From Bacteroidetes bacterium SCGC AAA795-G10 (GTDB taxonomy: Bacteria; Bacteroidota; Bacteroidia; Flavobacteriales; Flavobacteriaceae): a stretch of DNA of 64,000 nucleotides. The notes under the pieces were generated by a model. That model did no database searches and was not told the origin of the DNA. It worked only from the letters and a program-made list of their open reading frames with translations. Both the position numbers and the translations under genes were made by a program. Below are positions 1-64,000 of this stretch, piece after piece. Position 1 is the first letter of the stretch; each line of letters begins with the position of its first letter. The stretch spans positions 386,131 through 450,130 of the forward strand of contig QFDA01000001.1 in the NCBI GenBank assembly GCA_003130815.1, written 5' to 3'.

Positions 1-1133
1 AAATTAAACTTGGAATATTAGGTGGCGGTGGTGACTCCTTAATCGGGATACTACACCGTGTTGCCTCGAATATGTATGATCGCTATAAAATAGTCGGAGG
101 AGTTTTTAATCCTAATTATGAAGAAAATTTAAAATTTGCTGATAAGATTGGAGTCGATACAGATAGGGTCTACATTGACTTTGATACTTTTATAGAGGAA
201 GAAATTAAAAAATCTAGCGAGGAACGTATTGAAGTAGTTTCTGTTCTTACCCCAAATTTTTTACACTTCCCGATGGCAAAAAAACTTTTGGAGAATGGTT
301 TTCACGTTATCTGCGAAAAACCTTTAACTACATCATATAAAGAAGCAATTGAATTGGAAACACTCCAAAAAAAACATAACGCCATTTTTGCTGTTACTTA
401 TACCTACACTGGTTATCCTATGGTACGGCACATGAAACATTTGATAGCCTCAGGTGCCCTTGGGGAGATTCAAAAAACAGATGTGCAATATTATCAAGGA
501 TGGATAAATCCAGTCATTCATGACCCTGAAATTCGAAAGACAGTTTGGCGTCTTGATCCCGAAAAAGCTGGGATTAGCTCATGTATTGGTGATATTGGAA
601 CCCACGCATTTCAGATGACTGAATATCTAACAGGAATGGAAGTGAAATATGTACTTTCAGATCTCAATATGCTATATGATGATAATGAATTGGATCTTGA
701 TGGTACTATTCTTATTCGTTTTTCTGAAAAAGTAAAAGGAGTTATTCGAGCAAGTCAAATCGCTACAGGAGAAGAAAATGGACTAACTGTAGCTGTTTAT
801 GGTAAAAAAGGTGCCTTCAAATGGGAGCAAGAAAATCCAAACATACTTTATCACATAACTGACGATGAGCCTAAGAGAATTATTAAGCCTGGACATGCAT
901 ATGTTTCTGAAGTTGCAGCTGATGGAACAAAATTACCCGGCGGACATCCTGAGGGTATATTTGATGCTATGGGTAATATCTATAAAGGTGTTGCCAAAGC
1001 CCTAAGGGACGAAACTGCATTTGATGGAGAATATCCTACGATGAACGATGGTGTAAGGGGTATGCTATTTATTGAAAAAGTTGTTGAATCACATAAAAAT
1101 GGAAATATATGGCTAAGCTTGGAAAGGAAATGA
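1..1133 (+). CDS. Gfo/Idh/MocA family NAD(P)-dependent sugar oxidoreductase (5' end outside window)
   Basis: The gene is cut by the window edge. The frame is open from base 3 and the first visible residues include the Rossmann dinucleotide loop (GILGGGGDS), so only a few N-terminal residues are missing and the internal ATG at 72 is not the true start. The family lysine motif CEKP lies about 80 residues after that ATG, and the catalytic Asp/His segment GDIGTHAF lies near residue 178. These enzymes oxidise or reduce a sugar or cyclitol hydroxyl with a nicotinamide cofactor in the cytoplasm. The stop overlaps the start of the sugar isomerase gene (ATGA), and a secreted 3-keto-disaccharide hydrolase-like protein follows. 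That suggests a catabolic operon acting on 3-keto sugars. The exact substrate cannot be read from the sequence. Confidence 0.9.
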   Translation, partial: IKLGILGGGGDSLIGILHRVASNMYDRYKIVGGVFNPNYEENLKFADKIGVDTDRVYIDFDTFIEEEIKKSSEERIEVVSVLTPNFLHFPMAKKLLENGFHVICEKPLTTSYKEAIELETLQKKHNAIFAVTYTYTGYPMVRHMKHLIASGALGEIQKTDVQYYQGWINPVIHDPEIRKTVWRLDPEKAGISSCIGDIGTHAFQMTEYLTGMEVKYVLSDLNMLYDDNELDLDGTILIRFSEKVKGVIRASQIATGEENGLTVAVYGKKGAFKWEQENPNILYHITDDEPKRIIKPGHAYVSEVAADGTKLPGGHPEGIFDAMGNIYKGVAKALRDETAFDGEYPTMNDGVRGMLFIEKVVESHKNGNIWLSLERK

Positions 1134-2182
1134 AAACAGTAAAAGGACCTGGAATTTTTCTTGCCCAATTTGTTGACAATAAGGCTCCTTTTAACACATT
1201 AGAAGGAATGTGTAAGTGGGCATCTGATTTAGGGTATAAAGGAATTCAAATCCCGACATGGGAATCATTCTTAATTGATTTAGATAAAGCAGCTGAGAGT
1301 AAAACTTATTGTGATGAACTTAAAGGGAAAATAAACTCTTTTGGATTAGAAATCACTGAGCTTTCAACTCATCTTCAAGGTCAATTAGTTGCTGTTCACC
1401 CGGCATATGATTTGATGTTTGATAACTTTGCCCCAGAGGCTTTTAAAAACAATCCTAAGGCGAGGACAGATTGGGCTGTGGAGATAATGAAAAAAGCAGC
1501 AAAAGCTAGTAATCATTTGGGACTTAAAACACATGCAACTTTTTCAGGAGCTTTACTTTGGCATACATGGCATCCATGGCCTCAAAGGCCTGAGGGTCTG
1601 GTAGAACTTGGATTTAGTGAATTAGCAAAAAGATGGATGCCTATTTTGGATATATATGATGAAAATGGAGTTGACGTGTGTTATGAAATACATCCTGGTG
1701 AGGACCTTCATGATGGTGTAACATTTGAGCGCTTTCTTGAAGCAACAAACAACCACAAGAGAGTAAACATTTTATATGATCCAAGTCATTTTGTTCTGCA
1801 ACAGCTTGATTATATTGAGTATATTGATCACTACCACGATTTTATTAAATCATTTCATGTAAAAGATTCTGAATTTAAACCAACGGGTAAAAAGGGGGCG
1901 TTTGGTGGTTATGGTGATTGGATTGACCGTGCTGGACGATATCGTTCTCCTGGGGATGGCCAAATCGACTTTAAATCAATATTTACTAAACTTACGGAAT
2001 ATGGATGTGATGTATGGGCAGTAATGGAGTGGGAATGCTGTATAAAAAGCCCTGAACAAGGTGCTAGAGAGGGTGCTCCATTTATTAAAAGTCATATAAT
2101 TGAAGCCACTCAAAAAACTTTTGATGACTTTGCAGGAGGTAAAATCGATGAGCAATTATTAAAAAATATTTTAAACTTATAG
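1130..2182 (+). CDS. Sugar phosphate isomerase/epimerase, xylose-isomerase-like TIM barrel
   Basis: This is a cytoplasmic TIM-barrel protein of the AP endonuclease 2/IolE type. Metal-binding segments appear in the usual order: YEIHPGE, DPSHF, SFHVKD and MEWE. The C-terminal GDGQIDF segment is also typical. The frame is open from an ATG at 1109, but I prefer ATG 1130: it overlaps the preceding stop as ATGA and has a purine stretch (ggaaagga) just before it. The family isomerises or epimerises keto-sugars and inositol derivatives. Its coupling to a Gfo/Idh/MocA dehydrogenase supports a shared sugar substrate. Function is confident at family level only. Confidence 0.88.
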   Translation: MKTVKGPGIFLAQFVDNKAPFNTLEGMCKWASDLGYKGIQIPTWESFLIDLDKAAESKTYCDELKGKINSFGLEITELSTHLQGQLVAVHPAYDLMFDNFAPEAFKNNPKARTDWAVEIMKKAAKASNHLGLKTHATFSGALLWHTWHPWPQRPEGLVELGFSELAKRWMPILDIYDENGVDVCYEIHPGEDLHDGVTFERFLEATNNHKRVNILYDPSHFVLQQLDYIEYIDHYHDFIKSFHVKDSEFKPTGKKGAFGGYGDWIDRAGRYRSPGDGQIDFKSIFTKLTEYGCDVWAVMEWECCIKSPEQGAREGAPFIKSHIIEATQKTFDDFAGGKIDEQLLKNILNL

Positions 2183-2187
2183 AGACA

Positions 2188-2916
2188 ATGAAAAATTCTA
2201 TTCTTCTTTTACTAATAATGTTTTTGTTTTTGAGTAATGAAAAAGCAAATAATAATTTAATTCAAACAAATGATGAGGGTTGGGAATCTCTTTTTGATGG
2301 TAAAACATTAAATGGATGGCATAGATATAATCTTAAGGGTGTAAAGCCTATATGGAAGGTAAAAAAAGGAGTGCTTACTTTTGATCCAGACTTAATACCA
2401 AGAGGAAACTATGTCCATGACCTAGTTACAGATAAAATTTTCAAAAGTTTCCAACTTTCTATAGAGTGGAACATTTCAGAAGGTGGAAATAGTGGGATTT
2501 TTTGGGGAGTACAGGAGGGTGGAAGTATCAGCAATCCTTATTTAACGGCCCCAGAAATTCAAATCATTGACAATGAAAAACATCCAGATGCTAAAGAAAA
2601 ACTGAAATTCCACCAAGCTGGTGCAGTTTATGATCTTGTGGAACCTACCAAAGATGTTTGTAACCCTGCTGGTCAATGGAATCATTTTTTATTAACAATA
2701 GATCACAATAAAAATCAAGGTAGCGTGGTCCTTAATGGAACAAAAATCCATGAATTTCCATTAAGCGGAGAAAAATGGGAATCTCTGATAGCAAAATCAA
2801 AATTTAGTGACAAATGTGAGTACAAAAGATTTGCTAGACTAAAATCCGGAAAAATAAGTTTACAGGATCATGGAAATAAAGTATCGTTTAGAAACATAAA
2901 GATCCGAAGACTATAA
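2188..2916 (+). CDS. Secreted DUF1080 / 3-keto-disaccharide hydrolase-domain protein
   Basis: An N-terminal hydrophobic signal segment (about residues 4-17) is followed by one DUF1080 domain (PF06439, LamG-like fold). It shows the family hallmarks WESLFDGKTLNGWH near the N-terminus, GGNSGIFWG in the middle, and a C-terminal ISLQDHG...FRNIKIR segment. No lipobox cysteine is visible, so it is probably periplasmic. Members of this family have been linked to hydrolysis of 3-keto-disaccharides. It starts 5 bp after the isomerase gene and is the last gene of the sugar module. The likely order is extracytoplasmic hydrolysis, then cytoplasmic dehydrogenase and isomerase steps. This pathway order is inference. 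Confidence 0.82.
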   Translation: MKNSILLLLIMFLFLSNEKANNNLIQTNDEGWESLFDGKTLNGWHRYNLKGVKPIWKVKKGVLTFDPDLIPRGNYVHDLVTDKIFKSFQLSIEWNISEGGNSGIFWGVQEGGSISNPYLTAPEIQIIDNEKHPDAKEKLKFHQAGAVYDLVEPTKDVCNPAGQWNHFLLTIDHNKNQGSVVLNGTKIHEFPLSGEKWESLIAKSKFSDKCEYKRFARLKSGKISLQDHGNKVSFRNIKIRRL

Positions 2917-2928
2917 TCAAATAAACAT

Positions 2929-3786
2929 ATGATACTATCCATGACAGGTTTTGGAAAAAAGGAATTCCAACACGAGGACAAGTACATTAGTATTGAAATA
3001 CGCTCTTTAAATAGTAAGAATACAGATATTACAATTAGAACTCCTAACTACTTAAGACCCCTAGACCCTGAGATTCGAAAAAAACTAGCAAATAAAATGC
3101 AAAGGGGTAAAATTGATTTAAATATACATATTGAATTTTCCGGAGATTTGGCACCTACTTCGATTAACAATAAAATAGTTAAAGCTTACATGAAACAATT
3201 AGAAGAAATTGGATCTTCTACCGAAAGTGAGCGGTTATCGATAGCAATGCGTTTACCTGACGCTTTCTCGTCAGAAAAAGAGGCTCTATGTGAGGAGGAA
3301 AAAAAGATTCTTTTATCTAATCTAGATATCTTGATCAGTGATATAAAGGATTTTCAGAAAAATGAGGGTATTGAAATGGGAAAAGATATCAAATCAAGAT
3401 TAAATTTAATTGATTCACATTTGAAAAATGTTGTTGAATTAGAGCCTAAACGGATTGAAAAAATGAGAGAAAAGATTTTGACTTCAATACAAAGTCTCAA
3501 GATTGAAATTGATGCTAATCGATTTGAGCAAGAAATGATATTCTACCTTGAGAAATTTGATATAACAGAAGAAAAAGTACGCTTAATAAATCATATCAAA
3601 TATTTTCGGGAGGTTATAAATGAAAATTCTCCTAATGGGAAAAAACTTGGCTTTATTGCTCAAGAAATGGGTAGAGAGATAAATACCATAGGTTCAAAAG
3701 CTAATGATGCCCATCTCCAAAAAATTGTTGTTCAAATGAAAGATGAATTAGAGAAAATTAAAGAGCAACTCCTTAATATTTTATAG
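2929..3786 (+). CDS. yicC: YicC family endoribonuclease
   Basis: This full-length (285 aa) YicC/YloC protein begins with the family signature MTGFGK near residue 5. It has a YicC-like N-terminal domain and the C-terminal DUF1732 domain, with the conserved segment GFIAQEMGREINTIGSKA near residues 240-257. YicC-type proteins act as endoribonucleases on RNA in the cytoplasm. The gene ends one base before gmk, an arrangement (yicC-gmk) conserved in many bacteria, and nadD follows. It starts 12 bp after the sugar module, so it may share its transcript or use a promoter inside the preceding gene. Confidence 0.93.
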   Translation: MILSMTGFGKKEFQHEDKYISIEIRSLNSKNTDITIRTPNYLRPLDPEIRKKLANKMQRGKIDLNIHIEFSGDLAPTSINNKIVKAYMKQLEEIGSSTESERLSIAMRLPDAFSSEKEALCEEEKKILLSNLDILISDIKDFQKNEGIEMGKDIKSRLNLIDSHLKNVVELEPKRIEKMREKILTSIQSLKIEIDANRFEQEMIFYLEKFDITEEKVRLINHIKYFREVINENSPNGKKLGFIAQEMGREINTIGSKANDAHLQKIVVQMKDELEKIKEQLLNIL

Positions 3787-3787
3787 A

Positions 3788-4357
3788 TTGGATTCAGGAA
3801 AACTTGTTGTCTTATCGGCTCCTTCAGGAAGTGGTAAAACATCACTTGTTAAAGAGCTATTGAAGGAAAAACTCAATCTTGGTTTTTCAATTTCTGCAAC
3901 CTCTAGGGCTCCAAGAGGGAAAGAAAAAAATAGTTTAGATTATTACTTTTTGAGTCATGAAGAGTTTGTTGATAAAATCAATGAAAATGCTTTTTTAGAG
4001 TATGAAGAAGTTTATAAAGGAACCTTTTATGGAACATTAAAAAATGAGATTAAAAGAATTTGGGAATCAGGAAAACATGTGCTTTTTGATATTGATGTTT
4101 ATGGTGGTATTAAAATAAAAAACCAATATCCAGAAAATACTTTATCTGTTTTTATTATGCCACCCTCAATTAAAGAGTTAGAAATAAGACTAAGAAAACG
4201 GGGCACGGAAAGTGAAGAAAAAATCAAAAATCGTCTTAATAAATCAAAGGAAGAATTGTCCTTATCAAAAAAATTTGATGTGGTAGTTATGAATGATGAT
4301 TTTATAGAAACGAAAATTAAACTAATAGAAATCGTAAATGAATTCATAAAATCTTAA
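3788..4357 (+). CDS. gmk: Guanylate kinase
   Basis: This enzyme phosphorylates GMP to GDP with ATP. The P-loop APSGSGKT occupies residues 11-18, the GMP-binding segment SATSRAPRGKEKNSLDYYF follows near residue 37, and the lid region with arginines (RLRKRGTESEEKIKNRL) lies near residue 138. Length (189 aa) is normal. The only start that leaves the normal short N-terminus is a TTG at 3788, one base after the yicC stop. No in-frame ATG precedes the P-loop, so a TTG start is nearly certain. This coupling to yicC probably sets the expression level. Confidence 0.95.
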   Translation: MDSGKLVVLSAPSGSGKTSLVKELLKEKLNLGFSISATSRAPRGKEKNSLDYYFLSHEEFVDKINENAFLEYEEVYKGTFYGTLKNEIKRIWESGKHVLFDIDVYGGIKIKNQYPENTLSVFIMPPSIKELEIRLRKRGTESEEKIKNRLNKSKEELSLSKKFDVVVMNDDFIETKIKLIEIVNEFIKS

Positions 4358-4377
4358 TCATAAAAATAAATTTTTAA

Positions 4378-4962
4378 ATGAAGAGAATTGGTTTATTTTT
4401 TGGCAGCTTTAATCCAATACATAATGACCATTTAAAACTAGCTTCTTTTTTTCTTGAAAAAGCTGACCTAGATTTAATTTGGTTTATGATTACACCTCAA
4501 AATCCATGGAAAAAAATAACTGATCTGTTAGATGAAACTGAACGTTTAAAAATAGTATCTCAGGCGCTATTATCTCATCCAAAATTTGAAGTGAATATGA
4601 TTGAATTTAAACTGCCTAAACCAAATTATACATACACAACTCTTACAAAATTAAAAAAAGAATATCCTGAAAAAGTATTTAAACTCATACTGGGAGCTGA
4701 TAATCTTATTTCTTTTGACAAATGGAAAAATTACGATAAAATTTTAGATGAATTTGAATTATTGATTTATCCAAGGGTAACCAATGAGTCAATTCCAAAA
4801 AAGTTTTTAGAGCATTCAAAAATTTTTTGGCCCAAAGCTCCAGATTTAATAATTAGCTCCTCTGAAATAAGAAAAAAAATTCGTGAAGGCAACGATGTTA
4901 GTACTAAAGTTCCAACTAAAAGTTGGGAGTATATAAAAGAGAATAATTTTTATTCTACTTAA
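4378..4962 (+). CDS. nadD: Nicotinate-nucleotide adenylyltransferase
   Basis: NadD makes deamido-NAD from nicotinate mononucleotide and ATP. The nucleotidyltransferase motif GSFNPIHNDH is at residues 9-18 and the C-terminal adenylyl-binding motif ISSSEIR is near residue 160. Length (194 aa) is normal. It is the last gene of the yicC-gmk-nadD set, 20 bp after gmk. Its stop codon abuts the stop of the convergent glycosyltransferase gene with no spacer, so no separate terminator fits between them. Confidence 0.95.
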   Translation: MKRIGLFFGSFNPIHNDHLKLASFFLEKADLDLIWFMITPQNPWKKITDLLDETERLKIVSQALLSHPKFEVNMIEFKLPKPNYTYTTLTKLKKEYPEKVFKLILGADNLISFDKWKNYDKILDEFELLIYPRVTNESIPKKFLEHSKIFWPKAPDLIISSSEIRKKIREGNDVSTKVPTKSWEYIKENNFYST

Positions 4963-6270
4963 TTAACTTTCAATTAAAACTTCTCTTATTAAACGTTTTG
5001 TGATTTCCTCGCGGCTCCAATTCTTAATATTTGATAACTTATTTTTAGGTTTTTTTACAAAATCAATTAAATTTCTCAAGTAATCTTCAATAATTTTTTT
5101 TTCATAATCTCTAGCTATACATACATTGGTGGCTTGTAATAAAAATCTAGAGGTATTAGTATCTGGACTTCCAATACATAGTATTGGAATTTCTGTTGCT
5201 AAATATTCTAATAATTTCCCAGATATCATTTGATTTTGAGCTTCTTTAAAAATGAAATTACACAAAAGATCTGCACTTTTCATAAGCGCAATTGCTTTTG
5301 AATGAGATATATAACCTAAATATTCGAAATCTACTTTAGGTATTTTAAATCTAATTTCATTAATAATGTCAGAATTTATATTTCCTGCTATCGTAAAATA
5401 AATTGAATAATAATTTGAAAGCTTTTTTATAACCTCTAAAAGAACTATGTAATTTTGATTTTTTGTAAGTAATCCCGTGTAAACAATATGAAATCCATTT
5501 TTCTTGGGTAAAGATTTGGTCATTTTCATGAGCCCTGAATCATAACCATTAGGCAGAGTTACAAACTTTTGATTAGGGGCTTTCAATTTAAGTTTATTTA
5601 TAAAAATTCCATCAGCACTAGTTATGACACCATTTGCATTTTGAATTACTTGTTTCTCAAGTCTTTCATCTCTAGAAACAGTTTTTTTGGAACGATATAA
5701 TGAAGTGTTGTAAAAAATATCTGTCCAAGGATCCCTTAGATCAACCCACCAATTAAAATCATAATATTTCCTTAGCCTTAAACCAACTAAATGTGTTGAA
5801 TGAGGAGGCCCAGTAGTTATTATTTTTTTTATTTTTTCTTCTCTAATTAAGTTAAATGCAGCTCGATATGCAAAATTGTTCCAACCTATTCTTGCATCAG
5901 GCACAAAAAAATTTCCCCTGATATATGCAGCAAGTTTCATGAAAAGGTTGTTTGTTTTTACTTCACCTTGTGGTATTCCAATTTTTTTATCTCCAGTAAT
6001 TATTCTTGAATACCATTTTAATGGTTCGAGAGTTCCTGTTTTAATGACTTTTAAGTCTTTGACTTCCTCATTTAAAGTTTGGTCTAGAACAGGATATGAT
6101 GCTTTAGATTCATCAACTGTGATTACAAAAGGTAAATATCCAAGCTTCTTTAAATATTTAGCGAAATACATCCACCGCTGAACGCCGGACCCTCCAGATG
6201 GTGGCCAATAATAGGTGATGATTAAAATTTTGGATTTATTCCCGTTCAATATTATTTTTTTGCCTTCCAT
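4963..6270 (-). CDS. Glycosyltransferase, GT-B fold (family 1/4-like)
   Basis: The N-terminus carries the GT-B acceptor-domain loop YYWPPSGGSGVQRW, and the C-terminal half has a donor-binding region (VYTGLLTKNQNY, then GKLLEYLATEIPILCIG). It probably transfers a sugar to a glycan or lipid acceptor at the inner face of the membrane. The frame extends upstream to 6378, but that would overlap DUF2480 by 127 bp. The ATG at 6270 leaves a 19-bp overlap and a normal N-terminus. The gene is the last member of the suf transcription unit, an odd place for a glycosyltransferase. It shows no other link to the capsule cluster 40 kb away. Confidence 0.85.
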   Translation of the reverse strand: MEGKKIILNGNKSKILIITYYWPPSGGSGVQRWMYFAKYLKKLGYLPFVITVDESKASYPVLDQTLNEEVKDLKVIKTGTLEPLKWYSRIITGDKKIGIPQGEVKTNNLFMKLAAYIRGNFFVPDARIGWNNFAYRAAFNLIREEKIKKIITTGPPHSTHLVGLRLRKYYDFNWWVDLRDPWTDIFYNTSLYRSKKTVSRDERLEKQVIQNANGVITSADGIFINKLKLKAPNQKFVTLPNGYDSGLMKMTKSLPKKNGFHIVYTGLLTKNQNYIVLLEVIKKLSNYYSIYFTIAGNINSDIINEIRFKIPKVDFEYLGYISHSKAIALMKSADLLCNFIFKEAQNQMISGKLLEYLATEIPILCIGSPDTNTSRFLLQATNVCIARDYEKKIIEDYLRNLIDFVKKPKNKLSNIKNWSREEITKRLIREVLIES

Positions 6271-6758
6271 AGAGGTACAGATGAGCATGCCTCTCCATAG
6301 AATATACTTTTTGCAACTTTCTGTAATCGTTGTATTAAATAAATATAGGATGCTTCTGGTATGGAATAATCCGAACAACCTTTTATAATGAGTGGTTTCC
6401 CTTTAAATTTTTCTAAATTTAATTGATCAATAGTTTTAGAAAAAAGGTGTTTTTCAAGTTCATTTAAGCTTCCTAGTATGATAATTTTTGCAAATGGTGA
6501 CAAATAGGTAGTTATCAAAAGTGTAGCCCATGCAGGTAAAATTAAATCTGCAGAGCAATCCAAGGCAATCAAATGATCTTTATATTTTGACCAATTATGC
6601 TCTTTTAGAGATTGTCTAAATGCCTTTTCACGAAGTACACCCTCTTCTAGCCATTGAGAAATATCTACTAAAGTTCGTACACCTTTTGATTTATAATCCT
6701 GAAGATCAACAATAATAAGTGAACTATTAGAAACTTTATTTATAATAGTATTATTCAT
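6252..6758 (-). CDS. DUF2480 family protein
   Basis: This 168-residue protein matches the Bacteroidota family DUF2480 across its length: N-terminal NKVSNSSLIIVDLQDY, central EHNWSKYKDHLIALDCSADLI (about residues 53-73), and C-terminal VAKSIFYGEACSSVPLWK. Conserved cysteines and histidines are present, including the Cys in CSADL, KGCSD and GEACSS. The function is unknown. Its regular position in the suf operon suggests a role in iron-sulfur assembly or a cysteine-dependent step. It lies 5 bp after the SufT-like gene and overlaps the following glycosyltransferase. Confidence 0.88.
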   Translation of the reverse strand: MNNTIINKVSNSSLIIVDLQDYKSKGVRTLVDISQWLEEGVLREKAFRQSLKEHNWSKYKDHLIALDCSADLILPAWATLLITTYLSPFAKIIILGSLNELEKHLFSKTIDQLNLEKFKGKPLIIKGCSDYSIPEASYIYLIQRLQKVAKSIFYGEACSSVPLWKAKK

Positions 6759-6763
6759 AATCT

Positions 6764-7087
6764 TTAGAGCATTCCTAATTCAAGCTTAGCCTCTTCACTC
6801 ATTAAATCTTGTGTCCAAGGTGGATCAAAAGTTATCTCGACTTCAGCAGATTTCACTTCATCAAGAGATTTAACTTTTTCCTCAACTTCCTTCGGTAAAG
6901 ATTCAGCAACAGGGCAGTTCGGTGTGGTTAATGTCATCAAAATTTTCACTTCAAAATCTTCATTAACTAAAACGTCATAAATTAATCCCAATTCATAAAT
7001 ATCAACAGGGATTTCCGGATCAAAAATAGTTTTTAAGGTCCCAACAATTTTTTCTCCCAAAATACTAGTATCAATTTCTTCTGACAT
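6764..7087 (-). CDS. sufT: SufT-like iron-sulfur assembly factor (DUF59/MIP18 family)
   Basis: This is a single DUF59 domain of 107 aa with the family segments DPEIPVDIYELGLIYDV (about residues 18-34) and the cysteine loop LTTPNCPVAESLP (about 52-64). SufT/MIP18 proteins help mature iron-sulfur proteins, probably in cluster transfer. It is encoded 5 bp after sufE and 5 bp before DUF2480 in the suf operon. A PaaD-type role in phenylacetate metabolism is excluded by context, since no paa genes are present. Confidence 0.9.
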   Translation of the reverse strand: MSEEIDTSILGEKIVGTLKTIFDPEIPVDIYELGLIYDVLVNEDFEVKILMTLTTPNCPVAESLPKEVEEKVKSLDEVKSAEVEITFDPPWTQDLMSEEAKLELGML

Positions 7088-7092
7088 AAATT

Positions 7093-7518
7093 TTAATTTA
7101 ATTGTGTTTGAAAAGCTACAGCATACATTTTTATTTGCTTGACCATCGAAACTAGACCATTTGCACGAGTAGGAGACAAATGTTCTTTAAGTCCAATATT
7201 ATCAATAAAATCTATATTCGAATCAATAATTGAGCGTGGGTGCTGATTTGAAAATACCCTTATTAAAATTGCAATAATGCCTTTAGTTATTATAGCATCA
7301 CTATCTGCTGTAAACTTGACCTTATCTCCATCTAGGTGTGCGTGAATCCATACTTTACTCTGACAACCCTTAATAATATTTTCTTCAGTTTTGTGTGTTT
7401 TGTCAATCAATGGCAAAGTCTTCCCTAATTCAATCATATGCTCATAACGTTGAGTCCAGTCTTCAAAAAATGAAAACTCTTCAATAATCTCTTTTTGTAT
7501 AGACTCAATTTCACTCAT
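7093..7518 (-). CDS. sufE: SufE, sulfur-acceptor protein for SufS
   Basis: SufE takes persulfide sulfur from SufS and passes it to SufB. The sulfur-carrying cysteine is Cys52 in IIKGCQSKVW, with the usual spacing. The frame is open from 7593, but that start lies inside sufS. ATG 7518 gives the standard N-terminus (MSEIESIQKEI) and 141 residues, and places it 16 bp after the sufS stop. It belongs to the same transcript as sufS and sufT. Confidence 0.94.
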   Translation of the reverse strand: MSEIESIQKEIIEEFSFFEDWTQRYEHMIELGKTLPLIDKTHKTEENIIKGCQSKVWIHAHLDGDKVKFTADSDAIITKGIIAILIRVFSNQHPRSIIDSNIDFIDNIGLKEHLSPTRANGLVSMVKQIKMYAVAFQTQLN

Positions 7519-7534
7519 TTTTAAAATTATTAAA

Positions 7535-8749
7535 TTATTGTAACATTTTAATTGCTTTTTGAACTCCTTTAACCATAATATCAATTTCGTCAAAAGTATT
7601 ATAAAAGGAAAACGATGCTCTTACAGTGCCTGGAATTTCAAAATAATCCATAATGGGTTGCGCACAATGATGGCCTGTTCTTACGGCAATACCCATTTGA
7701 TCCAAAATACTACCTATATCATATGGGTGAACATTTTTTACATTGAATGAAATAACCGCAGTTTTTTTATGTAAGTCTCCATAAATTTTAATCCCGTGAA
7801 TTTTTTTTATTTCTTCAGTAGCATATTTTAAAAGATCATTCTCGTATTTAATTATATTTTCGAATCCTATGCTGTTCATATAATCCAAAGCTGTACCAAA
7901 AGCAATACCACCCGCTATATTAGGAGTACCAGCTTCAAACTTATGTGGAAGATCTGCATAAGTAGTTTTTTCAAATGTAACACTAGAAATCATTTCACCT
8001 CCACCTTGGTAAGGAGGTAATTTCTCTAATAATTCAGTTTTCCCGTATAGCATACCAATTCCTGTTGGGCCACATAGCTTGTGAGCTGAAGTCACATAAA
8101 AATCAACATTCATTTTCTGTAAATCTGGTTTTATGTGAGCACACGCTTGAGCACCGTCTATTAAAACATAAGCGCCATTTTTATGTGCCATTTCAATAAT
8201 TTCATCAACAGGGTTTAGAGTGCCTAAGGCATTTGAAACATGATTTACAAAAACTAATTTTGTTTTTTTATTAAGAATATTTTTGTAAGTCTTAATATCC
8301 AAGGTTCCCTCTTGAGTCATAGGAATAACCTTAAGTTTAGCACCTGTTTTTTCACATAACATTTGCCAAGGAACAATATTAGAATGATGTTCTAAAGCTG
8401 AAATAATTAATTCATCTTCTGGTTTCAATAATTTGCTAAATCCAGATGCTACTAGATTTATACTTTCTGTTGTTCCAGAGGTAAAAATGATTTCATAGGG
8501 TTTGGCAACATTAAAATGCTCTTGTATTTTTATTCTTGCTTCTTCATATGCATCTGTTGCCTCCTGACTAAGCTTGTGGACGCCTCTATGAATATTTGAA
8601 TTTAAACGTGTATAATAATCGATAATCACATCAATTACTTGCTGAGGAGTTTGAGATGTTGCAGCATTATCAAAATAAATCAGATTTTGTCCATTTACTT
8701 TTCTACTCAATATTGGAAAGTCTTCACGGATTTTTAAAATATCTAACAT
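7535..8749 (-). CDS. sufS: SufS group II cysteine desulfurase
   Basis: This PLP enzyme removes sulfur from L-cysteine for cluster assembly. The PLP lysine is Lys224 in SAHKLCGPTG, a PLP-stacking His121 is in LEHHSN, and the catalytic cysteine is Cys362 in the group II motif RTGHHCAQP. Length (404 aa) is normal. Its start codon overlaps the sufD stop by one base (TAATG). This indicates translational coupling within the suf operon. Confidence 0.97.
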   Translation of the reverse strand: MLDILKIREDFPILSRKVNGQNLIYFDNAATSQTPQQVIDVIIDYYTRLNSNIHRGVHKLSQEATDAYEEARIKIQEHFNVAKPYEIIFTSGTTESINLVASGFSKLLKPEDELIISALEHHSNIVPWQMLCEKTGAKLKVIPMTQEGTLDIKTYKNILNKKTKLVFVNHVSNALGTLNPVDEIIEMAHKNGAYVLIDGAQACAHIKPDLQKMNVDFYVTSAHKLCGPTGIGMLYGKTELLEKLPPYQGGGEMISSVTFEKTTYADLPHKFEAGTPNIAGGIAFGTALDYMNSIGFENIIKYENDLLKYATEEIKKIHGIKIYGDLHKKTAVISFNVKNVHPYDIGSILDQMGIAVRTGHHCAQPIMDYFEIPGTVRASFSFYNTFDEIDIMVKGVQKAIKMLQ

Positions 8750-10065
8750 TATAATTCAAATCCTAGATTCACACCGAGTTTTCTTGCAATTTGTCCATTA
8801 ATTCTCTTTTTTAAAGAAGGGAGTTGTACGCTTTCAAGAACATTATTTGCAAATGCATAGGTCATTAGAGCCTTAGCTTCTTTTTTAGGAATGCCTCTTG
8901 ACCGAAGATAAAACAATGCTTCTTCATCCATCTGGCCAATTGTACAACCATGGGAGCATTTCACATCATCTGCGTATATTTCCAGTTGAGGTTTACTATT
9001 TACAGTTGCTTTATCATCTAGTAGGACATTATTATTTTGCTGAAAAGCATTAGTTTTTTGTGCGATCTTGTCTACGAGTATTTGTCCATTGAAGACCCCT
9101 TCGGAACGCTCAGAAAAAATACCCTTGTAATCTTGGTGGCTCTCACAATTTGGATGAGAATGATGAACCATTGTCGAGTGATCAACGTGCTGTTTGCCTT
9201 CTAAAATTGTAACTCCTTTAAGAGTTGATAATATACGTTGGCCTGTATGATAGTATCTCAGGTTATTTCTTACTAGCTTACCACCCAAAGAAAATGTATG
9301 AACACTTGCATGACTATTTTTTGCTTGTTGTATGTAAGTATTATCAATTAAGGAAGCCGATGTTAAATCATTTTGCAATTTATAATAATCTACAAATGCT
9401 TCTTCATGAACATAAACTTCTGTAACACTATTTGTAACTACAGGGTGTTCTTTTAAACTTTGGTGCCTTTCAATAATTTGAACCTGAGAGTTTTTATCAA
9501 CCACAATTAAATTTCTAGGTTGAAGCCAGAGAGAATGTTCTTCCCCAGATGCAAAATGAATAATCTCAATAGGTTTTTCAGCAACTGTTTTTTTGGGTAT
9601 ATAAACAAAAGCCCCCTCCTTGCTATAAGAAGTATTAAGAGCTGTAAGACTTTCCTCTAAACTTGCAATTTTATTAAAATATGTATTTATTAAATTCCTG
9701 TATTTTGGTTTTGTAAGAGCTGCGGACATTAAACAAACATCTAAGCCATCATGTGTAGTATTTGATAAAAATGGGCTGTAAACGCCATCAATAAAAATTA
9801 CTTTGTAAGTATCAGTGTCATATAGAAAGTATTTTTTTACATCCTTTAATTCAATACTTGCTTCAGATCTCGGGAAAAGTGCATAATCAGCATTAACTAG
9901 CGCATTCAAAGATGTATACTTCCAAGATTCATCTTTTTTTGTTGGAAATCCTTTTTTTTCAAATACTCTTAATGCTTTTGCTCGAGTTTGATGTACACTG
10001 TCTAATAAATCTAAGTCTTCCTCAAAAGCTAGATAGGATGAAATCAATTTCTCTTTAAATTCCAT
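8749..10065 (-). CDS. sufD: SufD, Fe-S scaffold subunit
   Basis: SufD pairs with SufB and the SufC ATPase in the SufBC2D scaffold. The right-handed beta-helix core is recognised by C-terminal segments such as DHSTMVHHSHPNCESHQDYKG (about residues 292-312) and SHGCTIGQMDEEALFYL near residue 370. Length is 438 aa. It is directly adjacent to sufC (stop of sufC at 10066) and overlaps sufS by one base. SufD is usually less conserved than SufB, and that holds here. Confidence 0.95.
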   Translation of the reverse strand: MEFKEKLISSYLAFEEDLDLLDSVHQTRAKALRVFEKKGFPTKKDESWKYTSLNALVNADYALFPRSEASIELKDVKKYFLYDTDTYKVIFIDGVYSPFLSNTTHDGLDVCLMSAALTKPKYRNLINTYFNKIASLEESLTALNTSYSKEGAFVYIPKKTVAEKPIEIIHFASGEEHSLWLQPRNLIVVDKNSQVQIIERHQSLKEHPVVTNSVTEVYVHEEAFVDYYKLQNDLTSASLIDNTYIQQAKNSHASVHTFSLGGKLVRNNLRYYHTGQRILSTLKGVTILEGKQHVDHSTMVHHSHPNCESHQDYKGIFSERSEGVFNGQILVDKIAQKTNAFQQNNNVLLDDKATVNSKPQLEIYADDVKCSHGCTIGQMDEEALFYLRSRGIPKKEAKALMTYAFANNVLESVQLPSLKKRINGQIARKLGVNLGFEL

Positions 10066-10812
10066 TTATGCTAATTCTTTTATCCAATCGTACCCTTTTG
10101 CCTCCAATTCATGTGCCAATTCTTTGGTACCGGATTTTACTATCTTACCACCAAAAAGAACATGTACAAAATCTGGTACTATATATTCTAAGAGACGTTG
10201 ATAGTGTGTTATTACAACTACTGCATTTTCTTTAGCTTTAAACTTATTCACTCCATTCGCGACTATTTTCAATGCGTCAATATCTAATCCTGAGTCTGTT
10301 TCATCTAGTATTGCTAAAGTTGGCTCTAACATAGCCATTTGAAAAATTTCATTTCGTTTTTTTTCACCTCCAGAAAATCCTTCATTCAAGGATCGGGATA
10401 AAAATTTTGAATCTATATCTAATAGAGTAGACTTTTCTCGTATTTTTTTTAATAATTCACTTGCTCCCAAATCACTTAACCCTTGAGCCTTCCTATTTGC
10501 ATTGATGGCTGTTTTTATAAAGTTTGTAACGGTTACACCCGGTATTTCAACTGGATATTGAAAGGATAAAAAGATTCCCAGATGTGCTCTTTCTTCTGGA
10601 TCAAGCCCAGATAAATCTTTCTCTTTGAGTAAAATTTTACCTTGGGTGACATCATAATCTTCATTCCCAGCAATAACAGAAGACAAAGTGCTTTTACCTG
10701 ATCCGTTAGGTCCCATAATTGCGTGTACCTCACCAGCTTTTACATTGAGATCAATGCCATTTAAAATTGCTCTTCCTTCAACTTCAGCATGTAAATTTTC
10801 TATTGTTAACAT
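10066..10812 (-). CDS. sufC: SufC, Fe-S assembly ATPase
   Basis: This is the ABC-type ATPase of the SufBCD complex. Walker A is GPNGSGKST at residues 34-42, the modified signature is NEGFSGGEKKR near residue 146, and Walker B is LAILDETDSGLD with the D-loop near residue 170. The length of 248 aa matches the family. It has no membrane segment, as expected for a cytosolic scaffold ATPase. It lies 37 bp after sufB. Confidence 0.97.
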   Translation of the reverse strand: MLTIENLHAEVEGRAILNGIDLNVKAGEVHAIMGPNGSGKSTLSSVIAGNEDYDVTQGKILLKEKDLSGLDPEERAHLGIFLSFQYPVEIPGVTVTNFIKTAINANRKAQGLSDLGASELLKKIREKSTLLDIDSKFLSRSLNEGFSGGEKKRNEIFQMAMLEPTLAILDETDSGLDIDALKIVANGVNKFKAKENAVVVITHYQRLLEYIVPDFVHVLFGGKIVKSGTKELAHELEAKGYDWIKELA

Positions 10813-10849
10813 TACTTTGCTATTTGTTTTTATTTATGTCTATAAAGTA

Positions 10850-12295
10850 TTAGCCAACACTTCCTTCTAAACTAATTTCAAGAAGTTTTTGAGCTTCGAC
10901 TGCAAACTCCATTGGAAGTTTATTTAGAACTTCTTTACTGAACCCGTTAACTATAAGTGCTATGGCTTTTTCTGTATCAATACCTCTTTGGTTGCAGTAA
11001 AAGATTTGATCTTCACCAATCTTACTTGTAGTTGCTTCATGCTCAACTTGGGCTGAATTATTTTTAGCTTCGATATAAGGAAATGTGTGTGCTCCACAAT
11101 TATTTCCCATTAATAACGAATCGCACTGTGAGAAGTTTCTCGCATTTTTTGCTCTAGACCCGACTTTCACGAGGCCACGATAACTATTTTGTGATTTCCC
11201 TGCAGAAATTCCTTTAGAAATAATCGTGCTACGAGTATTTTTACCTAAATGAACCATTTTTGTTCCAGTATCTGCTTGTTGGAAATTATTAGTAACAGCT
11301 ATTGAATAAAATTCTCCAATCGAGTTGTCTCCTTTTAAAACACATGAAGGATATTTCCAAGTAACAGCAGATCCAGTTTCTACTTGAGTCCATGAAATTT
11401 TTGCCCGGTCGTGACAAAGTCCCCTTTTAGTAACAAAATTGAAAACACCTCCTTTTCCATTTTTATCACCAGGAAACCAGTTTTGCACTGTAGAATATTT
11501 TATTTCAGCATCGTCAAGAGCTATTAATTCAACGACAGCTGCATGAAGCTGATTTTCATCCCTAGAGGGAGCTGTACATCCTTCCAAATAACTCACATAA
11601 CTTTGCTCATCTGCGATGACAAGTGTTCTTTCAAATTGGCCAGTACCTGCTTGATTAATTCTGAAATAAGTAGATAATTCCATTGGACAACGAACTCCTT
11701 TCGGAATGTAACAAAAAGAACCGTCTGTGAATACAGCACTGTTTAATGCTGAGTAATAATTGTCTCTTGGAGGTATAACGGTGCCAATATATTTTTTTAC
11801 TAATTCAGGATGTTTTTGAATAGCTTCTGATATAGAACAAAAAATTATACCTTTTTCTGCTAAAGTATCTCTAAAAGTAGTTGCAACTGAGACTGAATCC
11901 ATGACAATATCTACAGCAACACCCGAAAGCTTTTTCTGTTCATCAATAGAAATACCAAGCTTATCAAATGTTTTTAGAAGCTCCGGATCAACTTCCTCAA
12001 GACTGTTATACTTTGGTTTTTGTTTAGGGGCGGAATAGTATGAAATTTTTTGCAGATCTGGCTTTTTGTACTTTACATTTGACCAATCAGGTTCCACCAT
12101 TTTTTTGAAACTTGAAAAAGCATCCAATCGCCATTCAGTCATCCATTCTGGCTCACCTTTTTTTCCTGATATTTTTCTAATTATGTCCTCATTTAAACCC
12201 ACAGGAAATGTGTCCGATTCTATATCGGTATAAAAACCATACTCATATTCCTTAGTTTCTAATTCTTTTTTTAACTCTTCTTCTGTGTATGCCAT
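10850..12295 (-). CDS. sufB: SufB, Fe-S scaffold subunit
   Basis: SufB is the main scaffold on which the cluster is built. Family landmarks are present: a conserved N-terminus ending in [10 protein letters not shown], the [23 protein letters not shown] segment in the middle, and the C-terminal [12 protein letters not shown]...FPYIEAKNN core with conserved Cys and His. Length is 481 aa, normal for SufB. It starts 6 bp after the A-type carrier gene and is the second gene of the operon. Confidence 0.97.
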
Positions 12296-12301
12296 AATTT
12301 A

Positions 12302-12631
12302 TTAAAGTGAAAAACTTTCCCCACAGCCACAAGTCCTTTGAGCGTTAGGATTATTAAAAACAAAGCCTTTACCATTTAGTCCGCCTGAATATTCTAATAT
12401 AGTACCCGCCAGATATAGTATACTTTTTTTGTCAACTATAATTTTAACTTGATTATCTTCATAAATCTTATCCTCTTTTTTTATTTCAGAATCAAATTTT
12501 AATTCATAGGAGAGGCCCGAACAACCTCCGCTTTTGACACCAACACGAACATAATCTCTTGATGGGTCAAAACCTTCCTCTTTCATCAAAGTCGAAACTT
12601 TTTGTTTAGCTGTTTCGTGAACTTTTATCAT
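12302..12631 (-). CDS. sufA: A-type iron-sulfur carrier protein (SufA/IscA family)
   Basis: The three cluster-ligating cysteines of HesB/IscA proteins are visible: Cys37 in GGCSGLSYEL, and Cys101 and Cys103 in the C-terminal CGCGESF. Length is 109 aa. A-type carriers receive clusters from SufBCD and hand them to apo-proteins. It is the first gene of the suf operon, with a Bacteroidota -7 box about 30 bp upstream. No IscR or SufR regulator gene is in the window. Confidence 0.94.
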   Translation of the reverse strand: MIKVHETAKQKVSTLMKEEGFDPSRDYVRVGVKSGGCSGLSYELKFDSEIKKEDKIYEDNQVKIIVDKKSILYLAGTILEYSGGLNGKGFVFNNPNAQRTCGCGESFSL

Positions 12632-12660
12632 AATTAGTTAACATTATATTTAACAGTAAG

Positions 12661-12668
12661 CAAATATA
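12661..12668 (-). promoter_or_regulatory. Promoter -7 box of the suf operon
   Basis: Read on the minus strand this is TATATTTG, an exact match to the Bacteroidota TAnnTTTG box. It lies about 30 bp before the sufA start. I see no clear TTTG at the -33 position, so the upstream half is weak. Confidence 0.6.
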
Positions 12669-12730
12669 CGTTATTTCTACTGATTTTATTGGTAAAGCCA
12701 TTGATTTACACTATTGGTAGATTGCATAAC

Positions 12731-14071
12731 TTAATACCAAATAGCAAGAAAAATATCTTTTGAACCTTTTGAATTTTGAAAAGGTTTTAAAACACTTTCT
12801 GAACTGCCAATAACTATAACTTTGTTTTGATGACTCAAAATAACATCGTTGGCCTGGTTAATACCATAATCTCCAAGAGCAGTTGTTTTAATTAGGCTTC
12901 CATTCTCAAGAGTGTAGTATAATGCAATATCGTTGCCTACATTTTCCGTATTTAAAAATCTGTTTTGATTACTCCTTTGACCAACAATAATAAGCGTTCC
13001 ATCTTTACGCCTTAAAAATGAGTTTGCCTTTTCAAAGCTAGATGTTCCAATATTTCTCAAATCTTTTAGTTTACCGTCTGATGATAATCTTGCAAGTACA
13101 ATATCTGATGATCCATACGCCGATTTTATATCACCATCTAAACTATATGTCTGACCCAAAATAAGATAGTCCCCATTTGGAGCTTCAATTATAGCCTTTC
13201 CACTGTCATATTCGCTCCCACCGATAGATTTTTCCCAAATTAATTGTCCTTTGCCATCTATCTTTACGACCCAAATATCATAGCTACCTTTTGGATTAGT
13301 TATATCAATGTCATCACTTTCTGATGAACCCATAATTACAAATTCACCTTGAGAGGTTTCGATCGCATCATATGATCGGTCATTATTTGAGCCCCCAAAA
13401 TAATTTCGCCATTGCAGATTACCATTCATATCAATTTTGTGGACCCAAAATTCTCCAACACCATGCCTTGACAAGTTGTTAGATTTGATCTTGTTTCTTC
13501 CTAAGCCTTGGGATGCAGATACATCCAAAAATCCATTAAAGAAAAGGCCTCCATCTGAAGTTTCTATTATGTTGTATGCATGATCGTGGCCCGAAAAACC
13601 AAAGCTTTTTTCCCATATTATTAAACCACTAGGGGCTGTTCTAATTAACCAATTATCATGTTGACCCCTATTCTCACTAGAATCGCCATCACTACTTTTA
13701 CTATAACCAACTAACACATACCCATCATCAGACAATTGAACTAAGTCTTGACCTCTATCATCCTCTGAACCGCCATAAGTTTTTGTCCATTTTAGATTTA
13801 AATTTGAGTCAAATTTCATTAAGAAAATATCACTCCCATTTCTTTTTTTATTTGAAAAATGACCATCAATACTTTTTGTATTCCCTATTAATGCAAATCC
13901 TCCATCATTTGTATTAATAATTGAATTGGCAATATCCTCTTCACTACCACCATAAGTTTTAACCTCTTGCCATTGATTTTTAGCAGGTGGTAAAAAAGAC
14001 CAATTTGTTTCACTAATAGAATTACATCCTAAGAAAATAAATATAATGGGTTTAAATATGTAATTATTCAT
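12731..14071 (-). CDS. Lipoprotein with seven-repeat beta-propeller
   Basis: A lipobox ends at Cys16 (IFLGC), so the protein is probably a surface or periplasmic lipoprotein. The rest is built of seven repeats starting near residues 41, 100, 158, 226, 284, 342 and 400. Each has a consensus of (Y/F/I)GGSxxD....I....DGG(F/Y)..(I/V)G.(S/T)xSxDGD and ends with a D(I/N)(F/W)(L/V)xK strand. The constant 58-residue spacing is what a seven-bladed propeller would give. The last blade ends at the C-terminus. The gene overlaps the upstream choice-of-anchor B lipoprotein by 8 bp, so the two are co-translated. The function is unknown; binding or scaffold roles are plausible. Confidence 0.85.
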   Translation of the reverse strand: MNNYIFKPIIFIFLGCNSISETNWSFLPPAKNQWQEVKTYGGSEEDIANSIINTNDGGFALIGNTKSIDGHFSNKKRNGSDIFLMKFDSNLNLKWTKTYGGSEDDRGQDLVQLSDDGYVLVGYSKSSDGDSSENRGQHDNWLIRTAPSGLIIWEKSFGFSGHDHAYNIIETSDGGLFFNGFLDVSASQGLGRNKIKSNNLSRHGVGEFWVHKIDMNGNLQWRNYFGGSNNDRSYDAIETSQGEFVIMGSSESDDIDITNPKGSYDIWVVKIDGKGQLIWEKSIGGSEYDSGKAIIEAPNGDYLILGQTYSLDGDIKSAYGSSDIVLARLSSDGKLKDLRNIGTSSFEKANSFLRRKDGTLIIVGQRSNQNRFLNTENVGNDIALYYTLENGSLIKTTALGDYGINQANDVILSHQNKVIVIGSSESVLKPFQNSKGSKDIFLAIWY

Positions 14072-15320
14072 CTTTAGCTGATGCCTTTACTAAAAATAAT
14101 CCTGAATCTATATCACTTATAGCAATAACTCCACTTTCAAAAAATGGGTATATGCTCCATACGCCATTAAATTTGGGATTATTATCTGATGGATATGTAT
14201 CAAAAAAACCTTTTTCAAATATTGTTTTATTTTGTACTTCACTAATATCAATTACTCTAAGACCTGCACTATAATTGGCTAAAAAAAAATATTCTCCCAC
14301 TATATAACCGTTGTGATCTATTGCAGGGAAATTTGAAAAATATTTAAAATGTAATTTAGGCTCTTTTAAGCTTGAAAAATCAAATATTCGGGTTTGAGTT
14401 TTTAATCCAAATTGCAATTCATCCAATTCATCACCAAGAAAAAAGTATCTATGATCCTCCGTTAAAAATCCTTGGTGGGTATATCCTGGACTAGAATAAT
14501 CGATTGTACTTATTTTTGAAGGATTCAATTTATCAGTAACATCTAAAATAACAATTCTATTATTTTCTCCTCCATCACTATTACTACCAAAAAAAATTTC
14601 TTTTCCTTGAAATTCTGGGTCTGGACCTATATAGTTTACAACATGTGCGTCATGAGTGTATCTCTCCCTAGAATAACCTCCTAAAATTTTGGGATTTTTA
14701 GGGTCACTAATATCTATAAAAACTGGACCCCCTGCATATAAATTTGATCCCATAACATAAGCAAATGAAGATGCTTCATTAATCCAAATATTGTGTGCAT
14801 TACCGAAGTCTTCTAAAACCGCGCTAGCATCAAAAATTTCAAAATTTTTAACACTTCTTAGCTTTGTCAGATCAAAAACTTGTAACCCGTGATTTTGTGC
14901 CTCACTCACAATAAAAGCGTGGTTTTTAAATACTTTGACGTCTCTCCATGGGCTAGTTGTTGAAGCAGATGGTAATTTCCCCAAAAAAATAGGATTTTCC
15001 GGATCACTTATATCTATAAAAGCTGTACCGTCGTCTAGTCCTAAGAGTACATATTCTTTTTCAGTTTCAGGATCCTTCCATCCCCAATTATCGTTAGCTG
15101 AATTGCTGCCGAATTCTCGTAGAGATATTTGAGCTAATAAATCATAACCCAAACAGGGATAATTACCTGCATAGCCATCTAAGCAGGGTTTCTTAAAATT
15201 TTTATCATTAATTACTGGACCTGTATCAAAGACTTCATCACCTAAAACTAATTCTCCAGGTATTTCGCTTTTATTACAACTTAGGGCAATGAACAAAAGA
15301 TACAATGAACACTTTTTCAT
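14064..15320 (-). CDS. Choice-of-anchor B family lipoprotein (LVIVD repeats)
   Basis: The start at 15320 gives a lipoprotein signal ending at Cys15 (IALSC); a longer frame to 15356 would put residues before the signal peptide. The body matches the choice-of-anchor B family: N-terminal CLGYDLLAQISL, then repeated units (FIDISDPENPIFLG, FIDISDPKNPKILGG, VLDVTDKLNP) of LVIVD-type propeller repeats, and DHNGYIVGEYFFLANYSAGLRVIDIS. It is a surface or periplasmic protein of unknown function. It forms an operon with the seven-repeat propeller lipoprotein and diverges from thiL. Confidence 0.87.
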   Translation of the reverse strand: MKKCSLYLLFIALSCNKSEIPGELVLGDEVFDTGPVINDKNFKKPCLDGYAGNYPCLGYDLLAQISLREFGSNSANDNWGWKDPETEKEYVLLGLDDGTAFIDISDPENPIFLGKLPSASTTSPWRDVKVFKNHAFIVSEAQNHGLQVFDLTKLRSVKNFEIFDASAVLEDFGNAHNIWINEASSFAYVMGSNLYAGGPVFIDISDPKNPKILGGYSRERYTHDAHVVNYIGPDPEFQGKEIFFGSNSDGGENNRIVILDVTDKLNPSKISTIDYSSPGYTHQGFLTEDHRYFFLGDELDELQFGLKTQTRIFDFSSLKEPKLHFKYFSNFPAIDHNGYIVGEYFFLANYSAGLRVIDISEVQNKTIFEKGFFDTYPSDNNPKFNGVWSIYPFFESGVIAISDIDSGLFLVKASAKDE

Positions 15321-15379
15321 ACGCCTAAAATTAAAAAAAACAGAAATAGAATTCATATTTTAGAATTATATAAGATGCT

Positions 15380-15387
15380 TACATTTG
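15380..15387 (+). promoter_or_regulatory. Promoter -7 box of thiL
   Basis: TACATTTG matches TAnnTTTG and ends 4 bp before the GTG start of thiL. Transcription would therefore begin at or very near the start codon, giving a nearly leaderless mRNA. The -33 side is poor (TTTA rather than TTTG). Confidence 0.5.
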
Positions 15388-15391
15388 TAAT

Positions 15392-16441
15392 GTGTTAGAA
15401 GATAAAAAATCCACCAATACTCCCTTAAGTAATTTAGGAGAGTTTGCTCTTATCGAACATCTAACAAAAAACTTCAATCTCATAAACAAGTCTAGCCTTC
15501 TAGGAATAGGTGACGATGCTGCTATTATTAATGATAAAGGTAAATCAACTTTGATTACTACAGATTTGTTAATTGAAGGTATACATTTTGACCTTGGCTA
15601 TGTCCCTCTAAAACATTTGGGTTATAAATCAGTGATGGTCAATCTTTCTGATCTTTATGCAATGAATGTGTATCCAAGTCAAATCACAACATCAATTGCA
15701 GTATCCAATCGTTTTTCTTTGGAAGCTCTTGAGGAAATTTATAAAGGAATTCAGTTGGCATGTAAAAATTATGATGTAGACCTTGTAGGAGGCGATACTA
15801 CAAGCAGTAAAACTGGCTTGATTATATCAATAACCGCAGCTGGATTTGGTGATAAAAATAGAATTGCTAATAGGAAAGGCGCAAAAGAAAATGATTTATT
15901 GGTTGTAAGTGGAGATTTAGGTGGTGCATATGTAGGATTACAGGTGCTAGAACGCGAAAAAGCAGTTTTTAAAGTTAATCCAAATACCCAGCCAGATTTA
16001 AGCAAATACTCTTACTGTATTGAAAAACAATTGAAACCAGAGGCAAGAAAAGATGTAATTAAACTTTTAGATGAATTAGAAGTTATACCAACTTCTATGA
16101 TTGATATAAGTGACGGGTTGTCTTCAGAAATATTACATCTTTCAAAATCTTCTAATGTAGGCTTTTACCTTTTTGAAGAAAAAATCCCAATAGATCCTCA
16201 TGTAAATTTAATTTGTGAAGAATTTAAATTTAACCCTACAATAGCTGCTTTAAACGGAGGAGAAGATTATGAATTGCTTTTTACAATTAGTCAAAATGAT
16301 TTTGATAAAATTAAAGATCATCCTTTCCTAACAGTTATAGGTCACGCTTGTGATAAAAAAATAGGTTGTCAAATGATTACAGGTCTAGGTCAACAAATAG
16401 AATTAACAGCTCAGGGATGGCAATCCTTCTCCAAAATTTAA
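15392..16441 (+). CDS. thiL: Thiamine-monophosphate kinase
   Basis: ThiL phosphorylates thiamine monophosphate to thiamine pyrophosphate. The AIR synthase-like fold shows the expected metal and phosphate motifs: GIGDDAAII (about residues 41-49), TTDLLIEGIHFD (about 59-70), GGDTTSS near residue 133 and MIDISDGLSSE near residue 236. Length is 349 aa. No in-frame ATG precedes the conserved GEFALIEHLT start region, so the GTG at 15392 is the likely start. It is convergent with the ZIP transporter gene with no gap. In this genome it would provide the last step for the putative thiamine salvage operon at 39-45 kb. Confidence 0.94.
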   Translation: MLEDKKSTNTPLSNLGEFALIEHLTKNFNLINKSSLLGIGDDAAIINDKGKSTLITTDLLIEGIHFDLGYVPLKHLGYKSVMVNLSDLYAMNVYPSQITTSIAVSNRFSLEALEEIYKGIQLACKNYDVDLVGGDTTSSKTGLIISITAAGFGDKNRIANRKGAKENDLLVVSGDLGGAYVGLQVLEREKAVFKVNPNTQPDLSKYSYCIEKQLKPEARKDVIKLLDELEVIPTSMIDISDGLSSEILHLSKSSNVGFYLFEEKIPIDPHVNLICEEFKFNPTIAALNGGEDYELLFTISQNDFDKIKDHPFLTVIGHACDKKIGCQMITGLGQQIELTAQGWQSFSKI

Positions 16442-17257
16442 CTAACCTAAAGATACATCTAAAGTCATCATTACAATAAAGCCTAATATAAATCCTAATG
16501 TAGCGACATCTGTATACTGGTCTTGTTGAGTTTCAGGGATTACCTCCTCCACAACAACAAAAATCATAGCACCTGCGGCAAATGCCATGGCATATGGAAG
16601 CAAAGGTGTAAAAAATGTTACAGCCACAGCACCAACTACAGCTGCTATAGGTTCAACTATGGCAGAGAGCTGTCCATACCAAAAACTTTTGAGTTTTGAG
16701 ACTCCTTGCCTTCTCATTGGCATTGATACTGCTATACCTTCTGGAAAATTTTGAATTCCGATTCCCAACGCTAAGGCAACTGCTCCAGTTATTGAGGCTT
16801 CTGGTATTCCTACAGCTACTCCGCCGAACAATACACCTACTGCAAGCCCTTCGGGAATATTATGTAATGTTATTGCTAAAACTAGTAAGGTGGTTCGATG
16901 CCAAGGGGTTTTAATTCCCTCAGATTCTTTAAAATTTATATGTACATGTGGTAATACCTTATCCATTCCAAAAATAAATAAGGCACCTAATCCAAAACCA
17001 ATAGCTGCAGGTAAAACTTTTATAAATCCCTCTCCTGGACTCATCTCAATTCCAGGAGATAATAAACTCCAAAAGCTTGCAGCAACCATTACTCCGCCTG
17101 TAAAACCAAGCATTCCGTCAAGTAAAGCTCTGTTCATCCCCCTAATAAAAAAAACAAGAGAAGCTCCAAGAGCTGTTACTGCCCAGGTAAATAAAGTAGC
17201 ATAAAATGCTCCGTAAACGGGATTTGTACTCTCAAAAAATCCAACTATTGCTTCCAC
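16442..17257 (-). CDS. ZIP family divalent metal transporter
   Basis: This inner-membrane carrier has about eight hydrophobic segments and the two ZIP metal-site helices: HNIPEG at residues 132-137 and the related QNFPEG at 169-174. A short histidine-bearing loop (PHVHI, about 103-107) lies between TM3 and TM4. Length is 271 aa, similar to ZupT/GufA proteins. It likely imports zinc, possibly iron or manganese. The gene stands alone, convergent with thiL and divergent from the lycopene cyclase gene. Confidence 0.92.
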   Translation of the reverse strand: MEAIVGFFESTNPVYGAFYATLFTWAVTALGASLVFFIRGMNRALLDGMLGFTGGVMVAASFWSLLSPGIEMSPGEGFIKVLPAAIGFGLGALFIFGMDKVLPHVHINFKESEGIKTPWHRTTLLVLAITLHNIPEGLAVGVLFGGVAVGIPEASITGAVALALGIGIQNFPEGIAVSMPMRRQGVSKLKSFWYGQLSAIVEPIAAVVGAVAVTFFTPLLPYAMAFAAGAMIFVVVEEVIPETQQDQYTDVATLGFILGFIVMMTLDVSLG

Positions 17258-17341
17258 TGATTTAAATTTTAGACGAAAATAGAGAGTTTGTATGAATATT
17301 TTAACATGTATAAGTGTTTTAATTACTTTTATACTTCAACT

Positions 17342-18496
17342 ATGAACGATAAATATTTTGATTATATAATTTGTGGTGGTGGTGCCTCAGGAATACTGCT
17401 TTTAAGAGCTTTACGTCAAGATGATTATTTTGAGGATCAAACAATTTTAATTGTAGATAAAGAATTAAAAAGTGGAAATGACCGAACTTGGTGCTATTGG
17501 GAAAAGCCAATTGGTGAATTTGACTCAATTCTTTCACAAAAATGGGATCGCGCACAATTTAGTTCTGACACATATACAAGCGAATTTGATCTAAATCCAT
17601 TCCAATATAAAATGTTGAGATCAGGAATTATTTATGATAAATTTCATAAGCAAATTAAAAAATTTAAAAAAACAAAATTTCTCTTAGCAGAAATTAAAGA
17701 TATTGTTTCAAAAGGTACACATACACAAGTAATCACAAGTTCAGGAAGCTTTAAATCGAAATGTGTTTTTAGTAGTCTTTTTGATTTAAAGCCTTTATTA
17801 AACCAAAAAAAATACCCCGTATTAAAACAACATTTTTTGGGATGGTTTATTAAAACAAAAAAACCCGTTTTCGATCCTAAAAAAATTATTTTCATGGATT
17901 TTAATATACCACAAGAAAATGAAACTCGTTTTATTTATTTGCTTCCAAAAAATAGCCATGAAGCTCTAGTTGAATATACACTTTTCTCAAAAAATATTTT
18001 GAAAACAGAAGAATACGAAAAAGGCATAAAATTGTATCTTGAATCTAAAGGAATAGTTGACTTTATAATTGAGGAAAAAGAAAAAGGAAGTATTCCTATG
18101 ACCTGTTTCCCTTTTTATAAACTAAATACCCCAAGTCTTTTACATATTGGCACTGCAGGCGGTTGGACTAAACCCAGTACAGGATTCACATTTATGAATA
18201 CTCGCCGAAAAATTGACAATTTACTCTCTTTTTTAAAAACAAAAAAACCTCTGGATGTATTTAGTTTTAAAAACCGCTTTTTATTTTATGATTTATTATT
18301 TATTGATGTTTTAACAAAATATAATGACCAGGGGAGTAATTTATTTGCTCGTATGTTTCAAAAAAATCATCCTGTAGATGTTTTGCGTTTTATTGACGAA
18401 AAATCTAGTTTTTTAAAAGAGCTTAAGATTTTTATCTCATTTTCATTTAAGCAACAAGTATGGTTTCTTAACGCAATTCGCCGAAGAATTTTTTAA
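17342..18496 (+). CDS. crtY: Lycopene beta-cyclase
   Basis: This flavoprotein converts lycopene to beta-carotene. The FAD/NAD-binding motif DYIICGGGASG is at the N-terminus, followed by DKELKSGNDRTWCYW. The C-terminal substrate region includes MTCFPFYKL and HIGTAGGWTKPSTGFTF. The frame extends to 17288, but the ATG at 17342 puts the dinucleotide motif at the normal distance. Beta-carotene serves as membrane pigment or as retinal precursor in rhodopsin-bearing marine Flavobacteriia; no rhodopsin or retinal oxygenase gene is in this window. It ends within the 3' end of the convergent polyprenyl synthase gene (4 bp overlap). Confidence 0.92.
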   Translation: MNDKYFDYIICGGGASGILLLRALRQDDYFEDQTILIVDKELKSGNDRTWCYWEKPIGEFDSILSQKWDRAQFSSDTYTSEFDLNPFQYKMLRSGIIYDKFHKQIKKFKKTKFLLAEIKDIVSKGTHTQVITSSGSFKSKCVFSSLFDLKPLLNQKKYPVLKQHFLGWFIKTKKPVFDPKKIIFMDFNIPQENETRFIYLLPKNSHEALVEYTLFSKNILKTEEYEKGIKLYLESKGIVDFIIEEKEKGSIPMTCFPFYKLNTPSLLHIGTAGGWTKPSTGFTFMNTRRKIDNLLSFLKTKKPLDVFSFKNRFLFYDLLFIDVLTKYNDQGSNLFARMFQKNHPVDVLRFIDEKSSFLKELKIFISFSFKQQVWFLNAIRRRIF

Positions 18497-19473
18497 AATT
18501 CTCTCTTCATTAAATTTTCCCCAAAGTTTTTAAATATATTTTTTGCCTCCGGACTGATTTTAAGATTAGAAAGTCTTTTAAATGCCTTTATTGTGTAATC
18601 GTTTACCAATTTCATGCAAGCTTCTCCAGCATTTATTTTATCAAAAATAGACTTAACTATATCTATTTTTTTATTGCCTAACTCATTACCTGTTCTTTTG
18701 TCATACCATTTCAATAATTCTTTTTTTTCATTTGTTGAACCATAAGACATTGCATAATGAAATAATATCGTCTTTTTGTTTTCAATTATATCACCTCCAA
18801 TTTTTTTCCCAAAAGAAATTGAATCACCATATACATCAAGATAGTCATCTTGAATCTGAAAGGCAATTCCCAGTAATTCTCCAAATTCATAAATAGCTTC
18901 TAAATCATCCTGTGATGCATCTGCTATCAAAGCACCCATTTTTAAAGCACATCCTATTAAAACCGCTGTTTTTAATCTTATCATTTCTAAATAATTATTT
19001 TGATTAACATCAACTTTGTCCTCAAAATCTATGTCATATTGTTGTCCCTCACATACCTCTAGGGCAGTCTTATTCAATAGTTTTGTAAGTTTTAAAAAAA
19101 GTGGATTTTCGTACTCTTCTAATGCCTGATAAGCTTTTATTAGCATAACATCTCCAGAGATAATACCGGTATTAATATTCCATTTGTTGTGTACTGTTAA
19201 TGAACCTCTTCTTAATTCAGCACTATCCATTATATCATCATGAACTAGAGTGAAATTGTGAAAAATTTCTATTGCTAAAGCGGCACCTACTGCTTCTTTA
19301 TATTTGTTCCCAAATAAATCAGCTGACATCATTACTAATAATGGACGTATGCGTTTTCCTCCTAGATTAAGAATGTATCGAATAGGTTCGTAAAGATTTT
19401 CGGGTGATTTTTTATCTAAATAGTTTTTTAAGCTAGATTCGAAAGCATCCATGTATTTTTTCTCATTTTTCAT
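18493..19473 (-). CDS. Polyprenyl diphosphate synthase (trans-isoprenyl, probably geranylgeranyl type)
   Basis: The two aspartate-rich motifs are DDIMD (residues 79-83) and DDYLD (209-213), with GGKRIRP at 38-44. These define a head-to-tail isoprenoid chain-elongating enzyme. Phe74 sits at the fifth position before the first motif, which in this family tends to limit chain length to C15-C20; this is inference. With a lycopene cyclase next door, a role in supplying GGPP for carotenoids is plausible. A quinone side-chain role cannot be ruled out. It is divergent from the TetR efflux operon. Confidence 0.9.
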   Translation of the reverse strand: MKNEKKYMDAFESSLKNYLDKKSPENLYEPIRYILNLGGKRIRPLLVMMSADLFGNKYKEAVGAALAIEIFHNFTLVHDDIMDSAELRRGSLTVHNKWNINTGIISGDVMLIKAYQALEEYENPLFLKLTKLLNKTALEVCEGQQYDIDFEDKVDVNQNNYLEMIRLKTAVLIGCALKMGALIADASQDDLEAIYEFGELLGIAFQIQDDYLDVYGDSISFGKKIGGDIIENKKTILFHYAMSYGSTNEKKELLKWYDKRTGNELGNKKIDIVKSIFDKINAGEACMKLVNDYTIKAFKRLSNLKISPEAKNIFKNFGENLMKREF

Positions 19474-19508
19474 ATAAGTATAAAATTAAGATTTTTAATA
19501 AGAAACTT

Positions 19509-19537
19509 AGGAAACTTTTTTTGTATTTAAGTTTCCT
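19509..19537. promoter_or_regulatory. Inverted repeat, probable TetR operator
   Basis: A perfect 9-bp inverted repeat, AGGAAACTT (19509-19517) and AAGTTTCCT (19529-19537), has an 11-bp spacer. It lies between the -33 and -7 boxes of the tetR promoter. A partial third copy (GAAACTT) occurs just upstream at 19502-19508. Position and symmetry suit self-repression by the TetR protein encoded downstream, perhaps also acting on the divergent gene. Confidence 0.6.
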
Positions 19538-19549
19538 TTTATATATTTG
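19520..19549 (+). promoter_or_regulatory. Promoter of the tetR efflux operon
   Basis: TTTG (19520-19523), an 18-bp spacer and TATATTTG (19542-19549) match the Bacteroidota promoter TTTG-N17-23-TAnnTTTG closely. The ATG at 19557 lies only 8 bp downstream, so the leader is a few bases at most. Confidence 0.75.
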
Positions 19550-19556
19550 CAGGAAA

Positions 19557-20162
19557 ATGAAAGAAAAAATTATAGATATTGCTATATCAGAATTTTCAAA
19601 CTACGGTTTTAAGAGTGTTACTGTAGATGATATTGCATTGAAAATGGGTGTTTCAAAAAAAACAATCTATGCTCACTTCCCAAAAAAAGAAACTCTAGTC
19701 GAAACTAGTGTTATGAAACATTTTGACTTTGTTATAGAAAAAATTCTTTTTATTTCTAAACATTCTAAAGATCCAATCATAGAATTATACCAAATGAATA
19801 AAGAGGCTTTGAAACATCTATCAAACGAAAAAAATTCACCTATTTATCAACTGCAAAAATATTACAAAAACATCTATCTAAAACTGCAAATAAAGGAGTT
19901 TACCGTTCTAGGAGAGATGTTTTCTAAAAGTCTTTTAAGAGGTATTGAAACTGGTCTTTTTCGTTCAGAAATTAATATCGATTTTGTTACTAGGATTTTT
20001 TTTAATGGCATCAGGGGGATTCAAGATCTAGAACTTTTCCCAATTGAAAAATATAAAAACGAACAATTACTGATTCACTTCACAGAGTATCATTTAAGAG
20101 CAATCTGTACTCAAAACGGTATTGGAAAATTAAATCATTATAAAAAAGAGTTAAACGTATGA
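19557..20162 (+). CDS. TetR/AcrR family transcriptional regulator
   Basis: The N-terminal TetR helix-turn-helix is clear: IIDIAISEFSNYGF, VTVDDIALKMGVSKKTIYAHFPKKE (about residues 24-48). The C-terminal ligand domain is not specific. ATG 19557 is chosen over the longer frame from 19521, which would start inside the promoter. It is the first gene of an efflux operon and overlaps tolC by 4 bp (ATGA). It most likely represses its own operon through the inverted repeat in its promoter. The inducer is unknown. Confidence 0.92.
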   Translation: MKEKIIDIAISEFSNYGFKSVTVDDIALKMGVSKKTIYAHFPKKETLVETSVMKHFDFVIEKILFISKHSKDPIIELYQMNKEALKHLSNEKNSPIYQLQKYYKNIYLKLQIKEFTVLGEMFSKSLLRGIETGLFRSEINIDFVTRIFFNGIRGIQDLELFPIEKYKNEQLLIHFTEYHLRAICTQNGIGKLNHYKKELNV

Positions 20163-21502
20163 TTTCAAAATATTGTTGCATTTCATTTCTTATATGTAGC
20201 TTAAGTTTTACTTTTGCCCAACAACTACCTGAGGAGGTAACTCTAGAACAAGCCATAGCTTTTGGTGAAAAAAATAATCGTAATATTCAGAAAGCTAACC
20301 TTGAAATTAGAAAAGCTTACAAGGATCAATGGAGCACAATTGCTATTGGTTTACCACAAATAAGTGCAAATGCAAACTATCAAAATTTTTTAGAATTACC
20401 TACCTCTTTAATTCCAGCACAATTCTTTGGAGGAAACGAAGGCGATTTTGCAGAAGTACAGTTTGGAACTCCACAAACAATGACAGCTGGGGTTACAATT
20501 CAACAACTAATTTTTGATGGATCATATATAGTTGGTTTAGAAGCATCAAAAATTTTCCTGAAAATATCAGAAAATATTTTTGAGAAGACTGTTCTTGAAG
20601 TTAGAAAAAATATTGTTAATGCCTATTCATCAGTCCTTTTAGCTAGAGAGAATATTAGGTTACTAGAAAAAAATAGAGATAACTTAACTAAAACATTTAA
20701 TGAGCTAAACCAATTGTACCTTAATGGATTTGAGGAAGAAGAAAGTGTTGAACAAATCCGACTAACTCTATCAGGAATTGAATCGCAACTTAGATACGCT
20801 AGAAACATTGAGCGAATAACTTTAAATATGCTTAAATTTCTTATGGGTTTTCCAACAAACTCTCCATTGATTTTATCTGACACTTTAGATAAAATGACTA
20901 ACGAAAGCCTATTTAGATTTAAGATCCCTGAAGACATGAATCTAAATAATAACATCGACATAAAAATTGCTGAAAATAATTTACTTTCCGAGACTTTGTT
21001 GTACCGTTACGAAAAATCAAAAGGACTGCCAAAATTGACTGCTTTTTTAAATGGAAATTATACAGGAAATAGCGAAAGCTTTTCTTTTACACAAACAGAC
21101 CAAAAGTGGTTTGGAGCTGCACTATTTGGAGTTAATCTTCAAATCCCTGTTTTTAGTTCATTACGAAGGAGTGCCCTTTCTCAAAAAGCAAAAATTTCTG
21201 TTTCTCAAGCTGAAAGCGATTTAAAAGAAACTAAAGAAAGAATTTTAATCGAGGTTAAAGCTGCCAATAATGAGTACCAACTAGCAACAGAAAATTATTT
21301 TACTAATAAGCAAAATCTTGAGTTAGCTAATCGAATCGAACAGAAAAATACAGTTAAATATTTTGAGGGAGTTGCCAGTTCTTTTGAATTAAGAGAGGCA
21401 CAATTACAACTTTATAGTGCTCAAAATAAATATGTTAAATCAATTCAAGATGTCATTCAAAAAAAATTATTTCTAGAAACCCTTATAAACACACCTCAAT
21501 AA
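20159..21502 (+). CDS. TolC family outer membrane efflux channel
   Basis: A signal peptide (about residues 1-21, ending ...FTFAQ) is followed by two outer-membrane efflux protein repeats of the TolC family. Typical parts are LEQAIAFGEKNNRNIQKANLEIRKA near residue 30, and a coiled-coil C-terminal half ending with FEGVASSFELREAQLQLY. Length is 447 aa. It forms the exit duct for the adaptor and RND pump encoded next. Translation is coupled to tetR by the ATGA overlap. Confidence 0.93.
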   Translation: MISKYCCISFLICSLSFTFAQQLPEEVTLEQAIAFGEKNNRNIQKANLEIRKAYKDQWSTIAIGLPQISANANYQNFLELPTSLIPAQFFGGNEGDFAEVQFGTPQTMTAGVTIQQLIFDGSYIVGLEASKIFLKISENIFEKTVLEVRKNIVNAYSSVLLARENIRLLEKNRDNLTKTFNELNQLYLNGFEEEESVEQIRLTLSGIESQLRYARNIERITLNMLKFLMGFPTNSPLILSDTLDKMTNESLFRFKIPEDMNLNNNIDIKIAENNLLSETLLYRYEKSKGLPKLTAFLNGNYTGNSESFSFTQTDQKWFGAALFGVNLQIPVFSSLRRSALSQKAKISVSQAESDLKETKERILIEVKAANNEYQLATENYFTNKQNLELANRIEQKNTVKYFEGVASSFELREAQLQLYSAQNKYVKSIQDVIQKKLFLETLINTPQ

Positions 21503-21511
21503 CAAATAAAA

Positions 21512-22684
21512 ATGAAAAAAATCATCTGTCTCTTTTGCACATTTATAATCTTAATAAGTTGCAATCCGGGAAAATCAGAAATTACCATTAAAGATTCTCA
21601 ACCAAATAACAGTATTTCAGATCTAAATGCAAAAAAAGCGGAGTATTCCAAAAAGATAAATGAACTAAATCTTGAATTAGATAAAATAAATGAAGCTATA
21701 AAATCACTAGGTGGAGGTGAGAAACGTACATTGATAACCGCTTTTGAAGTAAAAAAACAACCCTTTGAACATGAAATTGAAGTTCAGGCAAACATTAAGA
21801 CTCGCCAAAATGTTTTAATATTTCCAGAATTTTCAGGAAGATTAATTGAAATAAAAGTTGCTGAAGGTCAAAAGGTAAAAAAAGGGAAACTTTTAGCAGT
21901 TATTGATGATGCAGGTTTGAAAAGTCAATTGGATCAAATGAAATTGGAATTATCTTTGGCTAAAACTTCTTATAATAGGACAAAAAGACTATGGGAGCAA
22001 AAAATTGGTTCGGAGATGATGTACTTAGAATCAAGAACTCGTTATAAAGGAGCACAAAAACAAGTTGCACAAATGAGAAAACAGTTAGCAAGGACAAAGA
22101 TCTATGCTCCTTTTGATGGTATTATTGACGAAATATCAGCAAGATTAGGAAGTAATCTTGTCCCCGGGGTAACCCCTGTACTCAGAATTGTTAATCTCGA
22201 TAAAATGTTTGCTGAATCAAATGTTCCAGAAAACTATATTCCAAATATAAGAGTTGGTAGTAAAGCGACTGTAACTATACCTGCGTTAAATCAGTCTCAA
22301 AAAACAGAAATCGAAAAGACAGGAAATTTTGTTACAGCGAGCAATAGGACATTTCGTGTCGAAGCACCACTTAAAAATCCAAATGGATTTATAAAGCCAA
22401 ATCTAAACGCAAGGCTCAATATTATAGATTATTTCAACCCAGAGGCTATAACAATTCCGTTAAGAGTATTAAGAGAAGATTCAAACGGACAAGTTTATGT
22501 GTTTGTACTAATTCAACCTGAGGAAAATGATGGTTATACAACAGAAAAAAGAAATATCAAATTAGGTAAAAGCAAAAATGAAATAGTTGAGATTCTAAAA
22601 GGGATAACTGTGGGCGAGTTAATAGTTGACGATGGAGTTAATCTCCTGGCAGATAATCAGAAAGTCAAAAGAATTATTGAATAA
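21512..22684 (+). CDS. RND efflux periplasmic adaptor (membrane fusion protein), lipoprotein
   Basis: A lipobox ends at Cys17 (ILISC), so the adaptor is anchored by lipid in the inner membrane. A short coiled coil (about residues 43-65) comes before the biotinyl-lipoyl-like domain (FSGRLIEIKVAEGQKVKKGKLLAVID), the alpha-hairpin, and the second lipoyl half (ARTKIYAPFDGIIDEISARLG). A beta-barrel domain follows. Length is 390 aa. Its stop overlaps the RND pump start by one base (TAATG). The substrate of the pump cannot be told from sequence. Confidence 0.93.
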   Translation: MKKIICLFCTFIILISCNPGKSEITIKDSQPNNSISDLNAKKAEYSKKINELNLELDKINEAIKSLGGGEKRTLITAFEVKKQPFEHEIEVQANIKTRQNVLIFPEFSGRLIEIKVAEGQKVKKGKLLAVIDDAGLKSQLDQMKLELSLAKTSYNRTKRLWEQKIGSEMMYLESRTRYKGAQKQVAQMRKQLARTKIYAPFDGIIDEISARLGSNLVPGVTPVLRIVNLDKMFAESNVPENYIPNIRVGSKATVTIPALNQSQKTEIEKTGNFVTASNRTFRVEAPLKNPNGFIKPNLNARLNIIDYFNPEAITIPLRVLREDSNGQVYVFVLIQPEENDGYTTEKRNIKLGKSKNEIVEILKGITVGELIVDDGVNLLADNQKVKRIIE

Positions 22685-25600
22685 TGACTACACCAAAAAA
22701 CATTACAAAATTTAAAGAATTTTTACTCTCCTCTTGGGCAATAGATCATCGGACAGTCGTTTATGTGATTATGACTATTTTCTTTATCCTAGGAATTTCA
22801 GCTTATTTCTCGATGCCAAGAGAGGCGTTCCCTGAAATAAATGATACCAAAGTTTTTGTTAGTACTATTTATCCTGGAAATACCGCTGAGGATATAGAAC
22901 GTATTGTAACAGATCCCTTAGAGGAAGCATTAAAAGGCGTTTCAAACCTAGTTGAAATTAAATCTGATTCATCCGAAGATTTCTCGGTTATAGATATAGA
23001 GTTCGATGAAAATATAAGTGTCGCTGATGCCAAGCAAAAAGTAAAAGACTTAGTTGATGGAATTACTTCAGGTCCAGATTGGCCTGTCTTTAATAATGCT
23101 AAAATTGAACCAAACGTTTTTGAATTAGACTTTTCAGAATTTCAACCTATTCTTAGTATAAGTTTAATAGGAGACTATCCTATTGAGCAACTAAAAAACT
23201 ACGCAGAAAGCATAGAAAATCAAATTGAACAATTAACCCAAGTAAAGGAAGTAAAAATTCGTGGGATTCAAACTTTTGAAGTCGAAGTTGCTGTAGACAT
23301 TTATAAGATGACTGCTTCAAGAGTATCGTTTAACGATATTTTAGGTGCTATTTCAAATGAAAACTCCACTATCTCAAGTGGAAATGTAGTTATGGGGGGG
23401 CAAAGGCGTAACATACGTTTAACAGGTGAGATTGAAAGACCTGAAGAACTTGAAAATATTGTAGTAAAAACTGATGGAGGTCCAGTCTATCTTGGTGAGA
23501 TCGCCAAAATAAGTTTTAAAGAAAAAGAGGCAACATCATATGCGCGCTCCTTTGGTGAGAAAGCAGTTTTGCTAAATGTAATCAAAAGAGGGGGTAAAAA
23601 TCTTATTAAAGCTGCTAGTGAGATAAGAAAAATTGTGACAAATCTAAAAAAAACTGGTTTCCCTTCAGATATCAAAGTTACCATTTCAAATGATTCGTCC
23701 AATTTAACACTCAATCAGGTAAACGAGCTTGTAAATAGTATCATTTTCGGAATTTTACTCGTGGTAACAGTACTAATGTTTTTCTTAGGATTTAGAAATG
23801 CATTATTTGTAGGATTTGCTATACCAATGTCAATGTTCATGTCATTTATGATACTTTCAACACTTGGATACACAATGAATACTATGGTTCTATTCGGCCT
23901 TGTAATGGGACTAGGTATGCTGGTAGATAATGGAATTGTTGTTGTGGAAAATGTATATCGTTTAATGGAAAAGGAAGGCATGTCAAGAATATCTGCTGCA
24001 AAGGCAGGAATAGGTGAGATTGCTTTCCCAATTATTGTCTCAACTGCAACTACTATTGCTGCTTTTGTACCTCTTGGAGCATGGCCAGGTTTAATGGGAG
24101 AATTCATGATTTATTTCCCAATTACTCTTTCTGTCGTTCTTGGCTCTTCATTAATAGTTGCAATTTTTTTCAATTCAATGTTAGTGTCTCAATTTATGGA
24201 AATTAAGGATCGTGAAATCACAAATAAGTCCCTTTGGCGTCTAACTATCATTTTGGGTAGTTTGGGAATTATTCTATTATTTGGAAATCAAAATTTCCGG
24301 CTTTTTGGAAATCTAATGCTACTTACACCAATATTATTTTGGATGTACAAACTTTTTATTAAAAATTTAGCAAATACCTTTCAAAATACTTTTTTAATTA
24401 AACTTGAAAATGGTTATCGTAAGTTTTTGACGTTTGCTTTAAGCGGTTATAAACCAGTTTTTTTTCTTGGTGGGACATTTTTCTTGTTATTTACTTCCTT
24501 CGTTTTAATGGGAATTTTTCCACCACGCGTTGAATTTTTTCCTGAAAACGAACCTCAACAAATACTTGTATTAATAGAATATCCTGAAGGAACTGCAATT
24601 GAAAAAACTAATCGAATTACAAAAAAAATTGAATCACAGGTTTTCCAAGTAATGGACCGTCCTAAATACAACAAAAATAAATTTAACCTCCTAGTTGAAT
24701 CAGGAGTAGCTCAAGTTGGTGAAGGAGCTGGAAATCCTTTTATTGATGGTGGAAATACAAATGAACTCCCTCATAAAGGAAAAATTACACTTACAATGCG
24801 GGAATTCAAATTGCGTGAAGGTGTATCTAGTGAAGAATTGAGAAAAGATATTCAACAACAACTAGATGGAAAGTTTCCTGGAGTTTCGATTTCAGTAGAA
24901 AAGGATGCGAATGGTCCTCCAGCAGGATATCCAATAACTATAGAAATTACTGGAAAAGAATATATAGAATTGGTTGAAACAGCAAAATCTATGAAAGATT
25001 ACCTAAATCAAATAAATATTGCTGGTGTTGAGGAACTTAAGATTGATGTAAGTAAAAATAAACCTGGAGTAAAAATCAATATTGATCGCAAAAAGGCTGG
25101 AGAGTTAGGAGTATCAACATCTCAAGTAGGACAACTTTTAAGAAGCTCGCTTTTTGGTACCAAAGCTGGGATATTTAAAAAAGATGGTGAGGATTATGAA
25201 ATTAACGTTCGTTTTAACAAATCTAATCGTTACGACAATAATGCTTTATTTAACCAAAATATTATTTTTAGAGATCCAGCAAACGGTCAAATTAAAGAAA
25301 TCCCTGTTACTTCATTAATTGAAAGAAAAAATATTACCAGCTTTAATGCTATTAAACATAGACAACTTAATCGTGTAGTTACACTATATTCTGACGTTTT
25401 AGCGGGTTTTAATGCAAATGCTGTTGTCGATAATATAAAGAAAGCTCTTTTAAGTTTTAATTTAGAGGATAATATTCAATACAAATTTTCTGGTGAAATT
25501 GAAGAACAAGAAAAAAATATGTCTTTCCTATCAAATGCCCTACTAGCGGCTTTAGGATTAATATTATTACTACTCGTATTCCAATTTAATTCAATCTCTA

Positions 25601-26130
25601 AGCCTATTATTATTTTACTTTCTATTTTCCTAAGTTTTACAGGTGTGTTCCTTGGATTGATGGCTTTTCAAATGCCGTTTGTTATTTTAATGACCATGAT
25701 GGGAATCATTTCATTAGCAGGAATTGTTGTAAATAATGGAGTAGTTCTCCTAGACTATACGCAGTTATTGATTGATAGAAAAACTATGGAGCTTAAAGTT
25801 CCTGAAGGTTTTATTTTAGAAAAAAAAGAAGCAATAAAAGCAATGATAGAGGGTGGTACCGCAAGACTAAGGCCTGTTATACTTACTGCAATAACAACTG
25901 TTCTAGGTTTAATACCCCTTGCAATTGGTCTTAACATTGATTTTTTCTCTTTATTCTCAGACCTAGATCCAAAAATCTATATTGGAGGTGATAATGTAAT
26001 TTTTTGGGGTCCTTTAGCATGGACTGTAATATTTGGCTTAACTTTTGCCACATTTTTGACCCTTGTAATTGTGCCTGCAACTTTTTCAATAGTATATTCA
26101 ATTAAAGTTTGGCTCAAGAAAAAATTATAA
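22684..26130 (+). CDS. RND efflux transporter permease (AcrB/HAE family)
   Basis: This is a 1148-residue inner-membrane pump with TM1 near residue 20, a first periplasmic domain, TM2-6, a long cytoplasmic/TM loop, a second periplasmic domain and TM8-12. The TM4 proton-relay region reads GLGMLVDNGIVVVEN, with Asp-Asn where AcrB has Asp-Asp. TM10 shows GIVVNNGVVLLDY. An extra hydrophobic stretch (about residues 520-560) makes it slightly longer than AcrB. It works with the adaptor and TolC protein of the same operon. The drug or metabolite exported is unknown, but the pattern is of a multidrug rather than heavy-metal type. Confidence 0.95.
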   Translation: MTTPKNITKFKEFLLSSWAIDHRTVVYVIMTIFFILGISAYFSMPREAFPEINDTKVFVSTIYPGNTAEDIERIVTDPLEEALKGVSNLVEIKSDSSEDFSVIDIEFDENISVADAKQKVKDLVDGITSGPDWPVFNNAKIEPNVFELDFSEFQPILSISLIGDYPIEQLKNYAESIENQIEQLTQVKEVKIRGIQTFEVEVAVDIYKMTASRVSFNDILGAISNENSTISSGNVVMGGQRRNIRLTGEIERPEELENIVVKTDGGPVYLGEIAKISFKEKEATSYARSFGEKAVLLNVIKRGGKNLIKAASEIRKIVTNLKKTGFPSDIKVTISNDSSNLTLNQVNELVNSIIFGILLVVTVLMFFLGFRNALFVGFAIPMSMFMSFMILSTLGYTMNTMVLFGLVMGLGMLVDNGIVVVENVYRLMEKEGMSRISAAKAGIGEIAFPIIVSTATTIAAFVPLGAWPGLMGEFMIYFPITLSVVLGSSLIVAIFFNSMLVSQFMEIKDREITNKSLWRLTIILGSLGIILLFGNQNFRLFGNLMLLTPILFWMYKLFIKNLANTFQNTFLIKLENGYRKFLTFALSGYKPVFFLGGTFFLLFTSFVLMGIFPPRVEFFPENEPQQILVLIEYPEGTAIEKTNRITKKIESQVFQVMDRPKYNKNKFNLLVESGVAQVGEGAGNPFIDGGNTNELPHKGKITLTMREFKLREGVSSEELRKDIQQQLDGKFPGVSISVEKDANGPPAGYPITIEITGKEYIELVETAKSMKDYLNQINIAGVEELKIDVSKNKPGVKINIDRKKAGELGVSTSQVGQLLRSSLFGTKAGIFKKDGEDYEINVRFNKSNRYDNNALFNQNIIFRDPANGQIKEIPVTSLIERKNITSFNAIKHRQLNRVVTLYSDVLAGFNANAVVDNIKKALLSFNLEDNIQYKFSGEIEEQEKNMSFLSNALLAALGLILLLLVFQFNSISKPIIILLSIFLSFTGVFLGLMAFQMPFVILMTMMGIISLAGIVVNNGVVLLDYTQLLIDRKTMELKVPEGFILEKKEAIKAMIEGGTARLRPVILTAITTVLGLIPLAIGLNIDFFSLFSDLDPKIYIGGDNVIFWGPLAWTVIFGLTFATFLTLVIVPATFSIVYSIKVWLKKKL

Positions 26131-26193
26131 AGAATACAAAATCATACTGCAAACGCATTAGGATTTTTTATTTTTACCTCAACTAGGAATATT

Positions 26194-27954
26194 ATGTATA
26201 GATCTCATAACTGTGGTGCATTAACAATCAATGACTTAAATAAAAGTGTCACCTTGTCTGGATGGGTTCATAGGATTAGAGATAAAGGCTTTATTATATG
26301 GGTAGATATTAGAGATCGGTATGGTATTACTCAATTGGTTTTTGACGAAAAACGAAGCCCTAGTGAAATTTTCAAAAAAGCTGGTAAAATTGGAAGAGAA
26401 TTTATAATTAAAGTAAAAGGCGATGTAATTGAACGGGAAGCTAAAAATCGTAATATTAAAACAGGGGCTGTAGAGATATTAGTAAAAGATTTATCTATTT
26501 TAAATGAAGCTCTTGTACCTCCATTTACAATTGAAGACCGTACTGATGGAGGTGAAGAACTTAGAATGCGGTTTCGATATCTAGATATACGAAGAAATCC
26601 CGTTAAAAAAAAATTAATATTTCGTTCGAAAGTAACTATGTTAATTCGTGAGTACTTGATAAAAACTGGTTTTATTGATGTTGAAACACCTTATTTAATA
26701 AAATCAACACCTGAAGGAGCACGTGACTTTGTAGTCCCTTCAAGATCAAGTCCAGGGCAATTTTATGCTTTGCCCCAGTCTCCACAAACTTTCAAGCAAT
26801 TATTAATGGTTGGCGGGATTGATAAGTACTTCCAAATTGTAAAATGTTTTAGGGATGAAGACTTAAGAGCAGATAGGCAACCTGAGTTCACTCAAATTGA
26901 TTGTGAGATGTCATTTGTGCAGCAAGACGATATCCTAGCTGTATTTGAAAATCTAGTAAAATATTTACTTAAAGAAGTTAAAGATATAGAGATTGCTAAA
27001 ATACCTAGAATGACTTACGACGAAGCAATGGAAAAATATGGAACTGATAAACCTGACATTCGTTTTGAAATGACCCTCACCGAGTTGAATTGCGTTACAC
27101 AAGGCAAGGGTTTTGAGATATTTGATAAAAGTGATCTTGTTGTTGGAATTGTTGTCCCTGGTGCTGCAACTTTTTCTAGGAAAGATATTGATGAGTATAT
27201 AAATTGGGTTAAGCGTCCGCAGATTGGTGCAAAAGGTATGATTTGGTTAAAATTTAATACTGATGAAAGTTTTAAATCATCTGTAGATAAATTTTATACT
27301 GAAGCCGACTTAAAACTATGGGCAGAAAGATGTAAAGCCAAACCTGGAGACTTAATTTTTGTGCTTGCGGGTGAAACAAATGCTACGCGGTTCCAAGTAA
27401 GTTCTCTTCGTATGGAATTAGCAGAACGTTTGGAAATGAGAAATCCTGAAATTTTTGCTCCAGTTTGGGTTACTGATTTTCCACTTTTTAAATGGGATAC
27501 AGAAACTAAGCGTTATCAAGCCATTCACCATCCTTTTACTGCTCCAAAATCTGAACATCTTAATTTACTTGAAAAAGATCCTTCCTCAGTCAAAGCAAGT
27601 GCTTATGACTTAATAATTAACGGAAATGAAATTGGGGGTGGCTCAATACGGATACACGATCAAGATCTTCAATCTAAAATTTTTGATTTACTTGGATTTT
27701 CAAAAAAAGATGCTTCGGAACAATTCGGTTTTCTTATGGAAGCTTTTCGTTATGGAGCCCCTCCTCATGGCGGAATTGCGTTTGGTCTAGATCGCCTAAT
27801 CGCTATTCTTGCAGGAGAAGAAATTATTCGTGATTTCATTGCCTTCCCAAAAAATAATAGTGGAAGAGATGTTATGATAAATGCGCCTTCCCATATTGAC
27901 CCTGTTCAAATAAAAGAGCTCTCTCTTAAAATTGATAATACCAAAGATGAATGA
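26194..27954 (+). CDS. aspS: Aspartyl-tRNA synthetase
   Basis: This class II synthetase charges tRNA-Asp. The N-terminal OB anticodon-binding domain contains [22 protein letters not shown]. Motif 2 is [18 protein letters not shown] near residue 218 and motif 3 is [13 protein letters not shown] near residue 532. A GAD insertion domain sits between them, as in bacterial AspRS. Length is 586 aa. It overlaps the small membrane protein gene by 4 bp. No tRNA-Asp/Asn amidotransferase genes are in view, so discriminating or non-discriminating type is not shown. Confidence 0.97.
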
Positions 27955-28184
27955 AAGTTTTTCTTCGAATCCTATTTTTCTTAATTACAATTAGCTTAAG
28001 TTATGGTCTTTATCATAAAAACTTTATTGATTTTACTTTTGGTGAAAGAGTCATTGGTTTTACAGTCATTTTTGCCGCATTTATTTACTTGCCTATTTTC
28101 CTCTATCACCGTTGGAAAGGTAAAAAACTTAAGGATTACGTGCTTAGTGAAAAGAATTTGAAAAAAATTAGAGATAGAAAATAA
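27951..28184 (+). CDS. Small two-TM membrane protein, coupled to aspS
   Basis: This 77-residue protein has two hydrophobic segments (about residues 4-20 and 34-52) and a basic C-terminal tail rich in Lys/Arg ([10 protein letters not shown]...KIRDRK). Its start overlaps the aspS stop as ATGA, so it is probably translated by coupling. I do not recognise a named family. The coupled position and membrane pattern argue that it is real. No function is suggested. Confidence 0.7.
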
Positions 28185-28272
28185 AATAAGCTTAAGTAAT
28201 TTTAACAATTAGGACGAAACTTGATACTAAAAATAAAATTGTAAAAAAAGAGCTCTCCATAAATAATAAAGT

Positions 28273-28280
28273 TACCTTTG
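28273..28280 (+). promoter_or_regulatory. Promoter -7 box of the cold-shock gene
   Basis: TACCTTTG matches TAnnTTTG and lies 20 bp before the csp start. No TTTG is found at the proper upstream distance. The short leader after it (about 15 nt) has no long structured cold-shock 5' UTR of the E. coli cspA type. Confidence 0.5.
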
Positions 28281-28300
28281 GATAAACTATTAAAATAAAT

Positions 28301-28495
28301 ATGACAGGTACAGTTAAATTTTTTAATGAAGCAAAAGGATATGGCTTTATTACCAATGATGAGTCTGGTGAAGACGTTTTCGTCCACGTATCATCACTTA
28401 ACGGAATTTCTTTAAAAGAAGGTTCTAAAGTAGAATATGTTGAAGAGGAAGGCAAAAAAGGTAAGCAGGCCACCAACATAACTCTTGTGGAATAA
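28301..28495 (+). CDS. Cold-shock domain protein (CspA family)
   Basis: This single 64-residue cold-shock domain has both RNA-binding motifs: KGYGFI (residues 12-17) and VFVHV (26-30). It is a cytoplasmic single-stranded RNA/DNA-binding chaperone. It lies 116 bp after the small membrane protein gene with its own -7 box, and is followed by a hairpin shared with the convergent tadA gene. Whether it is cold-induced cannot be seen from sequence. Confidence 0.93.
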
Positions 28496-28509
28496 ACGTT
28501 TTGATTTTA

Positions 28510-28537
28510 GGAGATAAAAGGTCTATTTTCTCCTTTT
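28510..28537. terminator. Hairpin between csp and tadA
   Basis: GGAGA (28510-28514) pairs with TCTCC (28529-28533), with extra A/T pairing inside, and TTTT follows on the plus strand. It lies 15 bp after the csp stop and overlaps the last codons of tadA. It could serve csp, or both convergent genes. The stem is short. Confidence 0.5.
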
Positions 28538-28960
28538 AGAAAAAAAACTGTCAATTAAAATTCTTGATTCTTTAGCTAAGACCCCTCCACTGTGAATTGT
28601 TTTAGGGTGCAACTTTATTCCAGCTTGGCAGAAGCCTCTTTTGGAATCTGATGCCCCGTAAACTACTCTATCTATTTGACTCCAAGCTAATGCTCCAGCA
28701 CACATGACACAAGGCTCTAAAGTCACGAAAAGAGTACAGCCAACTAAATACTTTCCATTTAAATAGTTTGCGGCAGAAGTAATAGCCTGCATTTCAGCAT
28801 GAGCAGTCACATCATTGAGTCTTTGAGTAAGATTATGAGCACGTGCTATAATTTTTTTATTATTTACAATAACTGCACCTACAGGTATCTCACCAATTGA
28901 AGCAGCTTTTTCTGCTTCTTTTAGTGCAATTTTCATAAAATATGAATCATCAAATTCCAT
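28523..28960 (-). CDS. tadA: tRNA adenosine(34) deaminase TadA-like nucleoside deaminase
   Basis: This zinc-dependent deaminase has His54-Ala-Glu56 (HAE) and Pro83-Cys84-x-x-Cys87 (PCVMC), the canonical catalytic set. It converts A34 to inosine in tRNA-Arg and is normally essential. Length is 145 aa, close to TadA; a guanine deaminase is a weaker alternative. The start codon lies inside a 14-bp inverted repeat (28954-29001), which could fold in the mRNA and hide the start. The gene stands alone between csp and polA. Confidence 0.87.
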   Translation of the reverse strand: MEFDDSYFMKIALKEAEKAASIGEIPVGAVIVNNKKIIARAHNLTQRLNDVTAHAEMQAITSAANYLNGKYLVGCTLFVTLEPCVMCAGALAWSQIDRVVYGASDSKRGFCQAGIKLHPKTIHSGGVLAKESRILIDSFFSKRRK

Positions 28961-29001
28961 AAATTAAAAATACTGATTTATATATTCTTAATTTATGGAA
29001 T
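28954..29001. repeat. 14-bp perfect inverted repeat over the tadA start codon
   Basis: ATTCCATAAATTAA (28954-28967) and its exact reverse complement (28988-29001) are separated by 20 bp. The tadA start codon (complement of CAT at 28958-28960) lies in one arm. In tadA mRNA it would form a long AU-rich stem covering the start codon. It could also be a protein-binding site between divergent tadA and polA. Confidence 0.6.
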
Positions 29002-29109
29002 ATTCCTCATTAAAATTATAAATGTAAGTGGATGAAAAGTTTGAAGAGTTATTATGGAGTTTTCGATTTTTACTTTGATAAAGTTTATTAATTTAACAGA
29101 AAGTATTAC

Positions 29110-31911
29110 ATGTCTACTAAAAAACGTCTTTTTTTACTTGACGCCTACGCCCTAATTTTTAGAGGTTATTATGCATTTATAAAAAACCCTCGGATTAATT
29201 CTAAGGGAATGGATACATCAGCAATTATGGGCTTTACAAATTCGTTGTTGGACCTAATTAATCGCGAACGTCCTGATCATTTAGCTGTTTGTTTTGATAG
29301 GGGAGGTTCGAAAAGTAGAACACAACTTTTTTCAGATTATAAGGCTAATAGAGAAGAAACTCCAGAGCCTATAACTGTTGCAATACCGTACATTGAAAAG
29401 CTGCTTAATGCAATGCATATACCAACAGTAGTAAAAGAAGGATTCGAAGCAGACGACATAATAGGTACCCTTGCAAAACAAGCTGAAAAACAAGGGTATC
29501 AAGTTTTTATGGTCACTCCTGATAAGGACTTTGCACAATTGGTCTCAAAAAATATTTTCATGTATCGCCCTTCAAGAATGGGAAATGGAATTGAAATTTG
29601 GGGAATCCCTGAGGTCCAGAAAAAATTTGAAATAGAACACCCTGAACAAGTGATAGACTATTTAGGAATGATGGGTGATGCGGTAGATAATATTCCAGGT
29701 TTGCCAGGTGTTGGGGATAAAACAGCAAAAAAACTTCTAAAAACTTATGGAAATATTGAGGCTGTTTTAGAAAATTCACGTGAAATAAAAGGAAAACTTG
29801 GAGAAAAAATTGAAGCTAATAAAGCTCAGGGCCTCTTGTCTAAAAAATTAGCTACTATAATGTTAGATGTTCCTGTAAAATTTGAAGCTGAAAAATATAA
29901 ATTTGACGACCCTGATCATTCGGAAGCAAATGCTCTTTTTGATGAACTAGAATTTCGGAGAATCAAGGAAACTTTTAAAAAGATTTTTCAAAAGGAAAAA
30001 TTAAATAATCTAGATGACGTATATAGGGAAGGAAAACAGTTCGATCTTTTTGCGTCTCCTGGAAGCGGCTTTAAGAATGAGGATCAAAAATCAGAAAGGA
30101 AAAATCTTTCAAATACAGAACATTTATATCAGTCGGTGGAGACTGAAATGGGAAGGAGACTATTATTAGAAAGCCTTGTTAAAGAGAAAGAGGTATGTTT
30201 TGATACCGAAACTACATCCTTAAATGCATTAAATTCAGAATTGGTCGGGATTGCATTTTCCTGGGAAGCCGGGAAGGGATATTATCTTTCTATCCCTGAA
30301 GAAAAAGAAAAAGCGCTTGAAATATTAGAGCCCATGAAAGTATTTTTTGAAAATCAAGAAATAAAAAAAATTGGTCACAATTTAAAATATGATCTCAAAG
30401 TCCTTAGAAACTACAACATAAATGTAAAAGGTAAATTATTTGATACAATGGTTGCACATTATCTTATAAACCCAGATATGCGCCACAACATGGATATTTT
30501 GGCTGAAACCTACCTAAAATATAGTCCTAAGTCAATAACTGAACTAATAGGTAAAAAAGGAATAAATCAAGGGAGTATGAGAGAAGTTTCGATTGAAGAT
30601 CAAACCGAATATGCAGTAGAAGATGCCGATATAACATTTCAACTAAAATCTCATTTTGAGAAAGAAATGAAAAAAACAAAAACATTAGAATTATTTAGTA
30701 ATGTGGAAATTCCATTAGTTGAAGTTTTAACAGATATGGAATGTGAGGGTGTCAAACTCGACACAAAATTTTTAAAGGAATTGTCAAAGGTCCTTTTAAA
30801 AGATATTAAAAGCTTGGAAAATTTAATCTATAATGAGGCAGGAGTAGATTTTAATTTAGCTTCTCCAAAACAACTGGGTTCAGTTCTTTTTGATGAATTG
30901 AAGTTAGTGGAAAAGCCTAAGAAAACAAAAACAGGTCAGTACTCTACTTCTGAAGATGCTCTTTCAAGCTTAGCAAAAGAGCATAAAATTATATCAAATA
31001 TTTTGGATTGGAGATCATTACAAAAACTTCAAAATACTTATGTTGAAGCCTTACCTAATGAAATCAACTTAAAGTCTGGGAGAATACATACTATTTACAA
31101 CCAAGCTGTTGCTGCTACTGGACGATTAAGTAGTAACAATCCAAATCTACAAAATATACCTGTAAGAACAGAAAGAGGTCAACAAGTCAGAAAGGCTTTT
31201 ATAGCTAGGGATGAAAATCATTTGCTTCTAGCAGCTGATTATTCACAAATTGAACTACGGATTATTGCTGCCCTAAGTAAGGATGAAGGCATGCTAGGTG
31301 CTTTCAAAAATCATGAGGATATTCACGCTGCAACGGCTGCAAAAGTATTTAATGTTAATCTTGACAAGGTTAGTCGAGAACAAAGGAACAATGCTAAAAC
31401 TATAAATTTTGGAATAATCTATGGAGTTTCTGCATTTGGTTTAAGTCAGCAAACCAATTTAAGCCGAACCGAATCAAAAGAGCTTATAGAGGCATATTAT
31501 TCAACATACCCAATGCTGCGCTCTTATATTTATGAACAAATTGATTTTGCAAGAGATAACGGTTATGTAAGTACTATTTTAGGCAGAAGACGCTATTTAA
31601 AGGATATTAATTCACAAAATGCAATTTTAAGAGGCTCTGCAGAGCGCAATGCTGTAAATGCACCTATACAAGGCAGTGCAGCTGATATTATTAAATTGGC
31701 TATGATTGCCATACAAAAAAGGTTAAAAAGCGAAAACAAAAATTCTAAAATGATTTTACAAGTACACGACGAATTGGTTTTTGATGTTCCTAAATATGAA
31801 ATTGATGAAATTAAAATTTTGATCAAAGAAGAGATGGAAAATGCTTTTAAACTTGAAGTTCCACTAGTTGTAGACATAGGGTTAGGAAGTAATTGGTTAG
31901 AAGCACATTAA
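29110..31911 (+). CDS. polA: DNA polymerase I
   Basis: All three domains are present in the 933-residue protein. The N-terminal 5' nuclease has LLDAYALIFRGYYAF and PDKDFAQLV. The 3'-5' exonuclease is intact, with Asp-x-Glu in CFDTETTSLN and the YAVEDAD motif near residue 500, unlike enzymes that have lost proofreading. The polymerase has motif A (AADYSQIELRI), motif B (RNNAKTINFGIIYG) and motif C (QVHDELVFDV). It works in Okazaki-fragment processing and repair. The gene is alone, with a 150-bp intergenic region upstream that holds the tadA inverted repeat. Confidence 0.97.
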   Translation: MSTKKRLFLLDAYALIFRGYYAFIKNPRINSKGMDTSAIMGFTNSLLDLINRERPDHLAVCFDRGGSKSRTQLFSDYKANREETPEPITVAIPYIEKLLNAMHIPTVVKEGFEADDIIGTLAKQAEKQGYQVFMVTPDKDFAQLVSKNIFMYRPSRMGNGIEIWGIPEVQKKFEIEHPEQVIDYLGMMGDAVDNIPGLPGVGDKTAKKLLKTYGNIEAVLENSREIKGKLGEKIEANKAQGLLSKKLATIMLDVPVKFEAEKYKFDDPDHSEANALFDELEFRRIKETFKKIFQKEKLNNLDDVYREGKQFDLFASPGSGFKNEDQKSERKNLSNTEHLYQSVETEMGRRLLLESLVKEKEVCFDTETTSLNALNSELVGIAFSWEAGKGYYLSIPEEKEKALEILEPMKVFFENQEIKKIGHNLKYDLKVLRNYNINVKGKLFDTMVAHYLINPDMRHNMDILAETYLKYSPKSITELIGKKGINQGSMREVSIEDQTEYAVEDADITFQLKSHFEKEMKKTKTLELFSNVEIPLVEVLTDMECEGVKLDTKFLKELSKVLLKDIKSLENLIYNEAGVDFNLASPKQLGSVLFDELKLVEKPKKTKTGQYSTSEDALSSLAKEHKIISNILDWRSLQKLQNTYVEALPNEINLKSGRIHTIYNQAVAATGRLSSNNPNLQNIPVRTERGQQVRKAFIARDENHLLLAADYSQIELRIIAALSKDEGMLGAFKNHEDIHAATAAKVFNVNLDKVSREQRNNAKTINFGIIYGVSAFGLSQQTNLSRTESKELIEAYYSTYPMLRSYIYEQIDFARDNGYVSTILGRRRYLKDINSQNAILRGSAERNAVNAPIQGSAADIIKLAMIAIQKRLKSENKNSKMILQVHDELVFDVPKYEIDEIKILIKEEMENAFKLEVPLVVDIGLGSNWLEAH

Positions 31912-31979
31912 ATCAATTTCTTAGTCTAATAAACTTTAAAATAATTAAAAAAAAAATTTCCCAAAGCAATTTATAGTTG

Positions 31980-31987
31980 TACATTTG
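31980..31987 (+). promoter_or_regulatory. Promoter -7 box of rplM-rpsI
   Basis: TACATTTG matches TAnnTTTG and lies 35 bp before the TTG start of rplM. The -33 side has no TTTG. It is the only such box in the gap after polA. Confidence 0.55.
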
Positions 31988-31994
31988 CACGCTA

Positions 31995-32010
31995 TTGGAA
32001 GGTTTTCCAA
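31995..32010 (+). promoter_or_regulatory. Hairpin in the rplM leader
   Basis: TTGGAA-GGTT-TTCCAA forms a 6-bp stem with a 4-nt loop. It sits at the predicted 5' end of the rplM-rpsI mRNA, 12 nt before the start codon. It may affect translation or act as an L13-binding leader; the evidence is only the structure and place. Confidence 0.4.
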
Positions 32011-32022
32011 AAAATTTTTAAT

Positions 32023-32478
32023 TTGAATTCTTTAGTATATAAAACAATTTCAGCAAATGCAGCCACAGTTAATAAAAATTGGGTTGTTATTGATATAAAA
32101 GATATTCCACTCGGAAGAGCTTGTTCTATAATCGCAAATTTTTTAAGAGGTAAATACAAAAGCAATTATACCCCTCACGTTGATTGTGGAGATAACGTTA
32201 TTGTATTAAATGCTGCAAAAGTTAAATTAACTGGCAACAAATGGGAGAAAAAAAAATACATCCGCTATACAGGCTATCCTGGAGGCCAACGTGTGTTAAA
32301 TCCTATTCAAATACATAACAGAAACAACACCCGTCTTGTGGAAAAATCAGTGCGTGGAATGCTCCCAAAAAATAAACTAGGTGCATCCTTATTTAGAAAC
32401 TTACGAGTTTATGGAGACGAAAATCACAAACAAGATTCACAGAATCCAAAAATAATTAATCTTAAAGACTACTTATAA
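32023..32478 (+). CDS. rplM: 50S ribosomal protein L13
   Basis: L13 is an early assembly protein of the large subunit. The sequence matches Bacteroidota L13 from its first residues (SLVYKTISANAATVNKNWVV), which fixes the start at the TTG at 32023; no ATG is available upstream. Other hallmarks are GDNVIVLNAAKVKLTGNKW and the C-terminal MLPKNKLGASLFRNLRVY. It is 151 aa long. The stop overlaps the rpsI start by one base (TAATG). Confidence 0.96.
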   Translation: MNSLVYKTISANAATVNKNWVVIDIKDIPLGRACSIIANFLRGKYKSNYTPHVDCGDNVIVLNAAKVKLTGNKWEKKKYIRYTGYPGGQRVLNPIQIHNRNNTRLVEKSVRGMLPKNKLGASLFRNLRVYGDENHKQDSQNPKIINLKDYL

Positions 32479-32864
32479 TGGATATTATTCACACAATTGG
32501 TCGCCGTAAAACATCTGTTGCACGTCTTTACGTAAATAAGGGTAAGGGAAAAATTACGGTTAATAATAAAAAGCATACAGAATATTTCACAACCCCTAGC
32601 CTACAATATAAAATAATGCAACCTTTTATTTTAACAAATACTGAAGGTGATTTTGACCTGAAAATTACAGTAAAAGGAGGCGGAAGCAATGGTCAAGCTG
32701 AAGCAATTCGTCTTGCTATTTCGAGAGCTTTGTGTAAAATTAACAGTGAGCACAGGGCAGAATTAAAGCCTGAAGGTCTTTTAACAAGAGACCCTAGGAT
32801 GGTTGAACGAAAAAAGTTTGGTCAAAAAAAGGCGAGAAAAAAATTCCAATTTTCAAAACGTTAA
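32478..32864 (+). CDS. rpsI: 30S ribosomal protein S9
   Basis: This 128-residue protein begins with IGRRKTSVARLYV and ends in the basic tail VERKKFGQKKARKKFQFSKR that reaches the decoding centre of the small subunit. It is complete. It is co-translated with rplM by a one-base overlap, the universal rplM-rpsI pair. Confidence 0.97.
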   Translation: MDIIHTIGRRKTSVARLYVNKGKGKITVNNKKHTEYFTTPSLQYKIMQPFILTNTEGDFDLKITVKGGGSNGQAEAIRLAISRALCKINSEHRAELKPEGLLTRDPRMVERKKFGQKKARKKFQFSKR

Positions 32865-32869
32865 TTGGA

Positions 32870-32892
32870 TTTGTTTTGTTTAACAAAACGAT
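32870..32892. terminator. Inverted repeat after rpsI
   Basis: GTTTTGTT (32873-32880) and AACAAAAC (32882-32889) form a perfect inverted repeat around one base, extended by three further pairs including a wobble. It begins 6 bp after the rpsI stop. It lacks a T-run, so it is at best a weak or protein-assisted terminator; an upstream promoter element of rpsB is another option. Confidence 0.4.
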
Positions 32893-32928
32893 GTTCATTA
32901 ATATAATAAATAATCAAAGTTGCTTAGA

Positions 32929-32983
32929 CTGCTACGGCAGAAGTTAGTTTAGCATCTAAACAAGAATAAATTCTTGTTGCTAA
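32929..32983 (+). promoter_or_regulatory. Structured rpsB leader with alternative stems
   Basis: Four stems can be drawn in the leader of rpsB. CTGC-TACG-GCAG (32929-32940) has a stable UACG tetraloop. GTTTAG-CAT-CTAAAC spans 32947-32961. CAAGAA-TAAA-TTCTTG spans 32961-32976. An outer stem TTAGCA (32949-32954) with TGCTAA (32978-32983) encloses the last one and excludes the second. Translation starts 26 nt later. Two exclusive foldings next to a ribosomal protein start suggest autogenous control. Confidence 0.6.
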
Positions 32984-33008
32984 TCAAAAGGAACGTAAAC
33001 TAAATAAA

Positions 33009-33863
33009 ATGGCAAAAACAGAAGTAATAGATTTATTAAATGCAGGCGTCCACTTCGGACACCTAACACGTAAATGGAACCCGAATATGGCTCCATATAT
33101 CTATATGGAACGTAATGGTATCCATATAATCAACTTATATAAGACTGCTGTAAAGATTCAGGAAACCAATGCAGCGTTGAAAAAAATTGCTACTACTGGG
33201 CGTAAAATCCTTTTTGTAGCCACAAAAAAACAAGCAAAGGACATAGTTGCGGAAAAAGCAAAATCAGTTAACATGCCATATATAACTGAAAGGTGGCCTG
33301 GAGGAATGTTAACCAATTTTGTTACAATTAGAAAAGCCGTTAAGAAAATGGCTGCAATTGATAGGATGAAGAAAGACGGTACTTTTGAAACACTTTCAAA
33401 AAAAGAACGTCTACAAGTTGATAGACTCCGTTCCAAACTAGAGAAAAATTTAGGTTCTATTTCAGAAATGACACGTTTGCCAGGAGCTATATTTATAGTT
33501 GATACTACTAGAGAGCATATTGCTGTCAAGGAAGCTAAGAAATTAAAAATTCCAATTTTTGCAATGGTTGACACTAATTGTGATCCCAGAGATATTGATT
33601 ATGTTATTCCATCGAATGATGATGCATCAAAATCTATTAGTAAAATTTTAGATTTAGTCACCTCGGCCATATCGGATGGGTTAAGTCAACGTAAAATTGA
33701 GAAAGAAGCAGCAGACGAAAAAGATGCTGTTAAAATGGAACAAGTGGTTAAAGGTGAAGAACCTAAAGTTGAGGACCAGAAACAAAAAGTTGATGAAAAA
33801 AAGTCGATGAAAGACAGTCTTAAAAATGATGAAGCCACATCTGTGGAAAACAAAAAAAAATAA
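33009..33863 (+). CDS. rpsB: 30S ribosomal protein S2
   Basis: The S2 core covers about residues 1-225: LLNAGVHFGHLTRKWNPNMAPYIY, ITERWPGGMLTNFVTI and PIFAMVDTNCDPRDIDYVIPSNDDA. A 60-residue C-terminal tail of alternating Lys and Glu/Asp follows, with no recognised domain. Such tails are seen in Bacteroidota S2 proteins. The gene is followed 21 bp later by tsf, the universal rpsB-tsf pair, and is preceded by a structured leader. Confidence 0.97.
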   Translation: MAKTEVIDLLNAGVHFGHLTRKWNPNMAPYIYMERNGIHIINLYKTAVKIQETNAALKKIATTGRKILFVATKKQAKDIVAEKAKSVNMPYITERWPGGMLTNFVTIRKAVKKMAAIDRMKKDGTFETLSKKERLQVDRLRSKLEKNLGSISEMTRLPGAIFIVDTTREHIAVKEAKKLKIPIFAMVDTNCDPRDIDYVIPSNDDASKSISKILDLVTSAISDGLSQRKIEKEAADEKDAVKMEQVVKGEEPKVEDQKQKVDEKKSMKDSLKNDEATSVENKKK

Positions 33864-33884
33864 ATTTTTAAAAAATTAAAGCTT

Positions 33885-34703
33885 GTGAAAATTACTGCAT
33901 CTGATGTAAATAAACTCCGAAAAACCACTGGAGCTGGTATGATGGATTGTAAAAATGCTCTTGTTGAGGCACAAGGAGACTTTGACAAAGCCGTAGAAAA
34001 CCTCAGAAAGAAAGGTCAAAAAATTGCTGCTAATCGTGCCGAGAGAGAATCCTCTGAAGGAGCAGTTATAGCTAAAGTAAATTCAGAAAAAACAATTGGA
34101 GTTATTGTTTCACTAAATTGTGAAACTGATTTTGTAGCAAAAAATGAAAAATTTATTCATCTTGCTAACGAAATAGCAGCCCTTGCACTCGAATATGATG
34201 ACGTAAACAAATTATTAGAGGCTGACTATAGGGGAATGAGTGTTTCTGAAAAACTGATTGAGCAAACAGGTGTGATTGGGGAAAAAATTGAAATTGGGAA
34301 TTTTAAAATTTTAAAGGCTCCATTTGTAGGATTCTACATTCACGCTGGTAACAAAATATCTACATTGGTTGGTCTTTCAAACAAATTTGAAAAATGTGAA
34401 GAAGTTGCTAAAAATATTGCAATGCAAGCCGCTGCTATGAATCCTATTGCATTAAATGAAAATGAAGTGGATGCAAAAATCATTGAAAAGGAAATTGAAA
34501 TAGCAAAAGAGCAATTAAGGCAAGAAGGTAAACCTGAGGAAATGCTAGATAACATTGCTAAAGGAAAAATTAAACGTTTTTTCAAGGATAACACACTGGT
34601 AAACCAAGCCTACATTAAAGACAATAAGATTTCAGTAAGTGATTATATTAAATCAGTTGGCGAAATTGAAATAACAGGTTTTGAAAGAGTTTCACTAGTT
34701 TAA
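33885..34703 (+). CDS. tsf: Elongation factor Ts
   Basis: EF-Ts recycles EF-Tu-GDP. The N-terminal UBA-like domain and its TDFVAKNE motif are visible (KITASDVNKLRKTTGAGMMD, then LNCETDFVAKNEKF), followed by the core dimerisation domain with IAMQAAAMNP. Length is 272 aa. The start is GTG at 33885: homologous proteins begin at this point and no in-frame ATG is available. It is cotranscribed with rpsB. Confidence 0.96.
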   Translation: MKITASDVNKLRKTTGAGMMDCKNALVEAQGDFDKAVENLRKKGQKIAANRAERESSEGAVIAKVNSEKTIGVIVSLNCETDFVAKNEKFIHLANEIAALALEYDDVNKLLEADYRGMSVSEKLIEQTGVIGEKIEIGNFKILKAPFVGFYIHAGNKISTLVGLSNKFEKCEEVAKNIAMQAAAMNPIALNENEVDAKIIEKEIEIAKEQLRQEGKPEEMLDNIAKGKIKRFFKDNTLVNQAYIKDNKISVSDYIKSVGEIEITGFERVSLV

Positions 34704-34756
34704 AGCATTTATAATAAAATCAGATCCTTTTTTAGAACACTTCCACTTTTAGAACT

Positions 34757-35332
34757 ATGAAAAAAAAAAGGTGTGGTTGGTGCGAAGGCAATGCACTTTA
34801 CACAAAATATCATGATCAAGAATGGGGTGTACCTGCATTTAATGACAAAATATTATTTGAATTTTTAATATTAGAAACTTTTCAAGTTGGTCTAAGTTGG
34901 TTAACTATTTTGAAAAAACGAAATAATTTCAAAAAGTCTTTTGATTATTTTGATTACAATAAGATTTCAAAATATAATTTTAAAAAAGAAGAAAAATTAC
35001 TAAATGACACAAGTATAATTCGTAATAAATCCAAAATAAAAGCTTCAATTAATAACTCAAAGTCATTTATTAAAATTAAAGAATCCATGGGAAGCTTTTC
35101 AAATTACATTTGGGATTTTATTTCAGGAGAACCTATAATAAATAGTTTTCAAAAATTAAATGAAATTCCTGCTTACACAGTTTTATCAGAAAAAATAGGT
35201 AAAGATCTAAAGCAAAAAGGATTTAGGTTTGTTGGACCAACTGTCGTTTACTCCTATATGCAAGCCATAGGTATGGTAAATGATCATTTAGAAAGTTGTT
35301 TCCGACACTCAGAAGTAATTCTAAAAAGGTAA
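34757..35332 (+). CDS. tag: DNA-3-methyladenine glycosylase I
   Basis: Tag removes 3-methyladenine from alkylated DNA. The sequence follows E. coli Tag closely: RCGWCEGNALYTKYHDQEWGVP at residues 5-26, base-pocket Glu40, GLSWLTILKKR, and the C-terminal NDHLESCFRH zinc part. Likely zinc ligands are Cys6, His19 and the C-terminal His and Cys. Length is 191 aa. Its 3' end overlaps the convergent DUF3127 gene by 12 bp. Confidence 0.94.
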   Translation: MKKKRCGWCEGNALYTKYHDQEWGVPAFNDKILFEFLILETFQVGLSWLTILKKRNNFKKSFDYFDYNKISKYNFKKEEKLLNDTSIIRNKSKIKASINNSKSFIKIKESMGSFSNYIWDFISGEPIINSFQKLNEIPAYTVLSEKIGKDLKQKGFRFVGPTVVYSYMQAIGMVNDHLESCFRHSEVILKR

Positions 35333-35695
35333 ATCATCTTCAACCTCTTTCTTATCACCGTCTGCAGCTTCAAAAGTTGAGTTAGGAGGTACTGGTGGCA
35401 TTTCTGATGAGGTCTCAATTTGAAGATTTTCAATTCTCCAACCTTGAATAGAATTGAAATATTTAGTTTCACCCTCAGGATTTACCCATTCTCTTCCTCT
35501 TAGATTGATACCAATTTTAACATCTTGGCCAACTTGATATGAGTTAAGCAAGTCGCATTTATCCTGAATAAATTCTATAAGAATATTCTGTGGATATTGC
35601 TCTTCAGTTGTAACAACTAATTCTCTTTTCCTAAAACCGTTATTACCATAAGTCTTGGTTTCATCAATCCACTTTATTTTACCTAATACTTCCAT
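35321..35695 (-). CDS. DUF3127 protein with SSB-like C-terminal tip
   Basis: The first 95 residues match DUF3127, a small Bacteroidota family predicted to be OB-fold-like (LGKIKWIDETKTYGNNGFRKRELVV...GREWVNPEGETKYFNSIQGWRIE). After a Pro-rich linker the protein ends in acidic residues and DDLPF, closely resembling the protein-docking tip of bacterial single-stranded DNA-binding protein. This suggests binding to single-stranded nucleic acid and recruitment of SSB-tip partners. Function is unproven. It is convergent with tag. Confidence 0.85.
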   Translation of the reverse strand: MEVLGKIKWIDETKTYGNNGFRKRELVVTTEEQYPQNILIEFIQDKCDLLNSYQVGQDVKIGINLRGREWVNPEGETKYFNSIQGWRIENLQIETSSEMPPVPPNSTFEAADGDKKEVEDDLPF

Positions 35696-35792
35696 AATTT
35701 AATTTATATATAAAAATAAAAAAAGTTTTGGGGCTAAAAGCAGGCTTTTGCACTAATTTGCTATATTGATTATCTAGTTTAAGAACTTCATT

Positions 35793-36950
35793 ATGAAGCT
35801 ATCAAATAATTTCAATTTTAAAGCTAAGAATACTTGGTTAATTTTTGCTTTTATCCTTGTTATTTTGATTTTATGGAATACAAATGCTCTTTTCGTTAGC
35901 TTCAGCCTCCAAGAAAGAAGTAAAATGGAATTGTGGGCAATGGCTCAAAAAGAATACATAAAAAACCCATCTCTTAGCAATCTTACATTTGAAGTCCTTC
36001 AACGCTCTGGAACCAATCCAATAATTCAAGTAGATGAATTTGATAAAATTATAGAAATCAGAAATATCGATTGGGATAACAAAAAGCAAGACTCCATTCA
36101 GCTTTACAATTTATTATATGAAATAAAAAAAGAAAATGATCCAATAATAATTCAATATAAAAATGATCAAGGTGAACTAGTTATAAATCAAAAATTATAT
36201 TACGGAAACTCCTCGATACTTAAAAAACTTCAATATTATCCTCTTGCCTTATTATTGATAATTTTTCTTTTTGGAACTGTACTTTATTTTGTTTTAAAAA
36301 CTTCTCGAGTCGCCGAACAAAATAGGCTTTGGACAGCTATGGCAAAAGAAACAGCTCATCAATTAGGTACACCATTAAGTTCAATGATGGGCTGGATTTC
36401 ATTATTAAAAGAAAAAGACTCTCTACCAATTAAAGAGATAGATAAAGATATCAAACGGCTCAATTTAATAAGTGAGCGATTTTCAAAAGTAGGATCTATT
36501 CCTAATTTAGAGTCCCAAGAAATTAATTCTGTAATAGAGCAAACCACTTCATATCTTAAAAAAAGAAGTTCTGAACACATTTTATTTGAAATTAAACTAC
36601 CTCAAAAGAAAGTTATATTGCCTTTCAATTCTCAATTAATTAGCTGGACACTTGAAAATTTAATAAAAAATGGAATTGATGCAATGAAAGGGAAGGGTAG
36701 GTTAAGTATTCAAATGATTGAACAAAAAAGTAAAGTTGAAATATGTATTTGTGATTCAGGTAGTGGAATAAAAGATGAGCTTCTACCAAGTATTTTTAAC
36801 CCAGGTTTTACTACAAAAAAACGTGGTTGGGGACTTGGTCTTTCTTTGGCGAAGAGAATTGTTGAGGATTTTCATAATGGGAAAATTATAGTAAATAAAA
36901 ACAGACAATCACAAGGAACATGTTTCCAAATTCTTTTAAACAAATCTTAA
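35793..36950 (+). CDS. Membrane sensor histidine kinase
   Basis: Two membrane helices (about residues 14-34 and 148-168) flank a periplasmic domain of about 110 residues with no recognised family. The H-box is AKETAHQLGTPLSSMMGW with the phosphorylated His189. The ATPase domain follows, with ENLIKNGIDAM (N-box), CDSGSGI and GWGLGLSLAKRI (G-boxes). No HAMP or PAS domain is obvious. There is no response regulator next to it, so it is an orphan kinase. It is divergent from the DUF3127 gene. Confidence 0.93.
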   Translation: MKLSNNFNFKAKNTWLIFAFILVILILWNTNALFVSFSLQERSKMELWAMAQKEYIKNPSLSNLTFEVLQRSGTNPIIQVDEFDKIIEIRNIDWDNKKQDSIQLYNLLYEIKKENDPIIIQYKNDQGELVINQKLYYGNSSILKKLQYYPLALLLIIFLFGTVLYFVLKTSRVAEQNRLWTAMAKETAHQLGTPLSSMMGWISLLKEKDSLPIKEIDKDIKRLNLISERFSKVGSIPNLESQEINSVIEQTTSYLKKRSSEHILFEIKLPQKKVILPFNSQLISWTLENLIKNGIDAMKGKGRLSIQMIEQKSKVEICICDSGSGIKDELLPSIFNPGFTTKKRGWGLGLSLAKRIVEDFHNGKIIVNKNRQSQGTCFQILLNKS

Positions 36951-36955
36951 ATTAA

Positions 36956-37351
36956 TTAGGGTTTGAAGTTTTGTGCTATTGAATTTGAAATCTCTCGCAT
37001 TTCACTATCACTAATATTTACTTTCTTTTGGAAACGTACGTCATCCATTGTATTAACGGGGATCAAATGAATATGTGCATGTGGAACTTCTAGACCAACA
37101 ACTGACAAAGCTATTCGCTTACATGGAATAACCTGTCTCATGGCTAAAGCCACTTTTCTTGAAAAAGAAAATAATCTGTTATACTCTTCATTTGGCAAAT
37201 CAAAGAGTTTATCTATTGGAAGTCTAGGAATACACAAAACATGTCCTTTTGAATTTGGATTAATATCGAGAAAAGCATAACAGTGACTGTCTTCTGCAAC
37301 TTTGTAACTAGGTATTTCTCCTGATATTATTTTACTAAATATTGAATCCAT
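36956..37351 (-). CDS. HIT family hydrolase
   Basis: This histidine-triad protein has HAHIHLIP at residues 91-98 and the N-terminal IFSKIISGEIPSYKVAED. It is a small HINT-like nucleotide phosphoramidase or hydrolase (131 aa). It starts 2 bp after the greA stop, so it shares the greA transcript, a conserved greA-HIT pair in Bacteroidota. It ends 5 bp from the convergent histidine kinase gene. Confidence 0.93.
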   Translation of the reverse strand: MDSIFSKIISGEIPSYKVAEDSHCYAFLDINPNSKGHVLCIPRLPIDKLFDLPNEEYNRLFSFSRKVALAMRQVIPCKRIALSVVGLEVPHAHIHLIPVNTMDDVRFQKKVNISDSEMREISNSIAQNFKP

Positions 37352-37353
37352 AC

Positions 37354-37830
37354 TTAGTTTCGAGCTATTGAGACGATTTCAAGTTCGATACTTCCGTTCG
37401 GAACAGTAATATTAACAACATCACCAACCTTCTTCCCTAATAAGCCTTTACCTATAGGTGAATCAACTGAAATTTTACCTGACTTTAAATCTGCTTCACT
37501 TTGTGCTACAAGGGTATATTTCATTTGTGCATCATTGGCTTTATTTATTACCTCAACAGTTGAAAGAACAAGTACTTTTGAGGCATCTAATTCAGACTCA
37601 TTTATAATTCTTGCATTTGCTAAAGTGTTTTCAAGTTTGGCAATTTGCATTTCTAACATACCTTGGGCTTCTTTAGCAGCGTCATATTCGGCGTTTTCAC
37701 TTAAATCCCCTTTGTCTCTTGCTTCAGCTATAGCCTGAGAAGCTTTAGGACGCTCAATATCCCTAAGTTTATCTAACTCTGCACGCAGTTTTTTTAAGCC
37801 TTTTTCTGTGTAGTAAGATACTTTACTCAT
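37354..37830 (-). CDS. greA: Transcription elongation factor GreA
   Basis: GreA inserts its coiled coil into the RNA polymerase secondary channel to rescue backtracked complexes. The N-terminal coiled coil has the acidic tip RDKGDLSENAEYDAAKE (about residues 40-56). The C-terminal FKBP-like domain has SPIGKGLLGKKVGDVVNI. Length is 158 aa. A 10-bp hairpin with a T-run lies in its short leader. Confidence 0.96.
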   Translation of the reverse strand: MSKVSYYTEKGLKKLRAELDKLRDIERPKASQAIAEARDKGDLSENAEYDAAKEAQGMLEMQIAKLENTLANARIINESELDASKVLVLSTVEVINKANDAQMKYTLVAQSEADLKSGKISVDSPIGKGLLGKKVGDVVNITVPNGSIELEIVSIARN

Positions 37831-37849
37831 GATTCATTCGTTATAAAAC

Positions 37850-37874
37850 AAAAATCCATCTTTAATGGATTTTT
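37850..37874. terminator. Perfect hairpin upstream of greA
   Basis: AAAAATCCAT-CTTTA-ATGGATTTTT is a 10-bp stem with a 5-nt loop and A/T runs on both sides, so it looks like an intrinsic terminator in both directions. It lies 20 bp before the greA start, just after the predicted promoter (37878-37885). It might attenuate greA, or insulate it from the plus-strand lipoprotein gene. Confidence 0.5.
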
Positions 37875-37877
37875 AAT

Positions 37878-37885
37878 CAAATATA
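37878..37885 (-). promoter_or_regulatory. Promoter -7 box of greA
   Basis: Read on the minus strand this is TATATTTG, an exact TAnnTTTG box, about 48 bp before the greA start. The upstream -33 box is not clear. Confidence 0.55.
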
Positions 37886-37890
37886 CACAA

Positions 37891-38346
37891 TTGAAACAAG
37901 TGACTAAAAAATTTGATTTTGTCCAAAATGTAATTCTATTTCTCTTCTTAATATTGGGCTGTAGTAAAGATCCCATTCAAAGAAATCCGTATTTAGCAGA
38001 TATTCGGTTCCAAAGAGATTTAAATCTATCTCTACCTCTGTATAATCAGCTAAATTTTGTTGGCGGAAGCATTTTTATCCCAGATATAGGGATTAAAGGG
38101 GTTATAGTTTTTAATCTAAGTGGAAGCACTTTTTTAGCTTGGGAAGCAACTTGTCCAAATCATCTGCCAGATTCCTGTTCTAAATTATCTATTTCTGGAG
38201 TTTTAGCAGAATGTAGTTGTGAGAATTTTCAATACAGCCTTGCAACCGGTCAACTTTTAAATCCTAGTGAAAAACTGAATCCACCCAGAGATTTATTATT
38301 TTATCAAATTCAAAATTTTAATGGTATTTTAAGAATATCAAACTAA
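37891..38346 (+). CDS. Rieske-like lipoprotein with altered ligand motifs
   Basis: A lipobox ends at Cys24 (LILGC). The C-terminal two-thirds look like a Rieske-type domain: a beta-rich core, then CPNH (Cys88, His91), Cys96, and ECSCENF (Cys108, Cys110). The canonical second CxxH is missing, so a normal 2Fe-2S site is unlikely without other ligands. The only starts are TTG 37891 or GTG 37900; no ATG precedes the signal peptide. It is followed 12 bp later by an outer-membrane protein gene. Function is unknown. Confidence 0.7.
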   Translation: MKQVTKKFDFVQNVILFLFLILGCSKDPIQRNPYLADIRFQRDLNLSLPLYNQLNFVGGSIFIPDIGIKGVIVFNLSGSTFLAWEATCPNHLPDSCSKLSISGVLAECSCENFQYSLATGQLLNPSEKLNPPRDLLFYQIQNFNGILRISN

Positions 38347-38357
38347 ATCATTTATAG

Positions 38358-39131
38358 ATGTTTTTTAGTAAAAATTCAATATCAATAACCCTAACTATTT
38401 TTCTTTTTTTCATTTTTATATCTTGGAATTGTTTTGGCCAAATGCTTGAATTAGATTATTCAAAACAAAAACGAGAAGAAAGTATTTTTAACGTCCATTT
38501 AATTAGAACTGGGATACTGGGAATAAGTAGTTTAAAACATTTGGATTTTACAGTAGAGGTTTTAAAACTTCGCTTTGATGCAAAAAAAGGTAGCCATATT
38601 GACTTCACCTTGTATGGAACTCAAACCATATGGAATGGAAATCGTAAAAATTTGCTTAATACTTTTGATTTTTTAATGAATCCCATTGGCGGAGACATTA
38701 ATTCAAACCTTTTCTTTACTTATCCTCTTTCAAATAAGGATCTTAAAAACTCTAAAATTGGTTTAAGTATCGGTAAAAAATGGATTCAAGGACAACCGCT
38801 ACCGAACTTCCAGAATAATTCATTTTTTGATAATTATGGGCGTTTTGGATTTATATATCAAAGTACAATAGCCGAAAATCCTATTAATAATAGTGGTCTA
38901 TATTTTTGGACGTTCCCATCTCTAATAATGCATCAAGGAACAGCAGAAAGTAGACGTCAATTTCTTAACAATAATCTAGATACATTCGCATATGGATATG
39001 CGATTGAACTGGGATTAGAATATAATACTCAATTAAAAGTTACACTACTAGGTCAGCAAATTCTCAATGCTGAACCTAGAGGGGGTTTTGATCAGTTTGT
39101 TGCTCGTTTAATCTTAGGTTATCGTTTTTAA
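38358..39131 (+). CDS. Predicted outer-membrane beta-barrel protein
   Basis: A signal peptide (about residues 10-28, ending ISWNCFGQ) is followed by about 225 residues with alternating hydrophobic strands. The C-terminus is aromatic (FVARLILGYRF), typical of outer-membrane barrels inserted by BamA. I do not recognise a named family. It forms a pair with the preceding Rieske-like lipoprotein and overlaps the convergent TonB receptor gene by 4 bp. Its cargo, if any, is unknown. Confidence 0.7.
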   Translation: MFFSKNSISITLTIFLFFIFISWNCFGQMLELDYSKQKREESIFNVHLIRTGILGISSLKHLDFTVEVLKLRFDAKKGSHIDFTLYGTQTIWNGNRKNLLNTFDFLMNPIGGDINSNLFFTYPLSNKDLKNSKIGLSIGKKWIQGQPLPNFQNNSFFDNYGRFGFIYQSTIAENPINNSGLYFWTFPSLIMHQGTAESRRQFLNNNLDTFAYGYAIELGLEYNTQLKVTLLGQQILNAEPRGGFDQFVARLILGYRF

Positions 39132-41353
39132 AACTTGATCATAAGTCCCGTGAGGAAGTTTATTCCTGCTTGGGGATAAAATCCTGCACCTTCAATAGTT
39201 GTAATTTTACCTGGTACTGACCATGTATCATTATATGTGTAGAAATATCCATTTGACTCGTACTGCTTATTTAAGAGGTTATTTATAAGAAATGAGCACT
39301 GAATTTCTTTTAGCAACTTATTTGGCCTCCACACATATGAAATATTTAGATCATTTATAAAATAAGAGGGAAGAATCGAGTATTCAGAATCTATATTCCC
39401 CATATATTGCTTTCCAACAAATTTTGACAATAATGTAATTTGAAAATTTGTTGAAGCTGCATAAGTTAATGAGCTTCCTGAGATAAAGTTTGGTGAATAA
39501 GCTAACTGCGTTTTACCTAAATCAACCAACTCTCCATCCCTTTCAAAAATAAAATCTAAATTTTGATTACTACTTAAAGCTAAGTTTGGTTGCCACACCC
39601 AATTCGGAAGAAGCTTCATTTTTATCTCTAATTCTAACCCAACACGTCTGCTTTTACCCACATTTTGTCGAATTGGAGCACCTACTTCATCAATTGCACC
39701 CGTCAAAACTAATTGATCTTTATATTCCATCCAGTATAAGTTAGCCTGTGCTTGCATCTTTGTAGTTTTTATTCTCCATCCCAACTCAAAGTCGTCTAAC
39801 TTTTCAGGTTTAGGGTTTCCATTTTCATAATCAGTTCTGTTTGGCTCCCGATGAGCTTTTGCATAAGATGCATAAAGCTTTTGCTTATTAGATATTGTAT
39901 ATGTTAGACCTGCTTTTGGGTTAAAAAATAAAAAATTGTCATTTACTGAAAAAAAACTAGGACCTGCAATTTCACCTGACACTTCATAGTTAATAGAGCG
40001 AAGTTGAAAATCAATAAATCCAGATAAAGACCCAATTACAACTTGATTTACTTTTGCAAATAAACTCCCTTCCGTTTTAATTCCTTGATTTTCATAAAAT
40101 CGATGGTTGGGAAGCGCTTCTCCCAAGCTTTGCCCCCATATAAGATTTCCAAAATGGTCACCAACATACCTGCTAGCTAAACTGCCAAAGTTAAACTCAG
40201 AATTTTCCTTTTTACAATTTAATGCGAAAGTCAAAACATAATAATCATTATCTAACCATTTCTGGCTTATATTTTCTGATGAGCTGATAATCTTTTCTCC
40301 AACTTGAAAAGGTGAAAGTTGAAGATAATTGAAACTAGTATCATCGCCAAAACTTATGTTTTCGTTGTACCAAAGATCATTATACTCTTCATAAAATCCA
40401 CTTCCATGTGTATAATTTAACCCTAAAGCAAAGTCCCAATACTGATTTAAACTCTGGTTCCAATGGAACTGGTAATGTTCCTGAGAGTAGTTGTCTACTT
40501 GATTATCATAAAATGAAAAACGATTACCATTTTCATCATAAATTTCCCCTGCAGGATTATAGGTTCTGTTTGATTCTAATGTAGAGGGGTCAACTCCATA
40601 CCAAGACTGGTAGGTTATCTCTTTACCTCCAAAGAATAGTGCTTTTAAATGTGTGTTTTCGTCTCTAAATACCCCCTGGAAAAAATATGCGTCTAAATCT
40701 GAAGAAGCTCTATCAATATATCCATCAGAATTAATCTGAGATAATCTTCCTGAAAAAGTAAAACTATTATTAAGCTCCCCAGAAGAAAATTGCAATGTAT
40801 TTTTTAAAGTATTAAAACTTCCAATACTAGAAGCAAGTGACGCAAAAGCTTCTTTTTTTACAGAATCTGTTTGCAAATTTAAACTCGCTCCAAATGCAGA
40901 AGATCCATTTGTTGAAGTCCCCACTCCTCTTTGCAATTGAATTGATTCTACTGAAGAAGCAAAATCTGGCAAATTTACCCAGAAAGTTCCTTGGGATTCT
41001 GAATCATTATATGGTATACCATTAATTGTAACATTGACTCTTGTCGCATCACTCCCTCGCACACGAATGCCAGTATATCCTATTCCTGCTCCCGCATCAC
41101 TGGTTGTAACAACTCCAGGTAAATAGTTTAGTAATATTGGAATGTCTTGTCCTAAATTTCTAGGCGCTAAGTCTTGCCTACTTACATTAGTAAAAGTGAC
41201 TGGAATGTCATCTTTTGCTCGAATTCCTGTTAGTAAAACCTCTTCCAAACTAATTGTTTTAAGAGAATCTTTAATTGTCTCTGAGCTTGGTTGTTGAGCT
41301 AAAAGAACAGTTGCATTAAAAACTAAAAAAAAACTTAATCGTATAGTTTTCAT
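39128..41353 (-). CDS. TonB-dependent outer membrane receptor, probably for thiamine
   Basis: This 741-residue receptor has a signal peptide (about residues 1-19), a TonB-box-like region (SLEEVLLTGIRA near residue 33), a plug domain with GIRVRGSDATRVNVTINGIPYNDSE, and a C-terminal barrel ending in an aromatic residue (GLMIKF). A TPP riboswitch lies in its leader, which in Bacteroidota marks thiamine (pyrophosphate) receptors. The upstream genes encode a thiamine-binding protein and a PnuC-type carrier. Thiamine specificity is inferred from this regulation and context. Confidence 0.88.
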   Translation of the reverse strand: MKTIRLSFFLVFNATVLLAQQPSSETIKDSLKTISLEEVLLTGIRAKDDIPVTFTNVSRQDLAPRNLGQDIPILLNYLPGVVTTSDAGAGIGYTGIRVRGSDATRVNVTINGIPYNDSESQGTFWVNLPDFASSVESIQLQRGVGTSTNGSSAFGASLNLQTDSVKKEAFASLASSIGSFNTLKNTLQFSSGELNNSFTFSGRLSQINSDGYIDRASSDLDAYFFQGVFRDENTHLKALFFGGKEITYQSWYGVDPSTLESNRTYNPAGEIYDENGNRFSFYDNQVDNYSQEHYQFHWNQSLNQYWDFALGLNYTHGSGFYEEYNDLWYNENISFGDDTSFNYLQLSPFQVGEKIISSSENISQKWLDNDYYVLTFALNCKKENSEFNFGSLASRYVGDHFGNLIWGQSLGEALPNHRFYENQGIKTEGSLFAKVNQVVIGSLSGFIDFQLRSINYEVSGEIAGPSFFSVNDNFLFFNPKAGLTYTISNKQKLYASYAKAHREPNRTDYENGNPKPEKLDDFELGWRIKTTKMQAQANLYWMEYKDQLVLTGAIDEVGAPIRQNVGKSRRVGLELEIKMKLLPNWVWQPNLALSSNQNLDFIFERDGELVDLGKTQLAYSPNFISGSSLTYAASTNFQITLLSKFVGKQYMGNIDSEYSILPSYFINDLNISYVWRPNKLLKEIQCSFLINNLLNKQYESNGYFYTYNDTWSVPGKITTIEGAGFYPQAGINFLTGLMIKF

Positions 41354-41373
41354 TTGAATAAATTAATTCAAAT
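41352..41373 (-). promoter_or_regulatory. Start-codon hairpin of the TonB receptor leader
   Basis: ATTTGAAT and ATTCAAAT (8-bp arms) with a 6-nt loop form a hairpin whose 3' arm on the mRNA includes the first two bases of the ATG. It could close the start region when TPP is bound. This is the likely expression platform, with control at translation. Confidence 0.5.
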
Positions 41374-41415
41374 AAAAGGGGCGATTATTTGGTGTTAAAA
41401 TTACGTTTTTATTAT

Positions 41416-41485
41416 TCCCTTGGCAGCATTACCCGCCCAGGTTCAATGGGTATGATCTCAGCCATTAACGGCACCCCTTTGAGAT
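41416..41485 (-). ncRNA. TPP (THI-box) riboswitch
   Basis: Read on the minus strand, the aptamer shows all conserved blocks in order: GGGGTGCC (41478-41471), GGCTGAGA (41464-41457), ACCCATTGAACCTG (41452-41439) and GGGTAATGCTGCCAAGGGA (41435-41417). Together they match the thiamine pyrophosphate-sensing domain. It lies 60 bp before the TonB receptor start and 25 bp after the DUF4301 stop. It should turn down the receptor when TPP is high. Confidence 0.95.
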
Positions 41486-41510
41486 TGTCTATAAAATTAA
41501 TTAAAAATTT

Positions 41511-43016
41511 CTATCTAATTAAATCTATTACCGATTTGACTGGATTAAATGTTTCGGAAGGAAGTTGAATAAAAATTGTATTCCACTCTGCCATTCCCCC
41601 GTTCCATAAACCGGGCCATTCAAGAATTTTGATTGGTTTATTTTTAAATATTTTTTTGCTTATCATGGCCCTTTTTTCATCTCTAAAATCCAAAAGAGAA
41701 TATTTATCTCCTTTGTGATCAGTTATTCCACAAACCATAATTACCGGGTTAAAGTGAGTGCTAGAGCGAATTGCATTTTTGTGTTCTTCAATACTATGAT
41801 CAAATTCAACTCCTTCAATTATTTGAAGGCTTTGACCTCTTAAATCATTTTTCCAGAAGGGCCCACCACCAGTAGCACCTTTATTTGGTATCATACCACA
41901 AATACGAATAGGGCGATGTAAATAGTCGTAAAGCACTTCATACAGTGGCTTGCTTTCTACCTTATAATTATATTCTGGGTCAAAATTTTCCTTAATAAAT
42001 TTGATTATTGGTCCTAGATCCAGACCTTCTTTTAATTGTTCTAAATTATTTAGATGCTCAAAAAGATCTTTTTGAATCATCAGGAGTTTTCCCGCTAAAA
42101 TTCTCATCCATTCTTCTCCAATTTCATTTGATTTGCCAAAGAGAATATTATCTATATTTTTTATCCAAATACAATCTGCATCTAATAGATTTATATTTTC
42201 TAGCAAAGAGCCGTGTCCTCCTTTTCTAAATTCAATATTGCCTTGCTCATTGCGTACTAAAAAATTCTTTCGATCTATAAATGGTGTATCTGTAAGACGG
42301 TTCTGGTGGGAGTATTGAACATCAAAAGAAACCTGATGCGTACTATTTAATTTTTTCTTAAAAGAATCTAAAGATTTGTCAAATAGTTCCCTATGATTTT
42401 TATCAATTGTTAAATGAAGAGGAATTAAATTTTTCTGATCACTTAGGTTTATCGCCTCAAGTAATTGGGCTTCAAATGGTGACCATTCTTGAGCATTATT
42501 ATCAATAAAAAAGGGAATTAAGGCCTTTGGGAAGGTTTCATATTTAGATAAAATCTCATTAATAAATTTTTTTAAAAATAAGTTTGAATACATCATTTCT
42601 TCATCAATTTGTCCTGAGAGTGATGAGAAAATAGATTCAAAAAATGGTAGCTTTTTAAATTGTTTTTTAAGCTTTTGAATAACTAAGCCTTCTTCCGATT
42701 CAAAATATTTTAATAAGTCAAAATTCGGTTGCTCACTTGCCTCAATATAATTTTGGAGTGATGAAAACATTCGACTTGCTACACCAGAGGCAGGTACAAA
42801 TTTAATCCATCTTTTTTTTTCTGAATTAGTGTTAAAATATTGTAAGGCGTTATTTTTTTCTTTAGTATCCATTTCTAATATTCCATCCCCAATTATTGCG
42901 GGACGGATACCAGAAATTTTTATTTTTTCCCCCACCAAATGCTCATATTGCCTTTTTATGAGCTCTAACGATCTGCCATCTGCTTTTATGCTATCAAAAT
43001 CTTTTTCTGTAATCAT
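41511..43016 (-). CDS. DUF4301 protein in thiamine operon
   Basis: This 501-residue cytoplasmic protein matches DUF4301, a Bacteroidota family of unknown function. Visible landmarks are IRPAIIGDGILEMD near residue 40, KKRWIKFVPASGVASRMF (about residues 68-85), and C-terminal GMIPNKGATGGGPFWKNDLRGQSLQIIEGVEFDH. The glycine-rich GATGGGPFW loop and GDGI segment are reminiscent of nucleotide- or sugar-phosphate-binding proteins, but I cannot assign an activity. It overlaps the NadR-like kinase gene by 4 bp (ATGA), and the riboswitch-controlled TonB receptor follows. Confidence 0.82.
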   Translation of the reverse strand: MITEKDFDSIKADGRSLELIKRQYEHLVGEKIKISGIRPAIIGDGILEMDTKEKNNALQYFNTNSEKKRWIKFVPASGVASRMFSSLQNYIEASEQPNFDLLKYFESEEGLVIQKLKKQFKKLPFFESIFSSLSGQIDEEMMYSNLFLKKFINEILSKYETFPKALIPFFIDNNAQEWSPFEAQLLEAINLSDQKNLIPLHLTIDKNHRELFDKSLDSFKKKLNSTHQVSFDVQYSHQNRLTDTPFIDRKNFLVRNEQGNIEFRKGGHGSLLENINLLDADCIWIKNIDNILFGKSNEIGEEWMRILAGKLLMIQKDLFEHLNNLEQLKEGLDLGPIIKFIKENFDPEYNYKVESKPLYEVLYDYLHRPIRICGMIPNKGATGGGPFWKNDLRGQSLQIIEGVEFDHSIEEHKNAIRSSTHFNPVIMVCGITDHKGDKYSLLDFRDEKRAMISKKIFKNKPIKILEWPGLWNGGMAEWNTIFIQLPSETFNPVKSVIDLIR

Positions 43017-43579
43017 TTATTCGATCTTAGTTCATTCAAAACTTTTTTTGCCTTGTTTATTCTTTCTCTAAGCGTCCCTTTTAATACAGTATAGGGTAAT
43101 CTTTTAATTTCTAGTAATTTTTTGAAATACTCAAACATTTCTTCTCTGTTGTTTGGTCTGTCTCTTAAATCATCTTCTTGCCAGGGGATATCAATTGCAG
43201 TTAAAAAATAATAATCATATTGAAAAATCTTAGTATATTTTTCAATTTCAGGTGGGCAATACCCATCAAAATGTGTTTCTGCCCAAATTTTTGTAACTAA
43301 AATATTTGTATCACAGAAAACAAATTTCTTAGCACTTCTTAATGCCTCATTCTCCAACTTAATCTGACCTCTTACTATTAGAGATAAATCATTTAGATTG
43401 CAAACCTCTTTTTTTTTATCCCATTTTTCTTGAAGATAATTCCTTGCATATTCTGATACCCAAGAAGTATTGTATATAGCTGCTAGAGTTTTTGCTAAAG
43501 TAGTTTTACCAGAAGACTCAGGGCCATAAAGAACAATTTTTAAACAATCTGTTTTTTTTTGTAATATATCTTTAACCAT
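43013..43579 (-). CDS. NadR-like vitamin kinase (P-loop NTPase)
   Basis: This 188-residue protein has a Walker A motif GPESSGKTT near residue 19 and resembles the ribosylnicotinamide kinase domain of NadR, without its adenylyltransferase domain. SEYARNYLQEKW (about residues 38-49) and FCDTNILVTKIW (about 87-98) fit that family. It overlaps both neighbours, the PnuC-like carrier by 40 bp and DUF4301 by 4 bp. In PnuC systems such a kinase traps the imported vitamin. Here the substrate is likely thiamine (to TMP) because of the riboswitch and thiamine-binding neighbour. Nicotinamide riboside remains possible. Confidence 0.8.
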   Translation of the reverse strand: MVKDILQKKTDCLKIVLYGPESSGKTTLAKTLAAIYNTSWVSEYARNYLQEKWDKKKEVCNLNDLSLIVRGQIKLENEALRSAKKFVFCDTNILVTKIWAETHFDGYCPPEIEKYTKIFQYDYYFLTAIDIPWQEDDLRDRPNNREEMFEYFKKLLEIKRLPYTVLKGTLRERINKAKKVLNELRSNK

Positions 43580-44172
43580 TGGATGTATCCAAATATAGCA
43601 ATTAGCGTGAAAACAAAGTATTGAATACTTGTAATTGCTAAGCCTTTATATAAATATAATGGTATAGAAATAAGATCACCAATTATCCATAAAACCCAAT
43701 GCTCCAATTTTCTTTTTGCCATAAACCACATTGCAACAAAAAAGACTGCCGTCGTAAAGGTGTCAATGGGAGCAGTCCATTCAGTCCACTTGCCAAATAA
43801 ATAGTAAATAAGAGAAATAAAAATTATTGAACATGTAAAAAGTAATATTCCTAATTTAATTTCCGTTCTGTTAATTTTTAAAATAGGATTTAAAATTTGT
43901 CCATCTTTTTTTTTACTCCAAAAATACCATCCATAAATACTCACAATGAAAAAATAAGCATTAATAAGCATGTCTCCTAAAAGCCCTGCTTTAAATAATA
44001 AATAAACAAAAATTGAAGTAGAAAGCATTCCTGTCGGATACACAAGAACCTTATCTTTTTTTGCAAACCAAACACTGGTTAAACCCAAAATCACAGCAAA
44101 GATTTCTAAAATAACATCCAAGATGTCCAAATCTTGATTAGGGCGAATTAAATATTCAAAAATCTGGTTCAT
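43540..44172 (-). CDS. pnuT: PnuC family vitamin transporter, probably PnuT (thiamine)
   Basis: This polytopic inner-membrane protein has about seven hydrophobic segments. PnuC-family features are LEIFAVILGLTSVWFAKKDKVLVYPTGMLST near the N-terminus, and WIIGDLISIPLYLYKG with a WMAKRKLEHW segment near the C-terminus. PnuC proteins carry vitamins by facilitated diffusion, coupled to phosphorylation. ATG 44172 is chosen over 44187 to give a 17-bp rather than 32-bp overlap with the thiamine-binding gene. Context (TPP riboswitch, thiamine-binding protein) points to thiamine; the symbol pnuT is inference. Confidence 0.82.
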   Translation of the reverse strand: MNQIFEYLIRPNQDLDILDVILEIFAVILGLTSVWFAKKDKVLVYPTGMLSTSIFVYLLFKAGLLGDMLINAYFFIVSIYGWYFWSKKKDGQILNPILKINRTEIKLGILLFTCSIIFISLIYYLFGKWTEWTAPIDTFTTAVFFVAMWFMAKRKLEHWVLWIIGDLISIPLYLYKGLAITSIQYFVFTLIAIFGYIQWLKIYYKKKQIV

Positions 44173-44419
44173 AATGGCTCCGATCACCTTTCATCATTTT
44201 AATGTGTAACATTACAGCATCTTCATCCTCAAATGTTTTACGAATCATAGGTATAATCATATTCATAACCTCATCATATTCACCATAGATCTGAGTGCTT
44301 AATGGAGTCTCATTAATTATGACTTTAAGCTTTCTAAGTTTTTTTATAAAGCTTTTGATTGTAGGAACGTAATTATCTTTTAGTGGAGCTAAAGTTAATT
44401 CAACTGAAATTTTCATCAA
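44156..44419 (-). CDS. Small thiamine-binding protein (MTH1187/YkoF-like)
   Basis: This 87-residue protein has one ferredoxin-like domain of the thiamine-binding MTH1187/YkoF type: an N-terminal strand ISVELTLAPL, KLKVIINETPLSTQIYGEYDEVM, and MLHIKMMKGD. Members bind hydroxymethylpyrimidine or thiamine. There is no signal peptide, so it works in the cytoplasm. It starts right after the phosphopantetheinyl transferase gene and overlaps the PnuC-like gene. This strengthens the thiamine assignment for the operon. Confidence 0.78.
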   Translation of the reverse strand: MMKISVELTLAPLKDNYVPTIKSFIKKLRKLKVIINETPLSTQIYGEYDEVMNMIIPMIRKTFEDEDAVMLHIKMMKGDRSHYEPDF

Positions 44420-44420
44420 T

Positions 44421-45050
44421 TTAAAATTTAGAAGTCGCTAAGCTCAAGCAAAACCTTTCGTAATATCTAAAATAAAGATTATAAATATAAGTTTTTCCTT
44501 TATCATAAACTGAACCAAATCCAATTGAACTAGACTTACTAGATTTTTGAATATGCAACTGGGACTTAAAATTTATACCAGGTGTACTGTAAATTTTGTA
44601 TAACGCTTCTTTAGCTGTCCATATCTTGGTCAAGTATTTTATATCAGTAAAATCTTGAGATGCTTCAGTCTCTTCAATATTTAAAAAACGTGGTCCTATT
44701 TTTTTAATTTTCTCTCGATAAAATTCTAAATCAATTCCAACTTTTTTGTCAGATACAGCAACCGCAGCGAAGTTTCTAGAATGAGTAATTGAGAGATATC
44801 TTCCATCAATTAAATAGGGTGCACCATTTTGATCGTATTTATTACTTCCAGGAGGAATATCAAGTTTTTTTAATAACTGCCTTGTCGCTAAGTACCCTTT
44901 TCTATGAACATGACTTTTAAGTTGATTTAATTTTTTTTTTTCAATATTTGAGATTGTTAATCCTTCTGAGAGTTCATCTTCCGACTCTTCTATTTCCCAA
45001 ATGGAAAATTGGGTTAAATTTTTAATTGATTCTTGAAAAAATTCAGGCAT
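44421..45050 (-). CDS. 4'-phosphopantetheinyl transferase
   Basis: This enzyme loads the phosphopantetheine arm onto acyl-carrier proteins. The Sfp-type magnesium and CoA motifs are GIDLEFYREK near residue 110 and WTAKEALYKIY near residue 148. The SITHSRNFAAVAVS segment precedes them. Length is 209 aa. It is the first gene of the minus-strand operon that continues with the thiamine genes, with a probable promoter in the ahcY intergenic region. A link to thiamine is not obvious; the two may just share transcription. Confidence 0.9.
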   Translation of the reverse strand: MPEFFQESIKNLTQFSIWEIEESEDELSEGLTISNIEKKKLNQLKSHVHRKGYLATRQLLKKLDIPPGSNKYDQNGAPYLIDGRYLSITHSRNFAAVAVSDKKVGIDLEFYREKIKKIGPRFLNIEETEASQDFTDIKYLTKIWTAKEALYKIYSTPGINFKSQLHIQKSSKSSSIGFGSVYDKGKTYIYNLYFRYYERFCLSLATSKF

Positions 45051-45080
45051 TTGAAAAAACTAAAAAAGATTGTATTTTTG
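45050..45080 (+). promoter_or_regulatory. Promoter of ahcY
   Basis: TTTG (45050-45053), a 19-bp spacer and TATTTTTG (45073-45080) match the Bacteroidota consensus exactly. Transcription would start about 20 bp before the ahcY ATG, leaving no room for a SAH-type riboswitch. Confidence 0.75.
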
Positions 45081-45093
45081 ACCTCGCTTTTAA

Positions 45094-45101
45094 CAAAGGT
45101 A
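45094..45101 (-). promoter_or_regulatory. Promoter -7 box of the phosphopantetheinyl transferase-thiamine operon
   Basis: Read on the minus strand this is TACCTTTG, a TAnnTTTG box about 44 bp before the transferase start. A TTG (45124-45126) lies 22 bp upstream of it. The ahcY promoter faces it, so the two may interfere. Confidence 0.5.
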
Positions 45102-45105
45102 CAAT

Positions 45106-46425
45106 ATGAGCACAAAAATATCACAATATACTCCTTACAAAGTAAAAGACATTTCTCTTGCAGAGTGGGGTAGAAAAGAAATAAAACTCGCTGAAAAGGA
45201 AATGCCTGGCCTAATGGCATTAAGAAAAGAATATGGGTCTAAGAAACCTCTTAAAGGAGCTCGTATAGCTGGCTGCCTACATATGACTATCCAAACTGCT
45301 GTGCTAATTGAAACCTTAGTAGAACTTGGCGCGGATGTTACATGGAGTTCATGCAACATATTTTCTACACAAGACCATGCTGCAGCTGCCATCGCAAAAG
45401 CAGGTATACCAGTATACGCTTGGAAAGGAATGACAGAAAAAGAATTTAATTGGTGTATTGAGCAAACAATTCATTTCGGTGAAGATAAAAAGCCTCTAAA
45501 TATGATTTTAGACGATGGTGGTGACTTAACGAATATGGTTTTGGATAATTATCCAGAATTAGTAACCGAGATAAGAGGTCTTTCTGAAGAAACAACAACT
45601 GGTGTTCATCGTTTGTATGAAAGATTTAATAATGGAACATTACCAATTCCTGCAATAAATGTAAATGATTCTGTTACAAAATCTAAATTTGACAACAAAT
45701 ATGGCTGTAAGGAAAGTGCTGTTGACGCAGTGCGCCGTGCAACTGATATTATGCTCGCAGGAAAAAGAGTTATTGTCTGTGGATATGGTGACGTCGGAAA
45801 AGGAACAGCTGCTTCATTTAGAGGTGCTGGAGCAATCGTCACTGTTACAGAAATAGACCCAATCTGTGCACTTCAAGCTTCAATGGATGGTTATGAGGTT
45901 AAGAAATTATCAACAGTTATAAAAGATATGGATATCATCTGTACTGCAACTGGAAATAAAGATATTGTATGCGATGATCATTTTCTTGCAATGAAAGATA
46001 AAGCTATCATATGTAATATAGGTCATTTTGATAATGAAATCGATATGAGTTGGTTAAACGAAAATTATGGACATACAAAATCTGAAATCAAACCTCAAGT
46101 TGACTTGTATACTCTAGAAAAAAATAAACAAATAATAGTTTTAGCTGAAGGCAGGTTAGTAAATCTTGGTTGTGCAACTGGACATCCGAGTTTTGTAATG
46201 AGTAACTCTTTTACTAATCAAGTTCTAGCTCAGATTGAATTGTGGAAAAATTCTGATTCATATGAAAATAAGGTCTATATGTTACCTAAAACACTAGACG
46301 AAAAAGTCGCTTTGCTTCATTTAAATCATCTCGGAATAGAATTAGAGGAGCTTTCAAAAGATCAAGCGAGTTATATTGGTGTAAAAACAGAAGGGCCTTT
46401 CAAACCAGAATACTATCGATATTAG
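45106..46425 (+). CDS. ahcY: Adenosylhomocysteinase
   Basis: This enzyme hydrolyses S-adenosylhomocysteine to adenosine and homocysteine with bound NAD. The substrate part has [17 protein letters not shown] and the Cys in [16 protein letters not shown]. The NAD-binding motif is CGYGDVGKG near residue 224. The C-terminus ends with [13 protein letters not shown], the typical tail. Length is 439 aa. It has its own promoter and terminator, so it is a single-gene unit. Confidence 0.97.
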
Positions 46426-46449
46426 TAAAACTTATGGTATTAATTTAAA

Positions 46450-46478
46450 AAAAAGCTCGCCTAATTGACGAGCTTTTT
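46450..46478. terminator. Bidirectional terminator between ahcY and rpmA
   Basis: AAAAAGCTCG (46450-46459) and CGAGCTTTTT (46469-46478) form a perfect 10-bp stem with a 9-nt loop, flanked by A- and T-runs. It is 25 bp after the ahcY stop and 20 bp from the rpmA stop. It suits both converging genes. Confidence 0.9.
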
Positions 46479-46497
46479 ATTTTGAGAATACCAAGTT

Positions 46498-46758
46498 TTA
46501 ATTTTTAAAAGGTGTAACGGAAACAAAAGATTTGTTGTTTTTCTTTTTTTTGAATGTAACGATTCCGTCTACCTCGGCATGCAGAGTATGGTCTTTACCG
46601 AGGTAAACATTTTCCCCAGCATTATGAGCTGTACCCCTTTGACGGATTATAATATTTCCAGCACGGGCGGTTTGGCCACCGAAAATCTTCACACCTAATC
46701 TTTTAGATTCTGATTCTCTGCCGTTTTTAGAACTTCCTACCCCTTTTTTGTGAGCCAT
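46498..46758 (-). CDS. rpmA: 50S ribosomal protein L27
   Basis: L27 sits near the peptidyl-transferase centre. The N-terminus [24 protein letters not shown] is standard, with no Firmicutes-type cleavable extension, and [26 protein letters not shown] follows. Length is 86 aa. It is co-transcribed with rplU, 18 bp upstream. Confidence 0.97.
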
Positions 46759-46776
46759 TATAAAAAATTTTAATTG

Positions 46777-47328
46777 TTATTTCTTTGATAATGCAGCAAT
46801 CAAATCAGATTTTTTCATGGATGATATGCCGCTAATCTCTTTAGATTTTGCTTCTTTTTTTAGCTCTGATAATGTCATATTATTTAGATCCTTTGTTTTA
46901 ACTTCACCAGAAGACTTTTTATCTTTAGCTGAAGTTTTCGCCTTGATTTCCTTCTTAGGTAATGATTTTGTTTTAACATCAGGTTTTTCTTGCCTAGAAG
47001 ATTTAGGTTTAGATCCTTTTATCAGAATTTTTTCTATTAGCAGTTCAGTTAATGCTTGGCGATGTCCGTTTTTGACACGATACCCTTTACGTCTTTTTTT
47101 CTTGAAAACGATTATTTTGTCATCTTTCAAATGACTTAAGACCTTAGCCTCCACTGAAGCTCCAGAAATTGAAGGTTCTCCAATAGAAACTCTCCCTCCA
47201 TCATCGTACAAAAAAACCTTATCAAAGGATACTTTAGATCCCTCTTTTTCAGACAATCGGTCAACAAAAAGTTTCTGATTTTGATTGACCTTAAATTGTT
47301 TGCCTGCTATTTCTACAATTGCATACAT
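46777..47328 (-). CDS. rplU: 50S ribosomal protein L21 with C-terminal Rho_N/SAP-like extension
   Basis: The L21 domain covers about residues 1-103 (MYAIVEIAGKQFKV...KKKRRKGYRVKNGHRQALTELLIEKI). A Lys/Ser-rich linker (about 104-150) follows. The last 33 residues (MTLSELKKEAKSKEISGISSMKKSDLIAAL) resemble the Rho N-terminal/SAP-like helix-extended-helix nucleic-acid domain. Normal L21 is about 103 aa, so the protein is 80 residues longer. A role in extra rRNA or RNA contacts is inference. A promoter box lies about 20 bp upstream. Confidence 0.92.
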   Translation of the reverse strand: MYAIVEIAGKQFKVNQNQKLFVDRLSEKEGSKVSFDKVFLYDDGGRVSIGEPSISGASVEAKVLSHLKDDKIIVFKKKRRKGYRVKNGHRQALTELLIEKILIKGSKPKSSRQEKPDVKTKSLPKKEIKAKTSAKDKKSSGEVKTKDLNNMTLSELKKEAKSKEISGISSMKKSDLIAALSKK

Positions 47329-47348
47329 TAATATACCATTACGGTCGG

Positions 47349-47379
47349 CAAATATAGTGCTTTTTAATAATAAAACAAT
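47349..47379 (-). promoter_or_regulatory. Promoter of rplU-rpmA
   Basis: On the minus strand, ATTG (47379-47376), a 19-bp spacer and TATATTTG (47356-47349) match the Bacteroidota promoter. The -7 box ends about 20 bp before the rplU start. Confidence 0.7.
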
Positions 47380-47389
47380 TTAGTGCTAA

Positions 47390-47754
47390 TTACAATTTAT
47401 TTTCAATAGAATACTTACTAGGTCCCGTAATAAATAATATTAGGTACAAAAGAGATTTTTCTTTTTTTGAAAACGGATCACCATCATGTTTGAATATTAA
47501 AGCAACGAACATTGTTATAATTGGAAAAATGCAGAAAAATCTTATTTTTCATCCAATTATTATAAAAATTGGGACAATAAATTCAGCAAAAGCTTTAAGT
47601 ATCAATGAAGGGAGAGGTCCTATTCCAATTGGATCACTAAATGTAAAATCTCCATTAATAATTTTTAAAACCTTATTATATCCATGAGTAAAAAAAGGCT
47701 CGAATAACTAACCCTGAGGAAAAATAATCCTTGACTTAATCGAGTATATTTCAT
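47390..47754 (-). pseudogene. Broken DoxX family membrane protein gene
   Basis: No intact gene fills the 449-bp gap 47329-47777, but the minus strand carries a recognisable DoxX gene. ATG 47754 opens MKYTRLSQGLFFLRVSYSSLF. A run of seven T (47690-47696 on the plus strand as A) shifts the frame; eight would restore it. Then THGYNKVLKIINGDFTFSDP and IGIGPLPSLILKAFAEF follow, a TGA at 47551-47549 interrupts after FIIIG, and the rest ends GDPFSKKEKSLLYLI...TGPSKYSIENKL at TAA 47390. With one base added the gene has about 122 codons, as DoxX does. It directly follows rfbB. The plus-strand frame 47490-47687 is its shadow. Confidence 0.82.
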
Positions 47755-47777
47755 TATAAATATTAGATTACTAAAAT

Positions 47778-48770
47778 TTACAGACCCAAATAATATCTAA
47801 TTGTTTTATCAAGACCTAATTCAAATGGTGTTTTTGGCTTCCAACCCAGTTCATCTTTAATTTTTGAATTATCAATTGCATATCTGTAATCATGTCCGGG
47901 ACGATCAGGTATAAAATTAATTAACTTGTTTGAAAATCCCTCAGAGCGTCCCAATATAGAATCTGTCATTTTAATTAATTTAAGAACTAAATCAATATTT
48001 TTTTTTTCGTTTTCTCCTCCAATGAGATAGGTTTCACCTATTTTACCCTTATGTAATATCAAATCAATCGCTTCCACATGATCTTCTACATATAACCAAT
48101 CTCTTATATTTTTACCATCTCCATACACAGGAAGTGTTTTTTTATTAATAATATTTTTAATCATCAAAGGAATAAGCTTTTCAAAATGTTGTGCGGGTCC
48201 GTAATTATTAGAACAATTAGATATTACTACAGGAAGACTATAAGTATGATAATAGGCCCTCACTAAATGGTCTGATGCAGCTTTTGAGGCGGAGTAAGGA
48301 GATCTTGGATCATAATTACTCTTTTCTGAAAATTTTCCCCCTATTGCTAGACTTCCAAATACTTCATCAGTAGAAATATGATAGAAAAGTTTCTCTTTTT
48401 TGTTTTTACCCCAACTTTGCCTAGCTGTTTCAAGTAGATTATGTGTTCCTTTAATATTAGTTGATATAAATTGAAAAGGATTATCAATAGAATTATCAAC
48501 ATGCGACTCTGCTGCAAGATGGATAACAATATCAAAATTATTTGACTGAAATAGTTCTTGGAGAAATTCTAATTCTCTAATGTCACCCTTTATAAATTTA
48601 TAATTTATAGAAGATTTACAGTTTTCAAGATTTTTCAAGTTTGAGGCATATGTTAATGAATCTAGATTTAAAATTCTGTAGTTAGGATAATCTTTGATTA
48701 ATTTTTTAACTAAGTGAGAGCCTATAAAGCCTGCCCCTCCAGTAATTAAGATTGATTTACTTTTACTCAT
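47778..48770 (-). CDS. rfbB: dTDP-glucose 4,6-dehydratase
   Basis: This extended SDR enzyme makes dTDP-4-keto-6-deoxyglucose, the second step to dTDP-L-rhamnose. The NAD loop is TGGAGFIGSHL near residue 10 and the catalytic Tyr/Lys are in SPYSASKAASDH near residue 160. HISTDEVFGSL is also typical. Length is 330 aa. It is the last gene of rfbA-C-D-B, 1 bp after rfbD. Confidence 0.96.
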   Translation of the reverse strand: MSKSKSILITGGAGFIGSHLVKKLIKDYPNYRILNLDSLTYASNLKNLENCKSSINYKFIKGDIRELEFLQELFQSNNFDIVIHLAAESHVDNSIDNPFQFISTNIKGTHNLLETARQSWGKNKKEKLFYHISTDEVFGSLAIGGKFSEKSNYDPRSPYSASKAASDHLVRAYYHTYSLPVVISNCSNNYGPAQHFEKLIPLMIKNIINKKTLPVYGDGKNIRDWLYVEDHVEAIDLILHKGKIGETYLIGGENEKKNIDLVLKLIKMTDSILGRSEGFSNKLINFIPDRPGHDYRYAIDNSKIKDELGWKPKTPFELGLDKTIRYYLGL

Positions 48771-48771
48771 A

Positions 48772-49638
48772 TCATATTTTCCCCTCTATTCTATTTAAAC
48801 AGTCATCTAACGCACTAGTCCAATCTAAAATTTTCAATGACAAGTGGGTTTCAATTCTACTTGTATCTAAAATAGAGTTTTTAGGCCTTAATGCACGAGT
48901 AAAATACTGTTTAGAAGAGCAGGGAATTATTTCACAATTACTTTTTTTTATTAATTTAATTTTTTTTGCTAAATCAAACCATGTTGTTTCACCCATAAGA
49001 GCATAATTGTAACAATCATAATCAAAAAAATGATTTTGATCAATATTGGATAACACAACCCTTGCCAAATCAATTCCATAAGTTAACCTTCCTTTCTGAT
49101 CATCAACAACACACAGGTTTCTTTTTTTATTAATATTATTTAATGCAGTTTTTACAAAATTTGAACCAAAGGGGCTAAACATCCATGAAACTCTAAAAGT
49201 AGTGTTAATACATTTAGCATTTTTGAGTAGAATTTCAGCTTTATATTTTGTTTTCCCATATATATTTAATGGATTGGGTGTGTGATCTTCTGAATAATTT
49301 GATTTACTAGTTCCGTCAAAAATATAATCTGTTGAGAAATTTACTATTGAAAGAGTCTTCTCCTCCGCAAAAGCTATTAAGTTTTTAATCCCATCTACAT
49401 TAATTTGGTAGGCTTTTTCTGGACTTTCCTCAGCCTGATCTACTTGAGTATATGCAGCACAATTTATGATTCCATCTAAAGGATGATCATCAAAAAAAAT
49501 TTTTAATGTTTTAGGTCTAGTTATATCTACTTTGTTTTTAGAGGCAAAGATCAGCTTATGAATTGGAAACTCATTAGCTACTTTTTTAAAGCACTTACCT
49601 AATTGCCCTTCCGCTCCAGTCACTAAGTAGCTAGGCAT
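48772..49638 (-). CDS. rfbD: dTDP-4-dehydrorhamnose reductase
   Basis: This SDR enzyme reduces the 4-keto group to complete dTDP-L-rhamnose. The N-terminal loop is YLVTGAEGQLGKCF, followed by INCAAYTQVDQAEE and the active-site YGKTKYKAE. The frame runs to 49719, but ATG 49638 gives the normal N-terminus and an 8-bp overlap with rfbC. Length is 289 aa. It is linked with rfbA, rfbC and rfbB. Confidence 0.95.
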   Translation of the reverse strand: MPSYLVTGAEGQLGKCFKKVANEFPIHKLIFASKNKVDITRPKTLKIFFDDHPLDGIINCAAYTQVDQAEESPEKAYQINVDGIKNLIAFAEEKTLSIVNFSTDYIFDGTSKSNYSEDHTPNPLNIYGKTKYKAEILLKNAKCINTTFRVSWMFSPFGSNFVKTALNNINKKRNLCVVDDQKGRLTYGIDLARVVLSNIDQNHFFDYDCYNYALMGETTWFDLAKKIKLIKKSNCEIIPCSSKQYFTRALRPKNSILDTSRIETHLSLKILDWTSALDDCLNRIEGKI

Positions 49639-50203
49639 ACAAATCTTGATTAAAATCAAATAATGATAAATTTGCCAGTTTAGAATTATTTTTATCTTTT
49701 TTAGATTGAATCCATTCATCTTTGGATAATCTCCAGTTAATATCTAATTCCGGGTCTTCAGGAGATAGGCTTCTTTCGTATTTTGAATTGAAAAAATTAT
49801 CAACTTTGTAGTAAAAAATAGATTTCTGACTTAGTGTTATAAACCCGTGAGCAAAGCCTCTTGGTATAAAAATTTGAAATCTATTTTCAGTATTTAATTC
49901 TTGACTAAAGTATTGTCCAAATGTAGGTGATCCTCTACGTATATCAACAACGACATCTAATACACTACCTTTAATAACACTGACTAATTTAGATTGCGCA
50001 AATGGTGGTAACTGATAATGTAAGCCCCTTAAAACACCCTTTTTGGAATGGGTTATATTATCTTGACAAAAATAGATTTCTTTTTGTGAAAAAAATTTAC
50101 TTTGACTCTTATTAAAATGTTCTGAAAAGGAACCTCTTTCATCTTTAAATATTTGATTTTTAAAAAGAAATACATCTTTAAATAAGGTTGGGATTATTTC
50201 CAT
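49631..50203 (-). CDS. rfbC: dTDP-4-dehydrorhamnose 3,5-epimerase
   Basis: This cupin-fold epimerase has the active-site RGLHYQLPP segment with its His near residue 66, plus FIPRGFAHGFITLS and YKVDNFFNSKYERSLSPEDPELDINW. Length is 190 aa. It belongs to the rhamnose operon, between rfbA (6 bp gap) and rfbD (8 bp overlap). The rhamnose made goes into the surface glycan of this cluster. Confidence 0.95.
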   Translation of the reverse strand: MEIIPTLFKDVFLFKNQIFKDERGSFSEHFNKSQSKFFSQKEIYFCQDNITHSKKGVLRGLHYQLPPFAQSKLVSVIKGSVLDVVVDIRRGSPTFGQYFSQELNTENRFQIFIPRGFAHGFITLSQKSIFYYKVDNFFNSKYERSLSPEDPELDINWRLSKDEWIQSKKDKNNSKLANLSLFDFNQDLYA

Positions 50204-50209
50204 ATCATT

Positions 50210-51082
50210 TTATCTATAATCGTTTAACAAATAATTACCATAACTCGTACCTTCAAGAGCTTCGGCCTGCTTTATCAACTGCTTTTTAGTTATAAACCCT
50301 TTTTTGAATGCTATTTCTTCTAAACACGCAACCTTTACACCTTGTCTTTTCTCTATAGTTTCAATAAATTGACCGGCTTTTAATAAAGATTCAGGAGTTC
50401 CAGTGTCTAACCAAGCAAATCCTCGGCCAAGAGTTTCAACAATAAGTTTTTTCTTTTTTAAAAAAAACTTATTAATGTCAGATATTTCTAACTCACCTCT
50501 TTCAGAAGGTGATATTGATTTTGCTACTTGAACTACTGAATTAGGATAAAAATATAATCCAACCACAGCGTGCTTGCTTTTCGGATTTTTTGGTTTTTCT
50601 ACAATTGAAATTGGATTTCCCTTTTCATCAAATTCAATGACTCCATATCGATGAGGATCTTTAACAGTATATCCAAAGATAGTTGCTTCAGAGCCATAAG
50701 TTGTTCGTTCGACAACATTATTTAATTGGTGAGAAAAATCTAGACCATAAAAAATATTATCTCCTAGTATTAAGCATACTGAATCTCCACCAATAAATTT
50801 TTCTCCCAAAATAAAAGCATCTGCTATACCTCTCGGAGATTTTTGAATTTTATATTGAATATTTATTCCCCATTTACTGCCATTTTCTAACAAACTTTTA
50901 TAAGAATCAATATCCTCAGAAGTGCAGATTAATAATATATCTTTTATTCCTGCGAGTATTAATACTGAAAGCGGATAGTAAATCATTGGCTTATCATAAA
51001 TTGGAAGAAGTTGTTTAGATACTCCGAATGTTATCGGAAATAAGCGAGACCCTTTCCCACCAGCAAGAAGAATGGCTTTCAT
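50210..51082 (-). CDS. rfbA: Glucose-1-phosphate thymidylyltransferase
   Basis: The nucleotidyltransferase signature GGKGSRLFPITFGVSKQLLPIYDKPM is at residues 8-33 (loop plus Lys), followed by LILGDNIFYG and the C-terminal RGFAWLDTGTPESLLKAGQF. It makes dTDP-glucose from glucose-1-phosphate and dTTP. Length is 290 aa, the normal RmlA type. It heads the rhamnose set, 7 bp after the glycosyltransferase gene. Confidence 0.96.
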   Translation of the reverse strand: MKAILLAGGKGSRLFPITFGVSKQLLPIYDKPMIYYPLSVLILAGIKDILLICTSEDIDSYKSLLENGSKWGINIQYKIQKSPRGIADAFILGEKFIGGDSVCLILGDNIFYGLDFSHQLNNVVERTTYGSEATIFGYTVKDPHRYGVIEFDEKGNPISIVEKPKNPKSKHAVVGLYFYPNSVVQVAKSISPSERGELEISDINKFFLKKKKLIVETLGRGFAWLDTGTPESLLKAGQFIETIEKRQGVKVACLEEIAFKKGFITKKQLIKQAEALEGTSYGNYLLNDYR

Positions 51083-51089
51083 AACGTAA

Positions 51090-52286
51090 TTATACTAAAA
51101 TAAGTTCAAGTTTATTTAGTAATTTCTCTTTTTCAAAATTACTATTAAAATAATCCAACGCATTTCTTGAAAATTTATTTCTTTGTTGAAGCGATGATCT
51201 AGACATTTTTAAAATTTGCTTTGCTAACTCGGAAGAATTCTCAGTTTCCGAACAAAGCCCTGCCCCAGAATCGTTTATAACTTTCTTTCCAATTCCGTCT
51301 AAGGCACCAATTATTGGCTTCCCACATGCTAAATAAGACTGTAATTTTCCTGGAAGTGTGTAAGAAAATATCTCTGCTTTTTTTAAAGTAATAAGTAACG
51401 CATCTGCACAAGAAAGATAATCTGGTATTTCTCTTGGAGAATAGGCTCCTAGAAAAAGAAATTTATTTTCTAGTCCTTTTTTTGATATTAAATTTTGAAC
51501 ACGTTTCTTATCTCTTCCATCTCCTAAAATAACCAGGTTTATTTTTTCGTTTCTTAATATTTCAAATGTTTCGATGATTGTATCGAAATCTTGAGAAACT
51601 CCTATGTTACCAGCAAAAACTAAATTGAATCCTGATGGGAATTTTTTTGCAATAACAGTTTTTTTTGGCAAAGGCTTATAAAATTCTTCAGCATAATATG
51701 GATAATATTTAACTTTTTTCAAATCAACTTTTTGTTTTTGCAAATAGAAGTTAAAAAATGGTGATTGAACTAAAATTTGATCAGAAAATCTATAAATTAA
51801 TCTTGTCATTATATCAATTAGCCCCAAAATAAGTTTATTATTAATGCCCCCAGCTATCTTAACTGATTCAGGCCAAAGATCATGTACCCATAAATTTGAT
51901 TTACATTTAAATTTTTTTGCCGCAATAACCCCCAAAATGCCCACTGTTATTGGAGAGGGTGCATAAATAAAAATCTTATCAAATCTTTTTTTTAAGTTTA
52001 AAATTTTTAATGTTCCAAAAATTACAAATGATAAATAATTAAAAAGAAGGTCAATACCTTTACCTTTTTTTCTCAACAAAAGATTTGCTCTATTAATTTT
52101 TACTTTGTTTAAATATTCTTCATTAGGTCCTTCCCAAGAATATCCCTTAAAATACTCACCACTAGGATAATTTGGTTTCCCCGTAAGTACCTCTACTAAA
52201 TGCCCTCTTTTTTGTAAAGAGAAGACGATATCATTAATTCTTAGATTTTCTGGATAGAAATATTGTGTAATAACCAATATTTTCAT
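51090..52286 (-). CDS. Glycosyltransferase family 4, WbuB-like
   Basis: The N-terminus ITQYFYPENLRINDIVFSLQKRGHLVEVLTGKPNYPSGEYFKGY is close to WbuB-type proteins, which transfer N-acetyl-L-fucosamine. The donor domain has LVFAGNIGVSQDFDTIIE, ANDALL-like positions (SCADALLITL), and TLPGKLQSYLACGKPIIG. Because a UDP-FucNAc pathway is encoded downstream in the cluster order, the sugar is probably FucNAc. This is inference. The protein is cytoplasmic or membrane-associated, 398 aa. Confidence 0.88.
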   Translation of the reverse strand: MKILVITQYFYPENLRINDIVFSLQKRGHLVEVLTGKPNYPSGEYFKGYSWEGPNEEYLNKVKINRANLLLRKKGKGIDLLFNYLSFVIFGTLKILNLKKRFDKIFIYAPSPITVGILGVIAAKKFKCKSNLWVHDLWPESVKIAGGINNKLILGLIDIMTRLIYRFSDQILVQSPFFNFYLQKQKVDLKKVKYYPYYAEEFYKPLPKKTVIAKKFPSGFNLVFAGNIGVSQDFDTIIETFEILRNEKINLVILGDGRDKKRVQNLISKKGLENKFLFLGAYSPREIPDYLSCADALLITLKKAEIFSYTLPGKLQSYLACGKPIIGALDGIGKKVINDSGAGLCSETENSSELAKQILKMSRSSLQQRNKFSRNALDYFNSNFEKEKLLNKLELILV

Positions 52287-53060
52287 TTAATGAAAATTTC
52301 TGGTTTTATTTCCTTTTTTATCAGTCCAACCTTTTTTCTTCCATAATGCTGAATGCGGTTCTTTAATAGCGGTCTTATTCCCTGGTCTTGGATCCTTAGT
52401 ATAATAGTAAAGTATGATCGATCTCCTCGCTTGACCTATTGGAAAGTTTAAGGGATCGGGAAGACCATGATAACTATAATCATTAGTATCAAATGCCATA
52501 AATCTATTATGTATAGGTGCTATTTTTTTTACTAGCCTATCACCATTATTATTATAAAGACCAAACTCTCCACCCCAACCTTCCTTCCACCCTGGATTCA
52601 AATAAAGAATTGCATTAACTCTCCTATGAAGACCAGTTGCATCATGGTAATTTCCATCAATGTGAACATCTAACAATCCGCCACTAACCGTGACATTTAA
52701 TCCACCACCAGTAAAATATGGGTCTGGGATTAATTTTGGGATATGCAAAGCCTTAGATAAAGCCTTAAGAAAAGGTGCCGAATTCATAATTCTTATGGCA
52801 TCAATAATGTGATCTGGTATATCAAATTCTGAGGACCATTTTGACCTCATTTTAACCTCAATATTTTTATCGTTTGTTTTTTCCCATTGATTACTTTTTA
52901 AATCAGGAAAACTATTAAGAATTTGATTTGCAAAGTTAAGATCAAAAAAATTGTCTATATATATGTGTTCAAAAGGAATTGATGATGAATTATTTAAATC
53001 ATTATCAGTAATTTTATTACTGCAATTTTTAACAATTTTAAATAAAGTGTCTTGATTCAT
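52287..53060 (-). CDS. 2OG-Fe(II) oxygenase, polysaccharide cluster (copy 1)
   Basis: The iron-binding facial triad is visible: His and Asp in HIDGNYH near residue 135, and a distal His in DYSYHGLPDP near residue 198. The 2-oxoglutarate-binding Arg follows in QARRSIILYYYTKD. The sequence RVNAILYLNPGWKEGWGGEF is common to small hydroxylases of this type. It is 257 aa with no signal peptide. It may hydroxylate a sugar, a lipid carrier or a protein tied to glycan assembly. It diverges from the membrane protein gene with only 4 bp between starts. A paralog lies at the other end of the cluster. Confidence 0.85.
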   Translation of the reverse strand: MNQDTLFKIVKNCSNKITDNDLNNSSSIPFEHIYIDNFFDLNFANQILNSFPDLKSNQWEKTNDKNIEVKMRSKWSSEFDIPDHIIDAIRIMNSAPFLKALSKALHIPKLIPDPYFTGGGLNVTVSGGLLDVHIDGNYHDATGLHRRVNAILYLNPGWKEGWGGEFGLYNNNGDRLVKKIAPIHNRFMAFDTNDYSYHGLPDPLNFPIGQARRSIILYYYTKDPRPGNKTAIKEPHSALWKKKGWTDKKGNKTRNFH

Positions 53061-53064
53061 ATTT

Positions 53065-54462
53065 ATGAAAATAAGCTTAAATAATGACTACTTTTTTTAT
53101 TCTTTTTTATTTCTACTAATTAGTCTGTGTAGTTTGATTAGTTATGAAAACATTAGTTTTGATTTATACTTTAACCACAAATATATAGAGTATTCTCGTT
53201 TTTTTCGTGATTTGCTGCATGGCTATAAAAATAAAACATATGAGAATCTTGGAACTTTTCCGATTTGGGGATACGGAGTTGTGCACTTATTTTTAAAGAA
53301 TAAACTTTATATTTTGATTTTTCAACAGTTGCTATGTATAATTTCAATTATTAAAATAGATCAATTTTTAGTCAAAATTAAAAAAATAACCTCGGTGAAA
53401 TTCTCAAGGATCTTAATGCTTCTTGCTTTACCTTGTTTTTTCTTCCACACGCAAATGTGGCCGAAAAGCGTTTCTTCTAGCTTATTGATTCTTGGGATTT
53501 TACAATTATTTTATTTTATGGAATACAAAAAAATATCGAATCTTATTTATTCCGGAATATTAATGGGATTAGTTTGTAATCTCAGATCTGATTATATTTT
53601 TGTTATTTTTTCTATACCCTTTTTTATCATAATTTTTGAATATCTCAACAAAAATTTAACAAAACTTAATTGTTTGAAGATATTTATTATACCATTTATT
53701 GTTTTTTTATTTCTCTGCCCTTGGGGAGTTTACACTTTCTCAAAAACAAATCATTTTTTTTTAAATTCAACAAATACAGGACACACGTTTTTTATTGGTC
53801 TTGGTCAATTACCAAATAATGCGTGGGGAATTACTCCTATGGATGACGATAAATTAATGGCTGAAATAATAAAAAAAGAATTTGATGATGAAGATATTTC
53901 AACTGTAGATTTTAAAGCAAATAAATTTCTTTTAAATGAATTTAAAAAATTAGTTATACTAAATCCTAGTGAATGGATAAAGAAATGTTTTTTTTCACTT
54001 AGACTAATTTTACTAGATCCTTTTTATGTAGGAAATGTAGCTAATTTTCAAAAAAATGAAATTTCCAATATTGATGGAATTAGATCCCTAGAAAAATCTG
54101 TCTATAATTTTGATTTTAAATCAGCAACTGAAATAATTTTAAAAACAAAATGGTCATTTTCAGTCAAAGAAATCTTTCAGATGATCATAACCATTTTAAC
54201 AAAAATAATTGGAGTTTTTACTTTTATATTTTTCCTCGGATTAACCATTATAAGGTTTTCAAAGTATGCAGGGACAGTATTTCTTTGTCCAATTATATCT
54301 TTATCTTATCTCCTAATCATTTATCAAGTTAGTATTAGTCTTTTTGCTTTTCATATGCCTGTTTACAATACTTCTATTTATCTGATTTATTTAATTTCAA
54401 TTGTTCTTCTTTTTGAAAAAACCTTTCTATCAAACAATATACAATTACTAAAGAATAAGTAA
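53065..54462 (+). CDS. Polytopic membrane protein, glycosyltransferase-like
   Basis: This 465-residue protein has about 10 hydrophobic segments, a large loop near residues 235-340, and no clear sequence signature. The topology and the position in a glycan cluster suggest a GT39-like lipid-linked sugar transferase or a polymerase-type protein; I cannot tell which. It is the only plus-strand gene among about twenty minus-strand genes. Its 3' end overlaps the convergent glycosyltransferase gene by 89 bp, and its start is 4 bp from the divergent oxygenase start. It is probably expressed from a promoter inside the neighbouring gene. Confidence 0.75.
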   Translation: MKISLNNDYFFYSFLFLLISLCSLISYENISFDLYFNHKYIEYSRFFRDLLHGYKNKTYENLGTFPIWGYGVVHLFLKNKLYILIFQQLLCIISIIKIDQFLVKIKKITSVKFSRILMLLALPCFFFHTQMWPKSVSSSLLILGILQLFYFMEYKKISNLIYSGILMGLVCNLRSDYIFVIFSIPFFIIIFEYLNKNLTKLNCLKIFIIPFIVFLFLCPWGVYTFSKTNHFFLNSTNTGHTFFIGLGQLPNNAWGITPMDDDKLMAEIIKKEFDDEDISTVDFKANKFLLNEFKKLVILNPSEWIKKCFFSLRLILLDPFYVGNVANFQKNEISNIDGIRSLEKSVYNFDFKSATEIILKTKWSFSVKEIFQMIITILTKIIGVFTFIFFLGLTIIRFSKYAGTVFLCPIISLSYLLIIYQVSISLFAFHMPVYNTSIYLIYLISIVLLFEKTFLSNNIQLLKNK

Positions 54463-55129
54463 TTAAAATATTACCAATATTCAGATTTGAAACTGTATGC
54501 TCATTATTTCTCCACGAGTTAGGAATAACAGAAAATTTATATCCCCTACAAATTACTTTTAGAGGGATTTCTACAGTTATACTAAAATGATTAGAAACAA
54601 ATGGAAAAAGGTCAAATAAAACAGTTTTCTTATACATTTTAAATGAATTTGTGATGTCTGAATATTTGGTTCTAAATATAATTGCTAAAAAAATATTGCC
54701 AATACGGTTTAGATAATATTTAAAAAAAGGATAGCCCTCAACTAAGCCTTTGTCTTCCCATCTATTTCCAAAGACACAGTCAGAATTTGAATCTACTATT
54801 TCTTTATAATATGCAATTATGTCTTCTGGCGAGTCAGATTGGTCTGCCATTACAAAACAGACATATTTACCTGTTGATTTTTTTATTCCTTCAATTAGGG
54901 AATTACCAAAACCTTTTGATTTAGAATTTAAATATATACTGACGTTCTTATTTATGGATGATATTTTTTTTATTTTTTGGATAGTTTGGTCATTTGAGTG
55001 ATCGTCAATAACTAGAATTTCAAAATCAATCATTTCAGTTTTAAGCCTAGTAATTATTTCATTAACCGATGATTCAATTATTTTCCCTTCTTTAAAAGTT
55101 GGGATTATTATTGATAATTTATTATTCAA
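54374..55129 (-). CDS. Glycosyltransferase family 2 (dolichol-phosphate-mannose synthase-like)
   Basis: The GT2 N-terminal fold is clear: LSIIIPTFKEGKIIESSVNEI, LVIDDHSNDQT, and VMADQSDSPEDI (DxD near residue 95). The FGNRWEDKGLVEGYPFFKYYLNRIGN segment is like polyprenyl-phosphate sugar synthases. One C-terminal hydrophobic stretch is seen. It probably makes a polyprenyl-linked sugar, perhaps as donor for the membrane protein it converges with. The 89-bp 3' overlap and the 8-bp overlap with the FkbM gene show how tight this part is. Confidence 0.9.
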   Translation of the reverse strand: MNNKLSIIIPTFKEGKIIESSVNEIITRLKTEMIDFEILVIDDHSNDQTIQKIKKISSINKNVSIYLNSKSKGFGNSLIEGIKKSTGKYVCFVMADQSDSPEDIIAYYKEIVDSNSDCVFGNRWEDKGLVEGYPFFKYYLNRIGNIFLAIIFRTKYSDITNSFKMYKKTVLFDLFPFVSNHFSITVEIPLKVICRGYKFSVIPNSWRNNEHTVSNLNIGNILITYSLVIVYCLIERFFQKEEQLKLNKSDK

Positions 55130-55862
55130 AATTGATATTTTTATAAATTACATCAACAATATTTCCAAAACCATGCTTAATTTCTTCTTCTTTTTCAAAA
55201 CCATTTTTGTTTAAGAGGATTTCTATTTCTTCAGTATCGTCTTTATACATATCATCATGATGGTTTTCTATTTGAATATATCTAATAATTTTTTTGGAAT
55301 ATAATGGAAGTAAGCCTTCTAAAACTTTTTTTTCATGTCCCTCAACATCAATTTTTATAATATCTATTATTTTGTTTTTAAAATTTTTATGAATGTGATC
55401 TTTAAGTTTTATTGTCTTTACCTTATACCTTTTTTTAATTAACTCATTTTTATTATATCCTAAAATTGAAATTTTCTTTTTGAGCCATTCTGAATTTTCA
55501 TTTACGTCTTCAAAAGTTGAAGATTCGCTTAGCACATTTTCTTTAAATATTAATTCACCATTTTTATTAGAACATCCTAAATTGAAAAATTGACAATTTT
55601 TTAAATTTTTATTCTTTATAAGTAATGAATAAAGAGTTTTATTTGGTTCAAAACCAATAATGGAAACACTTGGATTAATTTTTTTGAAAAAAAAAATACT
55701 TTGCCCAATATTTACTCCCACGTCAATTGCAAAATATAGATTTTTAGAATTGAAGATTTTCCTATAAGCTACTTTTAATTTTGGATAGAAAAAAATCGAT
55801 TCATTAATTGATAATAATAAACTTATAATCTTTATTCTTATTTTTTTAATCATTGATATCAA
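55122..55862 (-). CDS. FkbM family SAM-dependent methyltransferase
   Basis: The methyltransferase fold shows AIDVGVNIGQSIFFFKK (SAM loop, about residues 41-57), IIGFEPN, and IDIIKIDVEGHEKKVLEGL (about residues 157-175). FkbM proteins O-methylate sugars or polyketides. Length is 246 aa. A short hydrophobic N-terminus is present. It overlaps the cupin gene by 4 bp and the glycosyltransferase by 8 bp. It likely methylates a sugar hydroxyl of the surface glycan. Confidence 0.88.
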   Translation of the reverse strand: MISMIKKIRIKIISLLLSINESIFFYPKLKVAYRKIFNSKNLYFAIDVGVNIGQSIFFFKKINPSVSIIGFEPNKTLYSLLIKNKNLKNCQFFNLGCSNKNGELIFKENVLSESSTFEDVNENSEWLKKKISILGYNKNELIKKRYKVKTIKLKDHIHKNFKNKIIDIIKIDVEGHEKKVLEGLLPLYSKKIIRYIQIENHHDDMYKDDTEEIEILLNKNGFEKEEEIKHGFGNIVDVIYKNINFE

Positions 55863-56236
55863 ATAACCTTGTAAATATCTGGTTTTAAATCATCAAATTT
55901 AACAGAAAGACCGTTAATCCATTTTGTATCTTCTAATATTTCAAAAGTATGAAAAGTCAGTTTGGGGATGATAAAAACATCTCCTTTTGAAACAACATGG
56001 TGCTCTTTTTCGCCAACTAATTTACCTTCCTCGCTGACCCTAGAAAGATGTATTTTGATTTTCCCTTTTAAAATGATAAATAATTCATCTGTTAGTTTAT
56101 GATAATGTGCCCCTCTTTTCTGATTAGCTATCGTTTCAAAAAAATTCAATTCTCTCCAATTACCTGTGTTAACAAGCCCTTTAATAGATCCTCTATCATC
56201 GTTAATTGAAAAATCGTTTTTTAAGAATTTTATCAT
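55859..56236 (-). CDS. Small cupin protein (CapF-C/WxcM-like)
   Basis: This single cupin domain (125 aa) has the metal-binding pattern RGAHYHKLTDELFIILKGKI (about residues 35-54) and a second motif with FIIPKLTFHTFEI. The C-terminal FDDLKPDIYKV is like CapF and WxcM cupins, which epimerise or isomerise nucleotide sugars. It is separated by one base from an SDR gene, so the pair may form a split reductase-epimerase. Function is inferred. Confidence 0.8.
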   Translation of the reverse strand: MIKFLKNDFSINDDRGSIKGLVNTGNWRELNFFETIANQKRGAHYHKLTDELFIILKGKIKIHLSRVSEEGKLVGEKEHHVVSKGDVFIIPKLTFHTFEILEDTKWINGLSVKFDDLKPDIYKVI

Positions 56237-56237
56237 T

Positions 56238-57065
56238 TTAATTTAGTAAATTTTTAAGTTGAAGATTTTTGAAATCGGAAAACTCTTTAGACCTTTTCAA
56301 AGACCTATTGATTATTCTAAACTTATTTTTCTTTATTTCTTTTATTGATGTTTTACAATCTGAAAGAGATTCTTTGAGCTCTAAACCTATTTGAAATTTA
56401 GAAATATTTATATTTCCTGAGATGTGAAAAATGCCAATTAAGTTTTTTTCAATACATCTTTCTAATGCTAGGTATACCATTTCTAGGGGAGTTGGTGAAA
56501 TAATTTCATCATAAAGATCAATACTTAATTTAGTATTTAGTTCCTCCACCAACCAATCAAAAAATTTACTCCCTCTCCCTAGAATTGAACCAACTCTAAT
56601 TATTGAATAGAGTTTACTTTTTTCTTTAATAAGTTGTTCAGCTATGTATTTAGATTTTCCATAATTAGTATCTGGGTTGGGTTTCTCTACATCACTATAA
56701 TTACCTTTATAACCATTAAAAACATAATCACTGGAAATAAAAATAAATTGTACATCTTTATTTACAGTCTGTTGGAAATTAATTATTGTTTTAATTGGTT
56801 TAAGATTATTTTTCTCTGCTATTGAAAAATCTTGTTCTAAAAGCTTAACATTTTTTTTCCCGGCAGACCATATGATTATGTCAGGATTAATTTTTTCTAA
56901 AAATAATTTGAAATTACTAAAATCTGTGTAATCTAGTTTTACAAGATTTTTATTATAAGTATTAAAAAAAGTTCCACAAACAAAATAGTCTTTAGAAAGC
57001 TTAAGTCTGTTATAAAAATAACTACCTAGAAAGCCTGAGGCACCTATTAATAAAATTTTTTTCAA
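56238..57065 (-). CDS. SDR nucleotide-sugar reductase/epimerase (RmlD-like)
   Basis: The NAD(P) loop is [13 protein letters not shown] at residues 4-16 and the active-site [11 protein letters not shown] is near residue 135. Length is 275 aa. It sits between gmd (4-bp overlap) and the cupin gene (1-bp gap). It could reduce the 4-keto product of Gmd to give GDP-D-rhamnose, or work with the cupin as a split CapF. Neither can be decided from sequence. Confidence 0.83.
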
Positions 57066-58129
57066 GAAATTGGTTTATGAAGATTCAAATCATTTTCTAG
57101 CATTTCATCTACAATCTGATCTATGGAATAATTAGGTTCCCAACCTAATTCATTTCTTGCGTAAGAAGGGTCTCCTAATAAATTTTCTACTTCTGATGGC
57201 CTGTAATAGCGAGAATCAATTTTAATTATCTCTTGACCGATTTTAACTTTTGCTGATTTTTTGTTGTCTACAACTACTCCTTTTTCATTTATTCCTTTCC
57301 CTTGAAATTCTATTTCAATACCTAATTTCTTTAATGCTAACAAAATAAATTCTCTTACTGAGATTGATTTACCAGTAGCTAATACAAAGTCGTCTGGTTT
57401 ATTGTGCTGTAAAATTTTCCACATACCTTTTACATAATCTCTCGCATGTCCCCAATCACGTTTTGCATCTAAATTTCCCAAAAAAACTTCATTTTCGAGA
57501 CCATAATATATTTTGGCTAATGCAATTGTTATTTTTCTTGTTACGAAAGTTTCTCCCCTTAATGGAGATTCATGATTAAATAGAATTCCATTACTAGCAA
57601 AAATATTATATGATTCTCTATAATTTTTTATTATGTAATAAGCATAAAGTTTTGAAACTGCATAGGGCGAAATTGGGTTAAATGGTGTTTGTTCGTTTTG
57701 AGGGGTTTCTAAAACTTTTCCATATAACTCACTCGTCGATGCCTGATATAATTTTGTATTGTCTTTTAAATTAAGTATTCTTATTGCCTCTAAAATTCTT
57801 AAAACACCAATTGCATCAATATTTGCCGTGTATTCGGGTGTTTCAAAACTTACATGGACATGGCTCATTGCCCCTAAATTATATATCTCTTGAGGCTTAA
57901 TTTGATTTATTAGATCGATTAAATTACTTGTATCAGACAGATCTCCATAATGAAGAAATAATTTTTTATTCTTGTCTTGGTGGGATTTTAGCAAATGATC
58001 TATTCTGTCGGTTATAAACCTTGACGTTCTTCTTTTAAGACCATGTACTTCATAGTTTTTACCTAACAGAAACTCAGCTAAATATGCTCCATCTTGTCCA
58101 GTGATTCCAGTTACAAATGCTTTTTTCAT
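57062..58129 (-). CDS. gmd: GDP-mannose 4,6-dehydratase
   Basis: Gmd makes GDP-4-keto-6-deoxy-D-mannose. The loop [16 protein letters not shown] is at residues 8-23 and the active site [13 protein letters not shown] is near residue 155. [19 protein letters not shown] and [21 protein letters not shown] are family hallmarks. Length is 355 aa. No fucose synthase (wcaG/fcl) is in view, so the intermediate may go to GDP-D-rhamnose through the neighbouring reductase, or to another sugar. Confidence 0.95.
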
Positions 58130-58131
58130 TT

Positions 58132-59001
58132 TTAATAAAAATCTTTTCCTTTAATTTTAATAAAGTCTCTCATCTCTTTGATCATAGTGGAATAATCTGG
58201 TACTAAAATTAAATCATCATTCCTAACTGAAATTAAGCTTTTATCTGATTTATCAACATTAATTTTTTTTAATTTAAAATTTTCTTTTGGGAAAAAATCT
58301 AAAAACAATTTTAACAAGTTATATTTGCTGATTTTCTTACCATTTGTTAAATGTTTTATTCCAACAATATTATCATTTTGAATAAATTTTTCTATAGCCT
58401 TAGATAATATTATTGTTGTTACACCTCCCCAAAAAACATTATTATATCCATAGATTTCTTTTTTTTGACTCAAAAACCAGCTAAAAAGACCTTGCCCGTT
58501 CTTTTTGAGTTCTGGTCCAATAATTGAAGTCCTAATTGTTAAATCTCTATTATTGTCAAGCTCTCCTAGATACTTAGATCTTCCATAGATGTCTCTAGCG
58601 TCTGGGATATCAATTTCGCTATAAAAGCCTTTATTTCCATTAAAAACACAATCAGTACTAACTTGAATAATTCTGGCATTAATTTTATCTGCAATATTTT
58701 TTAATCTGTGTGGCAAATAGGAATTAATAAAAATTGTATTTGAAGGATCAATTTTACTACTCCTCAATAGAATTCCAATACAATTAATTATTACGCTTGG
58801 TTCAATTTTGGTTATTTTTTTTTCTAGGTCTAAAACATTTCTAACATCACATATTATGCTACTATCATTTAATTTTTTTCTGAATGAAATATCAAATAAT
58901 TCAAAATTCGATTTCGCTTGTAATGTTCTGTACAATACATGCCCAAGCATTCCTGTACTTCCTAAAATAAGGATCTTTTTTTTTAAAACTACATTCTCCA
59001 T
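58132..59001 (-). CDS. SDR reductase, FnlB/CapF-like without cupin domain
   Basis: This RmlD-like SDR has the loop [17 protein letters not shown] near residue 10, then [46 protein letters not shown] and the active site [10 protein letters not shown]. Such proteins occur next to CapE and CapG homologs and act as the reductase of the UDP-FucNAc path. S. aureus CapF is longer because of a C-terminal cupin domain, which is missing here (289 aa). It overlaps the 2-epimerase gene by 13 bp. Confidence 0.82.
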
Positions 59002-60107
59002 ATTTCTCTTTTCACAATAGGGGTATAGCTTTGAATAATTCTGATAACTTTTGTTGAAACATTAAGACTTTTGTATTCGATTGGAATTTCAAATTTGGAT
59101 TCTGAAAATGTGTTTAAAACAACTTCAACGGCTTGAACCATTGAATTTTTATCAATATTTCCTAAAACAATAGACCCAAAATCAATAGCTTCTGGGCGCT
59201 CTGTCGAGTTTCTAACACTAATTGCAGGAAAGTTCATCATAGCACTTTCTTCTGAAATTGTTCCACTATCTGATAAAGTAATTAATGCTTTTGATTGAAG
59301 TTTAACATAATCGAAAAAACCTAAAGGATTTATGAAATTTATTAAATTAGACTCAATCTTTAATGATTCTAATTTTTTCCTCGTTCTTGGATGTGTTGAA
59401 AAAATGACTTGGCATTTGTATTTATCAGCAATTTCTTTTATCCCAGAAATTATTGATTTAAAATTATTTAAAATTTCAAGATTCTCCTCCCTATGTATAC
59501 TAGCAACAATATATTTTTTTGGCTCTGCGTTTAAATGTTTTAAAATATTACTATTATCTATTTCTTTCTTAAAATTTGACAATACTTCCCAAAGTGGTGA
59601 GCCTGTAGTGAAAACAAAGTCTTTTTTAATACCTTCAGCTAAGATATATCTTCTACTATTCTCTGTATATGTTAAATTAATGTCAGCTAGGTGGTCTGCA
59701 ATTTTTCTATTAATTTCCTCAGGAACGTTTTGATCAAAGCATCTATTGCCAGCTTCCATATGAAAAATTGGAATTTTTAATCTTTTTGCTGATATTATTG
59801 ATAATGAGCTATTTGTATCTCCTAAGACTAATATTGCGTCTGGCTTAAGATCCAAAAACAAAGAGTAAGATTTTGATATTATTTTTCCAAGAGTTTCACC
59901 CAAATTTTCCCCTGCTACTCCCAAAAAATAATTTGGTTTCCTTAACTTAAGCTCTTTAAAAAAAATTTCATTTAATTCATAATCATAATTTTGTCCCGTA
60001 TGAATTAAGTTATGATCAAAAAAATTATCACATTTTTTTATAATTATTGAAAGCCTTATCAGTTCAGGCCTAGTCCCTACAACTGTAACTAGTTTTAATT
60101 TTTTCAT
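58989..60107 (-). CDS. UDP-N-acetyl sugar 2-epimerase (non-hydrolysing; FnlC/CapG-like)
   Basis: The non-hydrolysing epimerase motifs are VVGTRPELIRLS near the N-terminus, LIHTGQNYD, ILVLGDTNSSL, FHMEAGNRCFDQNVPEEINRK and TLSDSGTISEESAMMNFP (about residues 280-297). Length is 372 aa. Next to a CapE-like dehydratase and a reductase, it most likely makes UDP-L-FucNAc. A wecB role (ManNAc) is an alternative. It is 6 bp after the dehydratase gene. Confidence 0.9.
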   Translation of the reverse strand: MKKLKLVTVVGTRPELIRLSIIIKKCDNFFDHNLIHTGQNYDYELNEIFFKELKLRKPNYFLGVAGENLGETLGKIISKSYSLFLDLKPDAILVLGDTNSSLSIISAKRLKIPIFHMEAGNRCFDQNVPEEINRKIADHLADINLTYTENSRRYILAEGIKKDFVFTTGSPLWEVLSNFKKEIDNSNILKHLNAEPKKYIVASIHREENLEILNNFKSIISGIKEIADKYKCQVIFSTHPRTRKKLESLKIESNLINFINPLGFFDYVKLQSKALITLSDSGTISEESAMMNFPAISVRNSTERPEAIDFGSIVLGNIDKNSMVQAVEVVLNTFSESKFEIPIEYKSLNVSTKVIRIIQSYTPIVKREIWRM

Positions 60108-60113
60108 ATTTAT

Positions 60114-61106
60114 CTATTTTCCGGTAAAGCCAATGCTTGCCAATAATTTGATTAATTCTTTTTCAGAAAGGCGATGGGTATTAAATGAGCTGTATTCTTG
60201 AGCTTCAGCCTCAAAATTGCTACCCTTTGAAAAATAATTATCATAGTTTAAATCTCTATTATCAGCAGAAACTTTAAAATAATTCCCTAAATCGTAAGCT
60301 CCCATTTTTTCTTCTTTTGACAAAAGTGTTTCATGAATTTTTTCAGAATGCCGAATACCAATTTTTTTTATCTCTACAGACGAATTGTATATTTTTTTCA
60401 TGGTATTTGCTAATTCTCCAATAGTAGTAGAAGGGGATTTTTGAACAAAAATGTCTCCAGACTTACCATTTTCAAATGCAAATAAAACAAGATTAACCGC
60501 ATCTTGTAATGTCATCATAAACCGAGTCATCTCAGGAGTGGTTACTGTAATGCTATTACCTGACATAATTTGGCTATGAAAATGTGGAATTACAGATCCT
60601 CTTGAAGCCATAACATTACCATATCTAGTTCCACAAATTATTGTAGTATCAGTAGTTCTTGATTTAGCAACAAAAACTTTTTCCATCATTGCTTTTGAAA
60701 CACCCATAGCATTAATAGGGTAAACTGCCTTATCTGTACTCAAGCATATTACCTTCTTGACCTTATTCGTGATAGCAGCATTTAAAACATTTTCTGTCCC
60801 TAAGACATTAGTTTGAACTGCCTGTATTGGATAAAACTCGCATGAAGGTACTTGCTTAAGTGCGGCAGAATGAAAAATATAATCAATCTCTCTAGAGGCT
60901 TCTAAAATACTGTGATAATCTCTAACATCGCCTATGTAAAATTTAATTTTTGGGTTGTTATACTTAATCCGCATATCGTGCTGTTTTTTTTCATCACGAG
61001 AGAAAATTCTTATTTCATCTATTTCAGAATCCAAAAATTTATTTAAAACAGCATTCCCAAATGATCCTGTACCACCTGTAATTAGCAATTTTTTATTTTT
61101 AAACAT
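60114..61106 (-). CDS. UDP-GlcNAc 4,6-dehydratase, FnlA/CapE-like
   Basis: This SDR of the FlaA1/CapE type has LLITGGTGSFGNAVL near residue 8, IRIFSRDEKKQHDMR, HSAALKQVPSCEFYP, and STDKAVYPINAMGVSKAMMEK with the active-site lysine. It catalyses C5-inverting 4,6-dehydration in the UDP-FucNAc path. The start at ATG 61106 (MFKNKKLL) fits homologs better than 61115. A PseB role in pseudaminic acid synthesis is less likely, as no pseC, pseH or pseI is present. An 8-bp overlap joins it to the glycosyltransferase gene. Confidence 0.9.
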   Translation of the reverse strand: MFKNKKLLITGGTGSFGNAVLNKFLDSEIDEIRIFSRDEKKQHDMRIKYNNPKIKFYIGDVRDYHSILEASREIDYIFHSAALKQVPSCEFYPIQAVQTNVLGTENVLNAAITNKVKKVICLSTDKAVYPINAMGVSKAMMEKVFVAKSRTTDTTIICGTRYGNVMASRGSVIPHFHSQIMSGNSITVTTPEMTRFMMTLQDAVNLVLFAFENGKSGDIFVQKSPSTTIGELANTMKKIYNSSVEIKKIGIRHSEKIHETLLSKEEKMGAYDLGNYFKVSADNRDLNYDNYFSKGSNFEAEAQEYSSFNTHRLSEKELIKLLASIGFTGK

Positions 61107-62076
61107 TTTCAACAAGTTTATTAATTAAATCGTTTACTTTATCATCTATTAATAAATGAGGCATACTTTTATTTTTATCAGAACATGCTTTTTCAATTGA
61201 AGCCTTCATTTCATCCTTATTATGGGGATTGAAAAAATATTCAGTTTTACAAATTTCTTTAAATGTAGGAATTTTAGATACAATAACTTTTGAGCCAGAT
61301 TTTATAGCCTCTATTATAGGTAAGCCCAAACTTTCTTGGGTTGAAGGGAAAATCAAAAAATGTGCTTTAGAATAAAGAGCCATTAATTTTATCCTATTAA
61401 TAACACCAGTAAAAATTATTTCTATACCGCCTTTAGTCAAATTACTCCCATCCATTGTTATGAAAAGCTTTATGTTTTTTTTTGATTTGACATTCATAAA
61501 TACCTTAATTAAATTATTTACATTTTTATGTTTTAAATTACTTGTAACACATATGAAATTTAGATTTTTGTCATTGAAGTCTTTTTTTGATATTTTGATA
61601 TCGTTTGTTTTAAAAAATGGTATTTTTAAAACATCAATATGTTTAATCTTTAGTCTTTTAGATAACATATTTTTCAAATATTCGGTTTGAACAATCCATA
61701 TATAATTCGAATTATTAAAAAATCTTAAGTAGTAATATTTCATAAGTGAATTAAAACTTGTCTTTTTTAGAAGAAGTAAGTTGTGAAAATAAATATAAAC
61801 CCTCTTCTCAAGTTTAATTGGTGGTGGGACATTTGCTAAGCAAAAAATTGTTTCCACATTGGCTTTGAGATTTTGATAAGCTTTTTTTCTAGAAAAATGA
61901 CTCGGTTTTACCTTTATATGCTTTGGCAACACAAAATTTTCTTCAAGTTCTAATCTTTCGTCAAAAAAAAACATGAACTCTTTTAAAAATTTTCTTTCTG
62001 CTATTGACTCTATCAAATATTCTAGCAAAATCTTACCTCCGTAAGAATGTATATAGATTGTATCTACTAAAATCAT
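61099..62076 (-). CDS. Glycosyltransferase family 1/4
   Basis: The C-terminal donor site is typical GT4: FICVTSNLKHKNVNNLIKVF, AHFLIFPSTQESLGLPIIEAIKSGSKVIVS with the two glutamates near residue 250. The N-terminus starts with DTIYIHSYGGKILLEYLIE. Length is 325 aa, somewhat short for the family. It probably adds a sugar to the growing glycan. It overlaps the dehydratase and the next glycosyltransferase (4 bp). Confidence 0.87.
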   Translation of the reverse strand: MILVDTIYIHSYGGKILLEYLIESIAERKFLKEFMFFFDERLELEENFVLPKHIKVKPSHFSRKKAYQNLKANVETIFCLANVPPPIKLEKRVYIYFHNLLLLKKTSFNSLMKYYYLRFFNNSNYIWIVQTEYLKNMLSKRLKIKHIDVLKIPFFKTNDIKISKKDFNDKNLNFICVTSNLKHKNVNNLIKVFMNVKSKKNIKLFITMDGSNLTKGGIEIIFTGVINRIKLMALYSKAHFLIFPSTQESLGLPIIEAIKSGSKVIVSKIPTFKEICKTEYFFNPHNKDEMKASIEKACSDKNKSMPHLLIDDKVNDLINKLVENV

Positions 62077-62903
62077 TTTTTTGAAAAAAAATAATTAAAA
62101 AACTTCAGCACATATACACTGTACATCCTAAAAGTGCTCAGATCATTTATTATTACGAAGTTTTTTCTAATCTTTAAATCTCTAAAATTTTCTCTTATAA
62201 AGTCTTTAATTTTTTTTGGTTTTTTATTTAGCTCTAAATATGCAATGGCACTTTTATCAATATAAAGTTCAATTTTTTTCTTTCTTAATTCAATAGAGTG
62301 GAACAAATCTTCACAATAAGCTTTACCTTCAAAATCAAAAAAATATTCTTTTATTAAGTTTTTTTTATGATGCATAATACATCCTCCTACAAGCCATTCT
62401 GATTTAACAAGTTCAGGAGAAATATCTGAAACTAGTGGATATGATTCAAATCCAGATAAACCTATTTTGCCTTCTGTACAAAAGATGCTAAAACCCGAAA
62501 TAATGTTAAAAAGGATTTTTTTAAAATTTATTTTATAGTCGTAAATAGATCTCTTTGAACTATTTTCAAAAAGGTTTGGTGATACTGAGTAATTATTATT
62601 CAGGCACAAATTTTTTGTGAGAACCTCTAGACATGATTTATGTAAAGTTATATCATCATCTAATTGCATTACAAATTTACTTTTCGCTATTTTAAACCCC
62701 TGGATTCTTTGATTTACTTGACCTTTTTTATTGGCTTTAACAAATACTACATTTTTGTACTTTTTATTTATATGTTTATGAATATTGGCTTTAAGAGAAA
62801 CTATTATTATTTCTTTTGGAATTAATGTCGAGTTATTTAGTGAGACTATTGTTGGTAAAATGTCTCTGTCTCCAATCGTAGGAATTACAACTGAAATTTC
62901 CAA
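62073..62903 (-). CDS. Glycosyltransferase family 2
   Basis: The GT2 core is ISVVIPTIGDRDILPTIVSL at residues 3-22 and the DxD metal site MQLDDDITLH near residue 93. WLVGGCIMHHKKNL and YCEDLFHSIELRKK (acidic base region) are also present. Length is 276 aa with no membrane segment. It is a cytoplasmic sugar transferase of the surface glycan cluster. The product sugar is not known. Confidence 0.88.
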   Translation of the reverse strand: MEISVVIPTIGDRDILPTIVSLNNSTLIPKEIIIVSLKANIHKHINKKYKNVVFVKANKKGQVNQRIQGFKIAKSKFVMQLDDDITLHKSCLEVLTKNLCLNNNYSVSPNLFENSSKRSIYDYKINFKKILFNIISGFSIFCTEGKIGLSGFESYPLVSDISPELVKSEWLVGGCIMHHKKNLIKEYFFDFEGKAYCEDLFHSIELRKKKIELYIDKSAIAYLELNKKPKKIKDFIRENFRDLKIRKNFVIINDLSTFRMYSVYVLKFFNYFFSKK

Positions 62904-62917
62904 ACCTTTAATTTTAA

Positions 62918-63733
62918 TTATAATTTACTTTTTAGATGCTCAATTTTATATTTAATAAGGGACTTGGTGTAAGACCAATTTTTGAATTTTAAATAATCTG
63001 TGCTTTTTGGAAGAACGAATGTTGTTCCATGTTTAAACCATTTATTTGGAAAGTCTAAATCAAAATTTTCAAAAGGTTTCATCGATTCAGAATAATAATC
63101 AACATACAATGTTTTTCTTTTAAGACTTTTATTATTTTTTAATCTTTCTACACCATGAAAGCTATAGGGTGTATGAAGAAAAACTACAGCTCTATTTTTT
63201 TTGTATTTTATCTTTGAAACTATTTTTTTCCCTTTTTTATCATATAAAAGTGTTGCCCCTCCAAAATTTTCTTTCCAATCTGATGATAAGTATAAAATTA
63301 TATTCAATACATGTGGAAGACCATTACTTGGATCTGTTGAATGATCTACATGAGACCCCAAAAACCCATTTGTCCCCATTTCATGATAATTAGCTAAAAG
63401 TGTGTTCCCAACATTAGTTGATTTCAATGAGGTAATTCCTGTTAATTTTTTTAAAATTTCAATCCATTCATTTGAATTTAAGACTTTGGTAATTTTAGAA
63501 ATATATTCTGGAAGAGATTCGTTTAGGCTAATTTTTTTATTAGATTCAATTTCTGAATTAAATGATTTTCCCTTTTTTAGAATATATTTTTTTTCGGACA
63601 TTTTTTTTGTTATCTCTTCATAGAAATTTTCTTCTAGGAAATCATCTAAAACTAAATGAGGAAATGGCTTATTCATAAAAAATGTTTCCTTTTCATTTAA
63701 CAAATTGAAATATTTTGGATTTATGATTCTCAT
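62918..63733 (-). CDS. 2OG-Fe(II) oxygenase, polysaccharide cluster (copy 2)
   Basis: This paralog of the oxygenase at 52287 has the triad His/Asp in SHVDHSTDPSNGLPH near residue 127, a distal His in TPYSFHGVERL near residue 192, and KRKTLYVDYYSE with a basic residue for 2-oxoglutarate. The shared core is VLNIILYLSSDWKENFGGATLLYD. Length is 271 aa. No signal peptide is seen. Two copies at either end of a glycan cluster suggest a structural role in the glycan or its lipid. It starts 1 bp after the next gene's stop. Confidence 0.84.
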   Translation of the reverse strand: MRIINPKYFNLLNEKETFFMNKPFPHLVLDDFLEENFYEEITKKMSEKKYILKKGKSFNSEIESNKKISLNESLPEYISKITKVLNSNEWIEILKKLTGITSLKSTNVGNTLLANYHEMGTNGFLGSHVDHSTDPSNGLPHVLNIILYLSSDWKENFGGATLLYDKKGKKIVSKIKYKKNRAVVFLHTPYSFHGVERLKNNKSLKRKTLYVDYYSESMKPFENFDLDFPNKWFKHGTTFVLPKSTDYLKFKNWSYTKSLIKYKIEHLKSKL

Positions 63734-63734
63734 A

Positions 63735-64000
63735 TTATAAAAATGTTTTGACGTCTAGTTTAGTTTTATTTATAGCATACTTGTCAATATAATTGATAGA
63801 CTCACTGTATAATCTAATATTATCTTTATTACTAATTTCAGAAAAATAATTTATTGCTTTTGTGAAATCGTTGTTATTTGTGACTACTTTTTTTAGAGAT
63901 AATTTTTTATTTAGGAGTGGATCCGAGTTATAAATATCAATATTAAGATTAATTACAGGTATTTTAGCTGAAATTGCTTCGATTACTACGGAGGAAGATA
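63735..64000 (-). CDS. C-terminal part of a probable glycosyltransferase (start outside window)
   Basis: Reading the minus strand from the window edge gives an open frame of 87 codons ending at TAA 63737-63735. The segment SSVVIEAISAKIPVINLNI is typical of the donor-binding C-terminal part of GT-B glycosyltransferases or CDP-glycerol-type transferases. After it the sequence has low similarity. It shows that the glycan cluster continues beyond the window. Start and family are not visible. Confidence 0.65.
   Translation of the reverse strand, partial: SSSVVIEAISAKIPVINLNIDIYNSDPLLNKKLSLKKVVTNNNDFTKAINYFSEISNKDNIRLYSESINYIDKYAINKTKLDVKTFL

Follow-up and report, generated by a model that had tools for sequence, protein, structure and literature searches.

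The locus at 39128–45050 on the minus strand of the window, a 64,000-nt stretch of Bacteroidetes bacterium SCGC AAA795-G10 (GCA_003130815.1, contig QFDA01000001.1, positions 386,131–450,130, forward strand), probably serves the salvage of thiamine (vitamin B1) through a TonB-dependent receptor, a PnuT-like carrier, a NadR-like kinase and a TPP riboswitch that would hide the receptor's start codon, together with ThiL, encoded elsewhere in the window; the DUF4301 protein most likely stands apart from the pathway. In the proposed route, thiamine would cross the outer membrane through the receptor and the inner membrane through the carrier, the kinase would trap it by conversion to TMP, and ThiL would turn TMP into TPP.

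The six-gene minus-strand run with a TPP riboswitch described by the first-pass annotation is borne out in all its parts by open reading frame positions, family matches and an aptamer match. The run begins with a 4'-phosphopantetheinyl transferase (44421–45050; Pfam ACPS, 36.0 bits), which is found upstream in this gene set at many loci of the Flavobacteriaceae and is probably an operon passenger. After a 1 bp gap follows a small thiamine-binding protein of the MTH1187/YkoF type (44156–44419; Pfam Thiamine_BP, 26.5 bits, cut-off 24.9), whose gene occurs in 38 of 59 Flavobacteriaceae-type loci as against 0 of 21 other loci. Its gene overlaps by 32 bp that of the PnuC-family carrier (43540–44187; NMN_transporter, 174 bits; NCBIfam PnuC, 97 bits, cut-off 42), which overlaps by 40 bp the gene of the NadR-like P-loop kinase (43013–43579; AAA_28, 133 bits), and this in turn overlaps by 4 bp the gene of the DUF4301 protein (41511–43016; Pfam DUF4301, 438 bits, cut-off 27). 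The riboswitch (41399–41488) sits in the 157 bp gap that follows. Carrier, kinase and DUF4301 are all encoded 5' of it, and the only gene it directly precedes is that of the TonB-dependent receptor (39128–41353; Pfam barrel, 94 bits, and plug, 49 bits), a predicted thiamine receptor of the OMthi/omr1 type. ThiL, the thiamine-monophosphate kinase that converts TMP to TPP, is encoded on the plus strand at 15392–16441 (TIGR01379, 293.6 bits, cut-off 184), as had been claimed.

The kinase is read as a thiamine kinase, forming TMP in place of thiamine pyrophosphokinase (TPK), because of its pattern of co-occurrence across 296 Bacteroidota genomes, an assignment well supported by this comparison. 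Raw genome counts of the stand-alone kinase, TPK and ThiL, uncorrected for kinship, place the kinase in 67 genomes and TPK in 148. Outside one genus (g2), in which 14 genomes hold both, TPK occurs in 0 of 53 kinase genomes and in 131 of 226 kinase-less ones. ThiL scores over its cut-off in all 67 kinase genomes, compared with 65 of the 134 that have TPK and no kinase. Six genomes keep PnuC without the kinase (G084, G154, G289, L101, L123 and L139), all six with TPK, and kinase loss was observed only in genomes with TPK or ThiE-family genes (eight genomes). At loci of other families that lack DUF4301 (L184 and L195), the kinase gene immediately precedes a TPP motif with its receptor.

The 188-residue kinase matches only positions 165–318 of the 325-position NadR model; the NMN adenylyltransferase domain of NadR was not found in it, and NadR models score well under their own cut-offs. 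Its profile matches NadR chains (E = 2.9e-27), its predicted fold matches NadR kinase domains (Foldseek E = 1.8e-10), its nearest solved structures are such domains, and the kinases of one family (f37) group with NadR domains in the tree. Pfam and NCBIfam likewise label carrier and kinase as nicotinamide riboside proteins, which would fit a PnuC that imports nicotinamide riboside and a kinase that makes NMN, with the thiamine elements as chance neighbours. That reading is improbable: it is opposed by the complementarity to TPK and the full association with ThiL, by NadC and NadD, both of which the host assembly encodes, and by genomes such as G182, in which a true NadR with its own PnuC forms a locus separate from the stand-alone kinase.

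The carrier tree also bears on this choice. The window carrier falls in a group (98% SH-aLRT) with two TPK-linked carriers (L211 and L212) and apart from the 13 NadR-linked ones, which argues against nicotinamide riboside; six kinase-linked carriers of other families, in turn favouring it, fall with 12 NadR-linked carriers (support 80). A third TPK-linked carrier (L232) lies outside the PnuT group, and a further kinase-linked carrier (L217) stands alone on a long branch. From its sequence relationships, the window protein is predicted to be a PnuT-like thiamine carrier. The earlier proposals that thiamine and not nicotinamide riboside is salvaged, and that a NadR-like kinase replaces the pyrophosphokinase while ThiL completes TPP, are thus strengthened by the TPK complementarity, the ThiL association, the carrier tree, NadC and NadD in the host and the pattern of kinase loss. 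If true, a NadR-like thiamine kinase would convert imported thiamine to TMP where a genome lacks both TPK and ThiE, and the 'nicotinamide riboside' database labels of kinase and carrier would need correcting.

The host flavobacterium probably requires thiamine. ThiC, ThiE and TPK were not found in its assembly, absences that are provisional because the assembly is fragmented and 88.7% complete; ThiL, NadC and NadD are present. Among 60 genomes sampled from the host's family, the Flavobacteriaceae, no more than 12 have ThiC, so most probably need thiamine or a precursor from outside.

The DUF4301 protein is most likely a UDP-sugar-pyrophosphorylase-like enzyme, separate from the B1 pathway and carried in the operon, as judged from its predicted structure (pLDDT 88.9). 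The best 40 Foldseek matches of this model are all UDP-glucose or UDP-GlcNAc pyrophosphorylases (E = 9e-10), and it superposes on a UDP-sugar pyrophosphorylase with a Z-score of 23.5 over 330 residues (r.m.s.d. 3.4, approximately 14% identity). The window protein has no match to Pfam UDPGP, and none of its relatives in 18 genomes exceeds the UDPGP cut-off of 22 (best, 18.5 bits). A C-terminal FNPVK..DL motif resembles FLPVK..DL of human UGP2. The fold provides a first biochemical lead for DUF4301, a family little covered in the literature searched.

The first-pass annotation had counted DUF4301 as a member of the thiamine gene set and proposed a search for its co-occurrence with thiamine genes; the pyrophosphorylase fold and the gene's distribution speak against membership. 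Outside the Flavobacteriaceae, all 24 sampled loci and all 21 named loci have DUF4301 away from thiamine genes, with neither kinase nor carrier as a neighbour in any of them, and ten neighbour proteins scanned, one from inside the family, share no theme. DUF4301 is retained where the kinase has been lost (L101, L123 and L139) and where both kinase and carrier have been lost (L121 and L133), and the kinase occurs without it in three genomes (G029, G088 and G107). These observations make it unlikely that DUF4301 truly works together with the kinase in using thiamine, as a nucleotidyltransferase acting on TMP or TPP might. Such a partnership would agree with its nucleotidyltransferase fold, with the 54 of 59 Flavobacteriaceae-type loci at which it adjoins the kinase or is fused to it, with the presence of kinase or TPK in each of the 51 sampled genomes that have DUF4301, and with kinase–DUF4301 fusions at three separate positions in the tree. 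The fusions hint at some functional tie that lies outside the reading of DUF4301 as a separate enzyme. A version in which kinase and DUF4301 act as a NadR-like two-step system, the kinase making TMP and DUF4301 joining TMP or TPP to a nucleotide (its wide relatives likewise, on TMP or TPP from TPK or ThiE), is very improbable; were it true, nucleotidyl-thiamine could be a storage form, signal or cofactor.

The riboswitch element is assigned, by its cores and context, as a TPP aptamer (THI element) of a diverged type. It matches RF00059 over the full model (positions 1–105) with 48.7 bits (E = 2.1e-8), below the gathering score of 54.3, and therefore a default Rfam scan shows nothing; at E = 0.001 it is the only such element in the host assembly. 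The cores CUGAGA, ACCC, GAACCUG, GGUAAUGC and AGGGA are present, three of the five Rfam P1 pairs are non-standard, and the same element precedes the same receptor in relatives. The conserved 5' edge of the aptamer, UCUCAAAGGGG (41474–41484, minus strand), contains AAAGGGG, complementary to CCCCUUU at 41381–41375; the edge UCUC[AU]A(n)GGGG recurs in 50 of 53 loci showing the upstream motif (out of 64). The Rfam cut-off missed all flavobacterial elements tested (the window, seven motif-bearing loci out of eight, L124 and L125), and B1 regulation in the group is therefore likely to be under-annotated.

Between aptamer and receptor, the TPP switches of flavobacteria share a conserved platform: two hairpins that exclude each other, and a CCYC run complementary to the aptamer GGGG. 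On the minus strand of the window, hairpin X (41370–41390; AAAUAA/UUAUUU) holds CCCC in its loop and is the proposed antisequestering state, and hairpin Y (41351–41374) buries the receptor AUG (41353–41351). The platform pattern is found in 64 of 89 unique receptor upstream regions. Across both strands of all loci, 6.4 Mb in total, it matches 69 times, 64 of them at these receptors; one further match (L127) is the same element. In 61 of 62 loci every base of the AUG is paired, as against 204 of 3,100 shuffles and 13 of 375 start codons belonging to other genes; these 61 AUGs are also in frame with the receptor. Hairpin X is nearly invariant, with 264 of 264 cells paired among 44 sequences and one pair changed on both sides, values that 26 of 500 shuffles reach. 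In hairpin Y three pairs are changed on both sides; its covariation score is 0.107, and a slide by −1 gives 0.098, though only 37.5% of cells then pair. The match between A-run and U-run across loci is confounded by clade. Neither the platform nor the kinase–DUF4301 fusions featured in the first-pass annotation.

Given a conserved platform that buries the AUG, translational control is predicted. Binding of TPP would draw the aptamer GGGG into P2, so that hairpin Y hides the AUG and receptor translation stops; without TPP, the free GGGG would pair with CCCC in the loop of hairpin X and the AUG would open. This direction is an inference. In the lowest-energy fold GGGG and CCCC are paired; against the proposal, hairpin Y is present in the unconstrained fold of the ligand-free RNA too. 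Many TPP riboswitches work by transcription termination, and the element could likewise end transcription between DUF4301 and the receptor. That is rather unlikely here, with the conserved hairpin including the AUG and at least five T within ten bases after it in only 1 of 62 loci. According to PMC5613172, transport operons behind TPP elements of B. thetaiotaomicron, from another order, show no significant transcript change with thiamine, and the mode of TPP switches in Bacteroidetes is called uncertain. The platform offers a concrete, mutable model of TPP switch action in Bacteroidota.

The system resembles the Bacteroides OMthi–PnuT–tnr3 (TPK) thiamine uptake arrangement (PMC5613172) in having a TonB receptor preceded by a TPP riboswitch, a carrier of the PnuC family and an enzyme that traps thiamine by phosphorylation. 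It differs in that the enzyme is a NadR-like kinase, with TMP as expected product and an expected need for ThiL, and in that the riboswitch comes after the carrier and kinase genes. With PnuC–NadR nicotinamide riboside salvage it shares a PnuC-family carrier beside a NadR-family kinase domain; kinases of the window type, however, lack the NMN adenylyltransferase domain, being stand-alone or fused to DUF4301, and the window carrier groups apart from NadR-linked ones. DUF4301 is like the UDP-glucose and UDP-N-acetylglucosamine pyrophosphorylases (Pfam UDPGP) in predicted overall fold, whereas its identity to them is approximately 14% and no UDPGP match exceeds the cut-off. The window aptamer has the conserved ligand-binding cores of the RF00059 TPP riboswitch, from which it is set apart by its score below cut-off, its conserved UCUC[AU]A(n)GGGG edge and the platform that buries the AUG.

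The six minus-strand ORFs assigned to this locus by the first-pass annotation were confirmed in position and family by an ORF check and family profiles; they encode a phosphopantetheinyl transferase (PPT, 44421–45050), a thiamine-binding protein (44156–44419), a PnuC carrier (43540–44187), a kinase (43013–43579), a DUF4301 protein (41511–43016) and a TonB receptor (39128–41353). The TPP riboswitch listed in the same run is also real, matching RF00059, but it lies directly 5′ of the receptor gene only, with the kinase, carrier and DUF4301 genes upstream of the element. The common order in Flavobacteriaceae is PPT, (PcrB-like), thiamine-binding protein, PnuC, kinase, DUF4301, (RF-1-domain protein), TPP element and receptor, with gaps and moves among loci. 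Because PPT, PcrB-family and RF-1-domain proteins (one representative of each) sit in the same gene set, adjacency is weak evidence, and function read from the operon alone was rejected. The gene at 45106–46425 encodes S-adenosylhomocysteine hydrolase; three Flavobacteriaceae loci have a Flavo-1 RNA (RF01705) close to the hydrolase and PPT genes (L101:4305–4382, L125:3666–3741 and L064:3752–3826). Two plus-strand ORFs of 151 and 257 amino acids without a Pfam match (37891–39131) are convergent with the receptor gene, whose end the second of them overlaps by 4 bp.

Both its profile (E 2.9e-27) and its predicted fold (E 1.8e-10) place the window kinase in the NadR ribosylnicotinamide-kinase family, and it has no adenylyltransferase domain. 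Among 296 sampled Bacteroidota genomes, thiamine pyrophosphokinase (TPK, PF04263) was found in 148, the kinase profile in 75 and ThiL over the cut-off in 222; removal of eight genomes in which all such proteins are of NadR length left 67 kinase genomes, in which the kinase is stand-alone or fused to DUF4301. In one of these, G072, it is fused instead to an aldose 1-epimerase domain: a 498-residue ORF (L248:4666–6159, minus strand; kinase AAA_28 112 bits, epimerase domain 106 bits) is adjoined by PnuC and by a TPP motif with a receptor. TPK and the kinase occur together in 14 genomes, all of a single genus (Flavobacterium, judged from named loci), outside which TPK is present in 0 of 53 kinase genomes versus 131 of 226 others (raw counts, not corrected for relatedness). 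ThiL exceeds the cut-off in 67/67 kinase genomes, 65/134 genomes with TPK and no kinase, and 90/95 with neither, again as raw counts uncorrected for relatedness, and 69 of the 74 genomes under the cut-off have TPK. This distribution is the one predicted for a kinase whose product stops at TMP. The sample holds one swapped member of family f4 (G017; TPK present, kinase absent), and TPK is likewise present where PnuC has been kept and the kinase is gone (G084, G154, G289 and the genomes of loci L101, L123 and L139). Two Aquimarina loci that have lost both kinase and carrier (L121, L133) come from genomes with ThiE-family genes and no TPK.

The carrier phylogeny was sampled after thinning at 60% identity, which kept 40 of 158 PnuC rows (and 46 of 170 kinase rows). 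The window carrier falls in a group of 19 (SH-aLRT 98), made up of 15 kinase-linked or kinase-fused carriers, two unlinked ones and two linked to TPK (L211, L212), which sit in receptor–PnuC–TPK gene sets; none of the 13 NadR-linked carriers lies inside it. Against this pattern, six kinase-linked carriers of other families group with 12 NadR-linked ones (support 80), the kinase-linked carrier L217 stands alone, and a third TPK-linked carrier lies apart from the window group, these three TPK-linked carriers being all that were found despite examination of 20 further TPK loci. PnuC–NadR loci and stand-alone kinases coexist in single genomes, for example G182.

The host assembly (1.93 Mb, 101 contigs, 88.7% complete) contains ThiL, NadC and NadD; ThiC, ThiE and TPK were not found in it, absences that are provisional at this completeness, and ThiC is present in 12 of 60 genomes of the window's family. 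Use of imported thiamine by way of ThiL does, provisionally, need a thiamine kinase, the search for kinases of this pathway having covered TPK, ThiL and the NadR-like family. The first-pass annotation had raised whether the host's NAD synthesis depends on the window kinase; as NadC and NadD are both present, that synthesis need not go through it. Salvage of nicotinamide riboside as the main function was rejected on the complementarity with TPK, the association with ThiL, the PnuC tree and the host NadC and NadD. The earlier proposal that a kinase converting thiamine to TMP, together with ThiL, replaces TPK agrees with the complementarity outside Flavobacterium and with ThiL in all 67 kinase genomes, and a NadR-like thiamine kinase displacing TPK is a well-supported prediction from genome comparison. 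No report of such a kinase was found in the literature searched, which covered few subscription journals.

DUF4301 was detected in 51 of the 296 genomes, 27 of them among 30 genomes of the window's family, and a profile scan of the genome collection gave at least 80 named loci. Among the 80 matches listed, 59 have PnuC, PPT or S-adenosylhomocysteine hydrolase in the locus and 21 form the rest; because the split was made by neighbours, the absence of PnuC from the 21 is true by definition. Of the 59 loci among these listed matches, 45 have the kinase next to DUF4301 and nine have the two fused, three lack the kinase and keep PnuC (L101, L123, L139), and two lack both kinase and PnuC (L121, L133); the 21 other listed loci have no kinase beside DUF4301 and their record titles name no Flavobacteriaceae. 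All 24 DUF4301 loci outside the window's family in the sampled genomes lack the partner genes. Outside the family, 18 of the 24 DUF4301 genomes also carry TPK, and the remaining six carry the kinase. Every DUF4301 genome of the sample (51/51) has the kinase or TPK, but among the named loci the genomes of L121 and L133 have neither. Nine neighbours outside Flavobacteriaceae had no shared theme by Pfam, being unrelated proteins (two TPR, PagL-like, NifU, carboxyltransferase, cation efflux, a weak DUF6770, keto-disaccharide hydrolase and aldo/keto reductase). In a FastTree phylogeny of 89 DUF4301 proteins, the 21 outside sequences lie on one side (support 98) and kinase fusions appear at three separate places (Flavobacterium, Croceivirga L078 and G198/L067), for which three independent gains would be the simplest reading; the window row is long-branched in that tree. 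In G289, which has TPK and no kinase, the DUF4301 gene is broken into two ORFs that overlap (L056:8337–9856, plus strand). A DUF4301 from a contig titled as a Klebsiella pneumoniae metagenome-assembled genome (L108, CALPPA020000034.1) groups with Flavobacterium; the contig is probably mis-binned or mislabelled.

Membership of DUF4301 in the thiamine set, as first annotated, was not supported: its partner genes are missing at the 24 loci outside the family, and it is kept where the kinase, or kinase and carrier together, have been lost. A role as substitute for TPK or ThiL was rejected given ThiL in 67/67 kinase genomes and DUF4301 alongside TPK in 18/24. We conclude that DUF4301 most likely has a function separate from thiamine, which leaves the repeated kinase fusions unexplained. 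Modelled from a 42-row alignment (mean pLDDT 88.9), the window protein retrieved only UDP-glucose or UDP-N-acetylglucosamine pyrophosphorylases among the best 40 Foldseek rows (E from 9e-10), and aligned with Leishmania UDP-glucose pyrophosphorylase over 330 residues (VIA-align Z 23.5, rmsd 3.4). At the sequence level, Pfam UDPGP touched one of the DUF4301 proteins of 18 genomes (18.5 bits, under the cut-off of 22), and a profile comparison with human UGP2 aligned the C-terminal FNPVK..DL with FLPVK..DL (E 0.0029, probability only 10.8); a search against solved structures gave only one chance hit (E 1.9). Since 60 alignment columns are invariant over the 42 sequences, DUF4301 is predicted to be a likely active enzyme, with the pyrophosphorylase-type fold as the corrected lead. 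Mention of DUF4301 was found in one paper, in a search covering few subscription journals.

A default Rfam scan of the window returned no TPP element; a permissive scan of 41000–41800 placed RF00059, matched over its full model, at 41399–41488 (minus strand) with 48.7 bits against a cut-off of 54.3 (E 2.1e-8), the sole TPP element found in the host assembly. Eight Flavobacteriaceae loci gave no TPP element at the Rfam gathering score, seven of them carrying the relaxed motif; at relaxed score, of three loci, L124 and L125 reached 38–40 bits and L101 fell short of E 0.001. Of 64 loci, 53 show the upstream motif, and 50 of these retain UCUC[AU]A(n)GGGG. In the window, UCUCA (41480–41484, minus strand), directly 5′ of A(n)GGGG, is complementary to the UGAGA within CUGAGA, which binds the ligand, and three of the five P1 pairs in the Rfam model are non-standard here; because of this conserved complementarity and the partly non-standard P1, an alternative P1, or a decoy pairing formed without ligand, may operate in these aptamers.

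Between aptamer and receptor gene, a two-hairpin platform in which the receptor AUG is paired (41348–41392, minus strand) is shared by the window and the receptor starts of 61 further loci, with the consensus AAGAATAATTGCCCCTTTTATTCGTA(loop)TACGAATGAAA (alignment A4). Of 89 unique receptor upstream regions, 64 carry its pattern (45 of these also match a strict TPP pattern and 19 do not), and eight have the strict TPP pattern alone; across all loci (6.4 Mb, both strands) the platform pattern has 69 matches, namely these 64, L127 (another copy of this element, at the end of a contig) and four elsewhere. Dropping identical segments kept 62 of 64 rows. All three AUG bases are predicted to be paired in 61 of 62 loci; the same holds for 204 of 3100 shuffled sequences and for 13 of 375 control starts from other genes, which were crudely chosen as the first in-frame ATG. 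In 61 of 62 loci this AUG shares the receptor's reading frame; in the exception, L115, the start was mis-assigned and out of frame, and this is also the sole unburied AUG.

Covariation was scored on 44 CCCC-type rows, with 18 CCUC-type rows left out. Hairpin Y (41374–41367 with 41358–41351, minus strand), which includes the AUG, pairs in 98.9% of cells, compared with 30–50% for slid controls, and three of its pairs have changes in both strands; as a slide of −1 has a covariation score of 0.098 versus 0.107 for Y itself, support for Y comes more from the pairing itself than from covariation. Hairpin X (41390–41385 with 41375–41370, minus strand) shares the strand UUAUUY with Y and pairs in 264/264 cells with one pair changed on both sides, which 26 of 500 shuffles equal; this double change, A-U for G-C, is the window's own, and the window alters X and Y together. 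CCCCUUU (41381–41375) is complementary to aptamer AAAGGGG (41480–41474), and in its minimum-energy fold the window RNA contains the GGGG–CCCC pairing (z −2.07, a stability equalled by 6 of 200 shuffles). The A-run and U-run lengths correlate (rho 0.81), two clades carrying most of this, over 36 of the 45 unique loci with both elements, those with no clear GGGG motif having been dropped.

In the direction of switching that we infer, GGGG would keep CCCC bound in the X loop in the absence of TPP, leaving the AUG free; with TPP, P2 would form and release CCCC, and Y would then close on the AUG, stopping receptor translation. As an unconstrained fold of the window RNA forms Y also without ligand, X would prevail only with the help of the loop contact. 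In one study of Bacteroidetes TPP riboswitches, their level of action is stated as uncertain and the two transport operons gave no significant transcript change (PMC5613172); a 2026 covariation study made its TPP model from terminator-type sequences (PMC13273304). No AUG-burying TPP platform was found in the literature searched, again with few subscription journals covered. Taken as a whole, the locus assembles ordinary components in an arrangement that is new and consistent, with the conserved platform and its predicted burial of the AUG beside the predicted thiamine kinase and the lead for DUF4301.
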